NCBI GenBank assembly: GCA_021414085.1
Contig: JAIOPC010000001.1
Coordinates: 1 to 53,371, forward strand
Direction of reading: 5' to 3'
Origin: Actinomycetes bacterium
GTDB lineage: Bacteria; Actinomycetota; Acidimicrobiia; Acidimicrobiales; Ilumatobacteraceae
Length of the DNA stretch: 53,371 nucleotides
The translations under genes and the position numbers were made by a program. Below, piece by piece: positions 1 through 53,371 of this stretch. The notes below the pieces were generated by a model, which searched no databases, was not told where the DNA came from, and saw only the letters and a list, made by a program, of their open reading frames with translations. Every line of letters begins with the position of its first letter. Position 1 is the stretch's first letter.

Positions 1-639
1 CTCGACGACGCCGCCGCTACCGAGTTCGAAAAAGCAGTCCGCAACGCCATCACCTGGGACGGCAACAGCGACACACGCACCCGACCAGAGGCCCAAGGCG
101 ACGCACTGTTCGATATCGCCGCCTTCTACAACAAGAACCACGACAGCGACGGCACACCCCGCCACCTCCCCCACATCAGCCTCTCCGCCGACGCATCAAC
201 CGTCACTGCTGGTGTGCCCCAAGCAATCAACGACGACGACCAACAAGCAGTGTCACCGTCGTGCACCGACACGTATCTGTGCGACTGCATCATCCACAGC
301 ATCTTGCGCGACGCCAACAGCGCACCCGTCGGCTTCGGACGCGCCCGCTACACCGTGCCACGCAAACTGTTCCGCCAGATCGCCGCCCGCGACGGCGGCT
401 GCCGCTTCCCCGGCTGCAACCGCCACGTCCGCCACAGCGACGCCCACCACATCATCTACTGGCGCGACGGTGGCGAAACTGAATACTGGAACCTTGTGCT
501 GTTATGCAGCCGCCACCACCACCTAGTCCACCAACAACGCCTCCACCTCAAACTTTTGCCCAGTGGACAACTCGACGTCACCTGGCGCGATGGCCGACAC
601 CGATCTAGCCAACCCCGCGGGGCGCCGCCACGCGTTTGA
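1..639 (+). CDS. DUF222/HNH endonuclease family protein, 3' part only
   Basis: The reading frame is open from base 1, so the N-terminal DUF222 part lies outside the window. The visible 212 residues end in an HNH nuclease domain of the actinobacterial 13E12-repeat type. Visible signatures are a zinc-knuckle-like CRFPGC, the core DAHHIIYWRDGGET, and NLVLLCSRHHHLVH. Family members are usually 400-500 aa and multi-copy; their function is unproven and homing-type DNA cleavage is an inference. The stop at 637-639 lies about 60 bases before the likely transketolase start. A second member of the family begins at 53234 in the same orientation. Confidence 0.85.
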   Translation, partial: LDDAAATEFEKAVRNAITWDGNSDTRTRPEAQGDALFDIAAFYNKNHDSDGTPRHLPHISLSADASTVTAGVPQAINDDDQQAVSPSCTDTYLCDCIIHSILRDANSAPVGFGRARYTVPRKLFRQIAARDGGCRFPGCNRHVRHSDAHHIIYWRDGGETEYWNLVLLCSRHHHLVHQQRLHLKLLPSGQLDVTWRDGRHRSSQPRGAPPRV

Positions 640-700
640 AGGGTTCAAAGTCGGGCGTCCGGGTACAGTCCACTGCGTGTCTGGCACCCTCGCTCCTGAA

Positions 701-2644
701 ATGGATCAGCAAGCAATCGCGCTCATTCGCGGGATGGCGATGGATGCGCCGCTGCACGCAAAGAGCGGCCACCAGGGAACGGCGATGGCGCTCGCTCCCC
801 TGGCCCACGTGCTGTACAGCAGGGTGATGCGCCACGACCCGTGCAATCCGCACTGGCCAGACCGCGATCGCTTCATCCTCTCCAACGGGCATGCCTCGAT
901 CCTGCAGTACTCGCTGCTGTTCCTCGCTGGCTACGGCCTCGAGCTGGAAGACCTGAAGCAGTTCCGCCAGTGGGAGTCCGCCACGCCCGGTCACCCTGAA
1001 GTTGGCCACACCGCTGGCGTCGAAGTGACTACTGGTCCGCTCGGCCAAGGTTTCGCCAACGCGGTTGGCATGGCGCTCGCCGAGCGACATCTGCGGGGCA
1101 CCTTTGGTGACGACGTGATGAACCACAACACGTTCGTGATCGCCGGCGACGGTTGCTTCATGGAAGGTGTCAGCCACGAAGCCGCTTCACTCGCCGGCCA
1201 CCAACGGCTGGGCAACTTGATCTGCATCTACGACGACAACCACATCACTATCGATGGCGACACCGCGCTCGCCTACAGCGACGATGTCGGCAAGCGCTTC
1301 GAGGCCTACGGCTGGCACGTCGAACACCTCGGCGAGATCGCCGACGATTGCGACGCGCTCGAGGCCGCGCTGCACGCCGCTGTCGCAATCACCGATCGTC
1401 CGACGCTGCTGATCCTGCGCAGCCACATTGCGGCGCCCAGCCCCGACCTCACCGATCATCACGAAGCACACGGCAACCCGTTCACCGCCGAACAGGTCAC
1501 ACGCACCAAAGCGGTCATGGGCATTCCCGACGAACCGTTCTGGGCGCCTGGTGAAATTGTCGAGACCTACCGCACGCACTGCGCAACGCGCGGAGCAACA
1601 GCGAGCGACGAGTGGCAAGACCGCTTCGACGCCAGCAAGGTCGATCGCGCGAAGTGGGACGCATGCTGGGCGGGCGGCGGCATCGACGCTTGGGAAGCAA
1701 CGCTGCCGACGTTCGAGCACGGCGAGAAGATCGCAACGCGTGTCGCGATCGAGAAGGCATTCAACGCGACACTCGACGGCGTGCCCGGCCTCGTTGCCGG
1801 CGCCGCCGACCTGACTGGCAACACCGGCACCAAGCTGGCCGGCCAAGTCGCCAACACACCCACCTCACCGCAGGGACGCCAGCTGTACTACGGCGTACGC
1901 GAGCACGCGATGGGTGCAGCCATGGTCGGCATGGCGCTGCACGGAGGCGTGTTGCCAGCTGGTGGCACCTTCTTCGTATTCCTCGACTACATGCGCCCTG
2001 CCGTGCGACTCGCCGCCCTCAGTCACGCCAAGGTGCTGTTCGTGTTTACCCACGATTCAGTCGGCGTGGGCGAAGACGGGCCGACGCACCAACCGGTCGA
2101 ACAACTTGCCACGCTGCGCGCCATCCCCGACCTGCAGGTCATTCGCCCAGCCGACGCCAACGAAACCGTCGAGGCGTGGAAGGCAGCGGTGGCGCACAAC
2201 GGCCCGACTGCACTCGTGCTGTCGCGTCAGGCGATTCCGGTGTGCACCGATGGATCGGCGGTCGCGGCCGGCGCAGGCATCGTTGTCGACAGCGCCAAGC
2301 CGCAAGTCGTGCTGATCGGTACCGGCAGCGAAGTTGCCGTCTGTGTCGACGCCGCCGCGCAACTCGCTACGGCAGGCATTGCAGCCCGAGTCGTCAGCAT
2401 GCCCTCATGGGATCGCTTCGCCGCCCAGTCCTCGGCAGCGCAGGCGAAGGTGTTTCCCGAAGGCGTGCCAACGTTGTCTGTGGAAGCAGCAACCACATTC
2501 GGTTGGGCGCGCTGGGCAGACGAGAGCGTCGGCATTGATCGCTTCGGTGCCAGTGCACCGGGCAACGTGGTGTTGGAGAAACTGGGAATCAACGTTGCCA
2601 ACGTCGTGGCTCGCGCTACGGCGCTGGCCGGAAAGAAGAAGTGA
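701..2644 (+). CDS. tkt: Transketolase
   Basis: Cytosolic thiamine diphosphate enzyme moving two-carbon units between ketoses and aldoses in the non-oxidative pentose phosphate pathway. About 647 aa from ATG 701. The TPP-binding region shows GDGCFMEGVSHEAASLAG followed by IYDDNHITIDG, and the family strings DRFILSNGHAS and TPGHPEVGHTAGVE are intact. The usual SGHPG near the N-terminus reads SGHQG. The frame stays open upstream to GTG 563 and ATG 590, but those starts overlap the HNH gene and add sequence absent from other transketolases; ATG 701 gives the family N-terminus (DQQAIALIRGMAMDA). A possible -10 TACAGT lies at 664-669. The transaldolase gene follows after one base. Confidence 0.95.
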   Translation: MDQQAIALIRGMAMDAPLHAKSGHQGTAMALAPLAHVLYSRVMRHDPCNPHWPDRDRFILSNGHASILQYSLLFLAGYGLELEDLKQFRQWESATPGHPEVGHTAGVEVTTGPLGQGFANAVGMALAERHLRGTFGDDVMNHNTFVIAGDGCFMEGVSHEAASLAGHQRLGNLICIYDDNHITIDGDTALAYSDDVGKRFEAYGWHVEHLGEIADDCDALEAALHAAVAITDRPTLLILRSHIAAPSPDLTDHHEAHGNPFTAEQVTRTKAVMGIPDEPFWAPGEIVETYRTHCATRGATASDEWQDRFDASKVDRAKWDACWAGGGIDAWEATLPTFEHGEKIATRVAIEKAFNATLDGVPGLVAGAADLTGNTGTKLAGQVANTPTSPQGRQLYYGVREHAMGAAMVGMALHGGVLPAGGTFFVFLDYMRPAVRLAALSHAKVLFVFTHDSVGVGEDGPTHQPVEQLATLRAIPDLQVIRPADANETVEAWKAAVAHNGPTALVLSRQAIPVCTDGSAVAAGAGIVVDSAKPQVVLIGTGSEVAVCVDAAAQLATAGIAARVVSMPSWDRFAAQSSAAQAKVFPEGVPTLSVEAATTFGWARWADESVGIDRFGASAPGNVVLEKLGINVANVVARATALAGKKK

Positions 2645-2645
2645 C

Positions 2646-3752
2646 ATGAGCCGTATCAAGAACCTGTACGCCGAGCAAGGGCAGAGCCCGTGGCTCGACA
2701 ACCTGAAGCGCAGCTACCTCACCGGCGGCACATTGCGTGCGCTGGTGAAGTCGGGCATTCGCGGGCTCACCAGCAACCCCACCATCTTCCAGAAGGCGAT
2801 TCAGGGTTCTGCCGACTACGACGAGCAACAGCGAGAGCTTGTCCGTGCTGGCGCGAGCGTCAGCGAGCAGTACTGGGCGCTCGTGTTGTCGGATATCAAC
2901 GGCGCGCTCGACGAGTTCGCCGATCTCTATCGCGACAGCAACCGTGGCGACGGGTTCGTCAGTGTGGAAGTCGAGCCCGCGCTCGCGCACGACGAGGCCG
3001 GGACCGCGTTGGCTGCACGATCACTGCACGAGCAGATCGCACGACCGAACCTGATGGTCAAGATTCCCGGCACAACCGAAGGCATCGGCGCGATTCGTCA
3101 GATGATCGCCGAGGGACGCAGCATCAACATCACGTTGATCTTTAGCCTTGATGCGTACCAGCGCGTGATGGATGCCTACGTCGATGGGCTCGAGACTTAC
3201 GCGGCGACGAAGAACCCCGACCTCGCCGGTGTCGCGAGTGTCGCCAGCTTCTTCATCAGTCGCGTCGACTCAGAGGTCGATGCCCGGCTCGACGCAATCG
3301 GCACGCCGGCGGCCCTCGCGTTGCGTGGAAAGGCTGCCGTGGCGCAGGGCAAGCTGGCCTATCAAGCCTTTCGGCGCACGTTCAGTGGCCCGCGTTGGCA
3401 AGCACTCGCCGATCGCGGTGCGGTCGTGCAGCGCCCGTTGTGGGCCAGCACGTCCACCAAGAATCCCGCGTACCCCGACACGTTGTACGTCGATCAGCTG
3501 ATTGGCCCCGACACGGTGAACACGCTCCCCGACGCGACCATAGATGCGTTCAACGATCACGGCACGCTCGAGCGCACGATCGACGACGGTGTAGCGCACG
3601 CCGAGGCCGTGTGGCGCGAACTCGGCGAGGTTGGCGTCGACATGGAAGATGTAGCCGCCAAGCTCGAGCGCGAAGGCGTTGCCAGCTTCACGAAGAGCTT
3701 CGACGACCTCCTCGCGGCGCTCGCCGAGAAGGCCGAGACACTGCGGTCGTGA
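2646..3752 (+). CDS. tal: Transaldolase
   Basis: Transfers a dihydroxyacetone unit between sugar phosphates in the pentose phosphate pathway. 368 aa, the usual length for the actinobacterial form. The N-terminus shows TSNPTIFQKAI, and the Schiff-base lysine is expected in NLMVKIPGTTEGI. SINITLIFSLDAY and WASTSTKNPAYPDTLYVDQL are further family blocks. The ATG lies one base after the tkt stop, so the two are co-transcribed and probably translationally coupled. The stop overlaps the GTG start of the LOG-family gene. The tkt-tal order is common in actinobacteria. Confidence 0.96.
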   Translation: MSRIKNLYAEQGQSPWLDNLKRSYLTGGTLRALVKSGIRGLTSNPTIFQKAIQGSADYDEQQRELVRAGASVSEQYWALVLSDINGALDEFADLYRDSNRGDGFVSVEVEPALAHDEAGTALAARSLHEQIARPNLMVKIPGTTEGIGAIRQMIAEGRSINITLIFSLDAYQRVMDAYVDGLETYAATKNPDLAGVASVASFFISRVDSEVDARLDAIGTPAALALRGKAAVAQGKLAYQAFRRTFSGPRWQALADRGAVVQRPLWASTSTKNPAYPDTLYVDQLIGPDTVNTLPDATIDAFNDHGTLERTIDDGVAHAEAVWRELGEVGVDMEDVAAKLEREGVASFTKSFDDLLAALAEKAETLRS

Positions 3753-4762
3753 CGACTGCCGATCCCGCCGACGAGCTGATCACCGCTCTACTCGCTGATC
3801 TAGCCCCTGGGGCGAACCGGCGTTACTCGCAGCAACTGCTGCGCGCCGCGGTCGACATCGTGCGTCAGCGCCCACAGACACTCGATCTCAAGATCGCGGC
3901 TGCGGCGTTGGAGGAGATGGGCGATGCGTTCGCAATGTTCGTCTCGTCGCACGGCGTGCCGAAGGTGACGATCTTCGGCTCGGCACGCACGAAGCCGGAA
4001 GACCCGCTGTATGCCGCGGCCCGCGACGTTGCCCACCAGTTGGCTGCCCAGGGTTGGATGGTCATCACCGGGGCCGGCCCAGGGATCATGCAGGCGGGCA
4101 TGGAGGGCGCGGGGCGCGAGAACTCGATCGGCGTGTCGATTCGGCTGCCGTTCGAGCAGGGCGCCAACTCGGTGATCGCCGGCGACACGAAGTACGTGAG
4201 CATGAAGTACTTCTTCACGCGCAAGCTGATGTTGGTGAAGGAGAGCAAAGGTTTCGTCTGCTTGCCCGGAGGTTTCGGCACGCTCGACGAGACGTTCGAG
4301 CTGATCACGCTCACCCAAACCGGCAAGGGCCTGCCGGTACCGATCGTGCTGCTCGACACACCCGGCGATCCCTACTGGGAGACTGTCGACGAGTTCATTC
4401 GCGAACAGTTGGTCGACCGCGGTTTGGTATCGGCCGCCGACACGAACCTCTACCTCATCACGGACTCGTGCGAGGTCGCCGTCAACGAAATCGTCGGCTT
4501 CTATCGCAACTACGACTCGCTGCGCTATGTCGGCGATCAGATCATCATTCGCTTGAAGCGTGCACCGTCAGTGGAGCAGCTGGTGGCGATCAACGAGCAG
4601 TTCGGGCGTCTGTGTAAGTCGGGCACCATCGTGGCCAGCGAACCGTTCGAACCCGAGAAGCGAGAGAACGATCGGCTCGATCTCGCCCGCATCTCGTTCG
4701 CGTTCGCCAAGCACGGCTATGGCGACTTGCGTGAACTGATCGACTACTGCAACTCGCTGTGA
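3749..4762 (+). CDS. LOG family (TIGR00730-type) Rossmann protein
   Basis: 337 aa starting at GTG 3749, which overlaps the tal stop (GTGA). The central Rossmann-like domain shows VTIFGSART, VITGAGPGIMQAGMEGA and the signature PGGFGTLDETFE. Family members release nucleobase from nucleoside 5'-monophosphates (cytokinin-activating LOG, bacterial PpnN). Flanking extensions of roughly 70 residues before and 110 after the core make it longer than minimal LOG proteins, so PpnN-like nucleotide turnover is more likely than cytokinin synthesis. Coupling to tkt and tal would fit salvage of ribose 5-phosphate, which is an inference. Its 3' end overlaps the end of the convergent gene at 4744. Confidence 0.85.
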   Translation: MTTADPADELITALLADLAPGANRRYSQQLLRAAVDIVRQRPQTLDLKIAAAALEEMGDAFAMFVSSHGVPKVTIFGSARTKPEDPLYAAARDVAHQLAAQGWMVITGAGPGIMQAGMEGAGRENSIGVSIRLPFEQGANSVIAGDTKYVSMKYFFTRKLMLVKESKGFVCLPGGFGTLDETFELITLTQTGKGLPVPIVLLDTPGDPYWETVDEFIREQLVDRGLVSAADTNLYLITDSCEVAVNEIVGFYRNYDSLRYVGDQIIIRLKRAPSVEQLVAINEQFGRLCKSGTIVASEPFEPEKRENDRLDLARISFAFAKHGYGDLRELIDYCNSL

Positions 4763-4965
4763 GGGTCCGAGTCGCCGCGCAGCGAACGTGAGGCCTTCTC
4801 GATCGCGCGCCGAGCTTGGGTCAGCCGCTTGTCGTCGGCCGGGCGGCCACGCTTCTCGGCCGCGGCTTCTCGTAGTTGGTCGAACATCAGCTCATCAAGC
4901 TCTTCCGCGATTGCATCAAGCCGATCGGCGAGGTACCTGTAGTCGTTCGGTGAACGGTCGCTCAT
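4744..4965 (-). CDS. Small hypothetical protein coupled to glcF
   Basis: 73 aa, charged, starting at ATG 4965, which overlaps the glcF stop by four bases (ATGA). The sequence (DYRYLADRLDAIAEELDELM, then a stretch rich in Arg, Lys and Ala) suggests two amphipathic helices, possibly coiled coil. It has no membrane segment and no recognised domain. Translational coupling to glcF suggests it is real. The last 19 bases overlap the 3' end of the convergent LOG-family gene. Function unknown. Confidence 0.6.
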   Translation of the reverse strand: MSDRSPNDYRYLADRLDAIAEELDELMFDQLREAAAEKRGRPADDKRLTQARRAIEKASRSLRGDSDPHSELQ

Positions 4966-6098
4966 AGCGCCTCCGCGAGTAGGTCGATCGGGTGACGCAC
5001 TTTCATGCCGGCGCCAGCGAGGTGCAGCGAGCATCCTGGATTGGCGCTGGCCACCACTCCCCCGCCTGCGCGCTCGATCGCGGCGACCTTGCTATCGCGC
5101 ATCATGCCGGCGAGCTGCGGTTGCGTCGCCGAGTAGGCACCGCCAGCACCGCAGCACAACCCATCGTCGTCAAGCTCCACGATGTCGGCCACAGCGCCAA
5201 GCACCGCGCGTACGGCGGCGTGGTTGCGTTGCACGTGGCGCAAGTGGCAGGGATCTTGCACGATCACGCGCCCGAGGTGGCGCTGGGGTTGCAGTCGATC
5301 GACGTACTGTGCGACAAACTCGTTGACATCCACGACGCGTGAACTGAACTCGGCAGCGGCCGGCGTGCCCAGCAGATGCCCGTACTCCTTCAGCGCCGCC
5401 CCGCACCCTGCCGAGTTGACGACGACCGGCGCTGTCCCGGGCATCGAGGCCATCACGTCGGCGGCAAGACGGCGCGCCGTGTCTGTAAGGCCGGCATGCG
5501 TCTGCAATGCGCCGCAACATCCGCCGCCGGTCGAGGGCAGGGCGAAGGTGACATCGATCGCGGTTAGCACCTTGGCAGTGTTGCTGTGAGTGCCGCGCTG
5601 CCAAGCGTCCATCACGCAACCGGTGAACAGCCACACGTCGCTGCCCGTGGCCACAACGGCTGTCGCGCGTCGCAATGGCAGCCTCGGTATTCCCAGTCGC
5701 TTCGGAACGAGATGCGCTCGCTGCGCGATTGCGAGCAACGTCGAACCGGCGAGCAACAACCTGTGACGAGGCAGCACCGCAAATGCGCGCCGTTGCCAGC
5801 GTGGGGTGATGCGATGTTGCGCAGCGAGCGTTTCGCGCACGCCTTCCTGCAAATGGCCATAGGGAACGCCCGACGGGCACGCTGGCTCGCAGCCCCGACA
5901 TTGCACGCACGTCTCCATGAACGAGATGAACTCATCGGTCACCGGCGCGTCGTCGATGTGCACCGCCCGGATCGCGGCGATGCGGCCGCGTGGCGATAGC
6001 GCCTCCTCACCGGTTACCCGAAAGGTCGGGCAGTGCGGCAAACAGAGGCCACAGCTGACACATGTCCCGAGTTCAGCGTCATCGAGGGCGAACTTCAC
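4962..6098 (-). CDS. glcF: Glycolate oxidase iron-sulfur subunit GlcF
   Basis: About 378 aa. Two 4Fe-4S ferredoxin motifs are visible near the N-terminus: CVSCGLCLPHCP and CVQCRGCEPACP. Two cysteine-rich CCG-type domains follow, with GGGCCGALQTHAG and LCCGAGGAYS. GlcF passes electrons from the flavin subunits GlcD/GlcE to the membrane quinone pool during glycolate to glyoxylate oxidation. The start is GTG 6098; longer in-frame extensions upstream have no family similarity and would run through the divergent gene. glcD and glcE sit about 7 kb away on the same strand, an unusual split. A lone GlcF-like Fe-S oxidoreductase is the alternative reading. Confidence 0.9.
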   Translation of the reverse strand: MKFALDDAELGTCVSCGLCLPHCPTFRVTGEEALSPRGRIAAIRAVHIDDAPVTDEFISFMETCVQCRGCEPACPSGVPYGHLQEGVRETLAAQHRITPRWQRRAFAVLPRHRLLLAGSTLLAIAQRAHLVPKRLGIPRLPLRRATAVVATGSDVWLFTGCVMDAWQRGTHSNTAKVLTAIDVTFALPSTGGGCCGALQTHAGLTDTARRLAADVMASMPGTAPVVVNSAGCGAALKEYGHLLGTPAAAEFSSRVVDVNEFVAQYVDRLQPQRHLGRVIVQDPCHLRHVQRNHAAVRAVLGAVADIVELDDDGLCCGAGGAYSATQPQLAGMMRDSKVAAIERAGGGVVASANPGCSLHLAGAGMKVRHPIDLLAEAL

Positions 6099-6104
6099 GG
6101 TGCG

Positions 6105-6110
6105 TATATT
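6105..6110 (+). promoter_or_regulatory. -10 box of the leaderless gene at 6120
   Basis: TATATT fits TANNNT and ends nine bases before ATG 6120, so the transcript would start at or within three bases of the start codon. Only 21 bases separate this start from the divergent glcF GTG at 6098, so one short segment must serve both directions. It also holds TGCG and CGCA arms around the box (6101-6116). No convincing -35 box is visible. Confidence 0.5.
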
Positions 6111-6119
6111 GTCGCATAC

Positions 6120-6572
6120 ATGAAATCTGTTGAAGAGTACGCCGCCGCGTATCGCGAGATCGTGCAAAAAGAAGTGCCGGCCGAACCGGTGCTCGTAGTC
6201 GGCGTGCTCAGCCGACCGGGCAGCATCGGCACGGTGTTGCTCACCCAGGTCAGTGGTCTGGCAGCGTTGGCCAAGAACAAGTCGGGCAAGACGGCCTCGG
6301 CAGACCTGCCGTTGAACGTCGTCGCCGCGGCCACCCCTACTCACGTGTTGTTCTTCGCGTTCAAGCCGAAGATGATGTCGATCAAGCTGAAAGGGCTCGT
6401 GCGCGCAGTTCCGCGGGCCGGCCTCAGCATCACCGTCGAACCGGGCACGGTTGCTACTCGCATCACGTTCCACTGTGGCGACGGCTCAACATTCCAACTC
6501 GACAGCAACCGCAGCATCGGCCAGTACAACAAGATGAACGATGGGTTACTAGCTGAGCTCAGCCGCATCTAG
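6120..6572 (+). CDS. Conserved-looking hypothetical protein, 150 aa
   Basis: Not recognised. A 150-residue soluble, basic protein with no signal peptide or transmembrane helix. It has a Val/Leu-rich central beta-type region (PVLVVGVLSRPGSIGTVLL, THVLFFAFKPKMM) and a C-terminal part resembling an antiparallel sheet (ATRITFHCGDGSTFQLD). The layout suggests a small PH-like or similar beta-barrel fold, which is only a guess. It starts at ATG 6120 with a TATATT box just upstream and is divergent from glcF. The ygcW-like gene starts 44 bases downstream, so read-through into that operon is possible. Confidence 0.7.
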   Translation: MKSVEEYAAAYREIVQKEVPAEPVLVVGVLSRPGSIGTVLLTQVSGLAALAKNKSGKTASADLPLNVVAAATPTHVLFFAFKPKMMSIKLKGLVRAVPRAGLSITVEPGTVATRITFHCGDGSTFQLDSNRSIGQYNKMNDGLLAELSRI

Positions 6573-6616
6573 CGGTAGCATTCGGCCCCTAATCGGCTCT
6601 GTAAGGGGTGCGCGCG

Positions 6617-7402
6617 TTGGACATCACGGATTTCGCTATGAGCTTCTTCCACCTTGGTGGCAAGAACGCGATCGTTACGGGCGGCAACACGGGGCTCGGC
6701 CAAGCCTTCACGCTCGCGCTCGCCAAGGGTGGTGCCAATGTGTTCGTTCCCAGCATCATCGACGATGCCGCGGAACCGACAAGCACGCGCAATCTGGTCG
6801 AGGGTGAGGGCGTGCGCTACGAGTTCATGAAAGCCGACATCACCGAGGCGGGCACTCCGCGCCGCATCGTCGATGCCTGCGTCGAACGGCTTGGGTCGGT
6901 CGACATCCTCATCAACAGCGCTGGCATTTGCCCGATGGCCGAAGTGCTCGAGTTCGGTCGGCCGCAGTGGGATGCAACGGTGCAGGTCAACCTGACGGCT
7001 GCATTCGAGATGAGCTACGAGGTGGCGCAGCGGATGGTGCCGCAGCGCAGCGGCAAGATCATCAACATCTGTTCGATGTTTTCGTTCCTCGGCGGGCGGT
7101 TCTCATCGGCCTATGCGGCCACCAAGCACGGCATCGCTGGCCTCACCAAGGCCTACTGCGACGAACTCGCGCAGTACAACATCCAGGTGAATGGCATCGC
7201 TCCCGGCTACTACGCAACGGCGATCACCGCCCAGACGCGCGGCAATCCGGAGACAAACCAACGGGTGCTCGATCACATCCCGACCGAACGGTGGGGTGAG
7301 CCTGCCGATTTGATGGGAACAGTTGTGTTTCTGGCCAGCCGCGCATCCGACTACGTGAACGGGCACATCCTCGCCGTCGACGGCGGCTACCTCGTCCGCT
7401 AG
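6617..7402 (+). CDS. ygcW: SDR-family dehydrogenase, YgcW-like
   Basis: 261 aa short-chain dehydrogenase, NAD(P)-binding and cytosolic. The cofactor motif is TGGNTGLGQ (TGxxxGxG), followed by NSAGIC (NAG variant), the catalytic serine in NICSMFSF and YAATK (YxxxK). Strings such as AYCDELAQYNIQVNGIAPGY, NPETNQRVLDHIP and the end VNGHILAVDGGYLVR closely match E. coli YgcW as remembered, a protein related to 2-deoxy-gluconate and 5-keto-gluconate dehydrogenases. The TTG at 6617 was chosen because AAGGGGTG at 6603-6610 is a good ribosome site and the length then equals YgcW; ATG 6638 is the alternative. First gene of a three-gene operon. Substrate unknown. Confidence 0.9.
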   Translation: MDITDFAMSFFHLGGKNAIVTGGNTGLGQAFTLALAKGGANVFVPSIIDDAAEPTSTRNLVEGEGVRYEFMKADITEAGTPRRIVDACVERLGSVDILINSAGICPMAEVLEFGRPQWDATVQVNLTAAFEMSYEVAQRMVPQRSGKIINICSMFSFLGGRFSSAYAATKHGIAGLTKAYCDELAQYNIQVNGIAPGYYATAITAQTRGNPETNQRVLDHIPTERWGEPADLMGTVVFLASRASDYVNGHILAVDGGYLVR

Positions 7403-7414
7403 GACCAGGGACTG

Positions 7415-8863
7415 ATGGCCATACCGACTGATCGTCAATACGTAATCGGCATCGACTGCGGCACGCAAAGCGCCAAGGTCGTGGTGTACGACACGCTCGG
7501 CAAAGCCGTCGCCAGCGGCCAGCACCCGTTGGCACCAATGAGCCGACCGCAACACGGCGTGGCCGTGCACCCGGGCGACGACCTGTGGGATTCGATCGTC
7601 GCCGCTGGCCGCGCCGCGCTCAGCAGTTTCAGTGGCGAACTGAGCTCGATCGTCGGCGTCGGCTTGTGCCCGATTCGTTGCTGTAAGGCCTTCTTGAAAG
7701 CCGACGGATCATTGGCCGAGCCGCTGATGAGTTGGATGGACGACCGCGCCTATCGGTCGTACGTGCCCACCGACCCGGCGGTGAAGTGGGCGACAACCTC
7801 GTCGGGCTATCTCGCGCACCGCTTCACGGGCGAGTTCAAAGACACTGCGGCCAACAACATTGCCGCGCAGTGGCCGATCGACACCGACACATGGCAGTGG
7901 AGCACCGACCCGGCCGTGATCGAGCGCTATGGCATCAAGCGCGAGATGTTGTTCGAACTGCAGATGCCGGGCGATGTGATCGGAAGCCTGACGGCGGAAG
8001 CGGCTGCAGCTATCGGCCTGCCCGCCGGCATCCCGGTGATCGCTACGGCCAACGACAAGGCGGTGGAGATGCTGGGCATCGGAGCGCTCGGCGACGCCAC
8101 CGCGCTGGTGTCACTGGGCACTTACATCACCGCCATGGCGCCCGGCAAAGAGAATCACAAGCAGGCAGCCCACTTCTGGACCAACTTCGCCAGCATCCCA
8201 AATCGCTACCTTTACGAGAGCAGTGGAGTGCGCCGCGGGATGTGGACGCTGAGCTGGTTCCTCGACTTGCTTGGCCCGGAAGTCGCCGAGCGTGCAAGTG
8301 CGTCGGGGCTCTCGCGCGAGCAGTACATCGAACGCGAGGCCGCACTCGTTCCGGCTGGCTGTGAGGGTTTGATGACGGTGCTCGACTGGCTCGCCACCAC
8401 CGACAAGCCATTCCGCAAAGGGATCATGCTCGGTTTCGATGCCCGCCATTCGCGCGGCCACCTGTATCGGTCGATTCTGGAGGCCATCGCCCTCACGATG
8501 AAGCATCACGTCGACGCGATGTGCGCGGAGTTGGGCATCACACTCGAGGAGATAGTGATCTCCGGCGGCGGCTCCAACAGCCCGCTGATGATGCAGATCT
8601 TCGCCGATGTCTTCGGTATTCCGTCGTCGCGATGTGTCGCACTTGGAGGGGCCAGCCTCGGCGCCGCCATGTGTGCTGCCGCTGCAACCGGGGTGTTTGC
8701 CGACATCGAGACTGCGTCGGCAAAGATGGCCCCCGGACGCGAGTCGTTCGCCCCCAATGCAGACAACAGCAACATCTATCAACGGATCAGCGACACTGTG
8801 TACCACGACATTCGCCAACACACCGACGCTCTGTTCGAGCGTGCCTACCCAATCTTCCACTAG
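7415..8863 (+). CDS. ygcE: FGGY-family sugar kinase, YgcE-like
   Basis: 482 aa carbohydrate kinase of the FGGY/xylulokinase superfamily with two actin-like domains. Visible parts are the N-terminal phosphate loop IGIDCGTQSAKVVVYD, the likely catalytic Asp region SWMDDRA, SLGTYITAMAPG, and the nucleotide-binding VISGGGSNSPLMMQIFADVF near the C-terminus. GIGLGSIRCC-type and GVRRGMWTLSWFLDLLG strings place it with E. coli YgcE rather than with xylulo-, glycero- or rhamnulokinases. It starts 12 bases after ygcW and ends 13 bases before ygcU. It probably phosphorylates a sugar or sugar acid made or used by the two flanking oxidoreductases; this is inferred from context. Confidence 0.9.
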   Translation: MAIPTDRQYVIGIDCGTQSAKVVVYDTLGKAVASGQHPLAPMSRPQHGVAVHPGDDLWDSIVAAGRAALSSFSGELSSIVGVGLCPIRCCKAFLKADGSLAEPLMSWMDDRAYRSYVPTDPAVKWATTSSGYLAHRFTGEFKDTAANNIAAQWPIDTDTWQWSTDPAVIERYGIKREMLFELQMPGDVIGSLTAEAAAAIGLPAGIPVIATANDKAVEMLGIGALGDATALVSLGTYITAMAPGKENHKQAAHFWTNFASIPNRYLYESSGVRRGMWTLSWFLDLLGPEVAERASASGLSREQYIEREAALVPAGCEGLMTVLDWLATTDKPFRKGIMLGFDARHSRGHLYRSILEAIALTMKHHVDAMCAELGITLEEIVISGGGSNSPLMMQIFADVFGIPSSRCVALGGASLGAAMCAAAATGVFADIETASAKMAPGRESFAPNADNSNIYQRISDTVYHDIRQHTDALFERAYPIFH

Positions 8864-8868
8864 AGGAG
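8862..8868 (+). promoter_or_regulatory. Strong ribosome binding site of ygcU
   Basis: AGAGGAG overlaps the ygcE stop codon (TAG at 8861-8863) and lies eight bases before ATG 8877. It is a clear Shine-Dalgarno site in a window where many first genes show none, and it fixes the ygcU start. Confidence 0.75.
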
Positions 8869-8876
8869 CACCCGCC

Positions 8877-10328
8877 ATGTCGCTCACCCGAGCCGAAATC
8901 GTCGAACAGTTGCAGAAGATCCTGGGCAAGGATCGGGTCGTCACCGACGAGCACACCCTGCAACAGCGCAGCATCGACAACTTCCGCAAGCTGCAGAGCA
9001 TCTTCGGCGTGTTCACGATGCCGCCGCCCGCCGCAGTGGCGATGGTCAGCAATACCGATGAGGTTTCACGCGTGCTCGCATTCGCAGAGCAACAGAAGGT
9101 CAACGTCGTTGCACGCACCGGGGGCACCGCAACTGAAGGCGGGCTGGAGACTCCCGTCGAGAACTCGGTCGTGATCGATGGCGGTCTGATGAACAAGATC
9201 ATCAAGATCGACGCCTACAACATGCAGGCCACCGCGCAATGCGGCGTGCCGCTGCAACTGTTGGAGGACAACGTGCGCGAGCTCGGGCTGACCACCGGGC
9301 ATTCGCCGCAGTCGAAGCCGATTGCCAGCATGGGTGGGCTGGTCGCGACGCGCAGCATCGGTCAGTTCTCGACGCTCTATGGCGGCATCGAAGACATGGT
9401 CGTCGGTTGCGAAGTCGTGTTTCCTGGTGGCGAAGTCGCGCGCATCAAGAACGTGCCCCGGCGTGCAGCTGGGCCCGACATTCGCCACATCGTCATCGGC
9501 AACGAAGGCGCTCTCTGTTTCATCACCGAAGTCACCGTCAAGCTGTTTCCGTACATGCCCGAGAACAACATCTTCTTGGGCTGGACATTGAAGAACATGA
9601 AGACGGGCTTCGCCGCGCTTCGCGAAGTGATGGTCGCTGGCTACAAGCCCTCCGTCGCTCGCCTGTACGACCCGGAGGATGGCCAACTGCACTTCTCCGA
9701 GTTTGCGGCGAAGGACGATTGCGTGCTGTTGTTCATGGCCGAAGGCAACGCCGGGATCAGCAAGGCGACCGCCGAAGGCATCGCCGAGATCGTTGCCCGC
9801 CACCCCGAGTGCAAGCCGGTCGACAGCAAGTTGATCGCGGCATGGTTCGACGACCTGGTGTGGGATGCCGGCAAGGTGACCCGCGAGGACGATCGCATCC
9901 GCCGCACGCGCAACGTGAACCGTACGACCGAAATCTCGGCCGACTGGAGCACGATCAACGACATCTACGAGGCGGTACTCCCCCGCATCCGTGCCGAAGT
10001 CCGCGGCATCACGCTGCTGGGCGGGCATTCGTCGCACAGCTACATCAACGGCACCAACATGTACTTCAACTACTTCTACGACCTCATCGACTGCGAGCCT
10101 GAGGAAGAGAACGACAAGTACTACTTCCCGATCATCGCCATCATCTGCGAAGAGACCCTCCGCCTGGGCGGGTCGATCGTGCACCACCATGGCATCGGCA
10201 AGGCACGTGCTCGCTGGGTGAAGGAGGAGTACGGAACGTCGTTCCCGATGCTGACCGCGCTCAAGAACGCGTTCGACCCCAACCACATCATGAACATGGG
10301 AACGATCATCCCGATCAAGGACTTGTGA
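8877..10328 (+). CDS. ygcU: FAD-binding oxidase, YgcU-like
   Basis: 483 aa flavoprotein of the FAD_binding_4 (PCMH) family, related to GlcD and alkyl-dihydroxyacetonephosphate synthase. The FAD domain includes RTGGTATEGGLETPVENS, CGVPLQLLEDNVRELG and STLYGGIEDMVVGCE. Near-verbatim E. coli YgcU blocks are present: GHSPQSKPIASMGGLVATRS, NVPRRAAGPDIRHIVIGNEG, GGHSSHSYINGTNMYF and VHHHGIGKARARWV. The HHH stretch fits a flavin-oxidase active site. Last gene of the ygcW-ygcE-ygcU operon. The substrate is unknown; oxidation of a phosphorylated sugar or sugar acid is a reasonable inference. It faces the heliorhodopsin gene, 20 bases away. Confidence 0.9.
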   Translation: MSLTRAEIVEQLQKILGKDRVVTDEHTLQQRSIDNFRKLQSIFGVFTMPPPAAVAMVSNTDEVSRVLAFAEQQKVNVVARTGGTATEGGLETPVENSVVIDGGLMNKIIKIDAYNMQATAQCGVPLQLLEDNVRELGLTTGHSPQSKPIASMGGLVATRSIGQFSTLYGGIEDMVVGCEVVFPGGEVARIKNVPRRAAGPDIRHIVIGNEGALCFITEVTVKLFPYMPENNIFLGWTLKNMKTGFAALREVMVAGYKPSVARLYDPEDGQLHFSEFAAKDDCVLLFMAEGNAGISKATAEGIAEIVARHPECKPVDSKLIAAWFDDLVWDAGKVTREDDRIRRTRNVNRTTEISADWSTINDIYEAVLPRIRAEVRGITLLGGHSSHSYINGTNMYFNYFYDLIDCEPEEENDKYYFPIIAIICEETLRLGGSIVHHHGIGKARARWVKEEYGTSFPMLTALKNAFDPNHIMNMGTIIPIKDL

Positions 10329-10348
10329 CGCCGGGCCGGCGCCCAGCG

Positions 10349-11107
10349 CTACGACGCAAGCGCGCCGGAGAACACCTGCCACGCGAGTAGCGACTTGGCA
10401 ACGAAGCTGAGCACGATGTAGCGGCGCTCGCCGTAGAGGTAGTCGGCCCACTTGCCCTTCGCCTGGTACTGCTTCCACTGCACGAGCGCGAAGCAGTTGA
10501 AGAACACGAACAGCGAGATCACGATTCCGTATACGAAGCCGGGGACATTCGAAGCCGCTGGCCCCTTCGGTGACCAAAGGTTGACAACGACTGCAATCCA
10601 CGGGATCGCGCCAGCGAAGCATCCGAACCAGAACGGAAGCATGTCGCCACTGCCCGGCGTGGTGTACCGCTCCTGCAGCCAACCGAACAGAATCATGCAG
10701 ACGTTGACTCCGAAGATGGCCAGCAGAGCGATGTAGTCGGCACTGCCGTTCAACTGCAGGATGACGATGATCATCAGCGATGACGACAGCGAGTACTCAA
10801 CCCAGCGATAGACGTTGATGTGCTTGGCCAAGCCAGCCGTGTACTTCGGGAACACCTTCGGCGAGCTGACGAAGAAGTGGAACAAGGCTGACAGCGCCAT
10901 GAACGCTGCGACCATGTAGCTGATGTTGAGATTGAACAGGTTCACCGGTGGCGAGAAGTTGCCCCGACCCGGAGCGTCGGTGAGATACGTGGCGCTCACG
11001 GGAAGCGACGCATCGTTGGAGAGCAGCAGAATCGCGATGAACGATACGAGGTGCAGGCAGCCAGCGATCACGTTCAGTTTGCGCAGCTTGGTGAGTTGAG
11101 GATCCAT
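10349..11107 (-). CDS. heR: Heliorhodopsin
   Basis: 252 aa, seven hydrophobic helices, matching heliorhodopsin 48C12 in length and sequence pattern. Key residues are visible: the retinal lysine K238 in SFVAKSLLAWQ (K241 in 48C12), the counterion E104 in RWVEYSLSSS (E107), and H77 in ALFHFFVSS (H80). IFGVNVCMILFGWLQERYT and VPGFVYGIVISLFVFFN are further family blocks. Heliorhodopsins are retinal-binding photoreceptors, inverted in the membrane relative to type-1 rhodopsins and mostly without pump activity; their role is unresolved. No retinal or carotenoid genes occur in the window. Transcription starts at the ATG (see the box at 11114). It is divergent from a secreted-protein gene. Confidence 0.95.
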   Translation of the reverse strand: MDPQLTKLRKLNVIAGCLHLVSFIAILLLSNDASLPVSATYLTDAPGRGNFSPPVNLFNLNISYMVAAFMALSALFHFFVSSPKVFPKYTAGLAKHINVYRWVEYSLSSSLMIIVILQLNGSADYIALLAIFGVNVCMILFGWLQERYTTPGSGDMLPFWFGCFAGAIPWIAVVVNLWSPKGPAASNVPGFVYGIVISLFVFFNCFALVQWKQYQAKGKWADYLYGERRYIVLSFVAKSLLAWQVFSGALAS

Positions 11108-11113
11108 CGGGGC

Positions 11114-11119
11114 AGGCTA
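11114..11119 (-). promoter_or_regulatory. -10 box of the leaderless heliorhodopsin gene
   Basis: On the minus strand TAGCCT (TANNNT) is followed by exactly six bases and then the ATG at 11107, placing +1 on the A of the start codon. There is no Shine-Dalgarno sequence. The 109-base gap to the divergent gene at 11217 holds both promoters. Confidence 0.6.
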
Positions 11120-11216
11120 CCCAGCGTTGAAAAGCGATGTCCGGCTCTCTGCCAAGCTGTGCCATACATTCGCGCTTTTGGGGCGTGAGCGATGAGAGAT
11201 GAGTTGGGGGATTCTG

Positions 11217-12164
11217 ATGAAGAGGCACTCAGAGTTTTGTGAGTCACGACTGGTGAGATCGCGTTGGGCGGCGATCGGGGCGGCGGTGGCAGTCAGTTTG
11301 GGTGGAGGCGGACTGCTACTCGTAGACGCCGCCGATAGCCCAGAGAGCAACACCGTGCTGATCAACCCAGTGCGCATCCTTGACACCCGCGACCCGGCCG
11401 ACGTCGGTCTCGCCGGCCCGTTCGTGTCGGCCGTCTCCCAAAAGCTGCAGGTCACTGGCACAATACCGACGAACACTGGTAACCAGTCAGTGGTTCCTGC
11501 CGGCGCATCTGGGGTGCTGTTGAACGTCACGGCGGTGGTCCCGACCGCTGCCGGGTTCATCTCGATCCGGCCCGGCGACGCGACGGGCACACCGTCGACA
11601 TCATCGTTGAACTTCACCGCTGGTTCTGTTGTGCCCAATGCGGTATTGGTCGCGTTGCCGACGTCGGGAGCGAATGCCGGCAAGATCGAAATCACCTATG
11701 ACGCTTTCGGCGCCGCCGGTCCGACCACTGAGATTCTGATCGATGTCGTCGGATTCACGACCGCCGAAGCGCTCGGCACTGCGCGCGTGCCCTCCGGCAA
11801 GACTGTGACCGGGTTCGGGCTATGGGACACCGTGTCTTCCGGAGCAACCGACGACATCCAAATCTCAGTGGAGCTTCCCGCACTTGCACCAGTCGCGCTC
11901 ACCGATGCCACCGTTAACTTCGCCACCAATGCAAGCGCAGGCGACGGCGACGCTACCTGCACCGGGAGCATTGGCGCTCCAACAGCCCCCGCTGGAAAGG
12001 TGTGCATCTACCTGAGCAGCTTTTCGGGCCTCAACACCTTCAGGGGCTTCAACGCCATCGAGCCAGCATTCACGAGTCGGTACTTCCGTATCATCGCCAA
12101 TCCGACCACAGCACTCGGCACGGATCAGTTCTTCCGGTTCACCTGGGCGTACACGGCCCCGTAA
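11217..12164 (+). CDS. Secreted or surface protein with ILDTRDP-type beta domain
   Basis: About 315 aa. A basic N-terminus (MKRHSEFCESRLVRSR) followed by a hydrophobic stretch (AAIGAAVAVSLGGGGLLLV) reads as a signal peptide or anchor, with possible cleavage near VDAADS. The next ~150 residues have the pattern PVRILDTRDP, GVLLNVTAVVPTAAGFISI, SSLNFTAG, PNAVLVALP and EILIDVVGF. This is a beta-rich module common in secreted actinobacterial proteins but without a defined function. The C-terminal ~120 residues are a second beta-rich region containing two cysteines. ATG 11217 is preferred over ATG 11199 because GGGGGA at 11206-11211 is suitably spaced. A GC-rich hairpin follows at 12196. Confidence 0.75.
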   Translation: MKRHSEFCESRLVRSRWAAIGAAVAVSLGGGGLLLVDAADSPESNTVLINPVRILDTRDPADVGLAGPFVSAVSQKLQVTGTIPTNTGNQSVVPAGASGVLLNVTAVVPTAAGFISIRPGDATGTPSTSSLNFTAGSVVPNAVLVALPTSGANAGKIEITYDAFGAAGPTTEILIDVVGFTTAEALGTARVPSGKTVTGFGLWDTVSSGATDDIQISVELPALAPVALTDATVNFATNASAGDGDATCTGSIGAPTAPAGKVCIYLSSFSGLNTFRGFNAIEPAFTSRYFRIIANPTTALGTDQFFRFTWAYTAP

Positions 12165-12195
12165 ACCGACTCGCCGAGTCACTCACACGGGGCTT

Positions 12196-12231
12196 GGACG
12201 CCCGCCTACTCGCACGTTTGGGCGGGCGTCC
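12196..12231 (+). terminator. GC-rich hairpin after the secreted-protein gene
   Basis: An 11-base arm GGACGCCCGCC (12196-12206) and its exact complement GGCGGGCGTCC (12221-12231) flank a 14-base loop. It begins 31 bases after the stop at 12164 and lies before the endonuclease VIII gene. No T-run follows, as is usual for intrinsic or assisted terminators in high-GC actinobacteria. Confidence 0.65.
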
Positions 12232-12275
12232 GAACACCCATCAGTTCGGGTCCAGCGGTACCGTTGCCTGCACCT

Positions 12276-13070
12276 ATGCCCGAAGGCCACACCATTCATC
12301 GAATCGCGAAGGACCACTCGCCGCTGCTGGTCGGTGGTCCCGTCGCCGTTTCCTCGCCGCAGGGGCGCTTCGCCGAGAGCGCAGCACTTGTCGACGGAGC
12401 CGTGCTGCAGCGCATCGAACCGTACGGCAAGCATCTGTTCTATTGGTGGGAGAACGGGCTCGTCGGACACGTGCATCTCGGACTGTTCGGAAAGTTTCGG
12501 GTTGCCCGCGGTCAGGGGCCATTCCCGATTGAGGGGCAAGTGCGCATGCGGCTTTCCACCGAGGCGGGCACCGTTGACCTCGCCGGACCGACCGACTGCA
12601 GCATCGGTAGTGCCGACGATCGCGACGCCATCATCGCCCGCCTAGGGCCAGACCCCCTGCGCCGCGATGCCAAAGCCGACGTGGCGCTGGAGCGGATGAA
12701 GCGCAGCAAGCTGCCGATCGGCGCGGTGCTGCTCGATCAAAAGGTGCTGGCTGGAGTTGGCAACGTGTTTCGGGCAGAGGCGCTATTCGTTAACGGCATT
12801 CACCCGCAGCGCGTCACCAACAGCTGTACGCCTGAGGAACTTCGCGCGGTGTGGGACACGATCACGGCGATGCTGAAGCAGGGCGTGAAAGACGATCGCA
12901 TCGTTACCGTCGATCGCCGCAAAGTGCCGATCCCGCCCGGCAAGGTGCGCCGCGGCGACACAACGTACGTGTATCACCGCGAGATCTGTTTGAAGTGCGG
13001 GACCGCGGTTCAGATCGTCAAGCTTGGCGGGCGGGCGTGCTACTTCTGCCCGACCTGCCAGCCGAACTGA
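12276..13070 (+). CDS. nei: Formamidopyrimidine/endonuclease VIII DNA glycosylase (Nei2 type)
   Basis: 264 aa base-excision repair glycosylase/AP lyase. The mature N-terminus PEGHT supplies the catalytic Pro and Glu, so ATG 12276 is the start rather than TTG 12264. The helix-two-turn-helix region shows LLDQKVLAGVGNVFRAEALF, and the C-terminal zinc finger shows CLKCGTAVQ and CYFCPTC. GKHLFYWWENGLVGHVHLGL resembles mycobacterial Nei2. A possible -10 TACCGT lies at 12259-12264, making a very short leader. The stop is three bases from the convergent glcE stop. It closes the block of genes between glcF and glcE. Confidence 0.93.
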   Translation: MPEGHTIHRIAKDHSPLLVGGPVAVSSPQGRFAESAALVDGAVLQRIEPYGKHLFYWWENGLVGHVHLGLFGKFRVARGQGPFPIEGQVRMRLSTEAGTVDLAGPTDCSIGSADDRDAIIARLGPDPLRRDAKADVALERMKRSKLPIGAVLLDQKVLAGVGNVFRAEALFVNGIHPQRVTNSCTPEELRAVWDTITAMLKQGVKDDRIVTVDRRKVPIPPGKVRRGDTTYVYHREICLKCGTAVQIVKLGGRACYFCPTCQPN

Positions 13071-13073
13071 CGA

Positions 13074-13943
13074 TCAACCGAACGGCACGCCCGGATTGAG
13101 TCGCCCGGTCGGATCGAACTCGCGCTTCAGCGCGCTCTCTAGTTCCATCGCCCGCGGGTCACCAATCGGCGGTGTCCAGGTGTCCGCGTGGTGCACGATG
13201 CCGACGCCGACCTCGGCGACGAACGTTCCTGTGAGACTTGCGACGTCAGCCGGCGGCACGACTCGGCGACTGCCAGTCGGCAGCGAGGGCGGTCCATCGC
13301 ACGCTCGTAGGCCGGCGTTGGTCGCTTGCTCGCTGACATCAGCAGCGTGCCCTTCCAACAGCGCCCACACGGTGGACCCATCCCACAACACGCTGACCGG
13401 TCGATAAAGACGCGCGAAGCACTCGTGCGGATCTGTTGCTTCCGCGCTGAACCATTGCGAATGCGCGGCAATGGGCCGCGTGCGCACGATGACATCGCCC
13501 ACGAAGCCGAGAGTGCCGCATGAGCCAACCAGTAGACGGCACAGGTCGAAGCCGCTCACGTTCTTCACCGTCGGGCCTCCGGCCTTCACCACCTCGCCCG
13601 CGGCAGACACGTAGCGCGCCTGCAACAGCACGTCGCGAACGGGGCCGTCGCCCAGTCGACGAACACCGCTGTGCCCGACCGCCAGTGCGCCGCCGACAGT
13701 TCCCGATGACGGCAGCGCCACGCGCTGGCCGTGCTCGGCCAATGCAGCGTTGAGCTCCGCAACCGGCGTGCCGGCACCACAGCACGCCGTCATCTCGTCT
13801 GGTTGCACCCAATCGATGCCGACTGGCGCGCTGACGCAGCGCACATCAGCGACCGAGCCGCCACGCGTACGAAGCCCAGCGATCGTCACCGGGCCTGCGC
13901 TGCCCACCGCTTCCGCGAACGCCGCGAGCTCGATCACACCCAC
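13074..13943 (-). CDS. glcE: Glycolate oxidase FAD-binding subunit GlcE
   Basis: 289 aa FAD_binding_4 flavoprotein, shorter than GlcD as is typical of GlcE. The FAD-binding part shows CGAGTPVAELNAALAEHGQR, LPSSGTVGGALAVGHSG and KNVSGFDLCRLLVGSCGTLG. Together with GlcD and GlcF it forms the membrane-associated glycolate dehydrogenase complex. It starts at GTG 13943, ten bases inside the end of glcD, so translation is coupled. It is the last gene of a nudix-rarA-membrane protein-glcD-glcE operon. GlcF, which normally follows, is about 7 kb away. Confidence 0.9.
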   Translation of the reverse strand: MGVIELAAFAEAVGSAGPVTIAGLRTRGGSVADVRCVSAPVGIDWVQPDEMTACCGAGTPVAELNAALAEHGQRVALPSSGTVGGALAVGHSGVRRLGDGPVRDVLLQARYVSAAGEVVKAGGPTVKNVSGFDLCRLLVGSCGTLGFVGDVIVRTRPIAAHSQWFSAEATDPHECFARLYRPVSVLWDGSTVWALLEGHAADVSEQATNAGLRACDGPPSLPTGSRRVVPPADVASLTGTFVAEVGVGIVHHADTWTPPIGDPRAMELESALKREFDPTGRLNPGVPFG

Positions 13944-15355
13944 GCCCCTTCCGGGACGTGCTGCACATCACCGCACGCCGCGGGCGACGGCAGCACCTTG
14001 AACGGATTCGCAAGTCCAGCCGGGTCGAAAGCGCGGCGCATGGCGGCCTGCGCTGCCAGGTCGGCGGGGCCGAACATCAGCGGCATGAAGTCGCGCTTCT
14101 CCAGGCCGATGCCGTGCTCACCACTCAGCACTCCCCCGGCAGCAACCGAGGCGCGCACGATTTCCTCGCCCGCGGCAAGCACCCGTTCCATCACACCCGG
14201 CTCGCGCTTGTCGAACACCAGCAGCGGATGCAAGTTGCCGTCGCCCGCATGGAACACGTTGAGCACCTGCAGTTGATAGCGCGCTGTGATCTCGTATACC
14301 TGGCGCAGGACCTGCGGAAGCATGCGCCGCGGCACAACCGTGTCGTGGAGGTAGTAGTTGGGCTTGATGCGCGCGATCGCGCCAAACGCCGACTTACGGC
14401 CTTTCCACAACAGAGCTCTCTCGGCTTCGTCTTGCGCGATACGCACGCCGCCCGCGCCATGAGCCTGCGCGATTTCTATGATGCGCGCCACGTCCGCTTC
14501 CACGCCGTGCGCGAGCCCTGCTACCTCCACCAACAAGACCGCGGCCGCGTCGACTGGCAGGCCAGCGTGTATGTAGGCCTCGACGGCTTGCACACACAGC
14601 TGATCCATCATCTCCAGTGCGGCTGGGACCATGCCTGCCGCGATGATTGCGCTCACGGTTTGTGCACCGTCTTCCACACTGTTGAAATCCATCAACATCG
14701 TGCGTACCGAAGGCGCGTTCTGCGTCAGACGCACGCACACCTTCGTGGCCACGCCGAACATCCCTTCGCTGCCGACAAACGCGCCGCGCAGGTCGAGCCC
14801 CACCGGTTCAGCCTCGGTAGCACCGAGCTGTACCAGCGAGCCGTCACTGAGCACGACTTCCAAGCCAAGGATGTGCGCGGCGGTAACGCCATCGCTGAGG
14901 CAATGCGGCCCGCCTGAGTTGTTGGCGACATTGCCGCCGATGCTGCAGCTCTGTTGACTGCTTGGGTCCGGAGCAAAGTGCAGCCCGAGATGCGCGACGT
15001 GGCGAGTGAGATCCAGGTTCAACACCCCGGGCTCGACCCACGCCAGCCGGTTGATCGGATCTACCGACAGCACTCGGTTCATCTTCGTCAGCACGATGAC
15101 GAGCGCGTGATCCAACGGCGTAGCACCGCCAGCCAGTCCCGTACCAGAACCACGCGCGACGAACGGCACACCGTGACGGTGCGCCGCCGCAACGCACGCT
15201 TGCACTTCGGCCGTCGATGTCGGGAAGCACACCGCCCCCGCTGACCCACCGATGTTTGATGCGTCGCGTCCGTAGAGCCCTAACTCGGTACTACCTATTC
15301 GCACTCGCTCGGGAGTGATGGCCGCCCGCAGCTCGTCAACGAGCGCGGCGATCAT
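13934..15355 (-). CDS. glcD: Glycolate oxidase catalytic subunit GlcD
   Basis: 473 aa FAD-linked oxidase that oxidises glycolate (or D-lactate) to glyoxylate (pyruvate). The PCMH FAD domain shows FVARGSGTGLAGGATPLDHA, CSIGGNVANNSGGPHCL and FVGSEGMFGVATKVCV. The C-terminal cap shows NVFHAGDGNLHPLLVFD with the HxGxGxxH metal/substrate motif, then GEHGIGLEKRDFM. The ATG at 15355 overlaps the stop of the upstream small membrane protein by four bases. A D-lactate or D-2-hydroxyglutarate dehydrogenase is the alternative, but glcE next door favours glycolate. Confidence 0.92.
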   Translation of the reverse strand: MIAALVDELRAAITPERVRIGSTELGLYGRDASNIGGSAGAVCFPTSTAEVQACVAAAHRHGVPFVARGSGTGLAGGATPLDHALVIVLTKMNRVLSVDPINRLAWVEPGVLNLDLTRHVAHLGLHFAPDPSSQQSCSIGGNVANNSGGPHCLSDGVTAAHILGLEVVLSDGSLVQLGATEAEPVGLDLRGAFVGSEGMFGVATKVCVRLTQNAPSVRTMLMDFNSVEDGAQTVSAIIAAGMVPAALEMMDQLCVQAVEAYIHAGLPVDAAAVLLVEVAGLAHGVEADVARIIEIAQAHGAGGVRIAQDEAERALLWKGRKSAFGAIARIKPNYYLHDTVVPRRMLPQVLRQVYEITARYQLQVLNVFHAGDGNLHPLLVFDKREPGVMERVLAAGEEIVRASVAAGGVLSGEHGIGLEKRDFMPLMFGPADLAAQAAMRRAFDPAGLANPFKVLPSPAACGDVQHVPEGAWV

Positions 15356-15711
15356 GCCCGACGGCGGCGGCCAGCGGCCTCGTTGCGCTCGCGCACCTGG
15401 CGCAGCACGATCACTTGGCCGGGTTCAACGGGTTGGCCGTCGACGAACACCGCGTCGCCATCTTGCAACTCGTCGGCGAGGGATGCCGCGCGGCTTGGCG
15501 TGCCGGTAATGCGTGCGCGCAGTTCGATCTGCTTGGCCTTGATCGTCAGCTTGGCGTCGTGGGCCGTCTCGCGGACGCGATCGGCTGCCTTATGCGCCAG
15601 GTTCGCCGGCGACAGTTCCGCGGCTGCGGCCTTCACCTTCTTCTTCGCCACGCTGGCACCGACGACGCCGGCAGCTGCTCCACCCATGAACCACGTCAGT
15701 CGCTTCATCAT
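15352..15711 (-). CDS. Small membrane-anchored hypothetical protein
   Basis: 119 aa. The N-terminus (MMKRLTWFMGGAAAGVVGAS) is one hydrophobic segment, followed by a Lys/Ala-rich helix (AKKKVKAAAAELSPANL) and a charged, probably coiled region. The C-terminus includes GDAVFVDGQPVEPGQVIV and ends in a run of arginines. It overlaps rarA upstream and glcD downstream by four bases each, so it is translationally coupled on both sides. Similar small proteins near rarA occur in other actinobacteria as I remember them. Function unknown. Confidence 0.65.
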   Translation of the reverse strand: MMKRLTWFMGGAAAGVVGASVAKKKVKAAAAELSPANLAHKAADRVRETAHDAKLTIKAKQIELRARITGTPSRAASLADELQDGDAVFVDGQPVEPGQVIVLRQVRERNEAAGRRRRA

Positions 15712-16985
15712 GGTTGACGCTTCTCCATTCGCTCGGCTACCGCGGCCTCGGCACCGTGTTGTGTCGGCTCGTAGTAGCGCTTGTCGGCCTGCTCGGTAGG
15801 AAGGTATTGCTGCTCAATCCAACCGTCGGGATGATCGTGAGGGTAGTCGTAATCGACGCCGTGGCCGAGGCTCTTCGCCCCTTGATAGTGAGCATCGCGC
15901 AGGTGAGCGGGCACTTCGCCAACGGCACCCGCTTGCACGTCGGAGCGAGCGTTCCAGATGGCGAGCGCCGCCCGGTTGCTCTTCGGGGCGGTCGCGAGAT
16001 GGATCGCGGTCTGGCTGAGGTTGAGCTGCGCCTCCGGTAAGCCGACGTGTTCCAACGCGTGCGCGGCAGCGACTGCAACCTGCAGCGCTGTCGGGTCGGC
16101 CATGCCCACATCTTCGCTCGCGAAGATGATCATTCGTCGAGCGATGAAGCGCGCGTCCTCACCAGCCTCGAGCATGCGGGCGAGGTAGTAGACGGCGGCC
16201 TGTGGATCGCTGCCGCGCATGCTCTTGATGAACGCGCTGACCACGTCGTAGTGATCGTCGCGGCCATAGCGCAGCGCGCTGGTGCCTAACGCCTGCTCGA
16301 CGTGCTCCAGCGTCACCTCGTTCGGGTTTGCCAGCGCAACTGCCACTTCCAGCGCTGTCAGCACCTGTCGCCCATCGCCGCCCGCACGGTCGGCAAGGTG
16401 TGCGACGGCTTCCGGAGTCGCGGTGCGGCCCTCGGCCTGCAGTCCGCGTGCAATCAGAATCTCGATGTCCGGCTTGGCGAGTGGCTCCAGCCGAAACAAC
16501 GTGCTGCGACTACGCAGCGGCGCATTGACCTCGAAGAACGGATTCTCCGTAGTTGCACCGATGAGCGTGAGCGTGCCGTCTTCAACTGCCGGTAGCAGCG
16601 CGTCTTGCTGCGCTTTCGAGAAGCGATGGATCTCGTCGAGAAACAGAATCGTGCCGCGGCCCAGCTCACCCAGCCGCTGGCGAGCGCGCTCGATCACTTC
16701 CCGCACGTCCTTCACACCCGCGCTGACGGCGCTCATCTGCTCGAACGCACGCTTCGTGCTGCCCGCAACTGCGAGCGCGAGCGTGGTCTTACCCGTGCCC
16801 GGTGGACCCCAGAAGATGGCGCTAGTCAGCCGATCTTGCTCAACCAGTCGTCGCAACGGCTTTCCCTCACCAACGAGGTGCGTCTGGCCGACGACATCAT
16901 CGAGCGTGCGCGGTCGCAGTCGGGCCGCTAACGGCGCCTGACTGCGCAGCAGGTTCTCCGCGGCAGCACTAAAGAGATCGGGCAC
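15708..16985 (-). CDS. rarA: Replication-associated recombination protein RarA
   Basis: About 425 aa AAA+ ATPase (MgsA/WRNIP1 family) acting at stalled replication forks. Walker A is GPPGTGKTTLA, Walker B ILFLDEIHRF, sensor 1 GATTENPFFEVN, and the arginine-finger block is PLRSRSTLF. The C-terminal tetramerisation region includes DPQAAVYYLARMLEAGEDAR and KGAKSLGHGVDYDYPHDHP-like strings. GTG 16985 (PDLFSAAAENLL) fits the family N-terminus; the upstream extension to 17066 overlaps the Nudix gene and looks unrelated. It overlaps the Nudix stop by 17 bases. Confidence 0.93.
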   Translation of the reverse strand: MPDLFSAAAENLLRSQAPLAARLRPRTLDDVVGQTHLVGEGKPLRRLVEQDRLTSAIFWGPPGTGKTTLALAVAGSTKRAFEQMSAVSAGVKDVREVIERARQRLGELGRGTILFLDEIHRFSKAQQDALLPAVEDGTLTLIGATTENPFFEVNAPLRSRSTLFRLEPLAKPDIEILIARGLQAEGRTATPEAVAHLADRAGGDGRQVLTALEVAVALANPNEVTLEHVEQALGTSALRYGRDDHYDVVSAFIKSMRGSDPQAAVYYLARMLEAGEDARFIARRMIIFASEDVGMADPTALQVAVAAAHALEHVGLPEAQLNLSQTAIHLATAPKSNRAALAIWNARSDVQAGAVGEVPAHLRDAHYQGAKSLGHGVDYDYPHDHPDGWIEQQYLPTEQADKRYYEPTQHGAEAAVAERMEKRQP

Positions 16986-17466
16986 GCCTGCGACGGTAGC
17001 GGGACGGCCGACCCTCGAGGGCGCCGAGGACGCGTTCGTATGGTCCCCGCCGCCAGTCGACGACATGGTCGATCAGCCACCGCGGCTGAACCCACTTCCA
17101 GGCGACGAACTCCCTGCCATCGGGTATCGGTTGGATGTCGGCCGAAAGCGCATCGAAGAGAAACCACTTCTGTGTCTGGCCGAGCCGATCGCGGGGACTC
17201 GACTTGCGCGCCCGGACTTCCGGCGGCCACTCGTAGGCCAACCACTCGGGGTGCTCGGCGCGAAGTGCCACGTGCTCCGGAGTAAGCCCCGTCTCCTCGA
17301 ACAACTCGCGCCACGCGCCGTCGATGGGCAGCTCACCCGCATTCAGGCCGCCCTGCGGCAGCTGCCAGCTGCCCGTTGAGTCGGCGCGCTCAAACGCAAG
17401 GATCTGCTGCATGTCGGGGTGGCAAACCGCCATCACGACCCCGGCCCGAAACTGCGCGCTCGCCAT
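16969..17466 (-). CDS. Nudix hydrolase, RppH-like
   Basis: 165 aa. The Nudix box is visible as GGLNAGELPIDGAWRELFEE followed by TG (GX5EX7REUXEEXGU). WQLPQGG upstream and KWFLFDALSADIQPIPDGREF and WKWVQPRWLIDHVVDWRR downstream match RppH, which removes pyrophosphate from the 5' end of mRNA or hydrolyses dinucleoside polyphosphates. ATG 17466 is preceded by TACGGT six bases upstream, so it is leaderless and this is the first gene of the operon that continues to glcE. A 45-bp palindrome lies just upstream of the box. Confidence 0.88.
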   Translation of the reverse strand: MASAQFRAGVVMAVCHPDMQQILAFERADSTGSWQLPQGGLNAGELPIDGAWRELFEETGLTPEHVALRAEHPEWLAYEWPPEVRARKSSPRDRLGQTQKWFLFDALSADIQPIPDGREFVAWKWVQPRWLIDHVVDWRRGPYERVLGALEGRPSRYRRRRARSL

Positions 17467-17472
17467 CCCTGC

Positions 17473-17478
17473 ACCGTA
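17473..17478 (-). promoter_or_regulatory. -10 box of the nudix-rarA-glcDE operon
   Basis: Minus-strand TACGGT (TANNNT) sits six bases before ATG 17466, giving a leaderless transcript. With the usual 17-18 base spacing, the -35 region would touch the edge of the 45-bp palindrome at 17497-17541, so the repeat may influence this promoter. Confidence 0.55.
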
Positions 17479-17496
17479 GCCAACCAACCCCAATCG

Positions 17497-17541
17497 CGTT
17501 TGTACGCTCGCGCACGATATGCGTGCACGAGCGAACAAACG
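17497..17541. repeat. 45-bp palindromic repeat, copy A
   Basis: An imperfect 45-base palindrome that begins CGTTTGTACGCTCG and ends CGAGCGAACAAACG. Copies B (17559) and C (18509) have the same length and layout: a TTTG-bearing tip, a CGCT block, a GCACGC block around a TA/AT centre, and the mirror halves. It lies between the Nudix promoter and the nuclease pseudogene. Confidence 0.85.
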
Positions 17542-17558
17542 GGTCGGCCGCACAACCA

Positions 17559-17603
17559 GGTTTGTTCGCTGCCGCACGCTATGCATGCACCAGCGTTCAG
17601 ACG
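17559..17603. repeat. 45-bp palindromic repeat, copy B
   Basis: Same family as copies A and C, beginning GGTTTGTTCGCTGC and ending CCAGCGTTCAGACG. It covers the stop codon of the nuclease pseudogene (17597-17599), so the gene ends inside the repeat. It is 17 bases from copy A. Confidence 0.85.
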
Positions 17604-18487
17604 CGAGACAGAAAGCGGCGGATCGTGTCGGCGATATGGGCGTCGGACATGCGCCACGTGATCTCGATTGGCGTCCAGCCGTCCAGCACGAGGGTGTTCT
17701 GTCGGCGGGCGTCGCTGTCGAGATCGGAGCTCAGCCGATGGAAGCCAAACCCGTTGCCCTCTAGGTAAAGCTTTCGGTCCGGCCACGCAAAGTCGATGCG
17801 GTAGCGATGGCCGTCGACTTGCACCCGATGTTGCTGACTGGGTCGCGCGATGCCACAACGGTCGATGATGCGGGCGATGCGTCCCTCCAACTCGCTCTCA
17901 CCGGGGTCGTATCCGGGAATCCGAGCGGCGAGCACTATCCGAAGCTTCTTGATCGAACGCCCAGGTGCAGGACGCGATCGAGCCACGCGCTCGCGTACAT
18001 CCTCGAGCTCGATCTGTCGGGTGCGCAGGAACTAGTCGATCAACTTGCCCAGGGCATCGATCGTCATGAAGCCGCTGCAATCGACGATCGTCTTCAACGG
18101 CGACGTTAACTGGATCCCGTCGCGTTGCACGAGATCGTCTGGCTCGAGCGTCGTCGATCGATGGCACGTCACGCCATCGAGTCGCACCATGCGTGAGATC
18201 GGTCCGATCACGTGAATCGATCCGTCGTCAGCTACATCGGCGCCGAGTAGTCGTGCTGCAGTTGCGTGCGCGATCGCAACCATCGGTCCACACGTGAGAG
18301 CTACCGCCCGCACTTGCTGCTTCCACGTCGGTGGCGCCCCTGCGACGACGACCACCTCCCTGCGCAACGCTCGATAACGACCAGCCTCACGGCGCCGCGC
18401 CATCTGCCCGCGGGTGACACCGGCCTCAGAAGCAACCTCATTAGTCAGCAGGCCATCGTGACGTTCTGCCCAGTCTTCGGGTCGCAT
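17597..18487 (-). pseudogene. AbiEi-like N-domain plus Vsr-like (DUF559) nuclease, interrupted by one amber codon
   Basis: Two halves lie in one frame, separated only by a TAG at 18032-18034. The N-half (from ATG 18487, with a GGAGGG ribosome site) resembles the AbiEi/winged-helix antitoxin-like domain common in actinobacteria: HDGLLTNEVASEAGVTRGQM, then CGPMVAIAHATAARLLG and LTSPLKTIVDCSG. The C-half has a Vsr/DUF559 PD-(D/E)XK-type domain: GESELEGRIARII, YRIDFAWPDRKLYLEGNGFGFH, NTLVLDGWTPIEITWR. The frame reads through the TAG without a gap (LGKLID, stop, FLRTRQIELEDV), about 296 codons, normal for the family. A palindrome of the same family lies at each end. Confidence 0.85.
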
Positions 18488-18508
18488 CGCACCCTCCGAT
18501 CCACTCAG

Positions 18509-18553
18509 CGTTTGTTCGCTGGCGCACGCATAGCGTGCGGCAGCGTTCAAACG
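18509..18553. repeat. 45-bp palindromic repeat, copy C
   Basis: Begins CGTTTGTTCGCTGG and ends GGCAGCGTTCAAACG; 45 bases as in copies A and B. It lies 21 bases upstream of the nuclease pseudogene start, mirroring copy B at the other end. The aspS stop is about 40 bases further on. Confidence 0.85.
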
Positions 18554-18595
18554 CGGTTTGGTTTTGGGGGAAGCGCGGCTGGATCGTACTGGCGG

Positions 18596-20338
18596 CTAGG
18601 CCTTCGGCGGTAGGACCCGGATGCCGAGGTCGTCCAACTGCTTCTGCGCGACTGGCGTTGGCGCGTTGGTCATCGGATCCATGCCCGACTGCGTCTTCGG
18701 GAAGGCGATCACCTCGCGAATGTTCTCCTCGCCAGCGAAGATCGCGACCAAGCGATCGATGCCGAGGCCGAAGCCGCCGTGCGGCGGCGCGCCGTACTTG
18801 AACGGGTTGAGGAAGAACCCGAATCGCTTCTGCGCTTCCTCGTCGCTGATGCCAAGCAGACGGAACACACGAGCCTGCAACTCGGGCTGGTGAATACGAA
18901 TCGAACCGGAGCCCAGCTCCCAGCCGTTGAGCACCAAGTCGTACGCCTGACTGCGGACCTTGAGCGGATCCGTCTCCAGCATCTCCACGTCGTCGGGGTG
19001 TGGCTGCGTGAACGGATGATGCCCCGGCTTCGGACGACCAGTGACCTCGTCGACCCCGATGAACATCGGAAAGTCGACGACCCACAAGTAGCGATATGGC
19101 CCCTCGTGTACCGGCGGACGACCGAGATCGTTGCGCAGCGTGCCGAGCACTTCACACGTCATCGACCACTCGTCGGCGACAATCAGCAGCAAGTCGCCGG
19201 GCGCCGCCGACAACGCTGACTTCAGCGCACCCTGCTCGGTATCGCTGAGGAACTTCGCCACCGGTGACTCCAGCGAACCATCGGCCGCAACCTTCAGCCA
19301 CACCAAACCCTTGGCGCCAATCTTCTTCGCCTTGTCGGTCAGTCCGTCGAGCTTGTTGCGGCCCATCTCGTCTGCCTTGCCCGTCGCGTTGATGCCCTTG
19401 ATGGTCGCTGCGCCGGCGAACGCCTTGAACTCGGTTGCACCAAACACTTCGGTGAGATCAACCAACTCCATACCGAAGCGCAGGTCGGGCTTGTCGACGC
19501 CGAAGCGGTTCATCGCGTCGTGCCATGTCATCGTTTCGATCGCTGCTTCGGGTTGGCCGGCAGCGGCAGCTGCAGCGAGCACCGCGGCACCAATGGCGCG
19601 ATGCACGTCGTTCTGGTCGACGAAGCTCATCTCCGCATCAAGCTGCATGAATTCGTATTGCCGATCAGCCCGCAGGTCTTCATCGCGCAAGCAGCGCGCC
19701 AACTGGTAGTACCGATCGATGCCAGCGACCATCAGCAATTGCTTGAACAGCTGCGGACTCTGCGGCAGCGCATAAAACGAACCCGGCTGCTGACGACTGG
19801 GGACGATGAACTCGCGCGCACCCTCGGGTGTCGACGGCACCAACATCGGGGTCTCGACCTCGACAAAGCCCTGTGACTCCATCGCGCTTCGAATCGCGGA
19901 GTTCACGGATGCGCGCAACCGCAAGTTGCGCTGCATGCGCTCGCGACGAATGTCGATGTAGCGATGTTGTAGGCGCGTGTTCTCCGCCACCTGATCGGCG
20001 CGCTCGCTCACTGGGAACGGCGGCGGCTCGGCGACGTTGAGAATCTCGACGACGCAGTCCTGCAATTCGATGCCACCAGTTGCCAAACGGTCGTTGCGAC
20101 TCTCGGCGGGTCGCTCGGCGACTACACCAGTAATGCGCAGCACGTACTCGGGCCGCACATCAACCGCGTTGTCGACCACGCATTGCGTGACGCCGGTGTG
20201 GTCGCGCAAGTCGACGAACGCAAGCTTCTCACCGTGTTCGCGACGGCTGGCAACCCAACCGGTGAGCGTCGCGCGCTGCCCAATGTGTTCGGGACGCAGT
20301 TCGCCGCATTGGTGGGTGCGCATAGATGTTGATGTCAT
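18596..20338 (-). CDS. aspS: Aspartyl-tRNA synthetase
   Basis: 580 aa class II synthetase of the bacterial type. The N-terminal OB anticodon-binding domain shows GWVASRREHGEKLAFVDLRD. Motif 2 lies in YYQLARCLRDEDLRADRQYE and motif 3 in PPHGGFGLGIDRLVAI. The bacterial GAD insertion lies between (about residues 290-410). It charges tRNA-Asp, and possibly tRNA-Asn if the organism lacks asnS; this cannot be judged here. The ATG at 20338 overlaps the hisS stop by four bases, an arrangement seen in many bacteria. Confidence 0.97.
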   Translation of the reverse strand: MTSTSMRTHQCGELRPEHIGQRATLTGWVASRREHGEKLAFVDLRDHTGVTQCVVDNAVDVRPEYVLRITGVVAERPAESRNDRLATGGIELQDCVVEILNVAEPPPFPVSERADQVAENTRLQHRYIDIRRERMQRNLRLRASVNSAIRSAMESQGFVEVETPMLVPSTPEGAREFIVPSRQQPGSFYALPQSPQLFKQLLMVAGIDRYYQLARCLRDEDLRADRQYEFMQLDAEMSFVDQNDVHRAIGAAVLAAAAAAGQPEAAIETMTWHDAMNRFGVDKPDLRFGMELVDLTEVFGATEFKAFAGAATIKGINATGKADEMGRNKLDGLTDKAKKIGAKGLVWLKVAADGSLESPVAKFLSDTEQGALKSALSAAPGDLLLIVADEWSMTCEVLGTLRNDLGRPPVHEGPYRYLWVVDFPMFIGVDEVTGRPKPGHHPFTQPHPDDVEMLETDPLKVRSQAYDLVLNGWELGSGSIRIHQPELQARVFRLLGISDEEAQKRFGFFLNPFKYGAPPHGGFGLGIDRLVAIFAGEENIREVIAFPKTQSGMDPMTNAPTPVAQKQLDDLGIRVLPPKA

Positions 20339-21597
20339 GACAACGCCTTCTTCAAATAGGAGATCAGGTCTGTTCGGGGGATGGTGGATTGCGTGCCCGA
20401 GCGATCGTCGGCGCGCAAGGGGCGGACAACAACTGCCGATGCATCAAGCTCGTCGGTGCCGATGATGACGCCGAACTTCGCACCGCTGCGATCGGCGGCC
20501 TTCATCTGGCTCTTCATGCTGCGCTGCTCAAAACTGCGATCGGAGCTGATCCCTGCGGCGCGCAGTTCGGCCGTGATACGCAAGGCCTCGAGGCCACCCG
20601 TCGTGTCGACCACGAACACATCAACGTCGACCGATGGCGCCGCAAAGACACCCTCGTCGTCGCATGCAAGCAGTGTGCGATCAAGGCCGAGAGCGAACCC
20701 GACACCCGGAGTCGCTGGCCCACCGAGCGCTTCCACGAGCCCGTCGTAACGACCGCCCCCGCCGAGCGCGTTCTGCGCCGAGCCGAGCGTGCCGCCCTGG
20801 AATTCGAAGGTCGTGTGCCGGTAGTAATCGAGCCCACGCACAAGCGATGAATCGACGCGGAACGGAATGCCCAGCGCGGTGAGACCGCTCTGAACCGATT
20901 CGAAGAACGCCGCAGCCTCCGCGCTGTAGAAGTCCGCAATGCGCGGGGCGGATGCGATCAGCGCCGCATCCTCCGGGCGCTTCGAGTCGAGCACGCGCAA
21001 GGCGTTCTTCTGCAGCGTGGTCGCCGACTCGGGGCTCAGCGATCCGAGGTTGGCCTCGAAGTAAACCCGTAGGGCCTCGACGTAGCGAGCACGATCCTCG
21101 GGCTCACCAAGCGAATTGACGAGCAAAGTCACCTGGCGCAACCCGAGTGCACGGAAGAACTCCCAGCCCAAAGCGATGATCTCGACGTCGACGAACGGGT
21201 CGTTGCTGCCGAGCACCTCGATGTCGACCTGATCGAACTGGCGGTAGCGCCCGCGCTGGGGCCGTTCGTACCGAAACTGCGAGCCGGCCGACCACACCTT
21301 CCACGGAGTCGCCGGTCGGTGCTGCACGTAGGCGCGGCAGATCGAAGCCGTCAGTTCTGGCCGCAGTGCGACATGCCGACCGCCCTTGTCGACGAAGTCG
21401 TACATCTCCTTGGTGACGATGTCGGTGGCATCGCCGATGCGCTGAAACACCCCAAGGTCCTCGAGCAGCGGCGACATGATCTGTCGGTAGCCGGCCGACT
21501 CGGCAACACCGGCAAAGAGCTCGACAAAGGCGCGCCACCGAGCCGATTCCGGCGCAAGGATGTCGCGCATTCCGGGGCTGGTCTGAAACTCGGGCAC
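20335..21597 (-). CDS. hisS: Histidyl-tRNA synthetase
   Basis: 420 aa class II synthetase. Motif 2 shows KVWSAGSQFRYERPQRGRYR, the histidine-specific block is LVRGLDYYRHTTFEF, and motif 3 shows GGGRYDGLVEALGG with TPGVGFALGLDR. The C-terminal anticodon-binding domain includes RSFEQRSMKSQMKAADRSGA. It starts at GTG 21597, 32 bases after rel, and is coupled to aspS. Confidence 0.97.
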   Translation of the reverse strand: MPEFQTSPGMRDILAPESARWRAFVELFAGVAESAGYRQIMSPLLEDLGVFQRIGDATDIVTKEMYDFVDKGGRHVALRPELTASICRAYVQHRPATPWKVWSAGSQFRYERPQRGRYRQFDQVDIEVLGSNDPFVDVEIIALGWEFFRALGLRQVTLLVNSLGEPEDRARYVEALRVYFEANLGSLSPESATTLQKNALRVLDSKRPEDAALIASAPRIADFYSAEAAAFFESVQSGLTALGIPFRVDSSLVRGLDYYRHTTFEFQGGTLGSAQNALGGGGRYDGLVEALGGPATPGVGFALGLDRTLLACDDEGVFAAPSVDVDVFVVDTTGGLEALRITAELRAAGISSDRSFEQRSMKSQMKAADRSGAKFGVIIGTDELDASAVVVRPLRADDRSGTQSTIPRTDLISYLKKALS

Positions 21598-21629
21598 GGC
21601 AATCCAGGCTACCGGCGCGCCGCCAACGG

Positions 21630-23855
21630 TCAGCCGCCTTTGCCAGGCACCAAGCGGTAGGCGTCGTACACGGAATCGATCTGCTTAGCTGCGCGCAGTA
21701 GCGAGTCGAGATGGCTCGGATCGGCGAATTCGAACTCGAAGCGCATCTTGGCAACTCGGTCGGTGCCCGTCTTGGTGCTGCTCGACACGATGTTGACGTG
21801 TTGCTCGCTCAGCGACTTGGCAACGTCGCGCAGCAGTCCCGGCCTGTCAAAGGCAACCACCTCGACGTTGACCCGGAAGACCGCCTTCGACTGGCCGCCA
21901 TCCCACTCGACATCGAGCAGACGGGCCGCCTGCTCGTTCATCAAGTCCTCGGCATTGGCGCAGTCCGTGCGATGCACCGATACACCGCGACCGCGTGTGA
22001 CAAAGCCAACGATGTCGTCGCCAGGGACGGGCGTGCAGCAACGCGACAGTCGCACCAACACATCGTCGAGCCCTTCCACGTGGACACCCGCGGCGTTGCG
22101 CGGCCGACGCGGGCCCGTGGTGCGGTCGTAGTCGAGCACGGTGGCGGGGAGTTGCTCGGCGTCGTCGCCGGAACGGAAGCTGCGGGCCACCTTCTGTGCG
22201 ATCGAGCGCGCCGCGACATGGCCTTCCCCGATCGCCGCCAGCAGCGAGTCGAGATCCGAGTACGACGCCGCCTCCATCTCGTCCTTCAACGCATCGCTGG
22301 TCCAGATTCGCTGCGCTGGTAACCGGACGCGGCGGAACTCCTTCGCCAAGATGTCGCGACCAGTCTCGATCATGTCGTCGCGTCGCTCGCGCGAGAACCA
22401 GTGCTTGATCTTGTTCCGTGCTCGCTGCGACTGCACAAACTGCAACCAGTCGCGCGATGGCCCAGCGGTCTCTGCCTTATTGGTGAAGATCTCGCACGTG
22501 TCGCCGCTCTTCATCGTCTGATGCAATGGCACCAGACGACCATTCACCTTTGCGCCCATGCACCGATGCCCAACCTCGGTGTGTACGGCGTATGCGAAAT
22601 CGACCGCAGTCGCGCCGATCGGCAACGTGACAACGTTGCCCTTTGGAGTGAAGACGAACACTTCGTCCTGCTCGAGGTCGGTCTTCAAGTTCTCCATGAA
22701 GGCGGCCGGATCGCTGACATCGGCTTGCCAGTCGATAATGCGGTTCAGCCAGTCGATATCAGGGCTTGCGGCATCGTCCTTGTACGCCCAATGCGCCGCC
22801 ACTCCCCACTCTGCTCGTGCGTGCATTTCACGTGTTCGAATCTGCATCTCGACGACCTTGCCACCCGGACCAATGACCGTCGTGTGCAAGCTCTGATAGA
22901 GGTTGAACTTGGGCATCGCGATGTAGTCCTTGAAGCGACCCACCACTGGCTTGTAGCGGCCGTGGATACAACCGAGCGCCCCGTAGCAGTCCTTCACCGA
23001 CTCGACGATGACTCGCACCGCGATCAGATCGAAGATGGCGTCGAAGTCGCCGCCCTTCTGCACCATCTTCTCGTAGATGCTCCACAGGTGTTTCCCGCGG
23101 CCGGTGATCTCGGCCTGGATGCCGAGCTCATGAAGCCGTGCCTGCAACTCGGCGATCGCCTTGGCCAGATAGGTCTCGCGCTCAGGCGAACGAGTCGCCA
23201 CCAGATGATCGAGTTCGGCGAAGCGCTTCGGGTACAGCGCCGCGAACGACAAGTCCTCCAGATGCTGCTTTAGCTCTTGGATGCCGAGACGATGCGCGAG
23301 CGGGGCGTAGATCTCGAGCGTCTCGTGAGCGATGCGTTGCTGCTTGTCGATCGGCATCGCCGCGATCGTGCGCATGTTGTGCAATCGATCGGCCAGCTTG
23401 ATGATCAACACCCGCAAGTCGCGCGCCATCGCGACCAGCATCTTGCGCATCGTGGCTGCCTGCTGTGCCTCCTTCGAGTCGAACTGCAGTCGCTCGAGCT
23501 TGGTAACACCGTCGACGATCTGCGCGACCTCAGGCCCGAAGCCAGCCTCCACGTCGGCGAGGGTGATCTCCGTATCTTCCACCGCGTCGTGCAGCAGAGC
23601 CGCAGCCAGCGAGATGTCGTCAAGGCCAAGGTCGGCGACGATGCGCGCCACCGCAAGTGGGTGATTGATGTAGCTCTCGCCGCTACTGCGATGTTGAAAA
23701 CGATGTGCTTCCTTCGCCATCGCGTACGCGCGGTTGATCAGCGCGACAGAACCTTTCGGGTGCCGCCGCCGGTACGCGGTAAGCAGCGGCGTCAGCTCCT
23801 CGGCCGCCGCGTTCTGCTGGCGGCGCCAAGGCAGAACACGATCGACCGCTGCCAT
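21630..23855 (-). CDS. rel: Bifunctional (p)ppGpp synthetase/hydrolase Rel
   Basis: 741 aa long RSH enzyme, the stringent-response alarmone regulator. The HD hydrolase domain is intact (HRFQHRSSGESYINHP, then LLHDAVEDTE with H89-D90), so degradation should work. The synthetase domain shows RFKDYIAMPKFNLYQSLHTT and VVEMQIRTREMHARAEWGVA. TGS (VFVFTPKGNVVTLPIGATAV), a zinc-finger/helical region (RLSRCCTPVPGDDIVGFV) and a C-terminal ACT domain follow. The ATG overlaps the apt stop by one base (TGATG). The apt-rel order is conserved in actinobacteria. Confidence 0.97.
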   Translation of the reverse strand: MAAVDRVLPWRRQQNAAAEELTPLLTAYRRRHPKGSVALINRAYAMAKEAHRFQHRSSGESYINHPLAVARIVADLGLDDISLAAALLHDAVEDTEITLADVEAGFGPEVAQIVDGVTKLERLQFDSKEAQQAATMRKMLVAMARDLRVLIIKLADRLHNMRTIAAMPIDKQQRIAHETLEIYAPLAHRLGIQELKQHLEDLSFAALYPKRFAELDHLVATRSPERETYLAKAIAELQARLHELGIQAEITGRGKHLWSIYEKMVQKGGDFDAIFDLIAVRVIVESVKDCYGALGCIHGRYKPVVGRFKDYIAMPKFNLYQSLHTTVIGPGGKVVEMQIRTREMHARAEWGVAAHWAYKDDAASPDIDWLNRIIDWQADVSDPAAFMENLKTDLEQDEVFVFTPKGNVVTLPIGATAVDFAYAVHTEVGHRCMGAKVNGRLVPLHQTMKSGDTCEIFTNKAETAGPSRDWLQFVQSQRARNKIKHWFSRERRDDMIETGRDILAKEFRRVRLPAQRIWTSDALKDEMEAASYSDLDSLLAAIGEGHVAARSIAQKVARSFRSGDDAEQLPATVLDYDRTTGPRRPRNAAGVHVEGLDDVLVRLSRCCTPVPGDDIVGFVTRGRGVSVHRTDCANAEDLMNEQAARLLDVEWDGGQSKAVFRVNVEVVAFDRPGLLRDVAKSLSEQHVNIVSSSTKTGTDRVAKMRFEFEFADPSHLDSLLRAAKQIDSVYDAYRLVPGKGG

Positions 23856-24382
23856 CAGTAGATAGCCAGGCTCTCAACCAGCTGGCCGGCGAGCCGCTCA
23901 CGACCACCGAGCTCTTCCAGTTCGATGAGGAAGCCGAGCCCAACAACCTTGCCGCCGAGAGCTTCGACCAGCTTGCACGTCGCCAACGCGGTACCGCCGG
24001 TTGCCAGCACGTCGTCGATTACCAGAATGCGTTCGCCGGGATGGATCGCGTCGCGGTGGATCTCCAGCTTGTCGCGGCCGTACTCGAGTTGGTATTCCTC
24101 GCGCACGACCGCCCAGGGCAGCTTGCCGGCCTTGCGCACCGGAATGAACCCGGCTCCAATGCGGTAGGCAACCGGGGCGGCGATGATGAAACCGCGAGCC
24201 TCCATGCCCAGCACGCGATCGACGGCGACGTTCTCGAACCGGTGCACCAGTTCGGTGATCGACTTCGTGAAACCCTCAGCGTCGCCGAGCAACGGAGTGA
24301 TGTCGCGGAACGTGACGCCCTTGGAAGGGAAGTCGGGAATATCGCGAACAAGACTCTTAATCCAGTGACTGTTCGGAGCCAT
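23855..24382 (-). CDS. apt: Adenine phosphoribosyltransferase
   Basis: 175 aa purine-salvage enzyme making AMP from adenine and PRPP. The PRPP loop is ILVIDDVLATGGTALA, and the N-terminal block is DIPDFPSKGVTFRDITPLL. GMEARGFIIAAPVAYRIGAG is the usual second signature. A TANNNT box seven bases upstream makes it leaderless and the first gene of an apt-rel-hisS-aspS transcript. secF ends 22 bases upstream. Confidence 0.96.
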   Translation of the reverse strand: MAPNSHWIKSLVRDIPDFPSKGVTFRDITPLLGDAEGFTKSITELVHRFENVAVDRVLGMEARGFIIAAPVAYRIGAGFIPVRKAGKLPWAVVREEYQLEYGRDKLEIHRDAIHPGERILVIDDVLATGGTALATCKLVEALGGKVVGLGFLIELEELGGRERLAGQLVESLAIY

Positions 24383-24389
24383 GTCCTAC

Positions 24390-24395
24390 AGGGTA
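24390..24395 (-). promoter_or_regulatory. -10 box of the apt-rel-hisS-aspS operon
   Basis: Minus-strand TACCCT lies seven bases before the apt ATG at 24382. It sits in the 22-base gap after the secF stop, so it marks a new transcription unit although all genes run in the same direction. Confidence 0.5.
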
Positions 24396-24404
24396 CTGCC
24401 GGAA

Positions 24405-25610
24405 CTAGACGCGCCGCTTCTTCTTCCGCGGTCGCGGCGTGTGCGTGAGCAGGGCCTCGGCTGTCGGGGCTCCGGTTGGCTGCGGCGTGGCGACTGTGGA
24501 CGACTGACGCCCACGCTGTTCCCGACGGCCGCTCGGCGTGCCGCCGAGTACCAATCGCTCCAGTTCGGCACCGGTCGCGTGTTGCTTGCGCATGGTGCGA
24601 TACCTCGGTTCGCGCTCCTTGGCAATTGCCACGAGGGGTGCGGCGACGAAGATCGATGAATACGAACCCGTGATAAGACCGACCAGCAGGGCGAGCGCGA
24701 ACTCGCGCAACGTTGTGGCGCCCAGGATCCCGGCACCCAGAACGAGCAGCGACAACACCGGCAGCACGGCAGCGACGCTGGTGTTGATCGAGCGCATCAG
24801 CACCTGGTTCATCGACACGTTGATCACGTCGCCGTACGGAATCCGCGCGGCGGTGTAGCGCCGCTGGTTCTCCTGCACTTTGTCGAACACGACGATCGTG
24901 TCGTACAGCGAAAAGCCCAAGATGGTGAGGAACGCAACCACCGTCGCAGGCGTGACCTCAAACCCAATGAGCGAGTAGACACCGACACTCAACAGCACGT
25001 CGTGCAACATCGCCGCGATGGCGGCAGCGGCCATGCGCCATTCGAGCCGCCAGGCAATGAAGCCAGCCACCAACACGAGGAAGACAACGAGTGCTCGTAG
25101 CGCCTTCTCGGTGATGCTCTTGCCCCACGTTGAACTCGTCGAGCTGGTGCTGATGTCGTCGGCGGTGACGCCCACTTCAGTCGCAAACGCGTCCTGTACT
25201 GCTTGGCGCACGGTGTCGGGCTGATCGCCCACCTCGACCGAGACCGTACGGCCACCGGTGTCTTGGTTGGTCTGGATCGTTACGCGGGCGCTGGAACCAT
25301 CGAGACCGTTGTCGTCGAGCACCGTACGCGCTTGTTCCTCGGTCATGTCGGCGGAGGGGACATCCCACACGACGCCACCCTTGAAGTCGAGGCTGAGGTT
25401 CAATCCGCTGGTGATCAGCGAGCCAGCGCTGACGAGCAAGAGCAGTGCTGACAATCCAAGGCCCCACCAGCGACGACCGTAGAAGTCGATCGCCGTCTCA
25501 CCGTGGTACAGCCGTCCGAACGCACCGCGACGCTCGTGCGGCAGCGCGATCGAATCGTCGCTGTCCGTCTCGGTGTCGACTTCGCGCTCAGTGTCCATCA
25601 GCTCGGTCAT
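24405..25610 (-). CDS. secF: Protein-export membrane protein SecF
   Basis: 401 aa, six predicted transmembrane helices, RND-like partner of SecD that aids late steps of Sec export using the proton gradient. Visible blocks are NLSLDFKGGVVWDVP in the first periplasmic domain, HDVLLSVGVYSLIG, TILGFSLYDTIVVFDKVQEN and LALLVGLITGSYSSIFVA. The last ~60 residues are a basic, Ser/Thr/Pro-rich tail ending KKKRRV. ATG 25610 overlaps the secD stop by four bases; the extension upstream to 25844 lies inside secD and is rejected. Confidence 0.95.
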   Translation of the reverse strand: MTELMDTEREVDTETDSDDSIALPHERRGAFGRLYHGETAIDFYGRRWWGLGLSALLLLVSAGSLITSGLNLSLDFKGGVVWDVPSADMTEEQARTVLDDNGLDGSSARVTIQTNQDTGGRTVSVEVGDQPDTVRQAVQDAFATEVGVTADDISTSSTSSTWGKSITEKALRALVVFLVLVAGFIAWRLEWRMAAAAIAAMLHDVLLSVGVYSLIGFEVTPATVVAFLTILGFSLYDTIVVFDKVQENQRRYTAARIPYGDVINVSMNQVLMRSINTSVAAVLPVLSLLVLGAGILGATTLREFALALLVGLITGSYSSIFVAAPLVAIAKEREPRYRTMRKQHATGAELERLVLGGTPSGRREQRGRQSSTVATPQPTGAPTAEALLTHTPRPRKKKRRV

Positions 25611-27220
25611 TGTGCGACCGCCGGTTGTGTGACTGCAATTCCCATGACCTTGCGCCGCTCCATCCACTTCGTGCGTGCCAGCAGCAACACGACCGGCCGC
25701 GTAAAGAAGTACGCCACGAACAAGTCGAGCAGCGTGGAGAGCCCGAGGAAGAACGCGAAGCCGCGCACCGCGCCGACCGTGAGATACCAGAGAACGAACG
25801 CACCGATCAGCGAGACGAGGTCGGCGATGACGATCGTGCGCCATGCACCCGTAAAGCCGCGCTGAGCGCTGTTGCGCAGCGTCTTGCCGGAGCGCACTTC
25901 GTCCTTGAGGCGTTCGAAGAAGACGACGTAACTATCGATTGTCACGCCGACGGAAACGATGATGCCCGCGATTCCCGAAAGCGAGAGTGCGAGCCCCTGC
26001 GTCTTGGAGAGCAGGGAGATCGTGCTCCACAGCAACGAGCCCGAAACTGTGATGCCGACCGCAACGATGACCCCGAGCAGTCGGTAGTAGAGCATCATGA
26101 ACAGCAGCACGAGGCCAACACCGACGAGACCCGAAATCCAGGCAGCACGCAGGGAGTCCTTGCCGAGCGTGGGAGACACGTTCTCGACCGATTCCAGTTG
26201 CAGCTGAACTGGGATGGCACCCGAGTTGAGCACGCGGGCCAAGTTGCGCGCGTCGCTCTCGCTGAAGTCGCCAGTGATCTCAACACCAGAGGTGAAACTG
26301 GATTGGTTCATCACCGGAGCCGACTGAATTGTGCCGTCCAACTCGATGCCGAGCTGCCCAGTCGGGCAAGCCTCCGTCTTGTTGAAACACTGCGAGGCGA
26401 TGGAGTTCCACACGTCGAGGCCGTCGGCGCCAGCGCGCAGTTCAACTGTGACGCCCCAGCCGGCACCGATGACATGCGCGCCAGCGGAGTCGCTAAACAC
26501 TTCGCCCGTTCCCTGCGCCGGGCCAACCTGGCAATAGACCGCGGCATCGCCCTTCAGCGGAAGGAATTGGGAGGTCGTTGGATCGCTCGCTTGCACGGGA
26601 AAGCCGTGCTCGTCCAGCGGAACAGGTGCGGCAGTCGTGGTGGGACCAGGTGTTGTAGACGTTGTCGACGTGCCGCTGGTCGACGTCGTTGATTCCGGTG
26701 TCGAGGTCGTTGTGCTGTTGGACGCGCCTGCCGGTCGCGACGGGCCACCAGCCGCAGTCGTTGTTGGTTCGCCCGACGTTGTGCTTTCGCCCGCTGTCGT
26801 GGTGGCGCCGTCGACGGCGGTGGCTGCCGTTGACGAGCTGGTCGACGAGTCGTCGGGGGCAGCCAGTTCCTGGCAGCCGAGCACCGGCCGCAAATAGACC
26901 TGCCCGGTGATCTGCACGAGCTGCTCTGCCTGGCGCTGGTTCTTGACGCCCGGAAGGTTGACGACGATGGTGTCGCCCTGGCGCAGGATCTCGGGCTCGG
27001 CGACGCCGAGCGAGTCGACGCGCTCGCGCAGCTTCTCGACCGCGAGATCCATGCTCTCGTCGCTGAACTCGGTTCCGGGTTTGGCGCGCTGCGTGACAGA
27101 GATGCCGCCCTGCAGGTCGAGACCAAGCGCCGGCTTCGTGTCGGTGACAAGCATTGCGGTCAACGAGCCGTAGGCAACGACCAAGATGCCGACGAGCGAG
27201 AGAATCAGCCTTCTACGCAT
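25607..27220 (-). CDS. secD: Protein-export membrane protein SecD
   Basis: 537 aa with six transmembrane helices. The N-terminal helix is followed by ALGLDLQGGISVTQRAKPG, and the periplasmic P1 domain includes LGVAEPEILRQGDTIVVNLP. Residues about 122-200 form a Ser/Thr/Ala-rich low-complexity insertion inside P1. The second part of P1 shows SGVEITGDFSESDARNLARV, and the membrane core has GIIVSVGVTIDSYVVFFERL. Works with SecF, YajC and SecYEG. It starts nine bases after yajC. Confidence 0.95.
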   Translation of the reverse strand: MRRRLILSLVGILVVAYGSLTAMLVTDTKPALGLDLQGGISVTQRAKPGTEFSDESMDLAVEKLRERVDSLGVAEPEILRQGDTIVVNLPGVKNQRQAEQLVQITGQVYLRPVLGCQELAAPDDSSTSSSTAATAVDGATTTAGESTTSGEPTTTAAGGPSRPAGASNSTTTSTPESTTSTSGTSTTSTTPGPTTTAAPVPLDEHGFPVQASDPTTSQFLPLKGDAAVYCQVGPAQGTGEVFSDSAGAHVIGAGWGVTVELRAGADGLDVWNSIASQCFNKTEACPTGQLGIELDGTIQSAPVMNQSSFTSGVEITGDFSESDARNLARVLNSGAIPVQLQLESVENVSPTLGKDSLRAAWISGLVGVGLVLLFMMLYYRLLGVIVAVGITVSGSLLWSTISLLSKTQGLALSLSGIAGIIVSVGVTIDSYVVFFERLKDEVRSGKTLRNSAQRGFTGAWRTIVIADLVSLIGAFVLWYLTVGAVRGFAFFLGLSTLLDLFVAYFFTRPVVLLLARTKWMERRKVMGIAVTQPAVAQ

Positions 27221-27228
27221 CGAGTGAA

Positions 27229-27639
27229 TCAGTCCGTCTTGTTTTCGGCGTCGTCGCCCACGATGACATCGCCGATCTTGGTGTGCCGCGACTTCGAGCC
27301 GCCGGGTTGACCGTCATTCGGAATCGCGGTGTCGCCGGTTGCGGTGTCGACCCTGCGCTGAATTCCCTGGCGGGCAATGCGAATTTGGACGTTGTCGTCG
27401 ATCTCCAACCACGCCACGTCGCCGTCGAAGCCGGTGACAAAGCCGTAGATGCCAGAGGTCGTCATGACCTCGTCGCCGACCTCGATCGCCTTTTGCAACG
27501 CCAATGCGTCGCGCTGGCGGCGCTTCTGCGGCCGAATCAACAAGAAGTACATCGCCAATGGGATGAGCATCAGGATCAGCAGCGAGAAGACTCCTGAACC
27601 GCCTGACTGTTCCGCGGCGACGAGCGAGATCGAATTCAT
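27229..27639 (-). CDS. yajC: Preprotein translocase subunit YajC
   Basis: 136 aa with one N-terminal transmembrane helix (FSLLILMLIPLAMYFLLI) followed by RPQKRRQRD and the cytosolic KAIEVGDEVMTTSGIYGFVT block typical of YajC. The C-terminus is extended by about 45 charged residues beyond the minimal E. coli protein. Accessory subunit of the SecDF complex. It lies between tgt and secD, as in E. coli. Confidence 0.93.
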   Translation of the reverse strand: MNSISLVAAEQSGGSGVFSLLILMLIPLAMYFLLIRPQKRRQRDALALQKAIEVGDEVMTTSGIYGFVTGFDGDVAWLEIDDNVQIRIARQGIQRRVDTATGDTAIPNDGQPGGSKSRHTKIGDVIVGDDAENKTD

Positions 27640-27708
27640 GGTGCAACCAACTGTTCAAGAAGCGAGGAAGACCCTCGTTGACCGACGGCGAATCCTAGCG
27701 GCGACAGG

Positions 27709-28806
27709 TCAGCCCCAGACAGTCAGCACCCGCTGGCGCATTTGGTCGAAACTGCCAGCCTCGATCGCCGACCGCATGGCCGCCATCAGCTGCAGCGTCC
27801 AAGCGATGTTGTGCAGGCTGACCAGCCGGGATGCGGTTGGTTCGCCAACCTGGAAGAGGTGGCGGATGTAACCACGGCTATGCCGCGCACAGACATCGCA
27901 CGCGCAGGTGGCATCGAGCGGCTCGTCGGAGAGCGCATATTGCGCGTTCTTGATGTGCAGTTTGCCAGCCGAAGTGAGGGCTGTGCCGTGACGTCCGATG
28001 CGCGTTTGCATCACGCAGTCGAACTGATCAACACCGAGCGCGACCGCCTCCACCAAGCTGGCCGGGTCGCCAACACCCATGAGGTACCGCGGGCGATCGG
28101 CTGGGAGGTGCTCCAGCGCGGCCGCCAGCGCGGGCAGCATCTCCTCACGTGTCTCGCCCACGCTGAGGCCGCCGATGCCGTAGCCATCGAACCCGATCGC
28201 GACCGTGCGCTGCGCACTCTCCCTGCGCAATTCGTTGTCGACTCCGCCCTGCACGATTCCGAACAACGCCTGATCAGTGCGCTGGTGCGCAACCTTCGCG
28301 CGCGCAGCCCAGGCAGCAGTTCGTTCGACGGCCTTGCGCACGACATCTGGCGGAGACGGCAGTGGCGGACAAACGTCGAGCACCATCTGAATGTCGGCGC
28401 CGAGCAGTTCCTGCGTGTGCACTGCTATCTCGGGCGTAAAGCGATGCAGTGAGCCGTCGTACGTGCTCTTGAACGTGACACCGTCGTCGTCGACCTTCGG
28501 TTCCAACGAGAAGACCTGAAAGCCACCCGAGTCGGTGAGCGTCAGCCCACGCCATCCCGCGAACTTGCCAAGCCCACCCAAGCTGGCGATCGTCTCGGCA
28601 CCGGGACGCAACATCAGGTGGTACGTGTTGCCGAGCACGATCTCGGCACCGAGCTGCTCGTAGTCCGCTGCGCTGAGGTACTTGATCGCACCACGCGTGC
28701 CCACTGGCATGAAACACGGAGTGCGATAGCTGCCGTTGGCAGTGTGCGCGACGCCAGCGCGTGCCGCGCCGTCCTGACTGTCGAGTTCGAATCGAACAGG
28801 GTTCAT
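27709..28806 (-). CDS. tgt: tRNA-guanine (queuine) transglycosylase
   Basis: 365 aa TIM-barrel enzyme that exchanges G34 of GUN-anticodon tRNAs for preQ1. The N-terminal block is TPCFMPVGTRGAIKYLS, the active-site region LTDSGGFQVFSL, and the substrate loop RYLMGVGDPASLVEAVALGV. The zinc site is CACDVC followed by a His in SRLVSLHN. ATG 28806 overlaps the stop of the upstream cysteine-cluster gene by four bases. Together with queA it forms the last part of queuosine synthesis. Confidence 0.96.
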   Translation of the reverse strand: MNPVRFELDSQDGAARAGVAHTANGSYRTPCFMPVGTRGAIKYLSAADYEQLGAEIVLGNTYHLMLRPGAETIASLGGLGKFAGWRGLTLTDSGGFQVFSLEPKVDDDGVTFKSTYDGSLHRFTPEIAVHTQELLGADIQMVLDVCPPLPSPPDVVRKAVERTAAWAARAKVAHQRTDQALFGIVQGGVDNELRRESAQRTVAIGFDGYGIGGLSVGETREEMLPALAAALEHLPADRPRYLMGVGDPASLVEAVALGVDQFDCVMQTRIGRHGTALTSAGKLHIKNAQYALSDEPLDATCACDVCARHSRGYIRHLFQVGEPTASRLVSLHNIAWTLQLMAAMRSAIEAGSFDQMRQRVLTVWG

Positions 28807-29402
28807 GGGTTTCGCGTAGATCCGTCGCCGGAGAACGCATCGTGACGTTCGATCGCAAGCACCGCCAGTTCAGTTGCCCGCATAGCGCTTGCCCCGTTCA
28901 GCTCCGAATGTTCCTTGTAACGGGCGGCCGCCGCACGAACGGCCGCATGCTGGGCGCGATCAATCTCCGACGGGTAGCTGAATTGCCAGCGACGCGCGCG
29001 ATCGGCGATCGCGTTCTGATCGTCAGGTTCGATTCCGACTGCCGGAAAGACCCGGCAGTCGTAAGTGCGACACGTGCGGGGTCGATGGTTATAGATCGAG
29101 CATTTGCCGTTCTTTAGCATCGGGCATTGGCCGCTCTGGTCGTATCCCATCAACACGTGACCGGCAGGCATTCTCGGTGCTGGGAACAACAGCTGAGGCG
29201 GAACGTGCGCCAAAGTGTCCGTTTCGTCCGGAGCGATGTGTATGAATTGAGATGCGGTGCAACATGCTGTGCAGCCATTGCAGGGCACGTCGGAATCGCG
29301 CTCGCCGCGGATCGCGTCCTGCATCTGCGAGACCCACTCGGAGAAATCGCCCGCAGGCAGTCCGTCGGACTGAGCGGCATCGGAACTACTCGATGAGGTC
29401 AT
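28803..29402 (-). CDS. YkgJ-family cysteine-cluster protein between queA and tgt
   Basis: 199 aa from ATG 29402. Two cysteine-rich motifs define the UPF0153/YkgJ family: CNGCTACC (C41, C44, C47, C48) and CSIYNHRPRTCRTYDC. They probably bind Zn or an Fe-S centre. No membrane segment; Ser-rich N-terminus. The stop overlaps the tgt start (ATGA), and queA ends 24 bases upstream, so the gene is embedded in the queuosine unit. Its reaction is unknown. The context raises the possibility of a role in tRNA modification or metal supply to Tgt. GTG 29411 is an alternative start. Confidence 0.8.
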   Translation of the reverse strand: MTSSSSSDAAQSDGLPAGDFSEWVSQMQDAIRGERDSDVPCNGCTACCTASQFIHIAPDETDTLAHVPPQLLFPAPRMPAGHVLMGYDQSGQCPMLKNGKCSIYNHRPRTCRTYDCRVFPAVGIEPDDQNAIADRARRWQFSYPSEIDRAQHAAVRAAAARYKEHSELNGASAMRATELAVLAIERHDAFSGDGSTRNP

Positions 29403-29426
29403 CGGCCTCACGATACGGCCGCCGCT

Positions 29427-30437
29427 CTAGTTCAGACTTCGATCGAGCAGCATTGCGTCGCCGAAGCTGAGCATGCGGTAGTTCTCGCGCAACGCTTCCT
29501 CGTACAACGTTCGCCAGCGCGCGCCGATGAAGGCGTCGACCATCATCAGCAGCGTCGTGTGTGGCATATGAAAGTTGGTCATCAGCACGTCGACGACTTT
29601 CCAATCGTATGGGCGGTGGATGAACAATCGAGTACGTCCGCTCCCGATGCCCAGCGTCGCCGCGCTTTCCAATGCGCGCACGCTGGTGGTGCCGACCGCC
29701 ACCACCCGCTTCGCCGCCGCGCACTGCGCCAGCACGTCGGCAGAGACTCGAAAGCGCTCGCTGTGGATCAGGTGGTCCCGCGGATCGCCCTCCGTCACCG
29801 GCTTGAACGTGTCGAGCCCGACCACCAGCTCCACGCGGGCGACTTCAATCCCACGCGCAGTCAGCGAGTCCAGCAGCGCGTCGGTGAAGTGCAGCCCAGC
29901 GGTTGGCGCGGCCGAAGACGCAGGTTGGTCGGCATACACCGTCTGGTAGCGGCCTGGGGTCGCGAGGCGCTCGCCGATGTACGGCGGCAAGGGCATTTCG
30001 CCGTACTCCTGCAGCAGCAGCATTGGGTCGCCCTCCCCCAGCAGCTCCACTCGCATCGTGTCGCCCGCCTCGCTGCGCCCGAGCACGCGCGCCACCGGGC
30101 GCTCGCCAACGAATAGCTCATCGCCCACCTTCAACTTGCGCGCTGGCCGCACCATTGCGTCCCAAGTACGACGGTCCGTGTCGAGCGGCTCGAGCAACAA
30201 CGCCTCGGCTGCTCCCCCGGTGGCGCGCGTCAACCGCAAGCGAGCTGGGATCACCTTCGTGTCGTTGACCACCAGCAAGTCGCCATCGCGCACAAACTCG
30301 CCGAGGTCACGAACGCGGCGATGCAGCGGAGCCGCCGAGCCTTGATCGACCAACAAGCGTGCTGCATCGCGGGGTTCGATTGGGTGTTGCGCAATGCGGT
30401 CGGCCGGCAGTTCGTAATCGAAGTCGGCCAGGCGCAT
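29427..30437 (-). CDS. queA: S-adenosylmethionine:tRNA ribosyltransferase-isomerase QueA
   Basis: 336 aa. Converts preQ1-tRNA to epoxyqueuosine-tRNA using the ribosyl part of SAM. Signatures are FDYELPADRIAQHPIEPRD at the N-terminus, LLVVNDTKVIPARL, TAGLHFTDALLD, and VGTTSVRALESAA near the end, with FHMPHTTLLMMVDAFIG. ATG 30437 gives the family N-terminus; the upstream extension is not related. It precedes the cysteine-cluster gene, tgt, yajC, secD and secF, the same order as in E. coli apart from the extra gene. Confidence 0.96.
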   Translation of the reverse strand: MRLADFDYELPADRIAQHPIEPRDAARLLVDQGSAAPLHRRVRDLGEFVRDGDLLVVNDTKVIPARLRLTRATGGAAEALLLEPLDTDRRTWDAMVRPARKLKVGDELFVGERPVARVLGRSEAGDTMRVELLGEGDPMLLLQEYGEMPLPPYIGERLATPGRYQTVYADQPASSAAPTAGLHFTDALLDSLTARGIEVARVELVVGLDTFKPVTEGDPRDHLIHSERFRVSADVLAQCAAAKRVVAVGTTSVRALESAATLGIGSGRTRLFIHRPYDWKVVDVLMTNFHMPHTTLLMMVDAFIGARWRTLYEEALRENYRMLSFGDAMLLDRSLN

Positions 30438-30463
30438 GAGTCGTTGAACTACTGGTGTAGCTA

Positions 30464-31681
30464 TTAGCTCATGCGTGCTTGCAGGCGACGGTCGAGCGCG
30501 TCGAGGAAGTCTTCCGTCTGCAGGTACGGAGCGTCCTTGCCGATCAGCACTGCCAAGTCCTTGGTCATCTCGCCCGCTTCTACGGTCTCCACGCACACCT
30601 GCTCGAGCGCCTGCGCGAAGGCCACGACCTCGGGAGTGGAATCCATCTTGCCGCGGTAGGTCAAGCCCTGCGTCCAGGCGTAGATCGACGCGATCGGGTT
30701 GGTCGACGTCTTGTTGCCCTTCTGATGCTCGCGGTAGTGGCGGGTGACCGTGCCGTGCGCAGCCTCGGCCTCCACCGTCTTGCCATCGGGTGTCATCAGC
30801 ACGCTCGTCATCAATCCGAGCGAACCGAAGCCCTGCGCGACGGTGTCGCTTTGCACGTCGCCGTCGTAGTTCTTACACGCCCACACGTAGCCACCTTCCC
30901 ACTTCATCGCGCAAGCAACCATGTCGTCGATCAGGCGATGCTCGTAGGTCAGGCCGGCGGCGTCCATCTGCGTTTGGAACTCGGTCTCGTAGACCTCTTG
31001 AAAGAGATCCTTGAACTGCCCGTCGTACGCCTTGAGGATCGTGTTCTTCGTCGACAGGTACACCGGGTAGTTGCGGTTGAGGCCGTAACGCAGCGACGCG
31101 CGGGCAAAGTCGCGAATGCTGTCGTTGAAGTTGTACATCCCCATCGCCACACCGCCATCAGCACCGAAGTCGGCGATCGTCATTTCCACCGGCGCGCTGC
31201 CATCGGCTGGCACATACGTCATCAGCACCTTGCCGGCACCCGGCACCTTGTAGTCGGTGGCCTTGTACTGATCGCCGTGCGCATGACGGCCGATCACAAT
31301 CGGCTTCGTCCACCCCGGCACCAGGCGCGGGATGTTGGAGATCACGATCGGCTCGCGGAAGATGACGCCACCGAGAATGTTGCGGATCGTGCCGTTCGGG
31401 CTCTTCCACATCTTCTTCAGGCCGAACTCCTTCACGCGGTCTTCGTCGGGCGTGATGGTGGCGCACTTCACCGCGACGCCGTGACGCTTGGTCGCGTTCG
31501 CAGAATCGATGGTGACCTGATCGTCGGTGGCATCGCGATGCTCGATGCCGAGGTCGTAGTAATCGAGCTCCACATCGAGATACGGCAAGATCAGCTTGTC
31601 CTTGATGAACTGCCAGATGATGCGCGTCATCTCGTCGCCGTCCATCTCAACGATCGGCGTCGTGACCTTGATCTTCTTCAT
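30464..31681 (-). CDS. icd: NADP-dependent isocitrate dehydrogenase
   Basis: 405 aa, the homodimeric type related to eukaryotic cytosolic and mitochondrial IDH rather than to E. coli Icd. The N-terminal [17 protein letters not shown], the substrate loop [13 protein letters not shown], the metal and catalytic region [20 protein letters not shown] and [14 protein letters not shown] are all present. TCA-cycle enzyme forming 2-oxoglutarate and NADPH. A GGGAG ribosome site precedes ATG 31681. Divergent from the acyl-CoA dehydrogenase gene. Confidence 0.97.
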
Positions 31682-31693
31682 GCGCGGGCTCCC

Positions 31694-31713
31694 ACTTGTA
31701 TCGGACTTGTATC
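31694..31713. repeat. Paired direct repeat ACTTGTATC in the icd leader
   Basis: ACTTGTATC occurs at 31694-31702 and again at 31705-31713, eleven bases apart, about one helical turn. It lies between icd and a possible minus-strand -10 TAGCCT at 31714-31719, so it may be a regulator site in the divergent icd/acyl-CoA dehydrogenase region. Confidence 0.35.
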
Positions 31714-31756
31714 AGGCTAGCCCGTAACCCGTAGCGCTCCCCTAGCATCGGCGGCG

Positions 31757-32857
31757 ATGGACTTCTCGTGGACGGCTGAACAGCAGGCGTTGCGGGCCAA
31801 GGCCGCCAGCGTCGCTGCCGACGCGGTTGCGCGGTTCGGTCGCTCGAACGATTCGTGGATCAACGGTTACTCCAAGGACTTCTCACGCGAGCTCGCCACG
31901 CACGGCTGGATCGGCATGACGTGGCCCGACAACCCCTATAGCGGGCCAGCAGCGCCTGCAATCGATCGCCTGATCGTCGGCGAGGAGATGATAAAGGCTG
32001 GCGCGCCGATTGCTGCATCGTGGTTTGCCGATCGCCAGATGGGTCCGTCGCTGCTGACGTACGGCACGCCCGACCAGCAAGCTGCATTCCTGCCGGACAT
32101 CGTTGCTGGCGAGACCACGTGGTGCATCGGCATGAGCGAGCCCAACGCGGGCAGCGACCTCGCCAGCTTGAAGACCACGGCCGAGCGCAAGGGCGACACC
32201 TTCGTCATCAACGGTCAAAAGATCTGGACCAGCTTTGCCGCCACTGCCGACTTCTGTTACCTGATCTGTCGCACGTCGCAAGAGGGGCCGCCGCACGCTG
32301 GCATCAGTGAAGTCATCGTGCCGATGGACAGCCCGGGCATCGAGGTGCGGCCGATCAAAGACATGACGACCAATCGCCACTTCTGCGAAGTGTTCTTCAC
32401 CGATGTTCGAGTGTCGGTCGCCAACCTGGTCGGCGCCGAGGGTGGCGCGTTCAAGCAGACGATGCGCCAACTGGAACACGAGCGTGGCGGCATCGACCGG
32501 TTGGTCAGCAACTACGCGCTGTACCTCATGGCGCGTGAACGCGCCGACACCACCAACTCCGTCACGCGCGACGAGATCGCCGCGCTCGAGATCGGGTATC
32601 GCATCGGCCGCATCCTTGTGATCCGCGAAACGCTGAAGCAGGCGCCCGCAGGATTCAGTGCGGCAACGAAGTGCTTCTGCACGGAACACGAGATGCGTGT
32701 TGCTGATTTCGTGTCACGCACGCTCGGCCCGGAGGCAACGCTGTGGGACGACGTCACCCGTGGGCTGTGTTACGCGCCGGGTTACACCATCATGGGCGGC
32801 ACATCCAACGTGATGCGCAACATCCTCGGCGAACGCGTGCTCGGCCTGCCGCGCTGA
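31757..32857 (+). CDS. Acyl-CoA dehydrogenase family protein
   Basis: 366 aa flavoenzyme of the ACAD fold. Helical N-domain, then the FAD/substrate region CIGMSEPNAGSDLASLKT and INGQKIWTSFAATADFCYL, and the C-terminal helix bundle ending TIMGGTSNVMRNILGERVLG. The base-providing Glu found in the YEGT turn of medium-chain enzymes is replaced by Gly (IMGGT), so the catalytic base would have to come from elsewhere. A TAGCAT box lies eight bases before the ATG, giving a leaderless or nearly leaderless message. The metallo-beta-lactamase gene follows after one base. Substrate unknown. Confidence 0.9.
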   Translation: MDFSWTAEQQALRAKAASVAADAVARFGRSNDSWINGYSKDFSRELATHGWIGMTWPDNPYSGPAAPAIDRLIVGEEMIKAGAPIAASWFADRQMGPSLLTYGTPDQQAAFLPDIVAGETTWCIGMSEPNAGSDLASLKTTAERKGDTFVINGQKIWTSFAATADFCYLICRTSQEGPPHAGISEVIVPMDSPGIEVRPIKDMTTNRHFCEVFFTDVRVSVANLVGAEGGAFKQTMRQLEHERGGIDRLVSNYALYLMARERADTTNSVTRDEIAALEIGYRIGRILVIRETLKQAPAGFSAATKCFCTEHEMRVADFVSRTLGPEATLWDDVTRGLCYAPGYTIMGGTSNVMRNILGERVLGLPR

Positions 32858-32858
32858 C

Positions 32859-34178
32859 ATGGCCGACCTACTCGCACTCTCGTCTCGGATCATCGACAGC
32901 GGACACGCCGACCAGCCGGTGAACCGAGTCACCAACGAACTCAGCGAGATCGCTGACGGAATCGCGATGGTCGAGAGCTTCAGCCACTGCGTCGCGCTCG
33001 ACACCGGCGATGGATTGGTGTGCTTCGATGCATCGGGCGTGCACACCGGCGAAGCCGTTCGCGCTGCGCTCGGTGGGTGGCGGTCGGCGAAGGTCAGTCA
33101 CTTGGTCTACACGCATGGCCACGCCGACCACGTCGGCGGCAGCACGTTCTTTCGCGACGATCAACCGCGCGTCGTCGGTCACGCCAACGTCGCCTCGCGC
33201 TTCGACCGTTACGCGGCAACGGGCGAATGGAACTTGCGCATCAACGCCCGCCAGTTCGGCGGCATCAGCGGCGACCTGAACCTGAACATCGGCGACGGAT
33301 CGGCCGACGGTGTTGCGGTGGGCAGCAATCCGAATGCGCGCCGCTTCCTGCCGTCCACCGTCATGCGTCCTGATGAAACGTTCGAGCACACGCACGCGAT
33401 CACCGTCGGCGGCGAGCGCATCGAGATGCGTCACGCGCGGGGTGAGACCGACGATCACCTGTGGGCGTGGCTGCCGGATCGCAAGGCGCTCGTCACCGGC
33501 GACTTCCTGATCTGGAACTTTCCCAACGCGGGCAACCCGCAGAAGGTGCAGCGCTATCCGATCGAGTGGGCAGCTGCGTTGCGCGAGATGGCGGCGATGG
33601 GGGCCGAACTGCTGTTGCCAGCACACGGGTTGCCGATCGAGGGCAAGGCGCGTATCGCGCTGGTACTCGGCGAGGTCGCTACGGCGCTAGAGGAGTTGGT
33701 GGCGCAGGTGATCGCGATGATGAACGCGGGCGCGACGCTCGACACCATCATTCACACCGTGCGTGTTCCCGACGACACGTTGGCGAAGCCCTACCTGCGC
33801 CCGTTCTACGACGAGCCCGAGTTCGTGGTGCACAACGTGTGGCGGCTCTTCGGTGGCTGGTGGGATGGTGCCGCCTCGCGGTTGAAGCCGTCCCCCGATG
33901 CGCACGTCGCCGAAGCGTTGGCGCAACTCGCTGGCGGCGCCGATGTGCTGCTGCGCCGTGCCGAGCAAGCAGCGATCGAGAACGATCTGCGGCTGGCGTG
34001 CCACTTGGCCGACTTCGCTGCGTGGGCAGCGCCCGACGACGCCACTATTCACGCGGGCCGCGCCGCGATCTATCTCGCTCGGCGCAAGACCGAGCCGAGC
34101 CTGATGAGCAAGGGGATCTTCGCCGCCGCTGCACGCGAGAGCCAGACGGTCGTCGACCGAGTCGCTAACTCCGACTGA
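32859..34178 (+). CDS. MBL-fold hydrolase with alkyl-sulfatase-type C-terminal region
   Basis: 439 aa. The metallo-beta-lactamase metal motif is visible as THGHADHVGG (HxHxDH), with later metal ligands in RGETDDHLWAWLPDRKALVTGD and LLPAHGLPI. The C-terminal part (FVVHNVWRLFGGWWDGAASR, then a helical repeat-like stretch) resembles the dimerisation domain of alkyl/aryl sulfatases such as SdsA1. It has no signal peptide, so a cytosolic place is likely. Coupled to the acyl-CoA dehydrogenase; the two may degrade a fatty or alkyl compound, which is inferred. Its 3' end overlaps the convergent transporter gene by 14 bases. Confidence 0.85.
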   Translation: MADLLALSSRIIDSGHADQPVNRVTNELSEIADGIAMVESFSHCVALDTGDGLVCFDASGVHTGEAVRAALGGWRSAKVSHLVYTHGHADHVGGSTFFRDDQPRVVGHANVASRFDRYAATGEWNLRINARQFGGISGDLNLNIGDGSADGVAVGSNPNARRFLPSTVMRPDETFEHTHAITVGGERIEMRHARGETDDHLWAWLPDRKALVTGDFLIWNFPNAGNPQKVQRYPIEWAAALREMAAMGAELLLPAHGLPIEGKARIALVLGEVATALEELVAQVIAMMNAGATLDTIIHTVRVPDDTLAKPYLRPFYDEPEFVVHNVWRLFGGWWDGAASRLKPSPDAHVAEALAQLAGGADVLLRRAEQAAIENDLRLACHLADFAAWAAPDDATIHAGRAAIYLARRKTEPSLMSKGIFAAAARESQTVVDRVANSD

Positions 34179-35007
34179 GGCTGACGAGAACAAGGGCGGC
34201 CCCAGCTGCGAGCAGTCCAATCCCCTGCCATTTGCTGATTCGTTCCTTGTCGATCCCAAATGCCAACGCCACTGTCGATGCCGGGTACAGCGCAGCCACA
34301 GCCGACACGATTGCCAGCATCCCTCCGCGAACGGCAACCAGGAACAGCACGTTGGCGCCCATGTCGAAGACACCCGACACCACCGATAACTGCAGCGACG
34401 AACGGTCGCGCACCGGGCGAACGCGCGCAGCTGCCCCGACGATCAACAACATCGGAACGGACGCGAAGCGAGCGATCATCAGCGGCCACAACCCCGAGTC
34501 AGGGTCCGTCTGATCAAACGCCACGTAGAGCAGACCAAAGCACGCACCGACCGCCACCGCCAGTGCCACGATCCGCGGTGGTGTGTTGTGCTGGTGCGGG
34601 CCAATTGCCCCGCTGACAAGGGCTACTGCAGCAACCGCGACGACGATGCCGACCAGCGCAAGGATTGTCGGTCGTTCGCCGATGCTGAGGCCGACGATCA
34701 CAGGCAGCGCCGCACCGACAACAGCGCTCGTCGGAGCAACCACCGACACGTCGCCGTGGGCAAAGCCGTGATACAGCCCGGCGATTCCGAGCGCACCGAC
34801 CACGCCGCCACCGGCGCTCCACCACCACGTCGCCGCATCGGGCGCCGACGTTCCCATCACCAGAACCGCGGCGGCAACCAAGACCAAGCTGATGATCTGC
34901 CCGATGGCGGCGACCGCAACGCTGGGCTGCGTTCGACTTGCCCGGCCACCGAAGTAGTCGCCCACGCCGTAGACCAAGGCAGAGCCAAGCGCGAGCAGAA
35001 CGGGCAT
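34165..35007 (-). CDS. EamA/DMT-family transporter
   Basis: 280 aa with about ten hydrophobic helices in two similar halves, the drug/metabolite transporter layout. ALVYGVGDYFGGRASRTQP opens the first half and FDMGANVLFLVAVRGGMLAI lies in the second, followed by ALYPASTVALAFGIDKERIS, the usual EamA end block. Substrate cannot be read from sequence. The stop lies inside the 3' end of the convergent MBL gene; the next gene upstream ends 12 bases away. Confidence 0.88.
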   Translation of the reverse strand: MPVLLALGSALVYGVGDYFGGRASRTQPSVAVAAIGQIISLVLVAAAVLVMGTSAPDAATWWWSAGGGVVGALGIAGLYHGFAHGDVSVVAPTSAVVGAALPVIVGLSIGERPTILALVGIVVAVAAVALVSGAIGPHQHNTPPRIVALAVAVGACFGLLYVAFDQTDPDSGLWPLMIARFASVPMLLIVGAAARVRPVRDRSSLQLSVVSGVFDMGANVLFLVAVRGGMLAIVSAVAALYPASTVALAFGIDKERISKWQGIGLLAAGAALVLVSLSRS

Positions 35008-35019
35008 GAGCGACTCGGC

Positions 35020-35778
35020 TCAGAACGGGACGACGGTAGTGAGCAGCCCGGCGGCCGACGACCGGCCGGAAAGCGCACGGCAGAACTCCAGCCCGTCGAG
35101 AACGATCTGCTCGCCCCCTGTGCCGACGAAGAATTGGCCACCGGCGGCGCCGGTCAGTTCAAGCGTGAACGGCTGACCGTGACGCCGCGCCCATTCCCCG
35201 ACGATGTCAGCCACGATGCAACCGTCATGTTCTGCGCTCAGCACCATCTCGCGATTCGTGGCGTCGGATGCATCAAGTCGATGCATCCACAGATCGCGCA
35301 GGTAGATGGTGTCGACGAGATACCCAAGCGACCAGGTTTCGACGACCGGACCGTCGACCTTGATCTTCGCCAACTGCCGCATCGGGCGCGGCAACCTCGC
35401 GCGCGCCTTCACGGTCTTCGGCGCGATCGCCTTGAGTTGTTCGACGATCTGTTGCGGCACCATCAATTCGCGCTCGTCTATTTGCACGGCCGACAGGTTC
35501 GCTTCCAACGGTCCACCACTGCTTTTGCGTCGCCGGTTGGCGGCTCGCATTTGGTGCAGGCCTTCCCGCATCGAGGCGCTGCCGGCACACGCGCCGAGAA
35601 CATGGAGGTACATCCGTCGCACATCCCAACCCGGACAAACCGTGGCAGCAGACCACTGGGCTGGAGTTAAGGCTCCGAGCAAATCGACGGTTCGCTGCAG
35701 TTCGTGCTGCAGCAACCGCATCGCTGGCTTGTGCTGCAACGGGGCAATCGAGGTTGCGTCGAGGGCTGAAGTATTCAT
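35020..35778 (-). CDS. Maleylpyruvate isomerase family mycothiol-dependent protein
   Basis: 252 aa from ATG 35778. DinB/MDMPI-like helical N-domain with LTPAQWSAATVCPGWDVRRM; VVETWSLGYLVDTIYLRDLW supplies the downstream His/Asp-type metal site region, and the C-domain includes FTLELTGAAGGQFFVGTGGE. Family members use mycothiol as a cofactor, but most have unknown substrates. The start lies nine bases after the 3' end of a tRNA-Val gene on the same strand; the frame continues back into the tRNA, which is not coding. Confidence 0.82.
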   Translation of the reverse strand: MNTSALDATSIAPLQHKPAMRLLQHELQRTVDLLGALTPAQWSAATVCPGWDVRRMYLHVLGACAGSASMREGLHQMRAANRRRKSSGGPLEANLSAVQIDERELMVPQQIVEQLKAIAPKTVKARARLPRPMRQLAKIKVDGPVVETWSLGYLVDTIYLRDLWMHRLDASDATNREMVLSAEHDGCIVADIVGEWARRHGQPFTLELTGAAGGQFFVGTGGEQIVLDGLEFCRALSGRSSAAGLLTTVVPF

Positions 35779-35786
35779 GTCCGGTG

Positions 35787-35859
35787 TGGGCGCGACAGGG
35801 ATCGAACCTGCGACATCCACCATGTCATAGTGGCGCTCTACCGACTGAGCTACACGCCC
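35787..35859 (-). tRNA. tRNA-Val (anticodon GAC)
   Basis: 73 bases fold into a full cloverleaf on the minus strand. The acceptor is GGGCGTG paired with CGCGCCC plus discriminator A; the D-arm is GCTC/GAGC; the anticodon stem CCACT/GGTGG encloses the loop ATGACAT with anticodon GAC; the T-arm GCAGG/CCTGT has the loop TTCGATC. It reads valine codons GTC/GTT. No CCA is encoded. It lies between hemW and the maleylpyruvate isomerase-like gene. Confidence 0.95.
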
Positions 35860-35883
35860 GTGTAACGAGCAGGAATCTATCAG

Positions 35884-36948
35884 TCAACGCAACCGCAACG
35901 ACACCTCGTTAGCGAGCAAACGGCCACGCTGCGTTAACCGAACTCGTACGCCATCGGACTCCACAAGGTCCTCTAAGCCTTCGGCCGCCATCGCGTCCAT
36001 CGATAGCGCCTCCGCCGGCACGCCGTCGCGCATTCGAATCGCTAGCTGCAGACCTTCGGTGCGTCGGGTGCCCTCACTCAGCGTTTCACCCGCGGCCTCG
36101 GTGGTTTCGCCCGCCGTTACGGCAGCGATGTAGCGCTCGGGGGTGCGCACGTTCCACCACCGGCGACCGTCGCTATGGCTGTGCGCCGCACCTCCGAAGC
36201 CGCGGTAGTTGCCCTGCTGCCAATAGAGCATGTTGTGCTTGCACTCGTGTCCGGGCTGCGCCCAGTTGCTGACTTCGTAGTTGGCCAGCCCGGCAGCGGC
36301 GAGTAGCTCGTCGGCCAATTCGTACTTGTCGGCTAGATCGTCGTCGTCGGGGTGGCGCTGCGGTTGCTCGGCCAGCGGCGTGCCAGCCTCGATCGTCAGT
36401 GCATACGCCGAGATGTGCGTCGGTTTCAGCGCGATCGCGCCTTCGAGCGTGGCGCGCCAGTCGGCGAGCGACTCGCCCGCTGCGCCGTAGATCAGGTCGA
36501 CGTTGAAGGTCGGGATGCCAGCCTCACGAACAGCGGCAACTGCTTGTTCAACATTGGCCGGAACATGCGTGCGCCCGAGGGACGCAAGCACATGACCGAC
36601 CATCGATTGCACGCCGATGCTCACACGGTTGACGCCCGCAGCGCGATATGTGCGCAGCATGTCGGCGGTCACGTCGTCGGGGTTGCACTCAACGGTCACT
36701 TCCGCGTCGGCCGTCGTCGGAATCGCACTCAGCACATCGGCGAGTTGTGCCGGATCTACCAGTGTCGGCGTGCCACCACCGACGAACACACTGCTCACCG
36801 GCGGCAGGTCAGCGGCGACGATATCGGCGCGCAGCGCGCGCATGTACTCGGTCTGCAGGTGGCCGCGATCAGTCCAGGTCGCAAAAGCGCAATAGTCGCA
36901 ACGCTTCGCGCAAAACGGAATATGTAGGTAGACGCCGAACGGCTGCAC
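35884..36948 (-). CDS. hemW: Radical SAM heme chaperone HemW (CPO-III-like)
   Basis: 354 aa. The radical SAM cluster motif is CAKRCDYCAF (CxxxCxxC), preceded by VYLHIPF; the HemN-like blocks VFVGGGTPTLVDPAQL, ECNPDDV and VNRVSIGVQSM follow. The C-terminal HemN_C region includes LQLAIRMRDGVP. HemW delivers heme to target proteins and is not a coproporphyrinogen oxidase despite frequent naming. GTG 36948 abuts the stop of the BldD-like gene with no gap. In many bacteria hemW precedes hrcA-dnaJ; here it lies downstream of them. Confidence 0.95.
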   Translation of the reverse strand: MQPFGVYLHIPFCAKRCDYCAFATWTDRGHLQTEYMRALRADIVAADLPPVSSVFVGGGTPTLVDPAQLADVLSAIPTTADAEVTVECNPDDVTADMLRTYRAAGVNRVSIGVQSMVGHVLASLGRTHVPANVEQAVAAVREAGIPTFNVDLIYGAAGESLADWRATLEGAIALKPTHISAYALTIEAGTPLAEQPQRHPDDDDLADKYELADELLAAAGLANYEVSNWAQPGHECKHNMLYWQQGNYRGFGGAAHSHSDGRRWWNVRTPERYIAAVTAGETTEAAGETLSEGTRRTEGLQLAIRMRDGVPAEALSMDAMAAEGLEDLVESDGVRVRLTQRGRLLANEVSLRLR

Positions 36949-37458
36949 TTACGGGTGGAAGAGCAAGTCGAGCGCGTCGAGGCGAGCACCGACTTGATCG
37001 ACCGGAACATCGAGCATGGCCGCGATTGCTCGCGTATCGATGCCACGCACCGTCATCACCTTGCCGTTGAAGTCCTGGCGCTGCACCTGAATCATCTTCA
37101 AGAACCGCGACAGCATTTCGAACGGCTGACCACTGAGCTGGTTCAGCTTGATCAGGTCGATGCCCAGCTTCTTGGCCGGTGCGCCCGCCGCATCGGATTC
37201 GGGCTCGCTGATGTCTTCGCGCGGCAGCAGTTGGTCGACCGGCACGCTGTAGAACTTGGCAAGCCGCTCGAGCCGCGGCACGGAAATCGCGCGCTCGCCG
37301 CGCTCGTAGGCTCCCAGCACCGAGGCTTTGAATTCCTCAGTGGAGGTCGCCTCCACCTCTTGCAGCGACAGTCGCTTCTGCTTGCGGATCACACGCAGGC
37401 GGTCGCCGACCTTGCGACTGTAGGGCGAGGATGCCCCGTCGTCGTCGAAATCGTGCAT
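36949..37458 (-). CDS. bldD: BldD-like XRE-family transcriptional regulator
   Basis: 169 aa. An N-terminal helix-turn-helix (residues about 15-80: RLRVIRKQKRLSLQEVE, LGAYERGERAISVPRLERLA) and a C-terminal domain match the size and layout of Streptomyces BldD. The BldD c-di-GMP signature is RGD-X8-RQDD; here residues 127-141 read R-Q-D, eight residues, R-G-I-D, so both Arg-Asp pairs and the spacing are kept. In Streptomyces, BldD with c-di-GMP represses developmental genes. Targets here are unknown. AGCAGG lies six bases before the ATG. A 98-base gap separates it from rsmE. Confidence 0.85.
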   Translation of the reverse strand: MHDFDDDGASSPYSRKVGDRLRVIRKQKRLSLQEVEATSTEEFKASVLGAYERGERAISVPRLERLAKFYSVPVDQLLPREDISEPESDAAGAPAKKLGIDLIKLNQLSGQPFEMLSRFLKMIQVQRQDFNGKVMTVRGIDTRAIAAMLDVPVDQVGARLDALDLLFHP

Positions 37459-37556
37459 CAGAACCTGCTTTCCATGTTCTCGATCGTTATCGACCGATCA
37501 GCAACAAATCATGAACAGAAACTACTGACCGTGGTCTCCAGACTACCCGGCCACGC

Positions 37557-38225
37557 TCAGCGGCCACCACAACCCAGAATCGCCGCCGCCGCTACCGCAG
37601 CCGTTTCGACTCGCAGGATGTTGCGCCCCAGGTTCACCGACTGCGCGCAGAGTTCCCGCTCGGCCTCGGTCAACCCACCCTCGGGCCCAATCAGGACAAC
37701 ACTGGCCATCGTGAGCGCGGCACCATCTGGGTCCGCAACCACTGTGCCAGGCAGCGCCGCCGCTTCGGCGAAGTCGACCGGTCCACGCACGGTCGGCAGC
37801 CACACCCGGCGACTCTGCATCGCGGCCTCGCGAGCGACCCTGGTCAGACGGGTGAGCTGCTGTGCGCCGCGATCGCCCTTCCAACGTACGACGCTGCGCT
37901 CGCAGTGCAGCAACACGATTTCGTCCACACCCAGCTCAGTGAGCTTCTGCACCATCCACTCCAGCCGATCGCCCTTCGGGATCGCGCTAGCGATTGTCAG
38001 TCGCGCGTTAGCAGGCTCGAAAACGACATCGCCGACCGGCCGCAGCGCGTCAGCAGCGACTGCGCACGCTCGCCAACTCCCCTGCCCGTCGCTGACGGTG
38101 ACCGACTCGCCATCGCGCAAGCGAAGCACTCGCAGCAGGTGATGTGCGTCGTCCTGCGACAACTCGATCGACTCCAACGAATCGACGAATATGTGCGCCG
38201 CGCTGGCGCGCAGCGCCGGGTTCAC
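37557..38225 (-). CDS. rsmE: 16S rRNA m3U1498 methyltransferase RsmE
   Basis: 222 aa SPOUT-class methyltransferase. N-terminal PUA-like domain (DAHHLLRVLRLRDGESV) and the C-terminal knot with SAM site VVLIGPEGGLTEAERELC and the end block NLGRNILRVETAAVAAAAIL. CERSVVRWKGDRG is the mid-domain signature. It starts at GTG 38225, overlapping the dnaJ stop, in the common hrcA-dnaJ-rsmE order. Confidence 0.95.
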   Translation of the reverse strand: MNPALRASAAHIFVDSLESIELSQDDAHHLLRVLRLRDGESVTVSDGQGSWRACAVAADALRPVGDVVFEPANARLTIASAIPKGDRLEWMVQKLTELGVDEIVLLHCERSVVRWKGDRGAQQLTRLTRVAREAAMQSRRVWLPTVRGPVDFAEAAALPGTVVADPDGAALTMASVVLIGPEGGLTEAERELCAQSVNLGRNILRVETAAVAAAAILGCGGR

Positions 38226-39343
38226 TGGAACGCCGACTTAAAGCGCGATAGCAGACCGTGGTCGGCGTGCACTTCCTCGCCGCGCGATTCGGCCAGCTTC
38301 TTCAGCAACTCGGTCTCGAAGTCGGTGAGCTTTGTAGGCACCGTCACCTTCACACGCACGCGCAGATCGCCGCGACCGCGGCCCTTCAGTCGCGGCACAC
38401 CGCGCTGACGCAGCACGAACTCGCGACCAGGTTGCGTGCCCGGCGGCACCACCATTTCTTCATCGCCGTCCAGCGTCGGCAGCGTGAAGCGCGCACCAAG
38501 CGACGCCTGCGCAATCGACACCGGCAGGTCTGTCACGAGGTCGTCTTGCTCGCGCCGGTAGCGCTCGTGTTCACCCACGCGCACGTGCACGTACAGGTCG
38601 CCAACGCCTCCACCGCGTGGCCCCGCCGCGCCCCGCCCGGTGAGCCGCAAGGTTGAGCCCGTGTCGACGCCCGCTGGCACGTCGACTTGGTAGGTCTTCT
38701 CGGTGATAACGCGACCATCGCCATTGCAGGTCGCGCACGGCGTCACGATGACCTTGCCAAAGCCACCACACTTGGTGCACGCCGACGACGTCACCATCTG
38801 ACCCAGCAGACTTTGGCGCACGCGCTGCACCTGGCCACGGCCGTTGCACTCGCTGCAAGTCACCGGCTTCGTGCCCGAACCAGCGCCCGTGCCGCTGCAG
38901 TCGTCGCAACGCAGCGCGGTGCGCACGGTGACCGGAACCGTTGCGCCGAACACCGCTTGTTCGAACGCAACGTCGGCAATCACTTCCAGGTCTTGACCGC
39001 GCGGCGGGCCAGCCGGACCGCGTGCGCCACCACCGAAGGGACCACCGCTACCGCCGAAGAACGCGTCGAACAGGTCGCCGAGCCCGCCGCCACCGAAGCC
39101 ATCGCCGGCACCAGACCCGGTGCCGCCGACACCCCGTTCGCCGAAGCGGTCGTAACGAGCACGTGCTTCGGGATCGCCCAGCACCTCGTAGGCGTGCGCC
39201 ACTTGCTTGAAACGTTCTTCAGCCGCGGCATCGCCGGGATTGGCATCTGGGTGCAGCTCGCGCGCGAGCTTGCGATAGGCCTTCTTCAGTTCGTCGCTCG
39301 ACGCATCGCGCGCGACGCCGAGCAACTCGTAGAAGTCTGCCAT
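38222..39343 (-). CDS. dnaJ: Chaperone DnaJ
   Basis: 373 aa co-chaperone of DnaK. The J domain has the HPD motif in LARELHPDANPGD; a Gly-rich region follows (about residues 72-118). Four CxxCxGxG-type zinc repeats start at CDDCSGTGAG, CSECNGRGQV, CTKCGGFGKV and CATCNGDGRV. The C-terminal substrate domains are complete. It starts two bases after hrcA, so it is under the same CIRCE control. Probably the DnaJ2-type copy that pairs with hrcA in actinobacteria. Confidence 0.96.
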   Translation of the reverse strand: MADFYELLGVARDASSDELKKAYRKLARELHPDANPGDAAAEERFKQVAHAYEVLGDPEARARYDRFGERGVGGTGSGAGDGFGGGGLGDLFDAFFGGSGGPFGGGARGPAGPPRGQDLEVIADVAFEQAVFGATVPVTVRTALRCDDCSGTGAGSGTKPVTCSECNGRGQVQRVRQSLLGQMVTSSACTKCGGFGKVIVTPCATCNGDGRVITEKTYQVDVPAGVDTGSTLRLTGRGAAGPRGGGVGDLYVHVRVGEHERYRREQDDLVTDLPVSIAQASLGARFTLPTLDGDEEMVVPPGTQPGREFVLRQRGVPRLKGRGRGDLRVRVKVTVPTKLTDFETELLKKLAESRGEEVHADHGLLSRFKSAFQ

Positions 39344-39345
39344 CG

Positions 39346-40347
39346 CTAGTTGCTGCCGTCGCTCAGTCGACGGCCAAGTCGTTCGCTCACAACCTCGACG
39401 GTAGCTAGCGCCTGCGGATAATCCATTCGCGTCGGACCGAGCACGCCGACGGTGCCGACCTGTTCGCCATCGACGAATACGGGCTTGACGATGACGGAAC
39501 ACGCGACGAGCGGCGCGACGCCGTGTTCGGCGCCGATGGCCACCGACAGACCGCGGTTGAGCACATCGCGCACCAGTGACACCAGCACGAACTGTTGCTC
39601 GAGCGTGTTGAGAACTTCGCGGACGGTGTCGACGGCATCGAACGCCCGCGCCATCGAAGCAGCACCACCGACAAACACCGGTTCTGCCGCGGCGGTTGTG
39701 GCCAGCGATTGCATCGCAGCGGCGCACACCGCGTCGAAGTCGCTGTCGCCCGTGGCCGGCAAGTCACGAGGAGCATCGAGCGTCGAGCCGGGAAGGTGCT
39801 TTTGCAGATGCGCCGATACCGCCGATAGGCGCAGCTCGGACATCTCGACCGGCAGCTCGACCTGCTCGTTCTCGACGGTGCCGTTAGAGAGCACTGCGAC
39901 GACAGTTGCAGTCCGGCCGCCTAGGCCGACCACCTGCACGGAACGCACGACCGCCGTCTCGGCGCGTGGCCCAACGACAACGGCAGCGTGATGGGTGACC
40001 TGCGCAAGCAAGTTCGTCGTCTGGTGCAGCAACTCTTCAAGGCGGCCGTGCGCGGAGTCGAAGAAGGCGCCGACCTGTTGTGACGCCTGCAAGTCGAGCG
40101 GACCAGGTGCGGCCAGGTGGTCGACGAAGAACCGATAGCCCCGGTCGGTGGGAACCCGGCCGGCAGACGTGTGGGGCTGCGCGAGGTAGCCCTCTTGTTC
40201 GAGCACTGCCATCTCGTTGCGCACGGTTGCGGAACTGACCTTGACGCCCGGCGCGTTGGCGATGTGCGTCGACCCCACCGGCGAAGCGGTGGTGATGTAT
40301 TCCTGCACTACTGCTCGCAGGATGGCCGTCTTGCGTTCATCAAGCAT
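39346..40347 (-). CDS. hrcA: Heat-shock repressor HrcA
   Basis: 333 aa repressor of class I heat-shock genes. The winged-helix N-domain shows LDERKTAILRAVVQEYITTA and SSATVRNEMAVLEQEGYLAQ with HTSAGRVPTDRGYRFFVD; the C-terminal part includes SVIVKPVFVDGEQVGTVGVL and GPTRMDYPQALATVEVV. ATG 40347 is chosen over GTG 40353. The CIRCE operator begins at the start codon itself, so HrcA should repress its own operon (hrcA-dnaJ-rsmE). Confidence 0.96.
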   Translation of the reverse strand: MLDERKTAILRAVVQEYITTASPVGSTHIANAPGVKVSSATVRNEMAVLEQEGYLAQPHTSAGRVPTDRGYRFFVDHLAAPGPLDLQASQQVGAFFDSAHGRLEELLHQTTNLLAQVTHHAAVVVGPRAETAVVRSVQVVGLGGRTATVVAVLSNGTVENEQVELPVEMSELRLSAVSAHLQKHLPGSTLDAPRDLPATGDSDFDAVCAAAMQSLATTAAAEPVFVGGAASMARAFDAVDTVREVLNTLEQQFVLVSLVRDVLNRGLSVAIGAEHGVAPLVACSVIVKPVFVDGEQVGTVGVLGPTRMDYPQALATVEVVSERLGRRLSDGSN

Positions 40348-40373
40348 TGGCACTCCAGGCTACCGAGTGCTAG
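40347..40373. promoter_or_regulatory. CIRCE operator (HrcA binding site)
   Basis: TTGGCACTC, nine bases, GAGTGCTAG matches the consensus TTAGCACTC-N9-GAGTGCTAA with one change per arm. It overlaps the first base of the hrcA ATG and contains a minus-strand -10 candidate TAGCCT at 40357-40362. Its right arm also reaches the likely -35 region of the divergent phosphatase gene. Confidence 0.93.
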
Positions 40374-40386
40374 CGGGCGCAACGCT

Positions 40387-40392
40387 TACCCT
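40387..40392 (+). promoter_or_regulatory. -10 box of the leaderless phosphatase gene
   Basis: TACCCT (TANNNT) is followed by six bases and then GTG 40399, placing +1 on the start codon. The -35 region expected at about 40364-40369 falls within the CIRCE right arm. Confidence 0.55.
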
Positions 40393-40398
40393 CACAGC

Positions 40399-41016
40399 GT
40401 GACGAGTGACCGAACAGCAGCCCCGTCGATCCCGGCGCTGTTGCTGGTTGTGCGCCACGGAGCCACCGAGTGGTCCGTGGTCGGCCGTCATACCGGTCGC
40501 ACCGACTTGCCGCTGACCGACCTTGGCGAGCAGCAGTCGCTGGCACTCGCTCCCCTGCTCGAACGGTTGCTTGACGGGCGCGACCCGTTGGTGTTCACCA
40601 GTCCGCTAGAGCGCGCCGTGCGCACTGCCGAGCTCGCACTGCCCCTGTCGGTTCCAGAACCGGTGCCCGCGCTTATGGAATACGACTACGGCGAATACGA
40701 AGGTCTCACCAGCACCGAAATTCTGCTGCGCGACCCGACGTGGGATCTGTTTGAGGGCGGGTGCCCGGCTGGCGAGAGCGTGCTGCAGGTCACGGCCCGC
40801 TGCGATGCGTTTCGCGCCAAGATCGAACGCGTCGGCGCGGGGCGCGCCGTTGTGGCGTTTACGCACGGCCACCTCAGCCGCATTCTGACGGCGCGCTTTC
40901 TCGACCTGCCTGCGAGCGCAGGCGCGTCACTGTGGAACGACACCGCCACTATCGGCGTGATCCACGACCATCGCGGCCGCATGGTGATGATCGGTTGGAA
41001 CCTGCGGGCGAGTTGA
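40399..41016 (+). CDS. Histidine phosphatase (phosphoglycerate mutase-like)
   Basis: 205 aa. The catalytic RHG motif is LLVVRHGATEWSV; the second block VFTSPLERAVRTAE and the late FTHGHLSRIL supply the remaining active-site Arg and His. Family members dephosphorylate small phosphometabolites (acid phosphatases, cobC, GpgP types). Leaderless from GTG 40399. Its last 90 bases overlap the end of the convergent MFS gene, an unusually long antisense overlap. Confidence 0.9.
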   Translation: MTSDRTAAPSIPALLLVVRHGATEWSVVGRHTGRTDLPLTDLGEQQSLALAPLLERLLDGRDPLVFTSPLERAVRTAELALPLSVPEPVPALMEYDYGEYEGLTSTEILLRDPTWDLFEGGCPAGESVLQVTARCDAFRAKIERVGAGRAVVAFTHGHLSRILTARFLDLPASAGASLWNDTATIGVIHDHRGRMVMIGWNLRAS

Positions 41017-42216
41017 GCGCCAGCGCAGCAAGAAGCCAACAGAAACTGCCACGAGCGTGAGGATGCTGCCGTAGGCCAAGCTCCACTCGGCTCCGACGTG
41101 GTCGGCGATCCATCCCGTAAGCGGTGCTCCAATCGGCGTGGTGCCCAAGAAGGCGACGGCACCAAGCGCGAGCAGTCGACCGCGCATGTCCGGCGGAGAC
41201 TCCTGTTGCACGATCGCGTTCTGCCCGGCGACGAAGGCGGCACCGCCAACGCCAACCGGAATGGCAAGCAGGACAGCGGCCCAGTTTGTTGGCGCCCACG
41301 CAAGGGCGAGCCCGCTCAGGCCGAGCACGGCGCCGTTGCCGAAAAACCACCACGTGGTGATGCGCTGACGCGCGCCGGTGATCAGCGATCCGACCATCGC
41401 CCCCAATCCTGTTGCAGCGAGCAAGATGCCAAAGAGCGACTCGCTACCGAAGCGCGCCACGGAGATCTTCAGAAGCGACACCGGATAGTTGAAGGCGAAC
41501 ATGCCGACAAGGGTGAACACGACGAACACAACCAACAGGCGTCGATCGCGAGTAATGAAACGCAACGCATCGCGCACCGGCGTGCCCCCACGCACTGCCC
41601 GCGCAGCCGGATGCAGAGTCTCACGGTCCATTGCCAACAGTGGCCACAGGATTGCGGCGAACGTGACCGCATTGATGATGAACAACCAGCCGGCGCCGAG
41701 CGGGCCCTTCAACGCAGCCGCGATGGCCGGGCCGAAGATGCGTGACCCTGTCATCACCGCGGTGTTCAACGACAGTGCGTTGGTGATCTCGTGCGGCTCG
41801 ACGAGTTCGATCACGAAGCCGCGGCGCGCCGGGTTATCGAACGCAGTGACGATTCCGAGCACGACCGCAAGCAGATACACGATCGGCAAGGTCAAGACAT
41901 CCAGCAGGTACAGCACTCCGAGCGATGCGGCCTGCACCGCGAGCAACGTCTGCGTGAGCAATGCGATGCGACGCTTGTCGTGTCGATCGGTGACAGCGCC
42001 CGCCCACACGCCCAGCAGCAGCATGGGCAGGAATTGGCAGAGGAAGGTCACGCCGACGCTGGTGGCACTGCCCGTGAGCTCGTAGACCAGCAACGACATC
42101 GCCGTCATCTGCATCCAGGTTCCGATGGTGCTGACCAACAACCCGAAGAAGAACAGCCGAGCGTTTCGATGCCGCAGTGAGCGAAACATCTTCGACGGTG
42201 CTCGCGGCGAGCTCAT
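40927..42216 (-). CDS. MFS transporter, paralogue 1 (enterobactin exporter-like)
   Basis: 429 aa with about 12 transmembrane helices; MFS_3/EntS-like. The cytoplasmic loop AGAVTDRHDKRR (motif A type), QFLPMLLLGVW and NALSLNTAVMTGSRIFGPAI are visible. ATG 42216 overlaps the stop of paralogue 2 by four bases. The first 60 residues share 48 identities with paralogue 2, so the pair is a tandem duplication. The C-terminal ~30 residues are coded antisense to the phosphatase end. Substrate unknown; efflux is likely. Confidence 0.9.
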   Translation of the reverse strand: MSSPRAPSKMFRSLRHRNARLFFFGLLVSTIGTWMQMTAMSLLVYELTGSATSVGVTFLCQFLPMLLLGVWAGAVTDRHDKRRIALLTQTLLAVQAASLGVLYLLDVLTLPIVYLLAVVLGIVTAFDNPARRGFVIELVEPHEITNALSLNTAVMTGSRIFGPAIAAALKGPLGAGWLFIINAVTFAAILWPLLAMDRETLHPAARAVRGGTPVRDALRFITRDRRLLVVFVVFTLVGMFAFNYPVSLLKISVARFGSESLFGILLAATGLGAMVGSLITGARQRITTWWFFGNGAVLGLSGLALAWAPTNWAAVLLAIPVGVGGAAFVAGQNAIVQQESPPDMRGRLLALGAVAFLGTTPIGAPLTGWIADHVGAEWSLAYGSILTLVAVSVGFLLRWRSTRPQVPTDHHHAAAMVVDHADSGGVVPQ

Positions 42217-43481
42217 TCGCCAAGCTCCGCGAGCATCGCCGGCGTCGAATGCTGATTGGTTGCAACCTGCGGGCGAGTTGATCGCCAGCGCAGCGCAAAT
42301 CCCACGGCCACTCCCACCATCGCGATGATGCTGCCATACGCCAGGCTCCATTCGGCAGACACCTTGTCGGCAACCCAACCAGTGATTGGAGCGCCGATCG
42401 GGGTGGTACCCAAGAAGGCGACCGCTCCAAGCGCCAGCAGTCGGCCGCGCATGTCCGATGGTGCTTCTTGCTGCACGATCCCGTTCTGCGCGGCGACGAA
42501 GCCAGCGGCGCCGAAGCCCAGCGGCATGCTCAACAACATCGCTGCCCATGCTGTCGGCGACCACGCGAGAGCCAGCCCGCTCAAACCCAACAACGCACCG
42601 TTGCCGAAGAACCACCAGGTCGTCATCCGCGGCCGCGCCGCGGAGACAAGGGACCCGACGAGACTGCCGACGCCGGTCGCCGCCATCAGCAGGCCGAACA
42701 GTGTCTCGCTGCCGAATCGGGAGTCGGCAACCTTCAGCAGCGACACCGGGTAGTTGAAGGCAAACGTGCACACGACTGCGAACACGACGAACACCACCAG
42801 CAGACGGCGATCACGCACGACGAAGCGCACGGCATCGCGCACTGGAGTGCCGCCGCGCGTGGCCCGCGCCGCAGGATGCAGTTGCGCACGGTCGATGGCG
42901 AGCAGCGGCCACAAGATTGCGGTGAATGTTGCGGCGTTCATCAGAAACAACCATCCGACACCGAGAGGACCTTTCAGCAGCGCCGCCAGCGCCGGGCCGA
43001 CTATCCGCGCGCCTGTGATGACGGCTGTGTTCAACGACAGCGCGTTGGAGATTTCCGAGGGCTCCACGAGTTCGATGACGAACCCGCGCCGTGCCGGCAC
43101 GTCGAACGCGGCGACGACTCCCAAGCCAACCGACAGCAAATACACAATCGGCAGCGACAAGACATCCAGCATGAACAGTGCCCCGAGCAAGGCGGCCTGC
43201 ACGGCCAGCAACGTCTGCGTGATCAACGTGATGCGACGATTGTCGTGTCGATCCGTGACCGCGCCGGCCCAAACGCCCAGCAGCAACATCGGCAGAAACT
43301 GACAGAGCAGCGAGATTCCCACGCTGGTCGCGCTACCGGTGAGGTCGTAAATCAACAGCGACATGGCCGTCGCTTGGATCCATGTGCCGACGGTGCTGAG
43401 CAACAGCCCGAAGAAGAACCGCCGAGCATTGCGATGCCGCAGTGACCGAAACATCAGCGACGGAGCAGCGGGTGACGACAT
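42213..43481 (-). CDS. MFS transporter, paralogue 2
   Basis: 422 aa, 12-helix MFS exporter closely similar to its downstream neighbour throughout (TGSATSVG, AGAVTDRHDNRR, WWFFGNGALLGLSGLALAW, RGRLLALGAVAFLGTTPIGA). ATG 43481 has an AGAAAGGA-type ribosome site eight bases upstream and is divergent from the DNA polymerase gene, with 40 bases between the start codons. Its 3' end holds an antisense 33-base copy of the phosphatase C-terminal codons (42249-42281). Substrate unknown. Confidence 0.9.
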   Translation of the reverse strand: MSSPAAPSLMFRSLRHRNARRFFFGLLLSTVGTWIQATAMSLLIYDLTGSATSVGISLLCQFLPMLLLGVWAGAVTDRHDNRRITLITQTLLAVQAALLGALFMLDVLSLPIVYLLSVGLGVVAAFDVPARRGFVIELVEPSEISNALSLNTAVITGARIVGPALAALLKGPLGVGWLFLMNAATFTAILWPLLAIDRAQLHPAARATRGGTPVRDAVRFVVRDRRLLVVFVVFAVVCTFAFNYPVSLLKVADSRFGSETLFGLLMAATGVGSLVGSLVSAARPRMTTWWFFGNGALLGLSGLALAWSPTAWAAMLLSMPLGFGAAGFVAAQNGIVQQEAPSDMRGRLLALGAVAFLGTTPIGAPITGWVADKVSAEWSLAYGSIIAMVGVAVGFALRWRSTRPQVATNQHSTPAMLAELGE

Positions 43482-43521
43482 ACTGCAATCCTTTCTAGCC
43501 CGCAGCGGCAAGGATGGCGGC

Positions 43522-45264
43522 GTGGGTGTCGAGATTCGTAGTTTCAAGCAAGCCATAGACGAACTACGCGTTGCCGAAGTAACTACGGGCTCCTTCGTCG
43601 GGCTGGCCGTTGGTGGCGGCCGAACCGCAGGACTCGCGACACCAAGCACAACGTTCACGATCGACGACGCGGAGGCGGCGCACGTGATCGCGCAGATCGA
43701 CCTCGAGTTGCGGCCGCGGTGGGTGCTGTGGTCGAACGCAACCGCGTCGACACTGCTCGCAGCGGGCACACGCCTCGCAACGTGCTGGGATCTCGCCGCA
43801 GTGCATCGACTGCTCGCCGGCGTGTGGCGAGCCGACGCGGTGCGCGTGTGGTGTGCGATGCGCGGACTGGACCACGAAGACGCACCGGCTCTTGGCCAAC
43901 TCAATCTGCTCGGCGTGGGTGGCGGCGATGGCGGCGACCCCGAGAATCCCGAACAGCCCGACGGACATCTTCGGCCCGAGTGGGTTGCAGGCGGTTGGGC
44001 GCAGTCGCCAACGCGCCTGGCTGCGTGGGCGGCAGCCACGGTGCAGGTCGCGACCTGGCAGCGCCAGCAACTCGCTGCGCTGCCGGGCGATGGTGACCGG
44101 GAAGCCATCGCGCGCAGCGAGTCGACCGCCGAGTTGCTGTGCGCGGAGCTGATGGCCGACGGCTTGCCCATCGATCGCGCTGTCGCCGAATCGTTGCTGC
44201 GCTCACTGATTGGCGAACGGCCGACAATCGAGGCGGCGGCGCAATCCCAACGCGCCACGCGCGATCAGGTTGTACTGCGACACCTGCCGCCGGGCAGCGG
44301 CATCGACTTGCGCAGCCCGGCCGACGTGAAGTCGATGTTGCGTCGGCTGGGCCTCGATGTGCCTGATACCCGCGCTCACACGTTGGAAGCGTTGAAGGAT
44401 CCTCCGCCGATCATCCCCGATCTGTTGCAGTGGCGGAAGGCCGAGCGCATTGCAACGACATTCGGATACGGATGGATCGACGCGAATGTCGGCGACGATG
44501 ACCGGCTGCGCGGCGAGTGGTCCGGCAGCGACGGTGCAGCAGGACGCATGACAGCAGGGGCCGGCTTGCACAACCTGCCCGCTGAACTGCGCCCAATGGT
44601 CGTGGCCGAGCAGGGGCATGTGTTCGTGCGCGCCGACCTCGGCCAGATCGAGCCGCGCGTGCTGGCAGTCGTGTCGGGCGACGAGGCACTGCGCGCCGCT
44701 GCGCTCGACGACGACCTCTACGCGCCGGTCGCCAAACGACTGGGTGTCGAGCGCGCGATTGCGAAGGTGGCGGTGCTAGCGGCGATGTACGGCCAGACGA
44801 GCGGCACTGCCGGCCAGGCACTGCGCGGGATGGAATCTGCGTTCCCCGTCGCGATCAAGTACCTCGCCGATGCAGCACAAGCAGGCGTCGAGAATCGCGA
44901 CCTACGGACGTTTGGTGGCCGCCTGATTCGCATGTGGCAAATCGCGGACGATGCCGACTACCTCACAGTCGCTGCCGCGCGCGGACGGTACGCCCGCAAC
45001 GCAATGGTGCAGGGTGCAGCGGCAGAGCTGTTCAAAGTGTGGGCCGTGACGGTCCGCGCTCGCGGCGCAAGCATCGATGCGCGCATCGTGCTGTGCCTAC
45101 ACGACGAGTTGCTGCTACACGTGCCCGAGGGCAACGCTGACGCTGCGGTCACGTTGTTGCACGATTGTCTCGCGGAAGCAGCCCATCGCTGGCAACGCGG
45201 TGCCGGCGTGCGCTTCATCGCCGACGTCTCGGTAGTGCGCAGCTGGGCCGACGCCAAGGGCTGA
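43522..45264 (+). CDS. Family-A DNA polymerase, exonuclease-degenerate second PolA-like protein
   Basis: About 580 aa, much shorter than PolA and without a 5' nuclease domain. The N-terminal ~200 residues correspond to a 3'-5' exonuclease-like domain lacking obvious DEDD acids. Polymerase motif A is ADLGQIEPRVLA (D372; the usual ELR reads EPR), motif B has K415 and the tyrosine in KVAVLAAMYGQTSG, and motif C is CLHDELL (D528, E529). The fingers and palm are complete, so activity is plausible. It resembles the second PolA-like protein of Streptomyces and other actinobacteria, of unclear role. GTG 43522 has AAGGA seven bases upstream. It ends four bases before the convergent lepA stop. Confidence 0.85.
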   Translation: MGVEIRSFKQAIDELRVAEVTTGSFVGLAVGGGRTAGLATPSTTFTIDDAEAAHVIAQIDLELRPRWVLWSNATASTLLAAGTRLATCWDLAAVHRLLAGVWRADAVRVWCAMRGLDHEDAPALGQLNLLGVGGGDGGDPENPEQPDGHLRPEWVAGGWAQSPTRLAAWAAATVQVATWQRQQLAALPGDGDREAIARSESTAELLCAELMADGLPIDRAVAESLLRSLIGERPTIEAAAQSQRATRDQVVLRHLPPGSGIDLRSPADVKSMLRRLGLDVPDTRAHTLEALKDPPPIIPDLLQWRKAERIATTFGYGWIDANVGDDDRLRGEWSGSDGAAGRMTAGAGLHNLPAELRPMVVAEQGHVFVRADLGQIEPRVLAVVSGDEALRAAALDDDLYAPVAKRLGVERAIAKVAVLAAMYGQTSGTAGQALRGMESAFPVAIKYLADAAQAGVENRDLRTFGGRLIRMWQIADDADYLTVAAARGRYARNAMVQGAAAELFKVWAVTVRARGASIDARIVLCLHDELLLHVPEGNADAAVTLLHDCLAEAAHRWQRGAGVRFIADVSVVRSWADAKG

Positions 45265-45268
45265 CGCT

Positions 45269-47053
<1,785 letters not shown>

Positions 47054-47066
47054 GGGCCAGTCGCCG

Positions 47067-47086
47067 CCCGCACTCAGTGGTGCGGG
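47067..47086. other. Small hairpin in the lepA-rpsT intergenic region
   Basis: CCCGCAC and GTGCGGG pair around a six-base loop, 13 bases upstream of the lepA start. It could be a leader hairpin of lepA or an operator. On the plus strand it is followed by GGTCTTT but no gene precedes it there, so a terminator role is unlikely. Confidence 0.35.
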
Positions 47087-47117
47087 GGTCTTTGCGCTAG
47101 ATGCTATCGGCGAGGCG

Positions 47118-47147
47118 TTGCCGTCGCCCGTGAGCCGCGGGTAGCCT
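47118..47147 (+). promoter_or_regulatory. Probable promoter of rpsT
   Basis: TTGCCG (47118-47123), an 18-base spacer and TAGCCT (47142-47147) give the best promoter match in the gap. It implies a leader of about 42 bases before GTG 47196. That leader shows no Shine-Dalgarno sequence. Confidence 0.45.
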
Positions 47148-47195
47148 TCCCAGGCCGATTTCCCTTAGAAGTCCTACCAGTCAGCGAGTCGTTCA

Positions 47196-47450
47196 GTGGC
47201 AAACATCAAGAGTCAAAAGAAGCGCATTCTCACCAACGCCAAGGCTGCCGAACGCAACAAGGGCGTCAAGAGCGAGCTGAAGACCCGCGTCAAGAATGCA
47301 ACGACCGCCGCCGGCACCGAGCAGAGCGAAGAGGCTTTGCGTCTTGCGGTCAAGCGCCTCGACATGGCTGCCGCCAAGAAGGTCATTCACAAGAATCAGG
47401 CCGCTCGCCGCAAGAGCCGCCTGATGAAGAAGCTCAACGCCGCTGGCTGA
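47196..47450 (+). CDS. rpsT: 30S ribosomal protein S20
   Basis: 84 aa, basic and helical, a typical S20: [20 protein letters not shown], then [11 protein letters not shown], and the C-terminal [19 protein letters not shown]. It starts at GTG 47196. Binds 16S rRNA early in small-subunit assembly. Its last 17 bases overlap the end of the convergent holA gene. The GTG start and SD-less leader recall the autoregulated rpsT leader of E. coli (UUG start); this parallel is an inference. Confidence 0.96.
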
Positions 47451-48405
47451 CCAGGCGCGATAGTCGCGCCACCAGTACTTCCATCACCAACTCGTCGGGC
47501 CACTCTTTGGCGCCACGCAGGTCGAGGTCGGCCTGGGCCAACAGACTGATTGCTCGGTTCACCTGCGCTCCGCCCATCTTGCGGTACTGATCGAGCGCTT
47601 TCTTCGCCGGAAAGCCCGGCTTGATTCCCATCGCGGCCGCGGCCGATGTTTCGTCGCGGGCACCACTGCCATCGAGCGCGAGCAGCTTCACGTAGTGGCC
47701 GTGCAGGATCGACATCACCTGCAACGGATGGCGATCACCAGCGCCGATCATGCGGTGCAGCGAGCGCAACGACTTGGTGGTGTCGCCGGAATCGATCGCG
47801 TCGGTGAGATCCCATGGCGGGATGCCACCGGCTTCGCCGAGGAACGGTTCGATGTCGTTGCTGCGTAGCAGCGTCTCGCCGCCGTACGTTGCGAGCAGCG
47901 TGTCGATCACACCCTGTAGGCGACCGACGTCTTCGCCCAGCCATCCGGCCAACAACTGCACAGCCTGGGCATCGAGGCGTAACCCCGCGGCGGTGATGTG
48001 CTCTTCGAACCATCCCGATCGTTCGCGTGCGCGCGCTGGCGGGGCGGTTTCGATGATGTTCGCCTTCGCCTGCTTCAGTGCGTCGAGCAGCGCCTTGGGC
48101 AACCGACCGCCACCACCGACCAGCACGAGTGCAGTCGACGGCAACGGATCGGCGAGATAGGCGACGAGTGGCGCGACGTCGGCAGCAGCGAAGCGACCGA
48201 TCCCCCGCGCCACCACGACGCGCTGGTCGGTGAGGAACGGCGCGGTCTGCGCAGCGTCGACAACCGAGCGCAGCTCGAACTCTTCGCCATCGAAGTCGTC
48301 GACCATCAGCGAGCGATCGCCATCGCCGACCAACTCTTTGACGAGATCACCAATCGCCGACAGCACCAACGACTCGTCGTCGCCGGTGATCAGGTAAGTC
48401 GCCAT
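47434..48405 (-). CDS. holA: DNA polymerase III subunit delta
   Basis: 323 aa clamp-loader subunit. AAA-like fold: [20 protein letters not shown] at the start, [16 protein letters not shown], and the C-terminal collar region [22 protein letters not shown] with [23 protein letters not shown] 48405 is preferred over the upstream ATG 48426, which overlaps comEC. It starts seven bases after comEC, the standard comEC-holA arrangement. Confidence 0.94.
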
Positions 48406-48412
48406 GGTGGCA

Positions 48413-49837
48413 TCAGATTGGCACACGGGTGAGGTGCGACCGAAAGCGCCACCAACACAGCCACACCGCCAGCGCCATCAACCAGCAAGCCGCACTCCAC
48501 AACGGAGGTGGCTCGACGGCGAAGCCGAGTTGCGCCACCAACGACACCCAATGCGTGCCCCACTCGGCGGGCAGCATCACCAGTTGCGCCAGCACATTGG
48601 GAAGCGCCGCGCCGACAATCCCCGCGGGTAGTCCGTACAGCATCACAAAGCCGGCGACCGGCACCGCCAACAGGTTGGCGGGAAGCGACACGACTGGCAG
48701 TCGGTGAAACACCAACACGCTTGGCAAGGCAACGCCCAACTGCGCACCGAGCGTGACCGCCATCGGGATCCGCAACCACTGCGGGCCGGGCAGACGATCA
48801 CGCAAGAACGGGCCAAGTACGCACACACCAGCAGTCGCGCCCACCGACAACCAGAACCCCACCGACCACACCAGCAACGGATCCAAGATCACCAGCGCGA
48901 TGATCGCCAGCGCCAGCAGTCGAACAGGCGATGCTTGTGCACCGCGCACGAAGGCCGTCGCCGCCAGGATCGCCATCACACCCGCGCGCAGTACCGATGG
49001 CTCGAAGCGTGTGAGCGCCATGAACCAAGCGACGAGCCCGACAGTTGCGGCCCACCGCCACCATGGCCGCAACCGACGCAGCAACGGCAGTGCGGCCGCG
49101 AGGACGAAGGCGACGTTCTGCCCGGACACCGCAGTGAGGTGCGACAGGCCCGCGCCGCGAAATGCCTCGATGACTTCTGGCCGCTGGCGCGCATCGTCGC
49201 CGATGACGAGACCGGTGAACAACGCTGCATCGTCGGGCCCCATCGTCGACTCGGCGACGCGGCGCAGTGATCGGCGCACCCGATTGCTTGCCTGATCGAG
49301 CGCCGAGCCCGCGACCACATCGGCCAACACGGTCGGCGTGAAACGGCCGACGACATGGCGAGTCGCGGCCCGGCGAGCACCCGAGGTCAACTCACTGCGT
49401 CGACCCTGCACCCACACGTACTCCCCTGCCTGCCGATCAGCGAGTTTGCGACGCTGGCCGCCGTACACCCATGCATCGAAGCGTTCGCCCTCGATCTCGA
49501 ACGTCGCGCGCAGACCCGGGCCAAACGGCGCCGGATCCGCAACAAGCTCGGCCCACCCGCTGTAGTCGCCGAGGTGCCTTGGGTGCGCCGCCCGCCAAGC
49601 ATTTGTGCCCAGCCACCCGCCCAGCAGCGCCACCGCAAGGCAGAGCACAACTGTCGCGCTGTTGGCGCGGCGCAACAGTGCAACGGGTACGCCGAGCAAC
49701 GCCCACCACGCGCCGACCCAAATGCCCACCACCAACACCGCGGCGATCAGCACTACGACGCCGTCGCGCACGGGTTGTGGGTCAGGGTCGCGGCGATGCC
49801 CGATCCTCGGCGACGCCACCTCGTACGCTCGCGTCAT
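48413..49837 (-). CDS. comEC: ComEC/Rec2 DNA-uptake channel protein
   Basis: About 474 aa polytopic membrane protein. It has an N-terminal membrane part with an OB-like DUF4131 region (FGPGLRATFEIEGERFDAWV) and the ComEC core starting at LFTGLVIGDDARQRPEVIEA, FRGAGLSHLTAVSGQNVAFV and GFWLSVGATAGVCVLGPF. The C-terminal metallo-beta-lactamase domain of longer ComEC proteins is absent. ATG 49837 shares the tetranucleotide CATG with the opposite-strand start at 49836; a later GTG near residue 24 is an alternative. Together with comEA it suggests natural competence genes, though no pilus genes are in the window. Confidence 0.85.
   Translation of the reverse strand: MTRAYEVASPRIGHRRDPDPQPVRDGVVVLIAAVLVVGIWVGAWWALLGVPVALLRRANSATVVLCLAVALLGGWLGTNAWRAAHPRHLGDYSGWAELVADPAPFGPGLRATFEIEGERFDAWVYGGQRRKLADRQAGEYVWVQGRRSELTSGARRAATRHVVGRFTPTVLADVVAGSALDQASNRVRRSLRRVAESTMGPDDAALFTGLVIGDDARQRPEVIEAFRGAGLSHLTAVSGQNVAFVLAAALPLLRRLRPWWRWAATVGLVAWFMALTRFEPSVLRAGVMAILAATAFVRGAQASPVRLLALAIIALVILDPLLVWSVGFWLSVGATAGVCVLGPFLRDRLPGPQWLRIPMAVTLGAQLGVALPSVLVFHRLPVVSLPANLLAVPVAGFVMLYGLPAGIVGAALPNVLAQLVMLPAEWGTHWVSLVAQLGFAVEPPPLWSAACWLMALAVWLCWWRFRSHLTRVPI
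49824..49829 (+). promoter_or_regulatory. -10 box of the leaderless gene at 49836
   Basis: TACGCT (TANNNT) is followed by six bases and then ATG 49836, placing +1 on the start codon. It lies inside the first codons of comEC on the other strand. Confidence 0.5.
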
Positions 49838-50288
49838 GGAAGCGACACCGCCGCCCGCCGCGCCGACCCCGGTTGCGTCGGTGCCGCGCGGGCCCAAGGC
49901 GTACCGCCGGCAGGTCCGCCAGCGAGGACCGCTCGCCGGGCTGTTGCCTCCCGCGCTGATCGGCTTGCTCGGGCTGCTGATGCTGCGCAACAACACGGCA
50001 ACGTGGCGCGGAATCGGCGGCTTCTTGCTGTCGATTGTCGCCGCGCCGGTGTTGCTGGTGACCGGTGTGCCGCTGACCACCGGCCACTCGTACAACTTGG
50101 CCTTGCTGGGCAGCGCCGCGCTGTGGGTGCTGCTCGGAACAATCGCCGCACGCATGGCGACCCGAACGCCGGTGGCCACTTGGCGCGACTACTGGCGCGA
50201 GTACTTGTGGCTCGCGGGTGGCGTGTGGATCGGCATCGTCGTCGCACTAATCGCGGCCAACCTGATACTCGGCGGCGCGTTCTTGTAG
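49836..50288 (+). CDS. Small membrane protein, four predicted helices
   Basis: 150 aa. A Pro/Ala-rich N-terminus (MEATPPPAAPTPVASVP) and a basic stretch (AYRRQVRQRG) precede four hydrophobic segments: GLLPPALIGLLGLLML, IGGFLLSIVAAPVLLVTG, LALLGSAALWVLLGTIAA and LAGGVWIGIVVALIAANLIL. No domain recognised. A TACGCT box six bases upstream predicts a leaderless message. It sits between divergent comEC and convergent comEA, whose stop is nine bases away. Function unknown. Confidence 0.7.
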   Translation: MEATPPPAAPTPVASVPRGPKAYRRQVRQRGPLAGLLPPALIGLLGLLMLRNNTATWRGIGGFLLSIVAAPVLLVTGVPLTTGHSYNLALLGSAALWVLLGTIAARMATRTPVATWRDYWREYLWLAGGVWIGIVVALIAANLILGGAFL

Positions 50289-50297
50289 CGGTGGCCC

Positions 50298-50993
50298 TCA
50301 CACGGTCACCAGTTGGCGAATCGCATCGAGCTTGGCTGGGCCGATGCCGCGCACGTCGGCCAGTTGCTCGACCGACGCGAACGCTCCGTGCTGATCGCGG
50401 TACGCGATGATCGCTGCCGCCGTCGCCGGCCCAACGCCGGGTAGGTCCTCGAGCCGTGCGGAGTCGGCAGAGTTGATGTTGATCGGCCCTACCTCCGTGG
50501 GCGAACCGCTGCCGTTGCCCGCCGCCGCCACGGGCGTCAGCAGCTCGCCGACAGCCGGGATGTACACGCGCTCGCCATCGGCGACCAAGGCCGCGAGATT
50601 CACGGCGTCGGGATTGGCATCGACGGCCAGGCCGCCCGCGGCTTGCACGGCATCGATCACTCGCGAACCGGCGACCACTTGATAAACGCCGGGCGCGCTC
50701 ACTGCGCCCGCAACGTGCACAACTAGAAACGCATTCGCAATGGTTGTCGTGGTGACGACTGCACCCACGGCCGTCGTGGCGCTGGTCGCCGACACGGTGG
50801 TCGCTGAACCGGCGTAAGGCAACTTCGATTCAGTCGTCGCCTCCGGAGGCTTCACCAGCCAGTAGCCACCACCAAGCACGATCAGCACCGCGAGAGCCGA
50901 GGCCGCGAGACGACCAGGGCCGACCCATTGCACCCACGTGCGCACGCGTTCGAAGAGCGAGCGCGGTGGCGCGGGACGATCCGGTAAATCCAT
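50298..50993 (-). CDS. comEA: ComEA-family DNA-binding protein
   Basis: 231 aa. A cytosolic N-terminus, one transmembrane helix (LAASALAVLIVLGGGYWLV), a Ser/Thr/Ala-rich linker, an SLBB domain (VHVAGAVSAPGVYQVVAGSR) and a C-terminal double helix-hairpin-helix (NINSADSARLEDLPGVGPAT, then DVRGIGPAKLDAI) that binds double-stranded DNA. ComEA hands DNA to the ComEC channel. ATG 50993 is preferred over GTG 50996. Separated from comEC here by the opposite-strand membrane-protein gene. Confidence 0.93.
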   Translation of the reverse strand: MDLPDRPAPPRSLFERVRTWVQWVGPGRLAASALAVLIVLGGGYWLVKPPEATTESKLPYAGSATTVSATSATTAVGAVVTTTTIANAFLVVHVAGAVSAPGVYQVVAGSRVIDAVQAAGGLAVDANPDAVNLAALVADGERVYIPAVGELLTPVAAAGNGSGSPTEVGPININSADSARLEDLPGVGPATAAAIIAYRDQHGAFASVEQLADVRGIGPAKLDAIRQLVTV

Positions 50994-51083
50994 CACCGGT
51001 GGCTCCGTTCGCGATGCGAGCGCGCACGCTCGATTCGATCGACTGGAGGAAGCCGAGGCCGAACATATCGGCCGGGCCGATTG

Positions 51084-51425
51084 CTACAACGCCACGCTCT
51101 CGGAAAGTTCGTCGCGAACCGCGGTGGCTAACTGCCGACGAGCCACCCAATCGGCCTCAATCTCCAGCGGGATGCGCAGAAAGGCGCCGCGGTGCCCCTT
51201 GCGCCGCACTCGCCACACGGCGTAGCTGGCGAGGTAGCGGCCAGCGAACCCGACTCGCCCATACCGACGCCACTGACGAACGTGCACCAGCTCGCGGCGC
51301 AGCCGGTAAGCCGATGCTTTGCCGGGGCGGACGATCACCAGTGAGCCAATCGTGATGCCGTCGAGCCCTTTGGGGACCGGTCCGCCCTCCCAGAGGCGGT
51401 ATCCATCGCGTTGCTCAACAGGCAT
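51084..51425 (-). CDS. Hypothetical protein with degenerate zincin-like ELVHV motif
   Basis: 113 aa from ATG 51425. The middle reads LRRELVHVRQW, resembling the HExxH helix of zinc peptidases but with Arg in place of the first His, followed by RYGRVGFAGRYLASYAVWR and a later acidic PLEIEADWVA. This is the pattern of small DUF4157-like proteins of actinobacteria as I remember them. No signal peptide or membrane helix is visible. It lies between comEA and patA. Catalysis is doubtful because of the missing His. Function unknown. Confidence 0.65.
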   Translation of the reverse strand: MPVEQRDGYRLWEGGPVPKGLDGITIGSLVIVRPGKASAYRLRRELVHVRQWRRYGRVGFAGRYLASYAVWRVRRKGHRGAFLRIPLEIEADWVARRQLATAVRDELSESVAL

Positions 51426-51480
51426 GACTGGCAAGCCTACCTGGCCCCAAACAGGCCTCCGACCGAGGCCCTCGCCCGCG

Positions 51481-52395
51481 CTAATAACCAGGGTCGCTGG
51501 GCCAGTTGGGTTGAAACATGTGCCATTGCTCGGGCGCCCGACGGATCAGGAATTCAAGCTCGTAGGCGAGTAGCTGCGTGACCCGCGCCACGTCGTCGCG
51601 CACACGGCCGAGCCGTTGCATCGGCAGCGGTGGGCGAACGATCGCGTGATGGCCCTGGTACGCCGAGGTGAAGTAGGCGCCAGTCGGCAGAATTGGGGCA
51701 CCGGCACGCAGCCCCATCATCGCCGGGCCAGCCGGCAGGGTCGTGCGCTCGCCGAAGAAGTCGACCTCTATCCCGTTGCGCTCGAGATCGCGATCGCACA
51801 ACAGGCACACGATCTCGTTGGCACGCAACGCCTTCAGCACAGCCACGCCTGCTTGCGGGCCTGTCGAAACGACGGTCATGCCCAAGTTCTTGCGCAGGTC
51901 GGCGAACCAATCGAATAGCTCCTTGGGCTCAAGAGCTTCGACGACCACCGTCATCTTCAGACCCTTATCGGTGATCCAACGGCCAGCCCATTCCCAACCA
52001 CCCAGGTGAGGCAGCGCCAGGATGCAACCGTTGCCTTGTGCGAGCGCGGCGGTGATGTGCTCGTAGCCGTCGATCGTGAAACCTCGTTCGACGGTGCGCT
52101 TGCTCAGTGTCGGCAAACGAAAGCTCTCCATGTAGTACCGGGCGTAGCTATCGAAAGCTTGCTGCGCCGCGACCCGCAGAGACGCAGTGCGCAGTTTCGG
52201 ATTCACTCGCTTGAGGTGCCGCTCGATCATCGCCCGTTTGGCGGGGCTGGAGAAGCTGGCACCGAAGCCCAACGAGGCTGCGGCGGCCGACGCCACCGGG
52301 CCCGGCATCATCCGCGCCGCGAGCGACCCGAGGCGATAGCCACCAACTGTCGCCGCGTCTGCGATGCGCCGACGCGGCGCGTCCGGTTCAGTCAC
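51481..52395 (-). CDS. patA: PatA-like phosphatidylinositol mannoside acyltransferase
   Basis: 304 aa lysophospholipid acyltransferase of the HtrB/LpxL superfamily. The catalytic motif is LALPHLGGWEWAG (HxxxxE/D type, as HLGGWE), and the second block is CLLCDRDLERNGIEVDFFGE with LPAGPAMMGLRAGAPILPTG. In mycobacteria PatA acylates phosphatidylinositol mannosides. It overlaps the pgsA stop by eight bases, which supports the PIM role; the mannosyltransferase pimA that normally follows is not seen downstream. Confidence 0.88.
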   Translation of the reverse strand: MTEPDAPRRRIADAATVGGYRLGSLAARMMPGPVASAAAASLGFGASFSSPAKRAMIERHLKRVNPKLRTASLRVAAQQAFDSYARYYMESFRLPTLSKRTVERGFTIDGYEHITAALAQGNGCILALPHLGGWEWAGRWITDKGLKMTVVVEALEPKELFDWFADLRKNLGMTVVSTGPQAGVAVLKALRANEIVCLLCDRDLERNGIEVDFFGERTTLPAGPAMMGLRAGAPILPTGAYFTSAYQGHHAIVRPPLPMQRLGRVRDDVARVTQLLAYELEFLIRRAPEQWHMFQPNWPSDPGY

Positions 52396-53098
52396 GGCGT
52401 GTCGAGATGCGACCGGTGGTGCGACTGATGCGCATGCGCCGTCGCTCGGTGCGCACGACCCGGCGACTCTGGCGACGACTGCGCCGCATTTCGATCTTCG
52501 CCGCCGTGATCGGCGCCACGGCAGCCTGCTTCCAAACCTTGACGAAGCGCTGCACCGCGGTGACGAATGTCAGCGCCAGCATCGCCCACAGGATTGCGAT
52601 CAGCAACGGCTCAAACAGCAAGCCGAGGCACAGCGCGATGATGCGCTCGGCGCGCTCCATCAGCCCACCCTTGGCGTCGAGGCCGAGCGACTCGGCTTTG
52701 GCGCGCATGTAACTGATGACCGAGCTGAGCGCCATGATCGCGAACGGCAGCATCACGATGTAGGTCGGCTCGTTGCGAATCGAGAAGTGCCACGCGACGC
52801 CGCCGAACAGCAGCGCGTCGGCGAAGCGATCGATCGTGGAATCGAAGAATGCGCCGCGCTGGCTAGATGTGTTGGATGCCTTTGCCAGCGCGCCGTCAAG
52901 CAAGTCGGGCAACGCGGCCAGCACGACCAGCAGCAGGCCGAGCTTCAGATAGCCGAACCCAATCGCGGTCGCAGCGCCCATCGCCACCAGCAATCCGATG
53001 GCGGTGAGGTGGTCAGGTGTCAGCCCCGTGCGGCGCAACCCGTTGCCGAGCGGCTTGACGGCCCTATCGACCGGTACGCGGAACTTTCCATCGAACAT
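52388..53098 (-). CDS. pgsA: CDP-alcohol phosphatidyltransferase (phosphatidylinositol phosphate synthase-like)
   Basis: 236 aa membrane enzyme with about six helices. The CDP-OH-P motif D-x2-DG-x2-AR-x8-G-x3-D-x3-D appears as DLLDGALAK, eight residues, GAFFDSTID: all acids are kept, but Arg is replaced by Lys. A long Arg-rich C-terminal tail follows the last helix. With patA downstream it most likely makes phosphatidylinositol phosphate for PI and PIM lipids; phosphatidylglycerophosphate synthase is the alternative. ATG 53098 preferred over TTG 53104. Confidence 0.88.
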   Translation of the reverse strand: MFDGKFRVPVDRAVKPLGNGLRRTGLTPDHLTAIGLLVAMGAATAIGFGYLKLGLLLVVLAALPDLLDGALAKASNTSSQRGAFFDSTIDRFADALLFGGVAWHFSIRNEPTYIVMLPFAIMALSSVISYMRAKAESLGLDAKGGLMERAERIIALCLGLLFEPLLIAILWAMLALTFVTAVQRFVKVWKQAAVAPITAAKIEMRRSRRQSRRVVRTERRRMRISRTTGRISTRRD

Positions 53099-53181
53099 TG
53101 GCAATCAGGGTACTCCCCGAAGGTCCCGCTATCGCTTTCGGCGATACGAGCGGGCATGAATATCAGCAACAACTTTCGAGA

Positions 53182-53199
53182 AACCCCTGGTCAGGGGTT
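53182..53199. other. Perfect 18-base palindrome upstream of the DUF222/HNH gene
   Basis: AACCCCTGG and TCAGGGGTT are paired around the centre (arms AACCCCTG/CAGGGGTT), followed on the plus strand by GTTTT. It could act as a terminator in either direction, but no gene ends here: pgsA starts at 53098 on the other strand and the DUF222 gene starts at 53234. It overlaps the -35 of the DUF222 promoter, which favours an operator. Confidence 0.6.
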
Positions 53200-53226
53200 G
53201 TTTTGATGCACGAACACGTGTACTCT
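53198..53226 (+). promoter_or_regulatory. Promoter of the right-hand DUF222/HNH gene
   Basis: TTGTTT (53198-53203), a 17-base spacer and TACTCT (53221-53226) form a good sigma-70-type promoter. +1 falls about one base before ATG 53234, so the message is leaderless. The -35 overlaps the palindrome at 53182-53199. Confidence 0.6.
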
Positions 53227-53233
53227 ATGACAC

Positions 53234-53371
53234 ATGACTACGGTGGTCGATCTCGCCGAGCAGATCGTGCTCAGCCCTGCAGAACTGCTCGCAGCGCTCG
53301 CCGAACACGAACAACAAGCAGCAGTCTTGGCACTCGCCACCCGCCGCCTAGAGGCCGCTGGTCACTGGGCG
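53234..53371 (+). CDS. DUF222/HNH endonuclease family protein, 5' part only
   Basis: 46 codons from ATG 53234 to the window end. The start (TTVVDLAEQIVLSPAELLAA, then LAEHEQQAAVLALATRRLEA) is the usual helical N-terminus of 13E12-type DUF222 proteins. The HNH domain would lie beyond the window. Same orientation as the partial gene at 1-639. Confidence 0.7.
   Translation, partial: MTTVVDLAEQIVLSPAELLAALAEHEQQAAVLALATRRLEAAGHWA

Follow-up and report, generated by a model that had tools for sequence, protein, structure and literature searches.

Genome-specific palindrome families at AbiEi-DUF559 nuclease genes in Actinomycetota: a candidate palindrome-spreading system

A nuclease gene bounded by palindromes between aspS and a NUDIX gene

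The window, which is the whole stretch of 53,371 nucleotides that was analysed (contig JAIOPC010000001.1 of assembly GCA_021414085.1), contains a minus-strand gene for an AbiEi-like and DUF559/MTES_1575-like PD-(D/E)XK nuclease of about 296 amino acids (17597-18487). Its neighbours are conserved: aspS upstream (18596-20338, minus strand), a NUDIX gene downstream (16969-17466, minus strand) and, next after it, a rarA-like AAA ATPase gene (15708-17066, minus strand). Only the NUDIX gene is named from a Pfam match; aspS, rarA and, at the same locus, hisS are what we take the other genes to be, here and at the syntenic counterparts.

Three imperfect palindromes of 47 bp, each with an arm layout of 22+3+22, lie around the gene. 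Palindrome C (18508-18554) is located between aspS and the start codon, 20 bases from the latter, palindrome B (17558-17604) contains the stop codon (17599-17597), and the start of palindrome A (17496-17542) is 62 bp away from that of B. The earlier note on this DNA had described three palindromes around a DUF559 gene, with the stop codon inside B and C just before the start; the palindromes are real and this arrangement was confirmed. All three are near-symmetric and match each other in both orientations. A and C were the sole palindromes in the window to have 16 or more paired positions among the 20 of the arm, while the more diverged B fell under this limit. The same scan of ten single-base shuffles of the window gave 0 matches in seven and 1 match in three. 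When up to 3 mismatches were allowed, a half-site pattern matched the window 9 times as compared to 6.3 expected, a count reached in 15 of 100 shuffles, and taken alone this test is not above chance; six of the 9 matches, each with 0-2 mismatches, correspond to the arms of the three palindromes. A search of the window against Rfam recovered one tRNA and nothing else.

Codon 18034-18032 of the gene is an in-frame TAG (18032-18034, minus strand; residue 153 of P0001), and the gene is therefore interrupted in assembly GCA_021414085.1. The TAG is missing from the orthologues of five same-genus genomes, and in the window it marks either a pseudogene or an assembly error.

The protein resembles an AbiEi-like fold joined to a PD-(D/E)XK-type nuclease

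Genomes are referred to below by G numbers, with G000 for the genome of the window (3.2 Mb, 97% complete). The read-through protein of the window gene matched the Pfam families AbiEi_3_N and AbiEi_4 with E-values of about 0.1 and MTES_1575 with an E-value of 0.002 (0.0007 for the C-terminal fragment); none of these matches reached the cut-off, and the Pfam support for this copy is therefore weak. Among ten homologues, DUF559 or MTES_1575 was matched in seven (three above the cut-off), an AbiEi family in five (three above the cut-off) and no family in two, and the G003 orthologue matched AbiEi families alone. No match was obtained for six proteins searched against NCBIfam.

A structure model of the G003 orthologue (mean pLDDT 76) had as its best structural match the AbiEi antitoxin 6y8q (E-value 9.5e-6, 200 aligned columns, TM 0.61 by target length). 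The table for 6y8q gives no aligned range, and the Pfam matches to AbiEi are N-terminal in the homologues. Residues 224-229 and 244-271, in the nuclease core, are modelled with a pLDDT under 50. Because the model is poor in this core, the nuclease assignment is based on profiles and invariant residues. A profile of the C-terminal part from 18 homologues matched 3hrl (an endonuclease-like protein), PvuRts1I and 3r3p (a mobile intron protein) in the PDB, with E-values from 1e-4 to 7e-4. In 18 diverse homologues, S198, D232, E243, H250, D259 and R262 are invariant and E201 nearly so; the acidic residues are as expected of a PD-(D/E)XK site, and the catalytic ones are presumably among them. The protein resembles an AbiEi-like fold with a C-terminal PD-(D/E)XK-type nuclease. 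Across eight orthologues, the nuclease part has a mean identity of 0.74 as compared to 0.52-0.57 for the AbiEi parts, with domain borders set by hand.

In its own promoter, AbiEi binds a pair of 23-bp inverted repeats that are separated by a 3-bp spacer (PMC7319586). By analogy, the similarity between this 23+3+23 layout and the 22+3+22 layout of our palindromes may be the best clue to how the palindromes are read.

Orthologues and their palindromes in related genomes

We searched 15 relatives with the read-through protein of the window gene. Orthologues with 61-69% identity were identified in five of them (G003, G005, G007, G010, G014), and paralogues with 23-35% identity were found in all 15. 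The order hisS-aspS-gene-nudix-rarA is the same in G000 and the five same-genus genomes with orthologues. Each of the five orthologues has a palindrome upstream and another at the gene end, and the gene is bounded by palindromes on both sides in all six gene-bearing genomes of the genus. Another palindrome follows 61-64 bp further downstream in G003, G005 (two copies), G007 and G010, while G014 has no further palindrome downstream of the gene-end copy. The inner sequence of the palindromes differs among the orthologous loci, and the outer GCGTTTG..CAAACGC alone is common, with GCGTCTG..CAGACGC as the outer ends in G005. Two additional orthologues are located beside aspS: that of KLAP8 (61% identical to G003) has two upstream palindromes on a contig that stops just past the gene, and that of 336R (57%) has 46-bp palindromes on both sides. 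The distant homologues of PFL8 (40%) and LS_FP_2 (33%) are located elsewhere and their palindromes are less clear.

Pairs of palindromes 61-64 or 73 bp apart, start to start, were also recovered from contigs C162 and C212 of G007, C45, C148 and C256 of G005, C17 and C53 of G003, C66 of G010, and others. These spacings could fit six and seven helical turns, respectively; the copying of one pair is equally possible.

Four other DUF559-like genes were identified in G000 by protein search, all 28-30% identical to the window gene, and a profile search added a fifth homologue (C17:661096). None of the four has palindromes of the window family beside it. The homologue on C13 has clear palindromes of its own kind and that on C7 a weaker pair, while no clear palindromes were found at the two homologues on C17. 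We rejected the reading of the gene as an insertion sequence because it is syntenic and has no near-identical copies in G000. The proposal of a REP-type mobile unit holds in part: the palindromes, their genome-specific versions and the families at paralogues are REP-like, but the proposal is not supported for the gene itself, which lies between aspS and the NUDIX gene in 6 of 6 same-genus genomes that have it.

We compared the presence of the gene to the presence of palindromes in 16 genomes, namely 15 from the genus and G031. Palindromes were detected in 6/6 gene-bearing genomes and in 4/10 without a detected gene (p = 0.026, from few and mutually related genomes). The corresponding values are 6/6 and 2/6 (p = 0.030) for the genomes in which the locus was assembled, with G006, G009, G011 and G012 dropped, 6/6 and 3/9 (p = 0.017) for the same genus alone, and 6/6 and 1/5 (p = 0.015) for same-genus genomes with the locus assembled. 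Since the sequences are mutually related, these counts are not independent, and since most of the genomes are metagenome assemblies, absence of the gene is uncertain in the fragmented ones. The four genomes with palindromes and no detected gene are G001 and G031, where the locus is empty, and G009 and G011, where it is unassembled. In G001, aspS and nudix are about 65 bp apart; the spacer contains CAGACGC and no gene, and we read this as a probable loss of the unit, with inexact ends. In G008, G013 and G031, aspS and nudix are nearly touching. Another ORF of roughly 1.2 kb takes the place of the DUF559 gene between aspS and nudix in G002 (L155, C73), and no DUF559 gene is located within 1.5 kb of the locus in G004. 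KLAP8 and G031 are a near pair (AspS 97.6% identical), with the gene in KLAP8 and not in G031.

Dispersed palindromes mostly carry the version of their own genome

In total, 19 copies of the palindrome were identified in G000, of which 3 are at the gene and 16 are not beside a DUF559 gene. The pattern CGTTTG-N33-CAAACG, hereafter the species-neutral pattern, has 17 exact matches in G000, to which palindrome B and copy C9:16331, with deviant ends, are added; the reversed pattern has no match in this genome. The first 15 copies found, A, B and C among them, have a mean column identity of 87% when aligned, and the ends are mostly GCGTTTG..CAAACGC. Four copies, at C2:5306, C7:121112, C14:77247 and C14:221295, have a GGGCG core and form a second type. 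This type is nearer to the version of G007, and two of these four sites hold another version in G011 or G001.

The species-neutral pattern was matched 20 times in G003, 16 in G011, 14 in G009, 13 in G007, 6 in G010, 3 in G014 and 2 in G001, and CGTYTG..CARACG was matched 12 times in G005, 7 in G010 (one match non-palindromic) and 3 in G001. No palindromes were found in the same-genus genomes G002, G004, G006, G008, G012 and G013, the two pattern matches in G004 pairing at merely 6 and 9 of 22 positions. Of 46 genomes from other genera, three yielded a single exact match apiece, in which 11 or 12 of the 22 positions pair; the reversed-pattern control gave 0-1 matches. G031, which belongs to another genus, contains weak copies: one pattern match with 13 of 22 pairs and two places recovered with a covariance model, with 15 and 17 pairs. 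The pattern-matched palindrome, at G031:C54:44158, is 84-87% identical to those at the KLAP8 gene.

The mean identity of the inner sequence is 0.73-0.87 within genomes and 0.31-0.71 between genomes, with the exception of G003 and G009 (0.77). We compared 59 pattern-matched dispersed copies from the six gene-bearing genomes, leaving out genomes in which no gene was seen, to the palindromes at the genes. In this comparison, 47 were nearest to the palindromes of their own gene, 3 tied and 9 were nearer to those of another genome; four of the nine are the GGGCG-core copies of G000. On average, the copies at the G000 gene have an identity of 0.80 to the dispersed copies of G011 and 0.73 to those of G000 itself, and the copies at the G003 gene have 0.74 to the dispersed copies of G009 and 0.73 to their own. 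The dispersed palindromes mostly carry the version of their own genome, and the matching is imperfect.

The earlier note had considered that copies might cluster at DUF559 genes or, on the contrary, be frequent without linkage to them. The orthologues are bounded by the palindrome, and many paralogues have palindromes of their own. Of the 19 copies in G000, 16 are not beside a DUF559 gene, but these copies follow the version of the gene and are in this sense not unlinked.

Arm covariation, shared sites and genomic placement

We analysed arm covariation in seven hand-picked palindromes, each from a different species. In this set, changes on both sides were seen for 14 of 21 pairs (24 cells), values that were not reached in any of 500 shuffles by any measure, and the slid controls are far below. 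Within G000 there is no covariation of the arms, and the pairs fit less well than in shuffles; on this ground, we rejected a reading of the palindromes as an RNA structure. The palindromic form is thus kept while the sequence gets replaced. G003 and G014 have AspS proteins with 95% identity and DUF559 proteins with 72% identity, and their palindromes are 35% identical. Mantel tests revealed no correlation of palindrome similarity with protein or AspS identity (r = 0.13 and 0.15, p about 0.3), and the replacement of the palindromes is not gradual.

We also surveyed the sites at which palindromes are located. From 75 fetched loci, of which 70 contain palindromes by the pattern, 73 sites in nine genomes were obtained. 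Flanks are shared by 19 pairs of sites across genomes, 14 of which match on both flanks. Several flank-matched sites hold different versions: one in G000, G011 and G005; another in G000, G011 and G005, the last with a doubled palindrome; one in G003 and G014; and one common to G011 and G000, at which G000 holds its own second type. At a further site, G003 and G009 have a palindrome and G014 does not, with conserved flanking genes and a spacer too diverged for exact ends. The shared sites with different versions, together with the filled and empty site, suggest that rewriting in place and gain or loss both occur. No new insertion of a palindrome was caught among the compared sites, and since some sites are old and shared, spread would be slow or rare. 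The earlier note had suggested a search for empty sites that define the exact unit. The aspS locus of G001 does not give exact ends, and the G014 counterpart of the filled site is not a clean empty site.

With rough ORF calling, the 73 sites were classified as 27 tandem, 21 convergent and 10 divergent intergenic sites, 11 sites in a called ORF and 4 at edges. All adjacent gene pairs at the surveyed loci comprise 93 tandem, 43 convergent and 33 divergent pairs. Between convergent genes, the palindrome starts 0-10 bp beyond the nearest stop codon in 18 of 21 cases, with distances counted from the last sense codon.

Palindromes at paralogues in the genus and the phylum

In the genus, 69 of 81 places with paralogues were taken, of which 62 could be delimited. 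Palindromes with at least 16 of 22 arm pairs were found upstream of 26 of the 62, downstream of 27, on either side of 36 and on both sides of 17, as compared to 0.6% of 471 control windows from the same loci, which are largely coding. Sequence sharing between the left and right flanks exceeded the 95th percentile of the control, in which the left flank of one gene is compared to the right flank of another, for 53 of 61 paralogues. The flanks of random 900-bp stretches at the same loci stay near the control. Paralogues thus often have private palindromes.

In a second lineage, the only other one that was traced across whole genomes, the palindrome CCACGGG-N31..34-CCCGTGG bounds its own gene in G000, G001, G004 and G006, with one side matched in G013 and G014. 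It has 22 matches in G004, at least 23 in G006, 17 in G013 and 6 in G014, and no more than 4 in the other 11 genomes of the genus; with 3 matches in G000 and 2 in G001, it is hardly dispersed in these two. The pattern has 0-2 matches in other genera, and its reversed control has 0-2. The dispersed copies of this lineage are also present in genome-specific versions. A small array, with three CCACGGG palindromes in 350 bp, is located at G006:C19:5950-6299.

Homologues with E-values of at most 1e-20 were found in 24 of 80 sampled Actinomycetota genomes, counting G000. Outside G000, 88 of 122 listed places were taken, and 82 were usable. Palindromes were present on either side of 30 and on both sides of 13 of these 82 paralogues, as compared to 3.1% of 356 control windows, and flank sharing exceeded the 95th percentile of the control for 51 and the control maximum for 38. 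In G085, G099 and G070, clear palindromes are missing at most of the DUF559 relatives. The possibility that DUF559 relatives would lack the palindrome is thus contradicted by the orthologues and correct for some distant genes. Matching palindromes on both sides were found for WP_068740572.1 of Tsukamurella tyrosinosolvens (NZ_LR134454.1). At this locus (L357, NZ_LR134454.1:120408-124214), the DUF559 gene lies between the matching palindromes GCGGTGGAT..ATCCACCGC. Two distant homologues, used as queries in place of the window gene, matched 1 and 2 of 72,556 plasmid records, and one distant homologue, again in place of the window gene, matched none of 50,697 phage records.

A proposed mechanism and its alternatives

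The explanation that we favour, and consider moderately probable, is that the palindromes and the gene form one system in which the AbiEi-like part would bind the palindromes, the nuclease would cut, and repair would rewrite and spread the palindromes. We infer these activities from the genomic pattern that the comparisons show, namely the co-location of gene and palindromes, the genome-specific versions, the covariation of the arms between species, the different versions at shared sites and the private palindromes of paralogues. The AbiEi-like part would bind the 47-bp palindrome, with each 22-bp arm probably taken by one subunit. At or near the palindrome, either as a duplex or extruded as a cruciform, the PD-(D/E)XK nuclease would nick or cut. 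Diverged palindromes would then be overwritten by repair from another copy, resulting in concerted evolution, and rare misrepair would place a new palindrome in another intergenic region, in many cases directly beside a stop codon. The palindrome upstream of the gene probably represses it, as the AbiEi operator does. The gene would be passed on at a fixed position, as with a domesticated transposase, and its palindromes would spread and change with it. The more general statement, on which we are evenly divided, is that palindrome-spreading systems of this type are widespread in the Actinomycetota, with AbiEi-DUF559 nucleases that each have a private family of palindromes of about 47 bp, built from two AbiEi half-sites. 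Copies would be cut, overwritten in place from the matching version and newly seeded at gene ends, in a REP-like system of an origin independent of HUH transposases and with several lineages per genome.

The strongest alternative, although rather unlikely, is that the palindromes are regulator sites: the AbiEi part controls its own gene, nearby gene ends or chromosome structure, the sites change as selection tracks the drifting specificity of the protein, and the nuclease has another role and does not spread the palindromes. It agrees with the favoured explanation that the AbiEi part reads the arms, and the two then part ways. The paired 23-bp inverted repeats bound by AbiEi in its own promoter (PMC7319586) are consistent with a regulator, as are the different versions at identical sites in different species and the higher variability of the AbiEi part (0.52-0.57) than of the nuclease (0.74). 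An operator, however, needs no copy across a stop codon or at unrelated convergent gene ends. Moreover, the number of pattern-matched copies differs from 3 in G014 to 20 in G003, with AspS 95% identical, which fits spread better than a regulon, and the acidic residues of the nuclease are invariant in 18 homologues.

A system for self/non-self discrimination or addiction, in which the nuclease attacks DNA and the palindromes are protective marks or sinks, is improbable. The fusion of a regulator- or antitoxin-like domain to a nuclease would suit it, and PMC12907096 attributes a DNA damage response to the Caulobacter DUF559 protein VsrA. In G001 and G031, however, palindromes persist although the gene is gone and the rest of the locus is intact. 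The immediate neighbours of the gene, aspS and nudix, are neither toxin nor methyltransferase genes.

Slightly less probable still, the palindromes could be ordinary hairpin terminators or mRNA-stabilizing hairpins, with the gene as one more neighbour. The 21 of 73 sites between convergent genes, 18 of them with the palindrome 0-10 bp past a stop codon, are what a terminator would produce, but the convergent sites are not much enriched (21/58 classified intergenic sites and 43/169 adjacent gene pairs). There is no T-run right after the stem in 15 aligned copies, the nearest being ggtttggtttt after copy C, and a terminator does not need a species-specific sequence of constant length. Nor does it account for flanks common to both sides of the gene far over the controls, or for arms that do not covary within G000.

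The least probable alternative, that the palindromes are REP or MITE elements which some other transposase moves and which favour DUF559 genes as a landing place, would explain the REP-like dispersal and the paired copies. It is at odds with the observations that there is no Y1 transposase match in G000 (97% complete, and the one genome searched), that different palindromes recur at different DUF559 lineages, and that copies are at fixed positions by the gene in 6/6 same-genus genomes.

In bacteria, the standard example of short palindromes linked to an enzyme is that of the REP elements, and the link is attributed to HUH chemistry. If the favoured explanation is true, an unrelated enzyme with REP-like habits would show that a nuclease can drive palindrome families, and a role would be assigned to one DUF559 group and its AbiEi-like domain. 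The joint rewriting of short repeats at many sites, a question that is also open for REPs, would become testable, and the orthologous sites with different versions would be ready material for studying it.

Comparison with known systems

No description of a palindrome-linked AbiEi-DUF559 system was found in the open literature, and none of the titles of open-literature papers on DUF559 concerned palindromes. Preprints and most subscription papers were outside the scope of this search, and the absence from print is therefore provisional.

The CGTC and GTAG repeats are likewise short dispersed palindromes near gene ends. The CGTC repeats have no known enzyme (PMC3733652), and they differ from our palindromes in their stems of 8-9 bp, unpaired tags and occurrence mostly in alphaproteobacteria. 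The Vsr-like and DUF559 endonucleases share the PD-(D/E)XK-type C-terminal part; here, this part is fused to AbiEi and bounded by palindromes, and no methyltransferase is among the immediate neighbours.

The AbiE systems are similar in that AbiEi is the best structural match and in that two 23-bp repeats (PMC7319586) come close to the 22+3+22 layout. They differ in that here a nuclease is fused to the AbiEi-like part and palindromes also lie beyond the gene end and at other genomic sites. No gene for an AbiEii (DUF1814) toxin is present beside the DUF559 gene in 6/6 same-genus genomes, the neighbours being aspS and NUDIX genes.

The closest likeness is to REPs and their RAYTs. As described in PMC2817692, RAYTs are always flanked by two REPs, which change and yet stay palindromic, the RAYT orthologues hold their place, and REP abundance follows the gene. 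TnpA-REP works on single-stranded REP (PMC8266576). The systems share a stationary enzyme gene with palindromes on both sides and copies throughout the genome (PMC2817692). The DUF559 palindromes likewise vary by genome and stay palindromic, but the distances of palindromes and proteins are uncorrelated. For REPs, abundance goes with the gene (PMC2817692); a tendency in this direction is seen here in few and mutually related genomes. The differences concern the enzyme, which is AbiEi plus PD-(D/E)XK here and HUH/Y1 for REPs, the palindromes, which have two 22-bp arms in 47 bp and no GTAG or GTGG head, and the copy number, with 3-20 matches per gene-bearing genome and at least 23 in the second lineage as compared to tens to hundreds of REPs, often over 100. 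A search of G000 alone for the Y1/HUH family PF01797 gave no match at E-values up to 1, while 10 of 14 controls were matched. We rejected a RAYT as the agent on this missing PF01797 match in G000. The system is set apart from REP/RAYT in having no Y1 transposase match in G000, no GTAG head and no high copy number.
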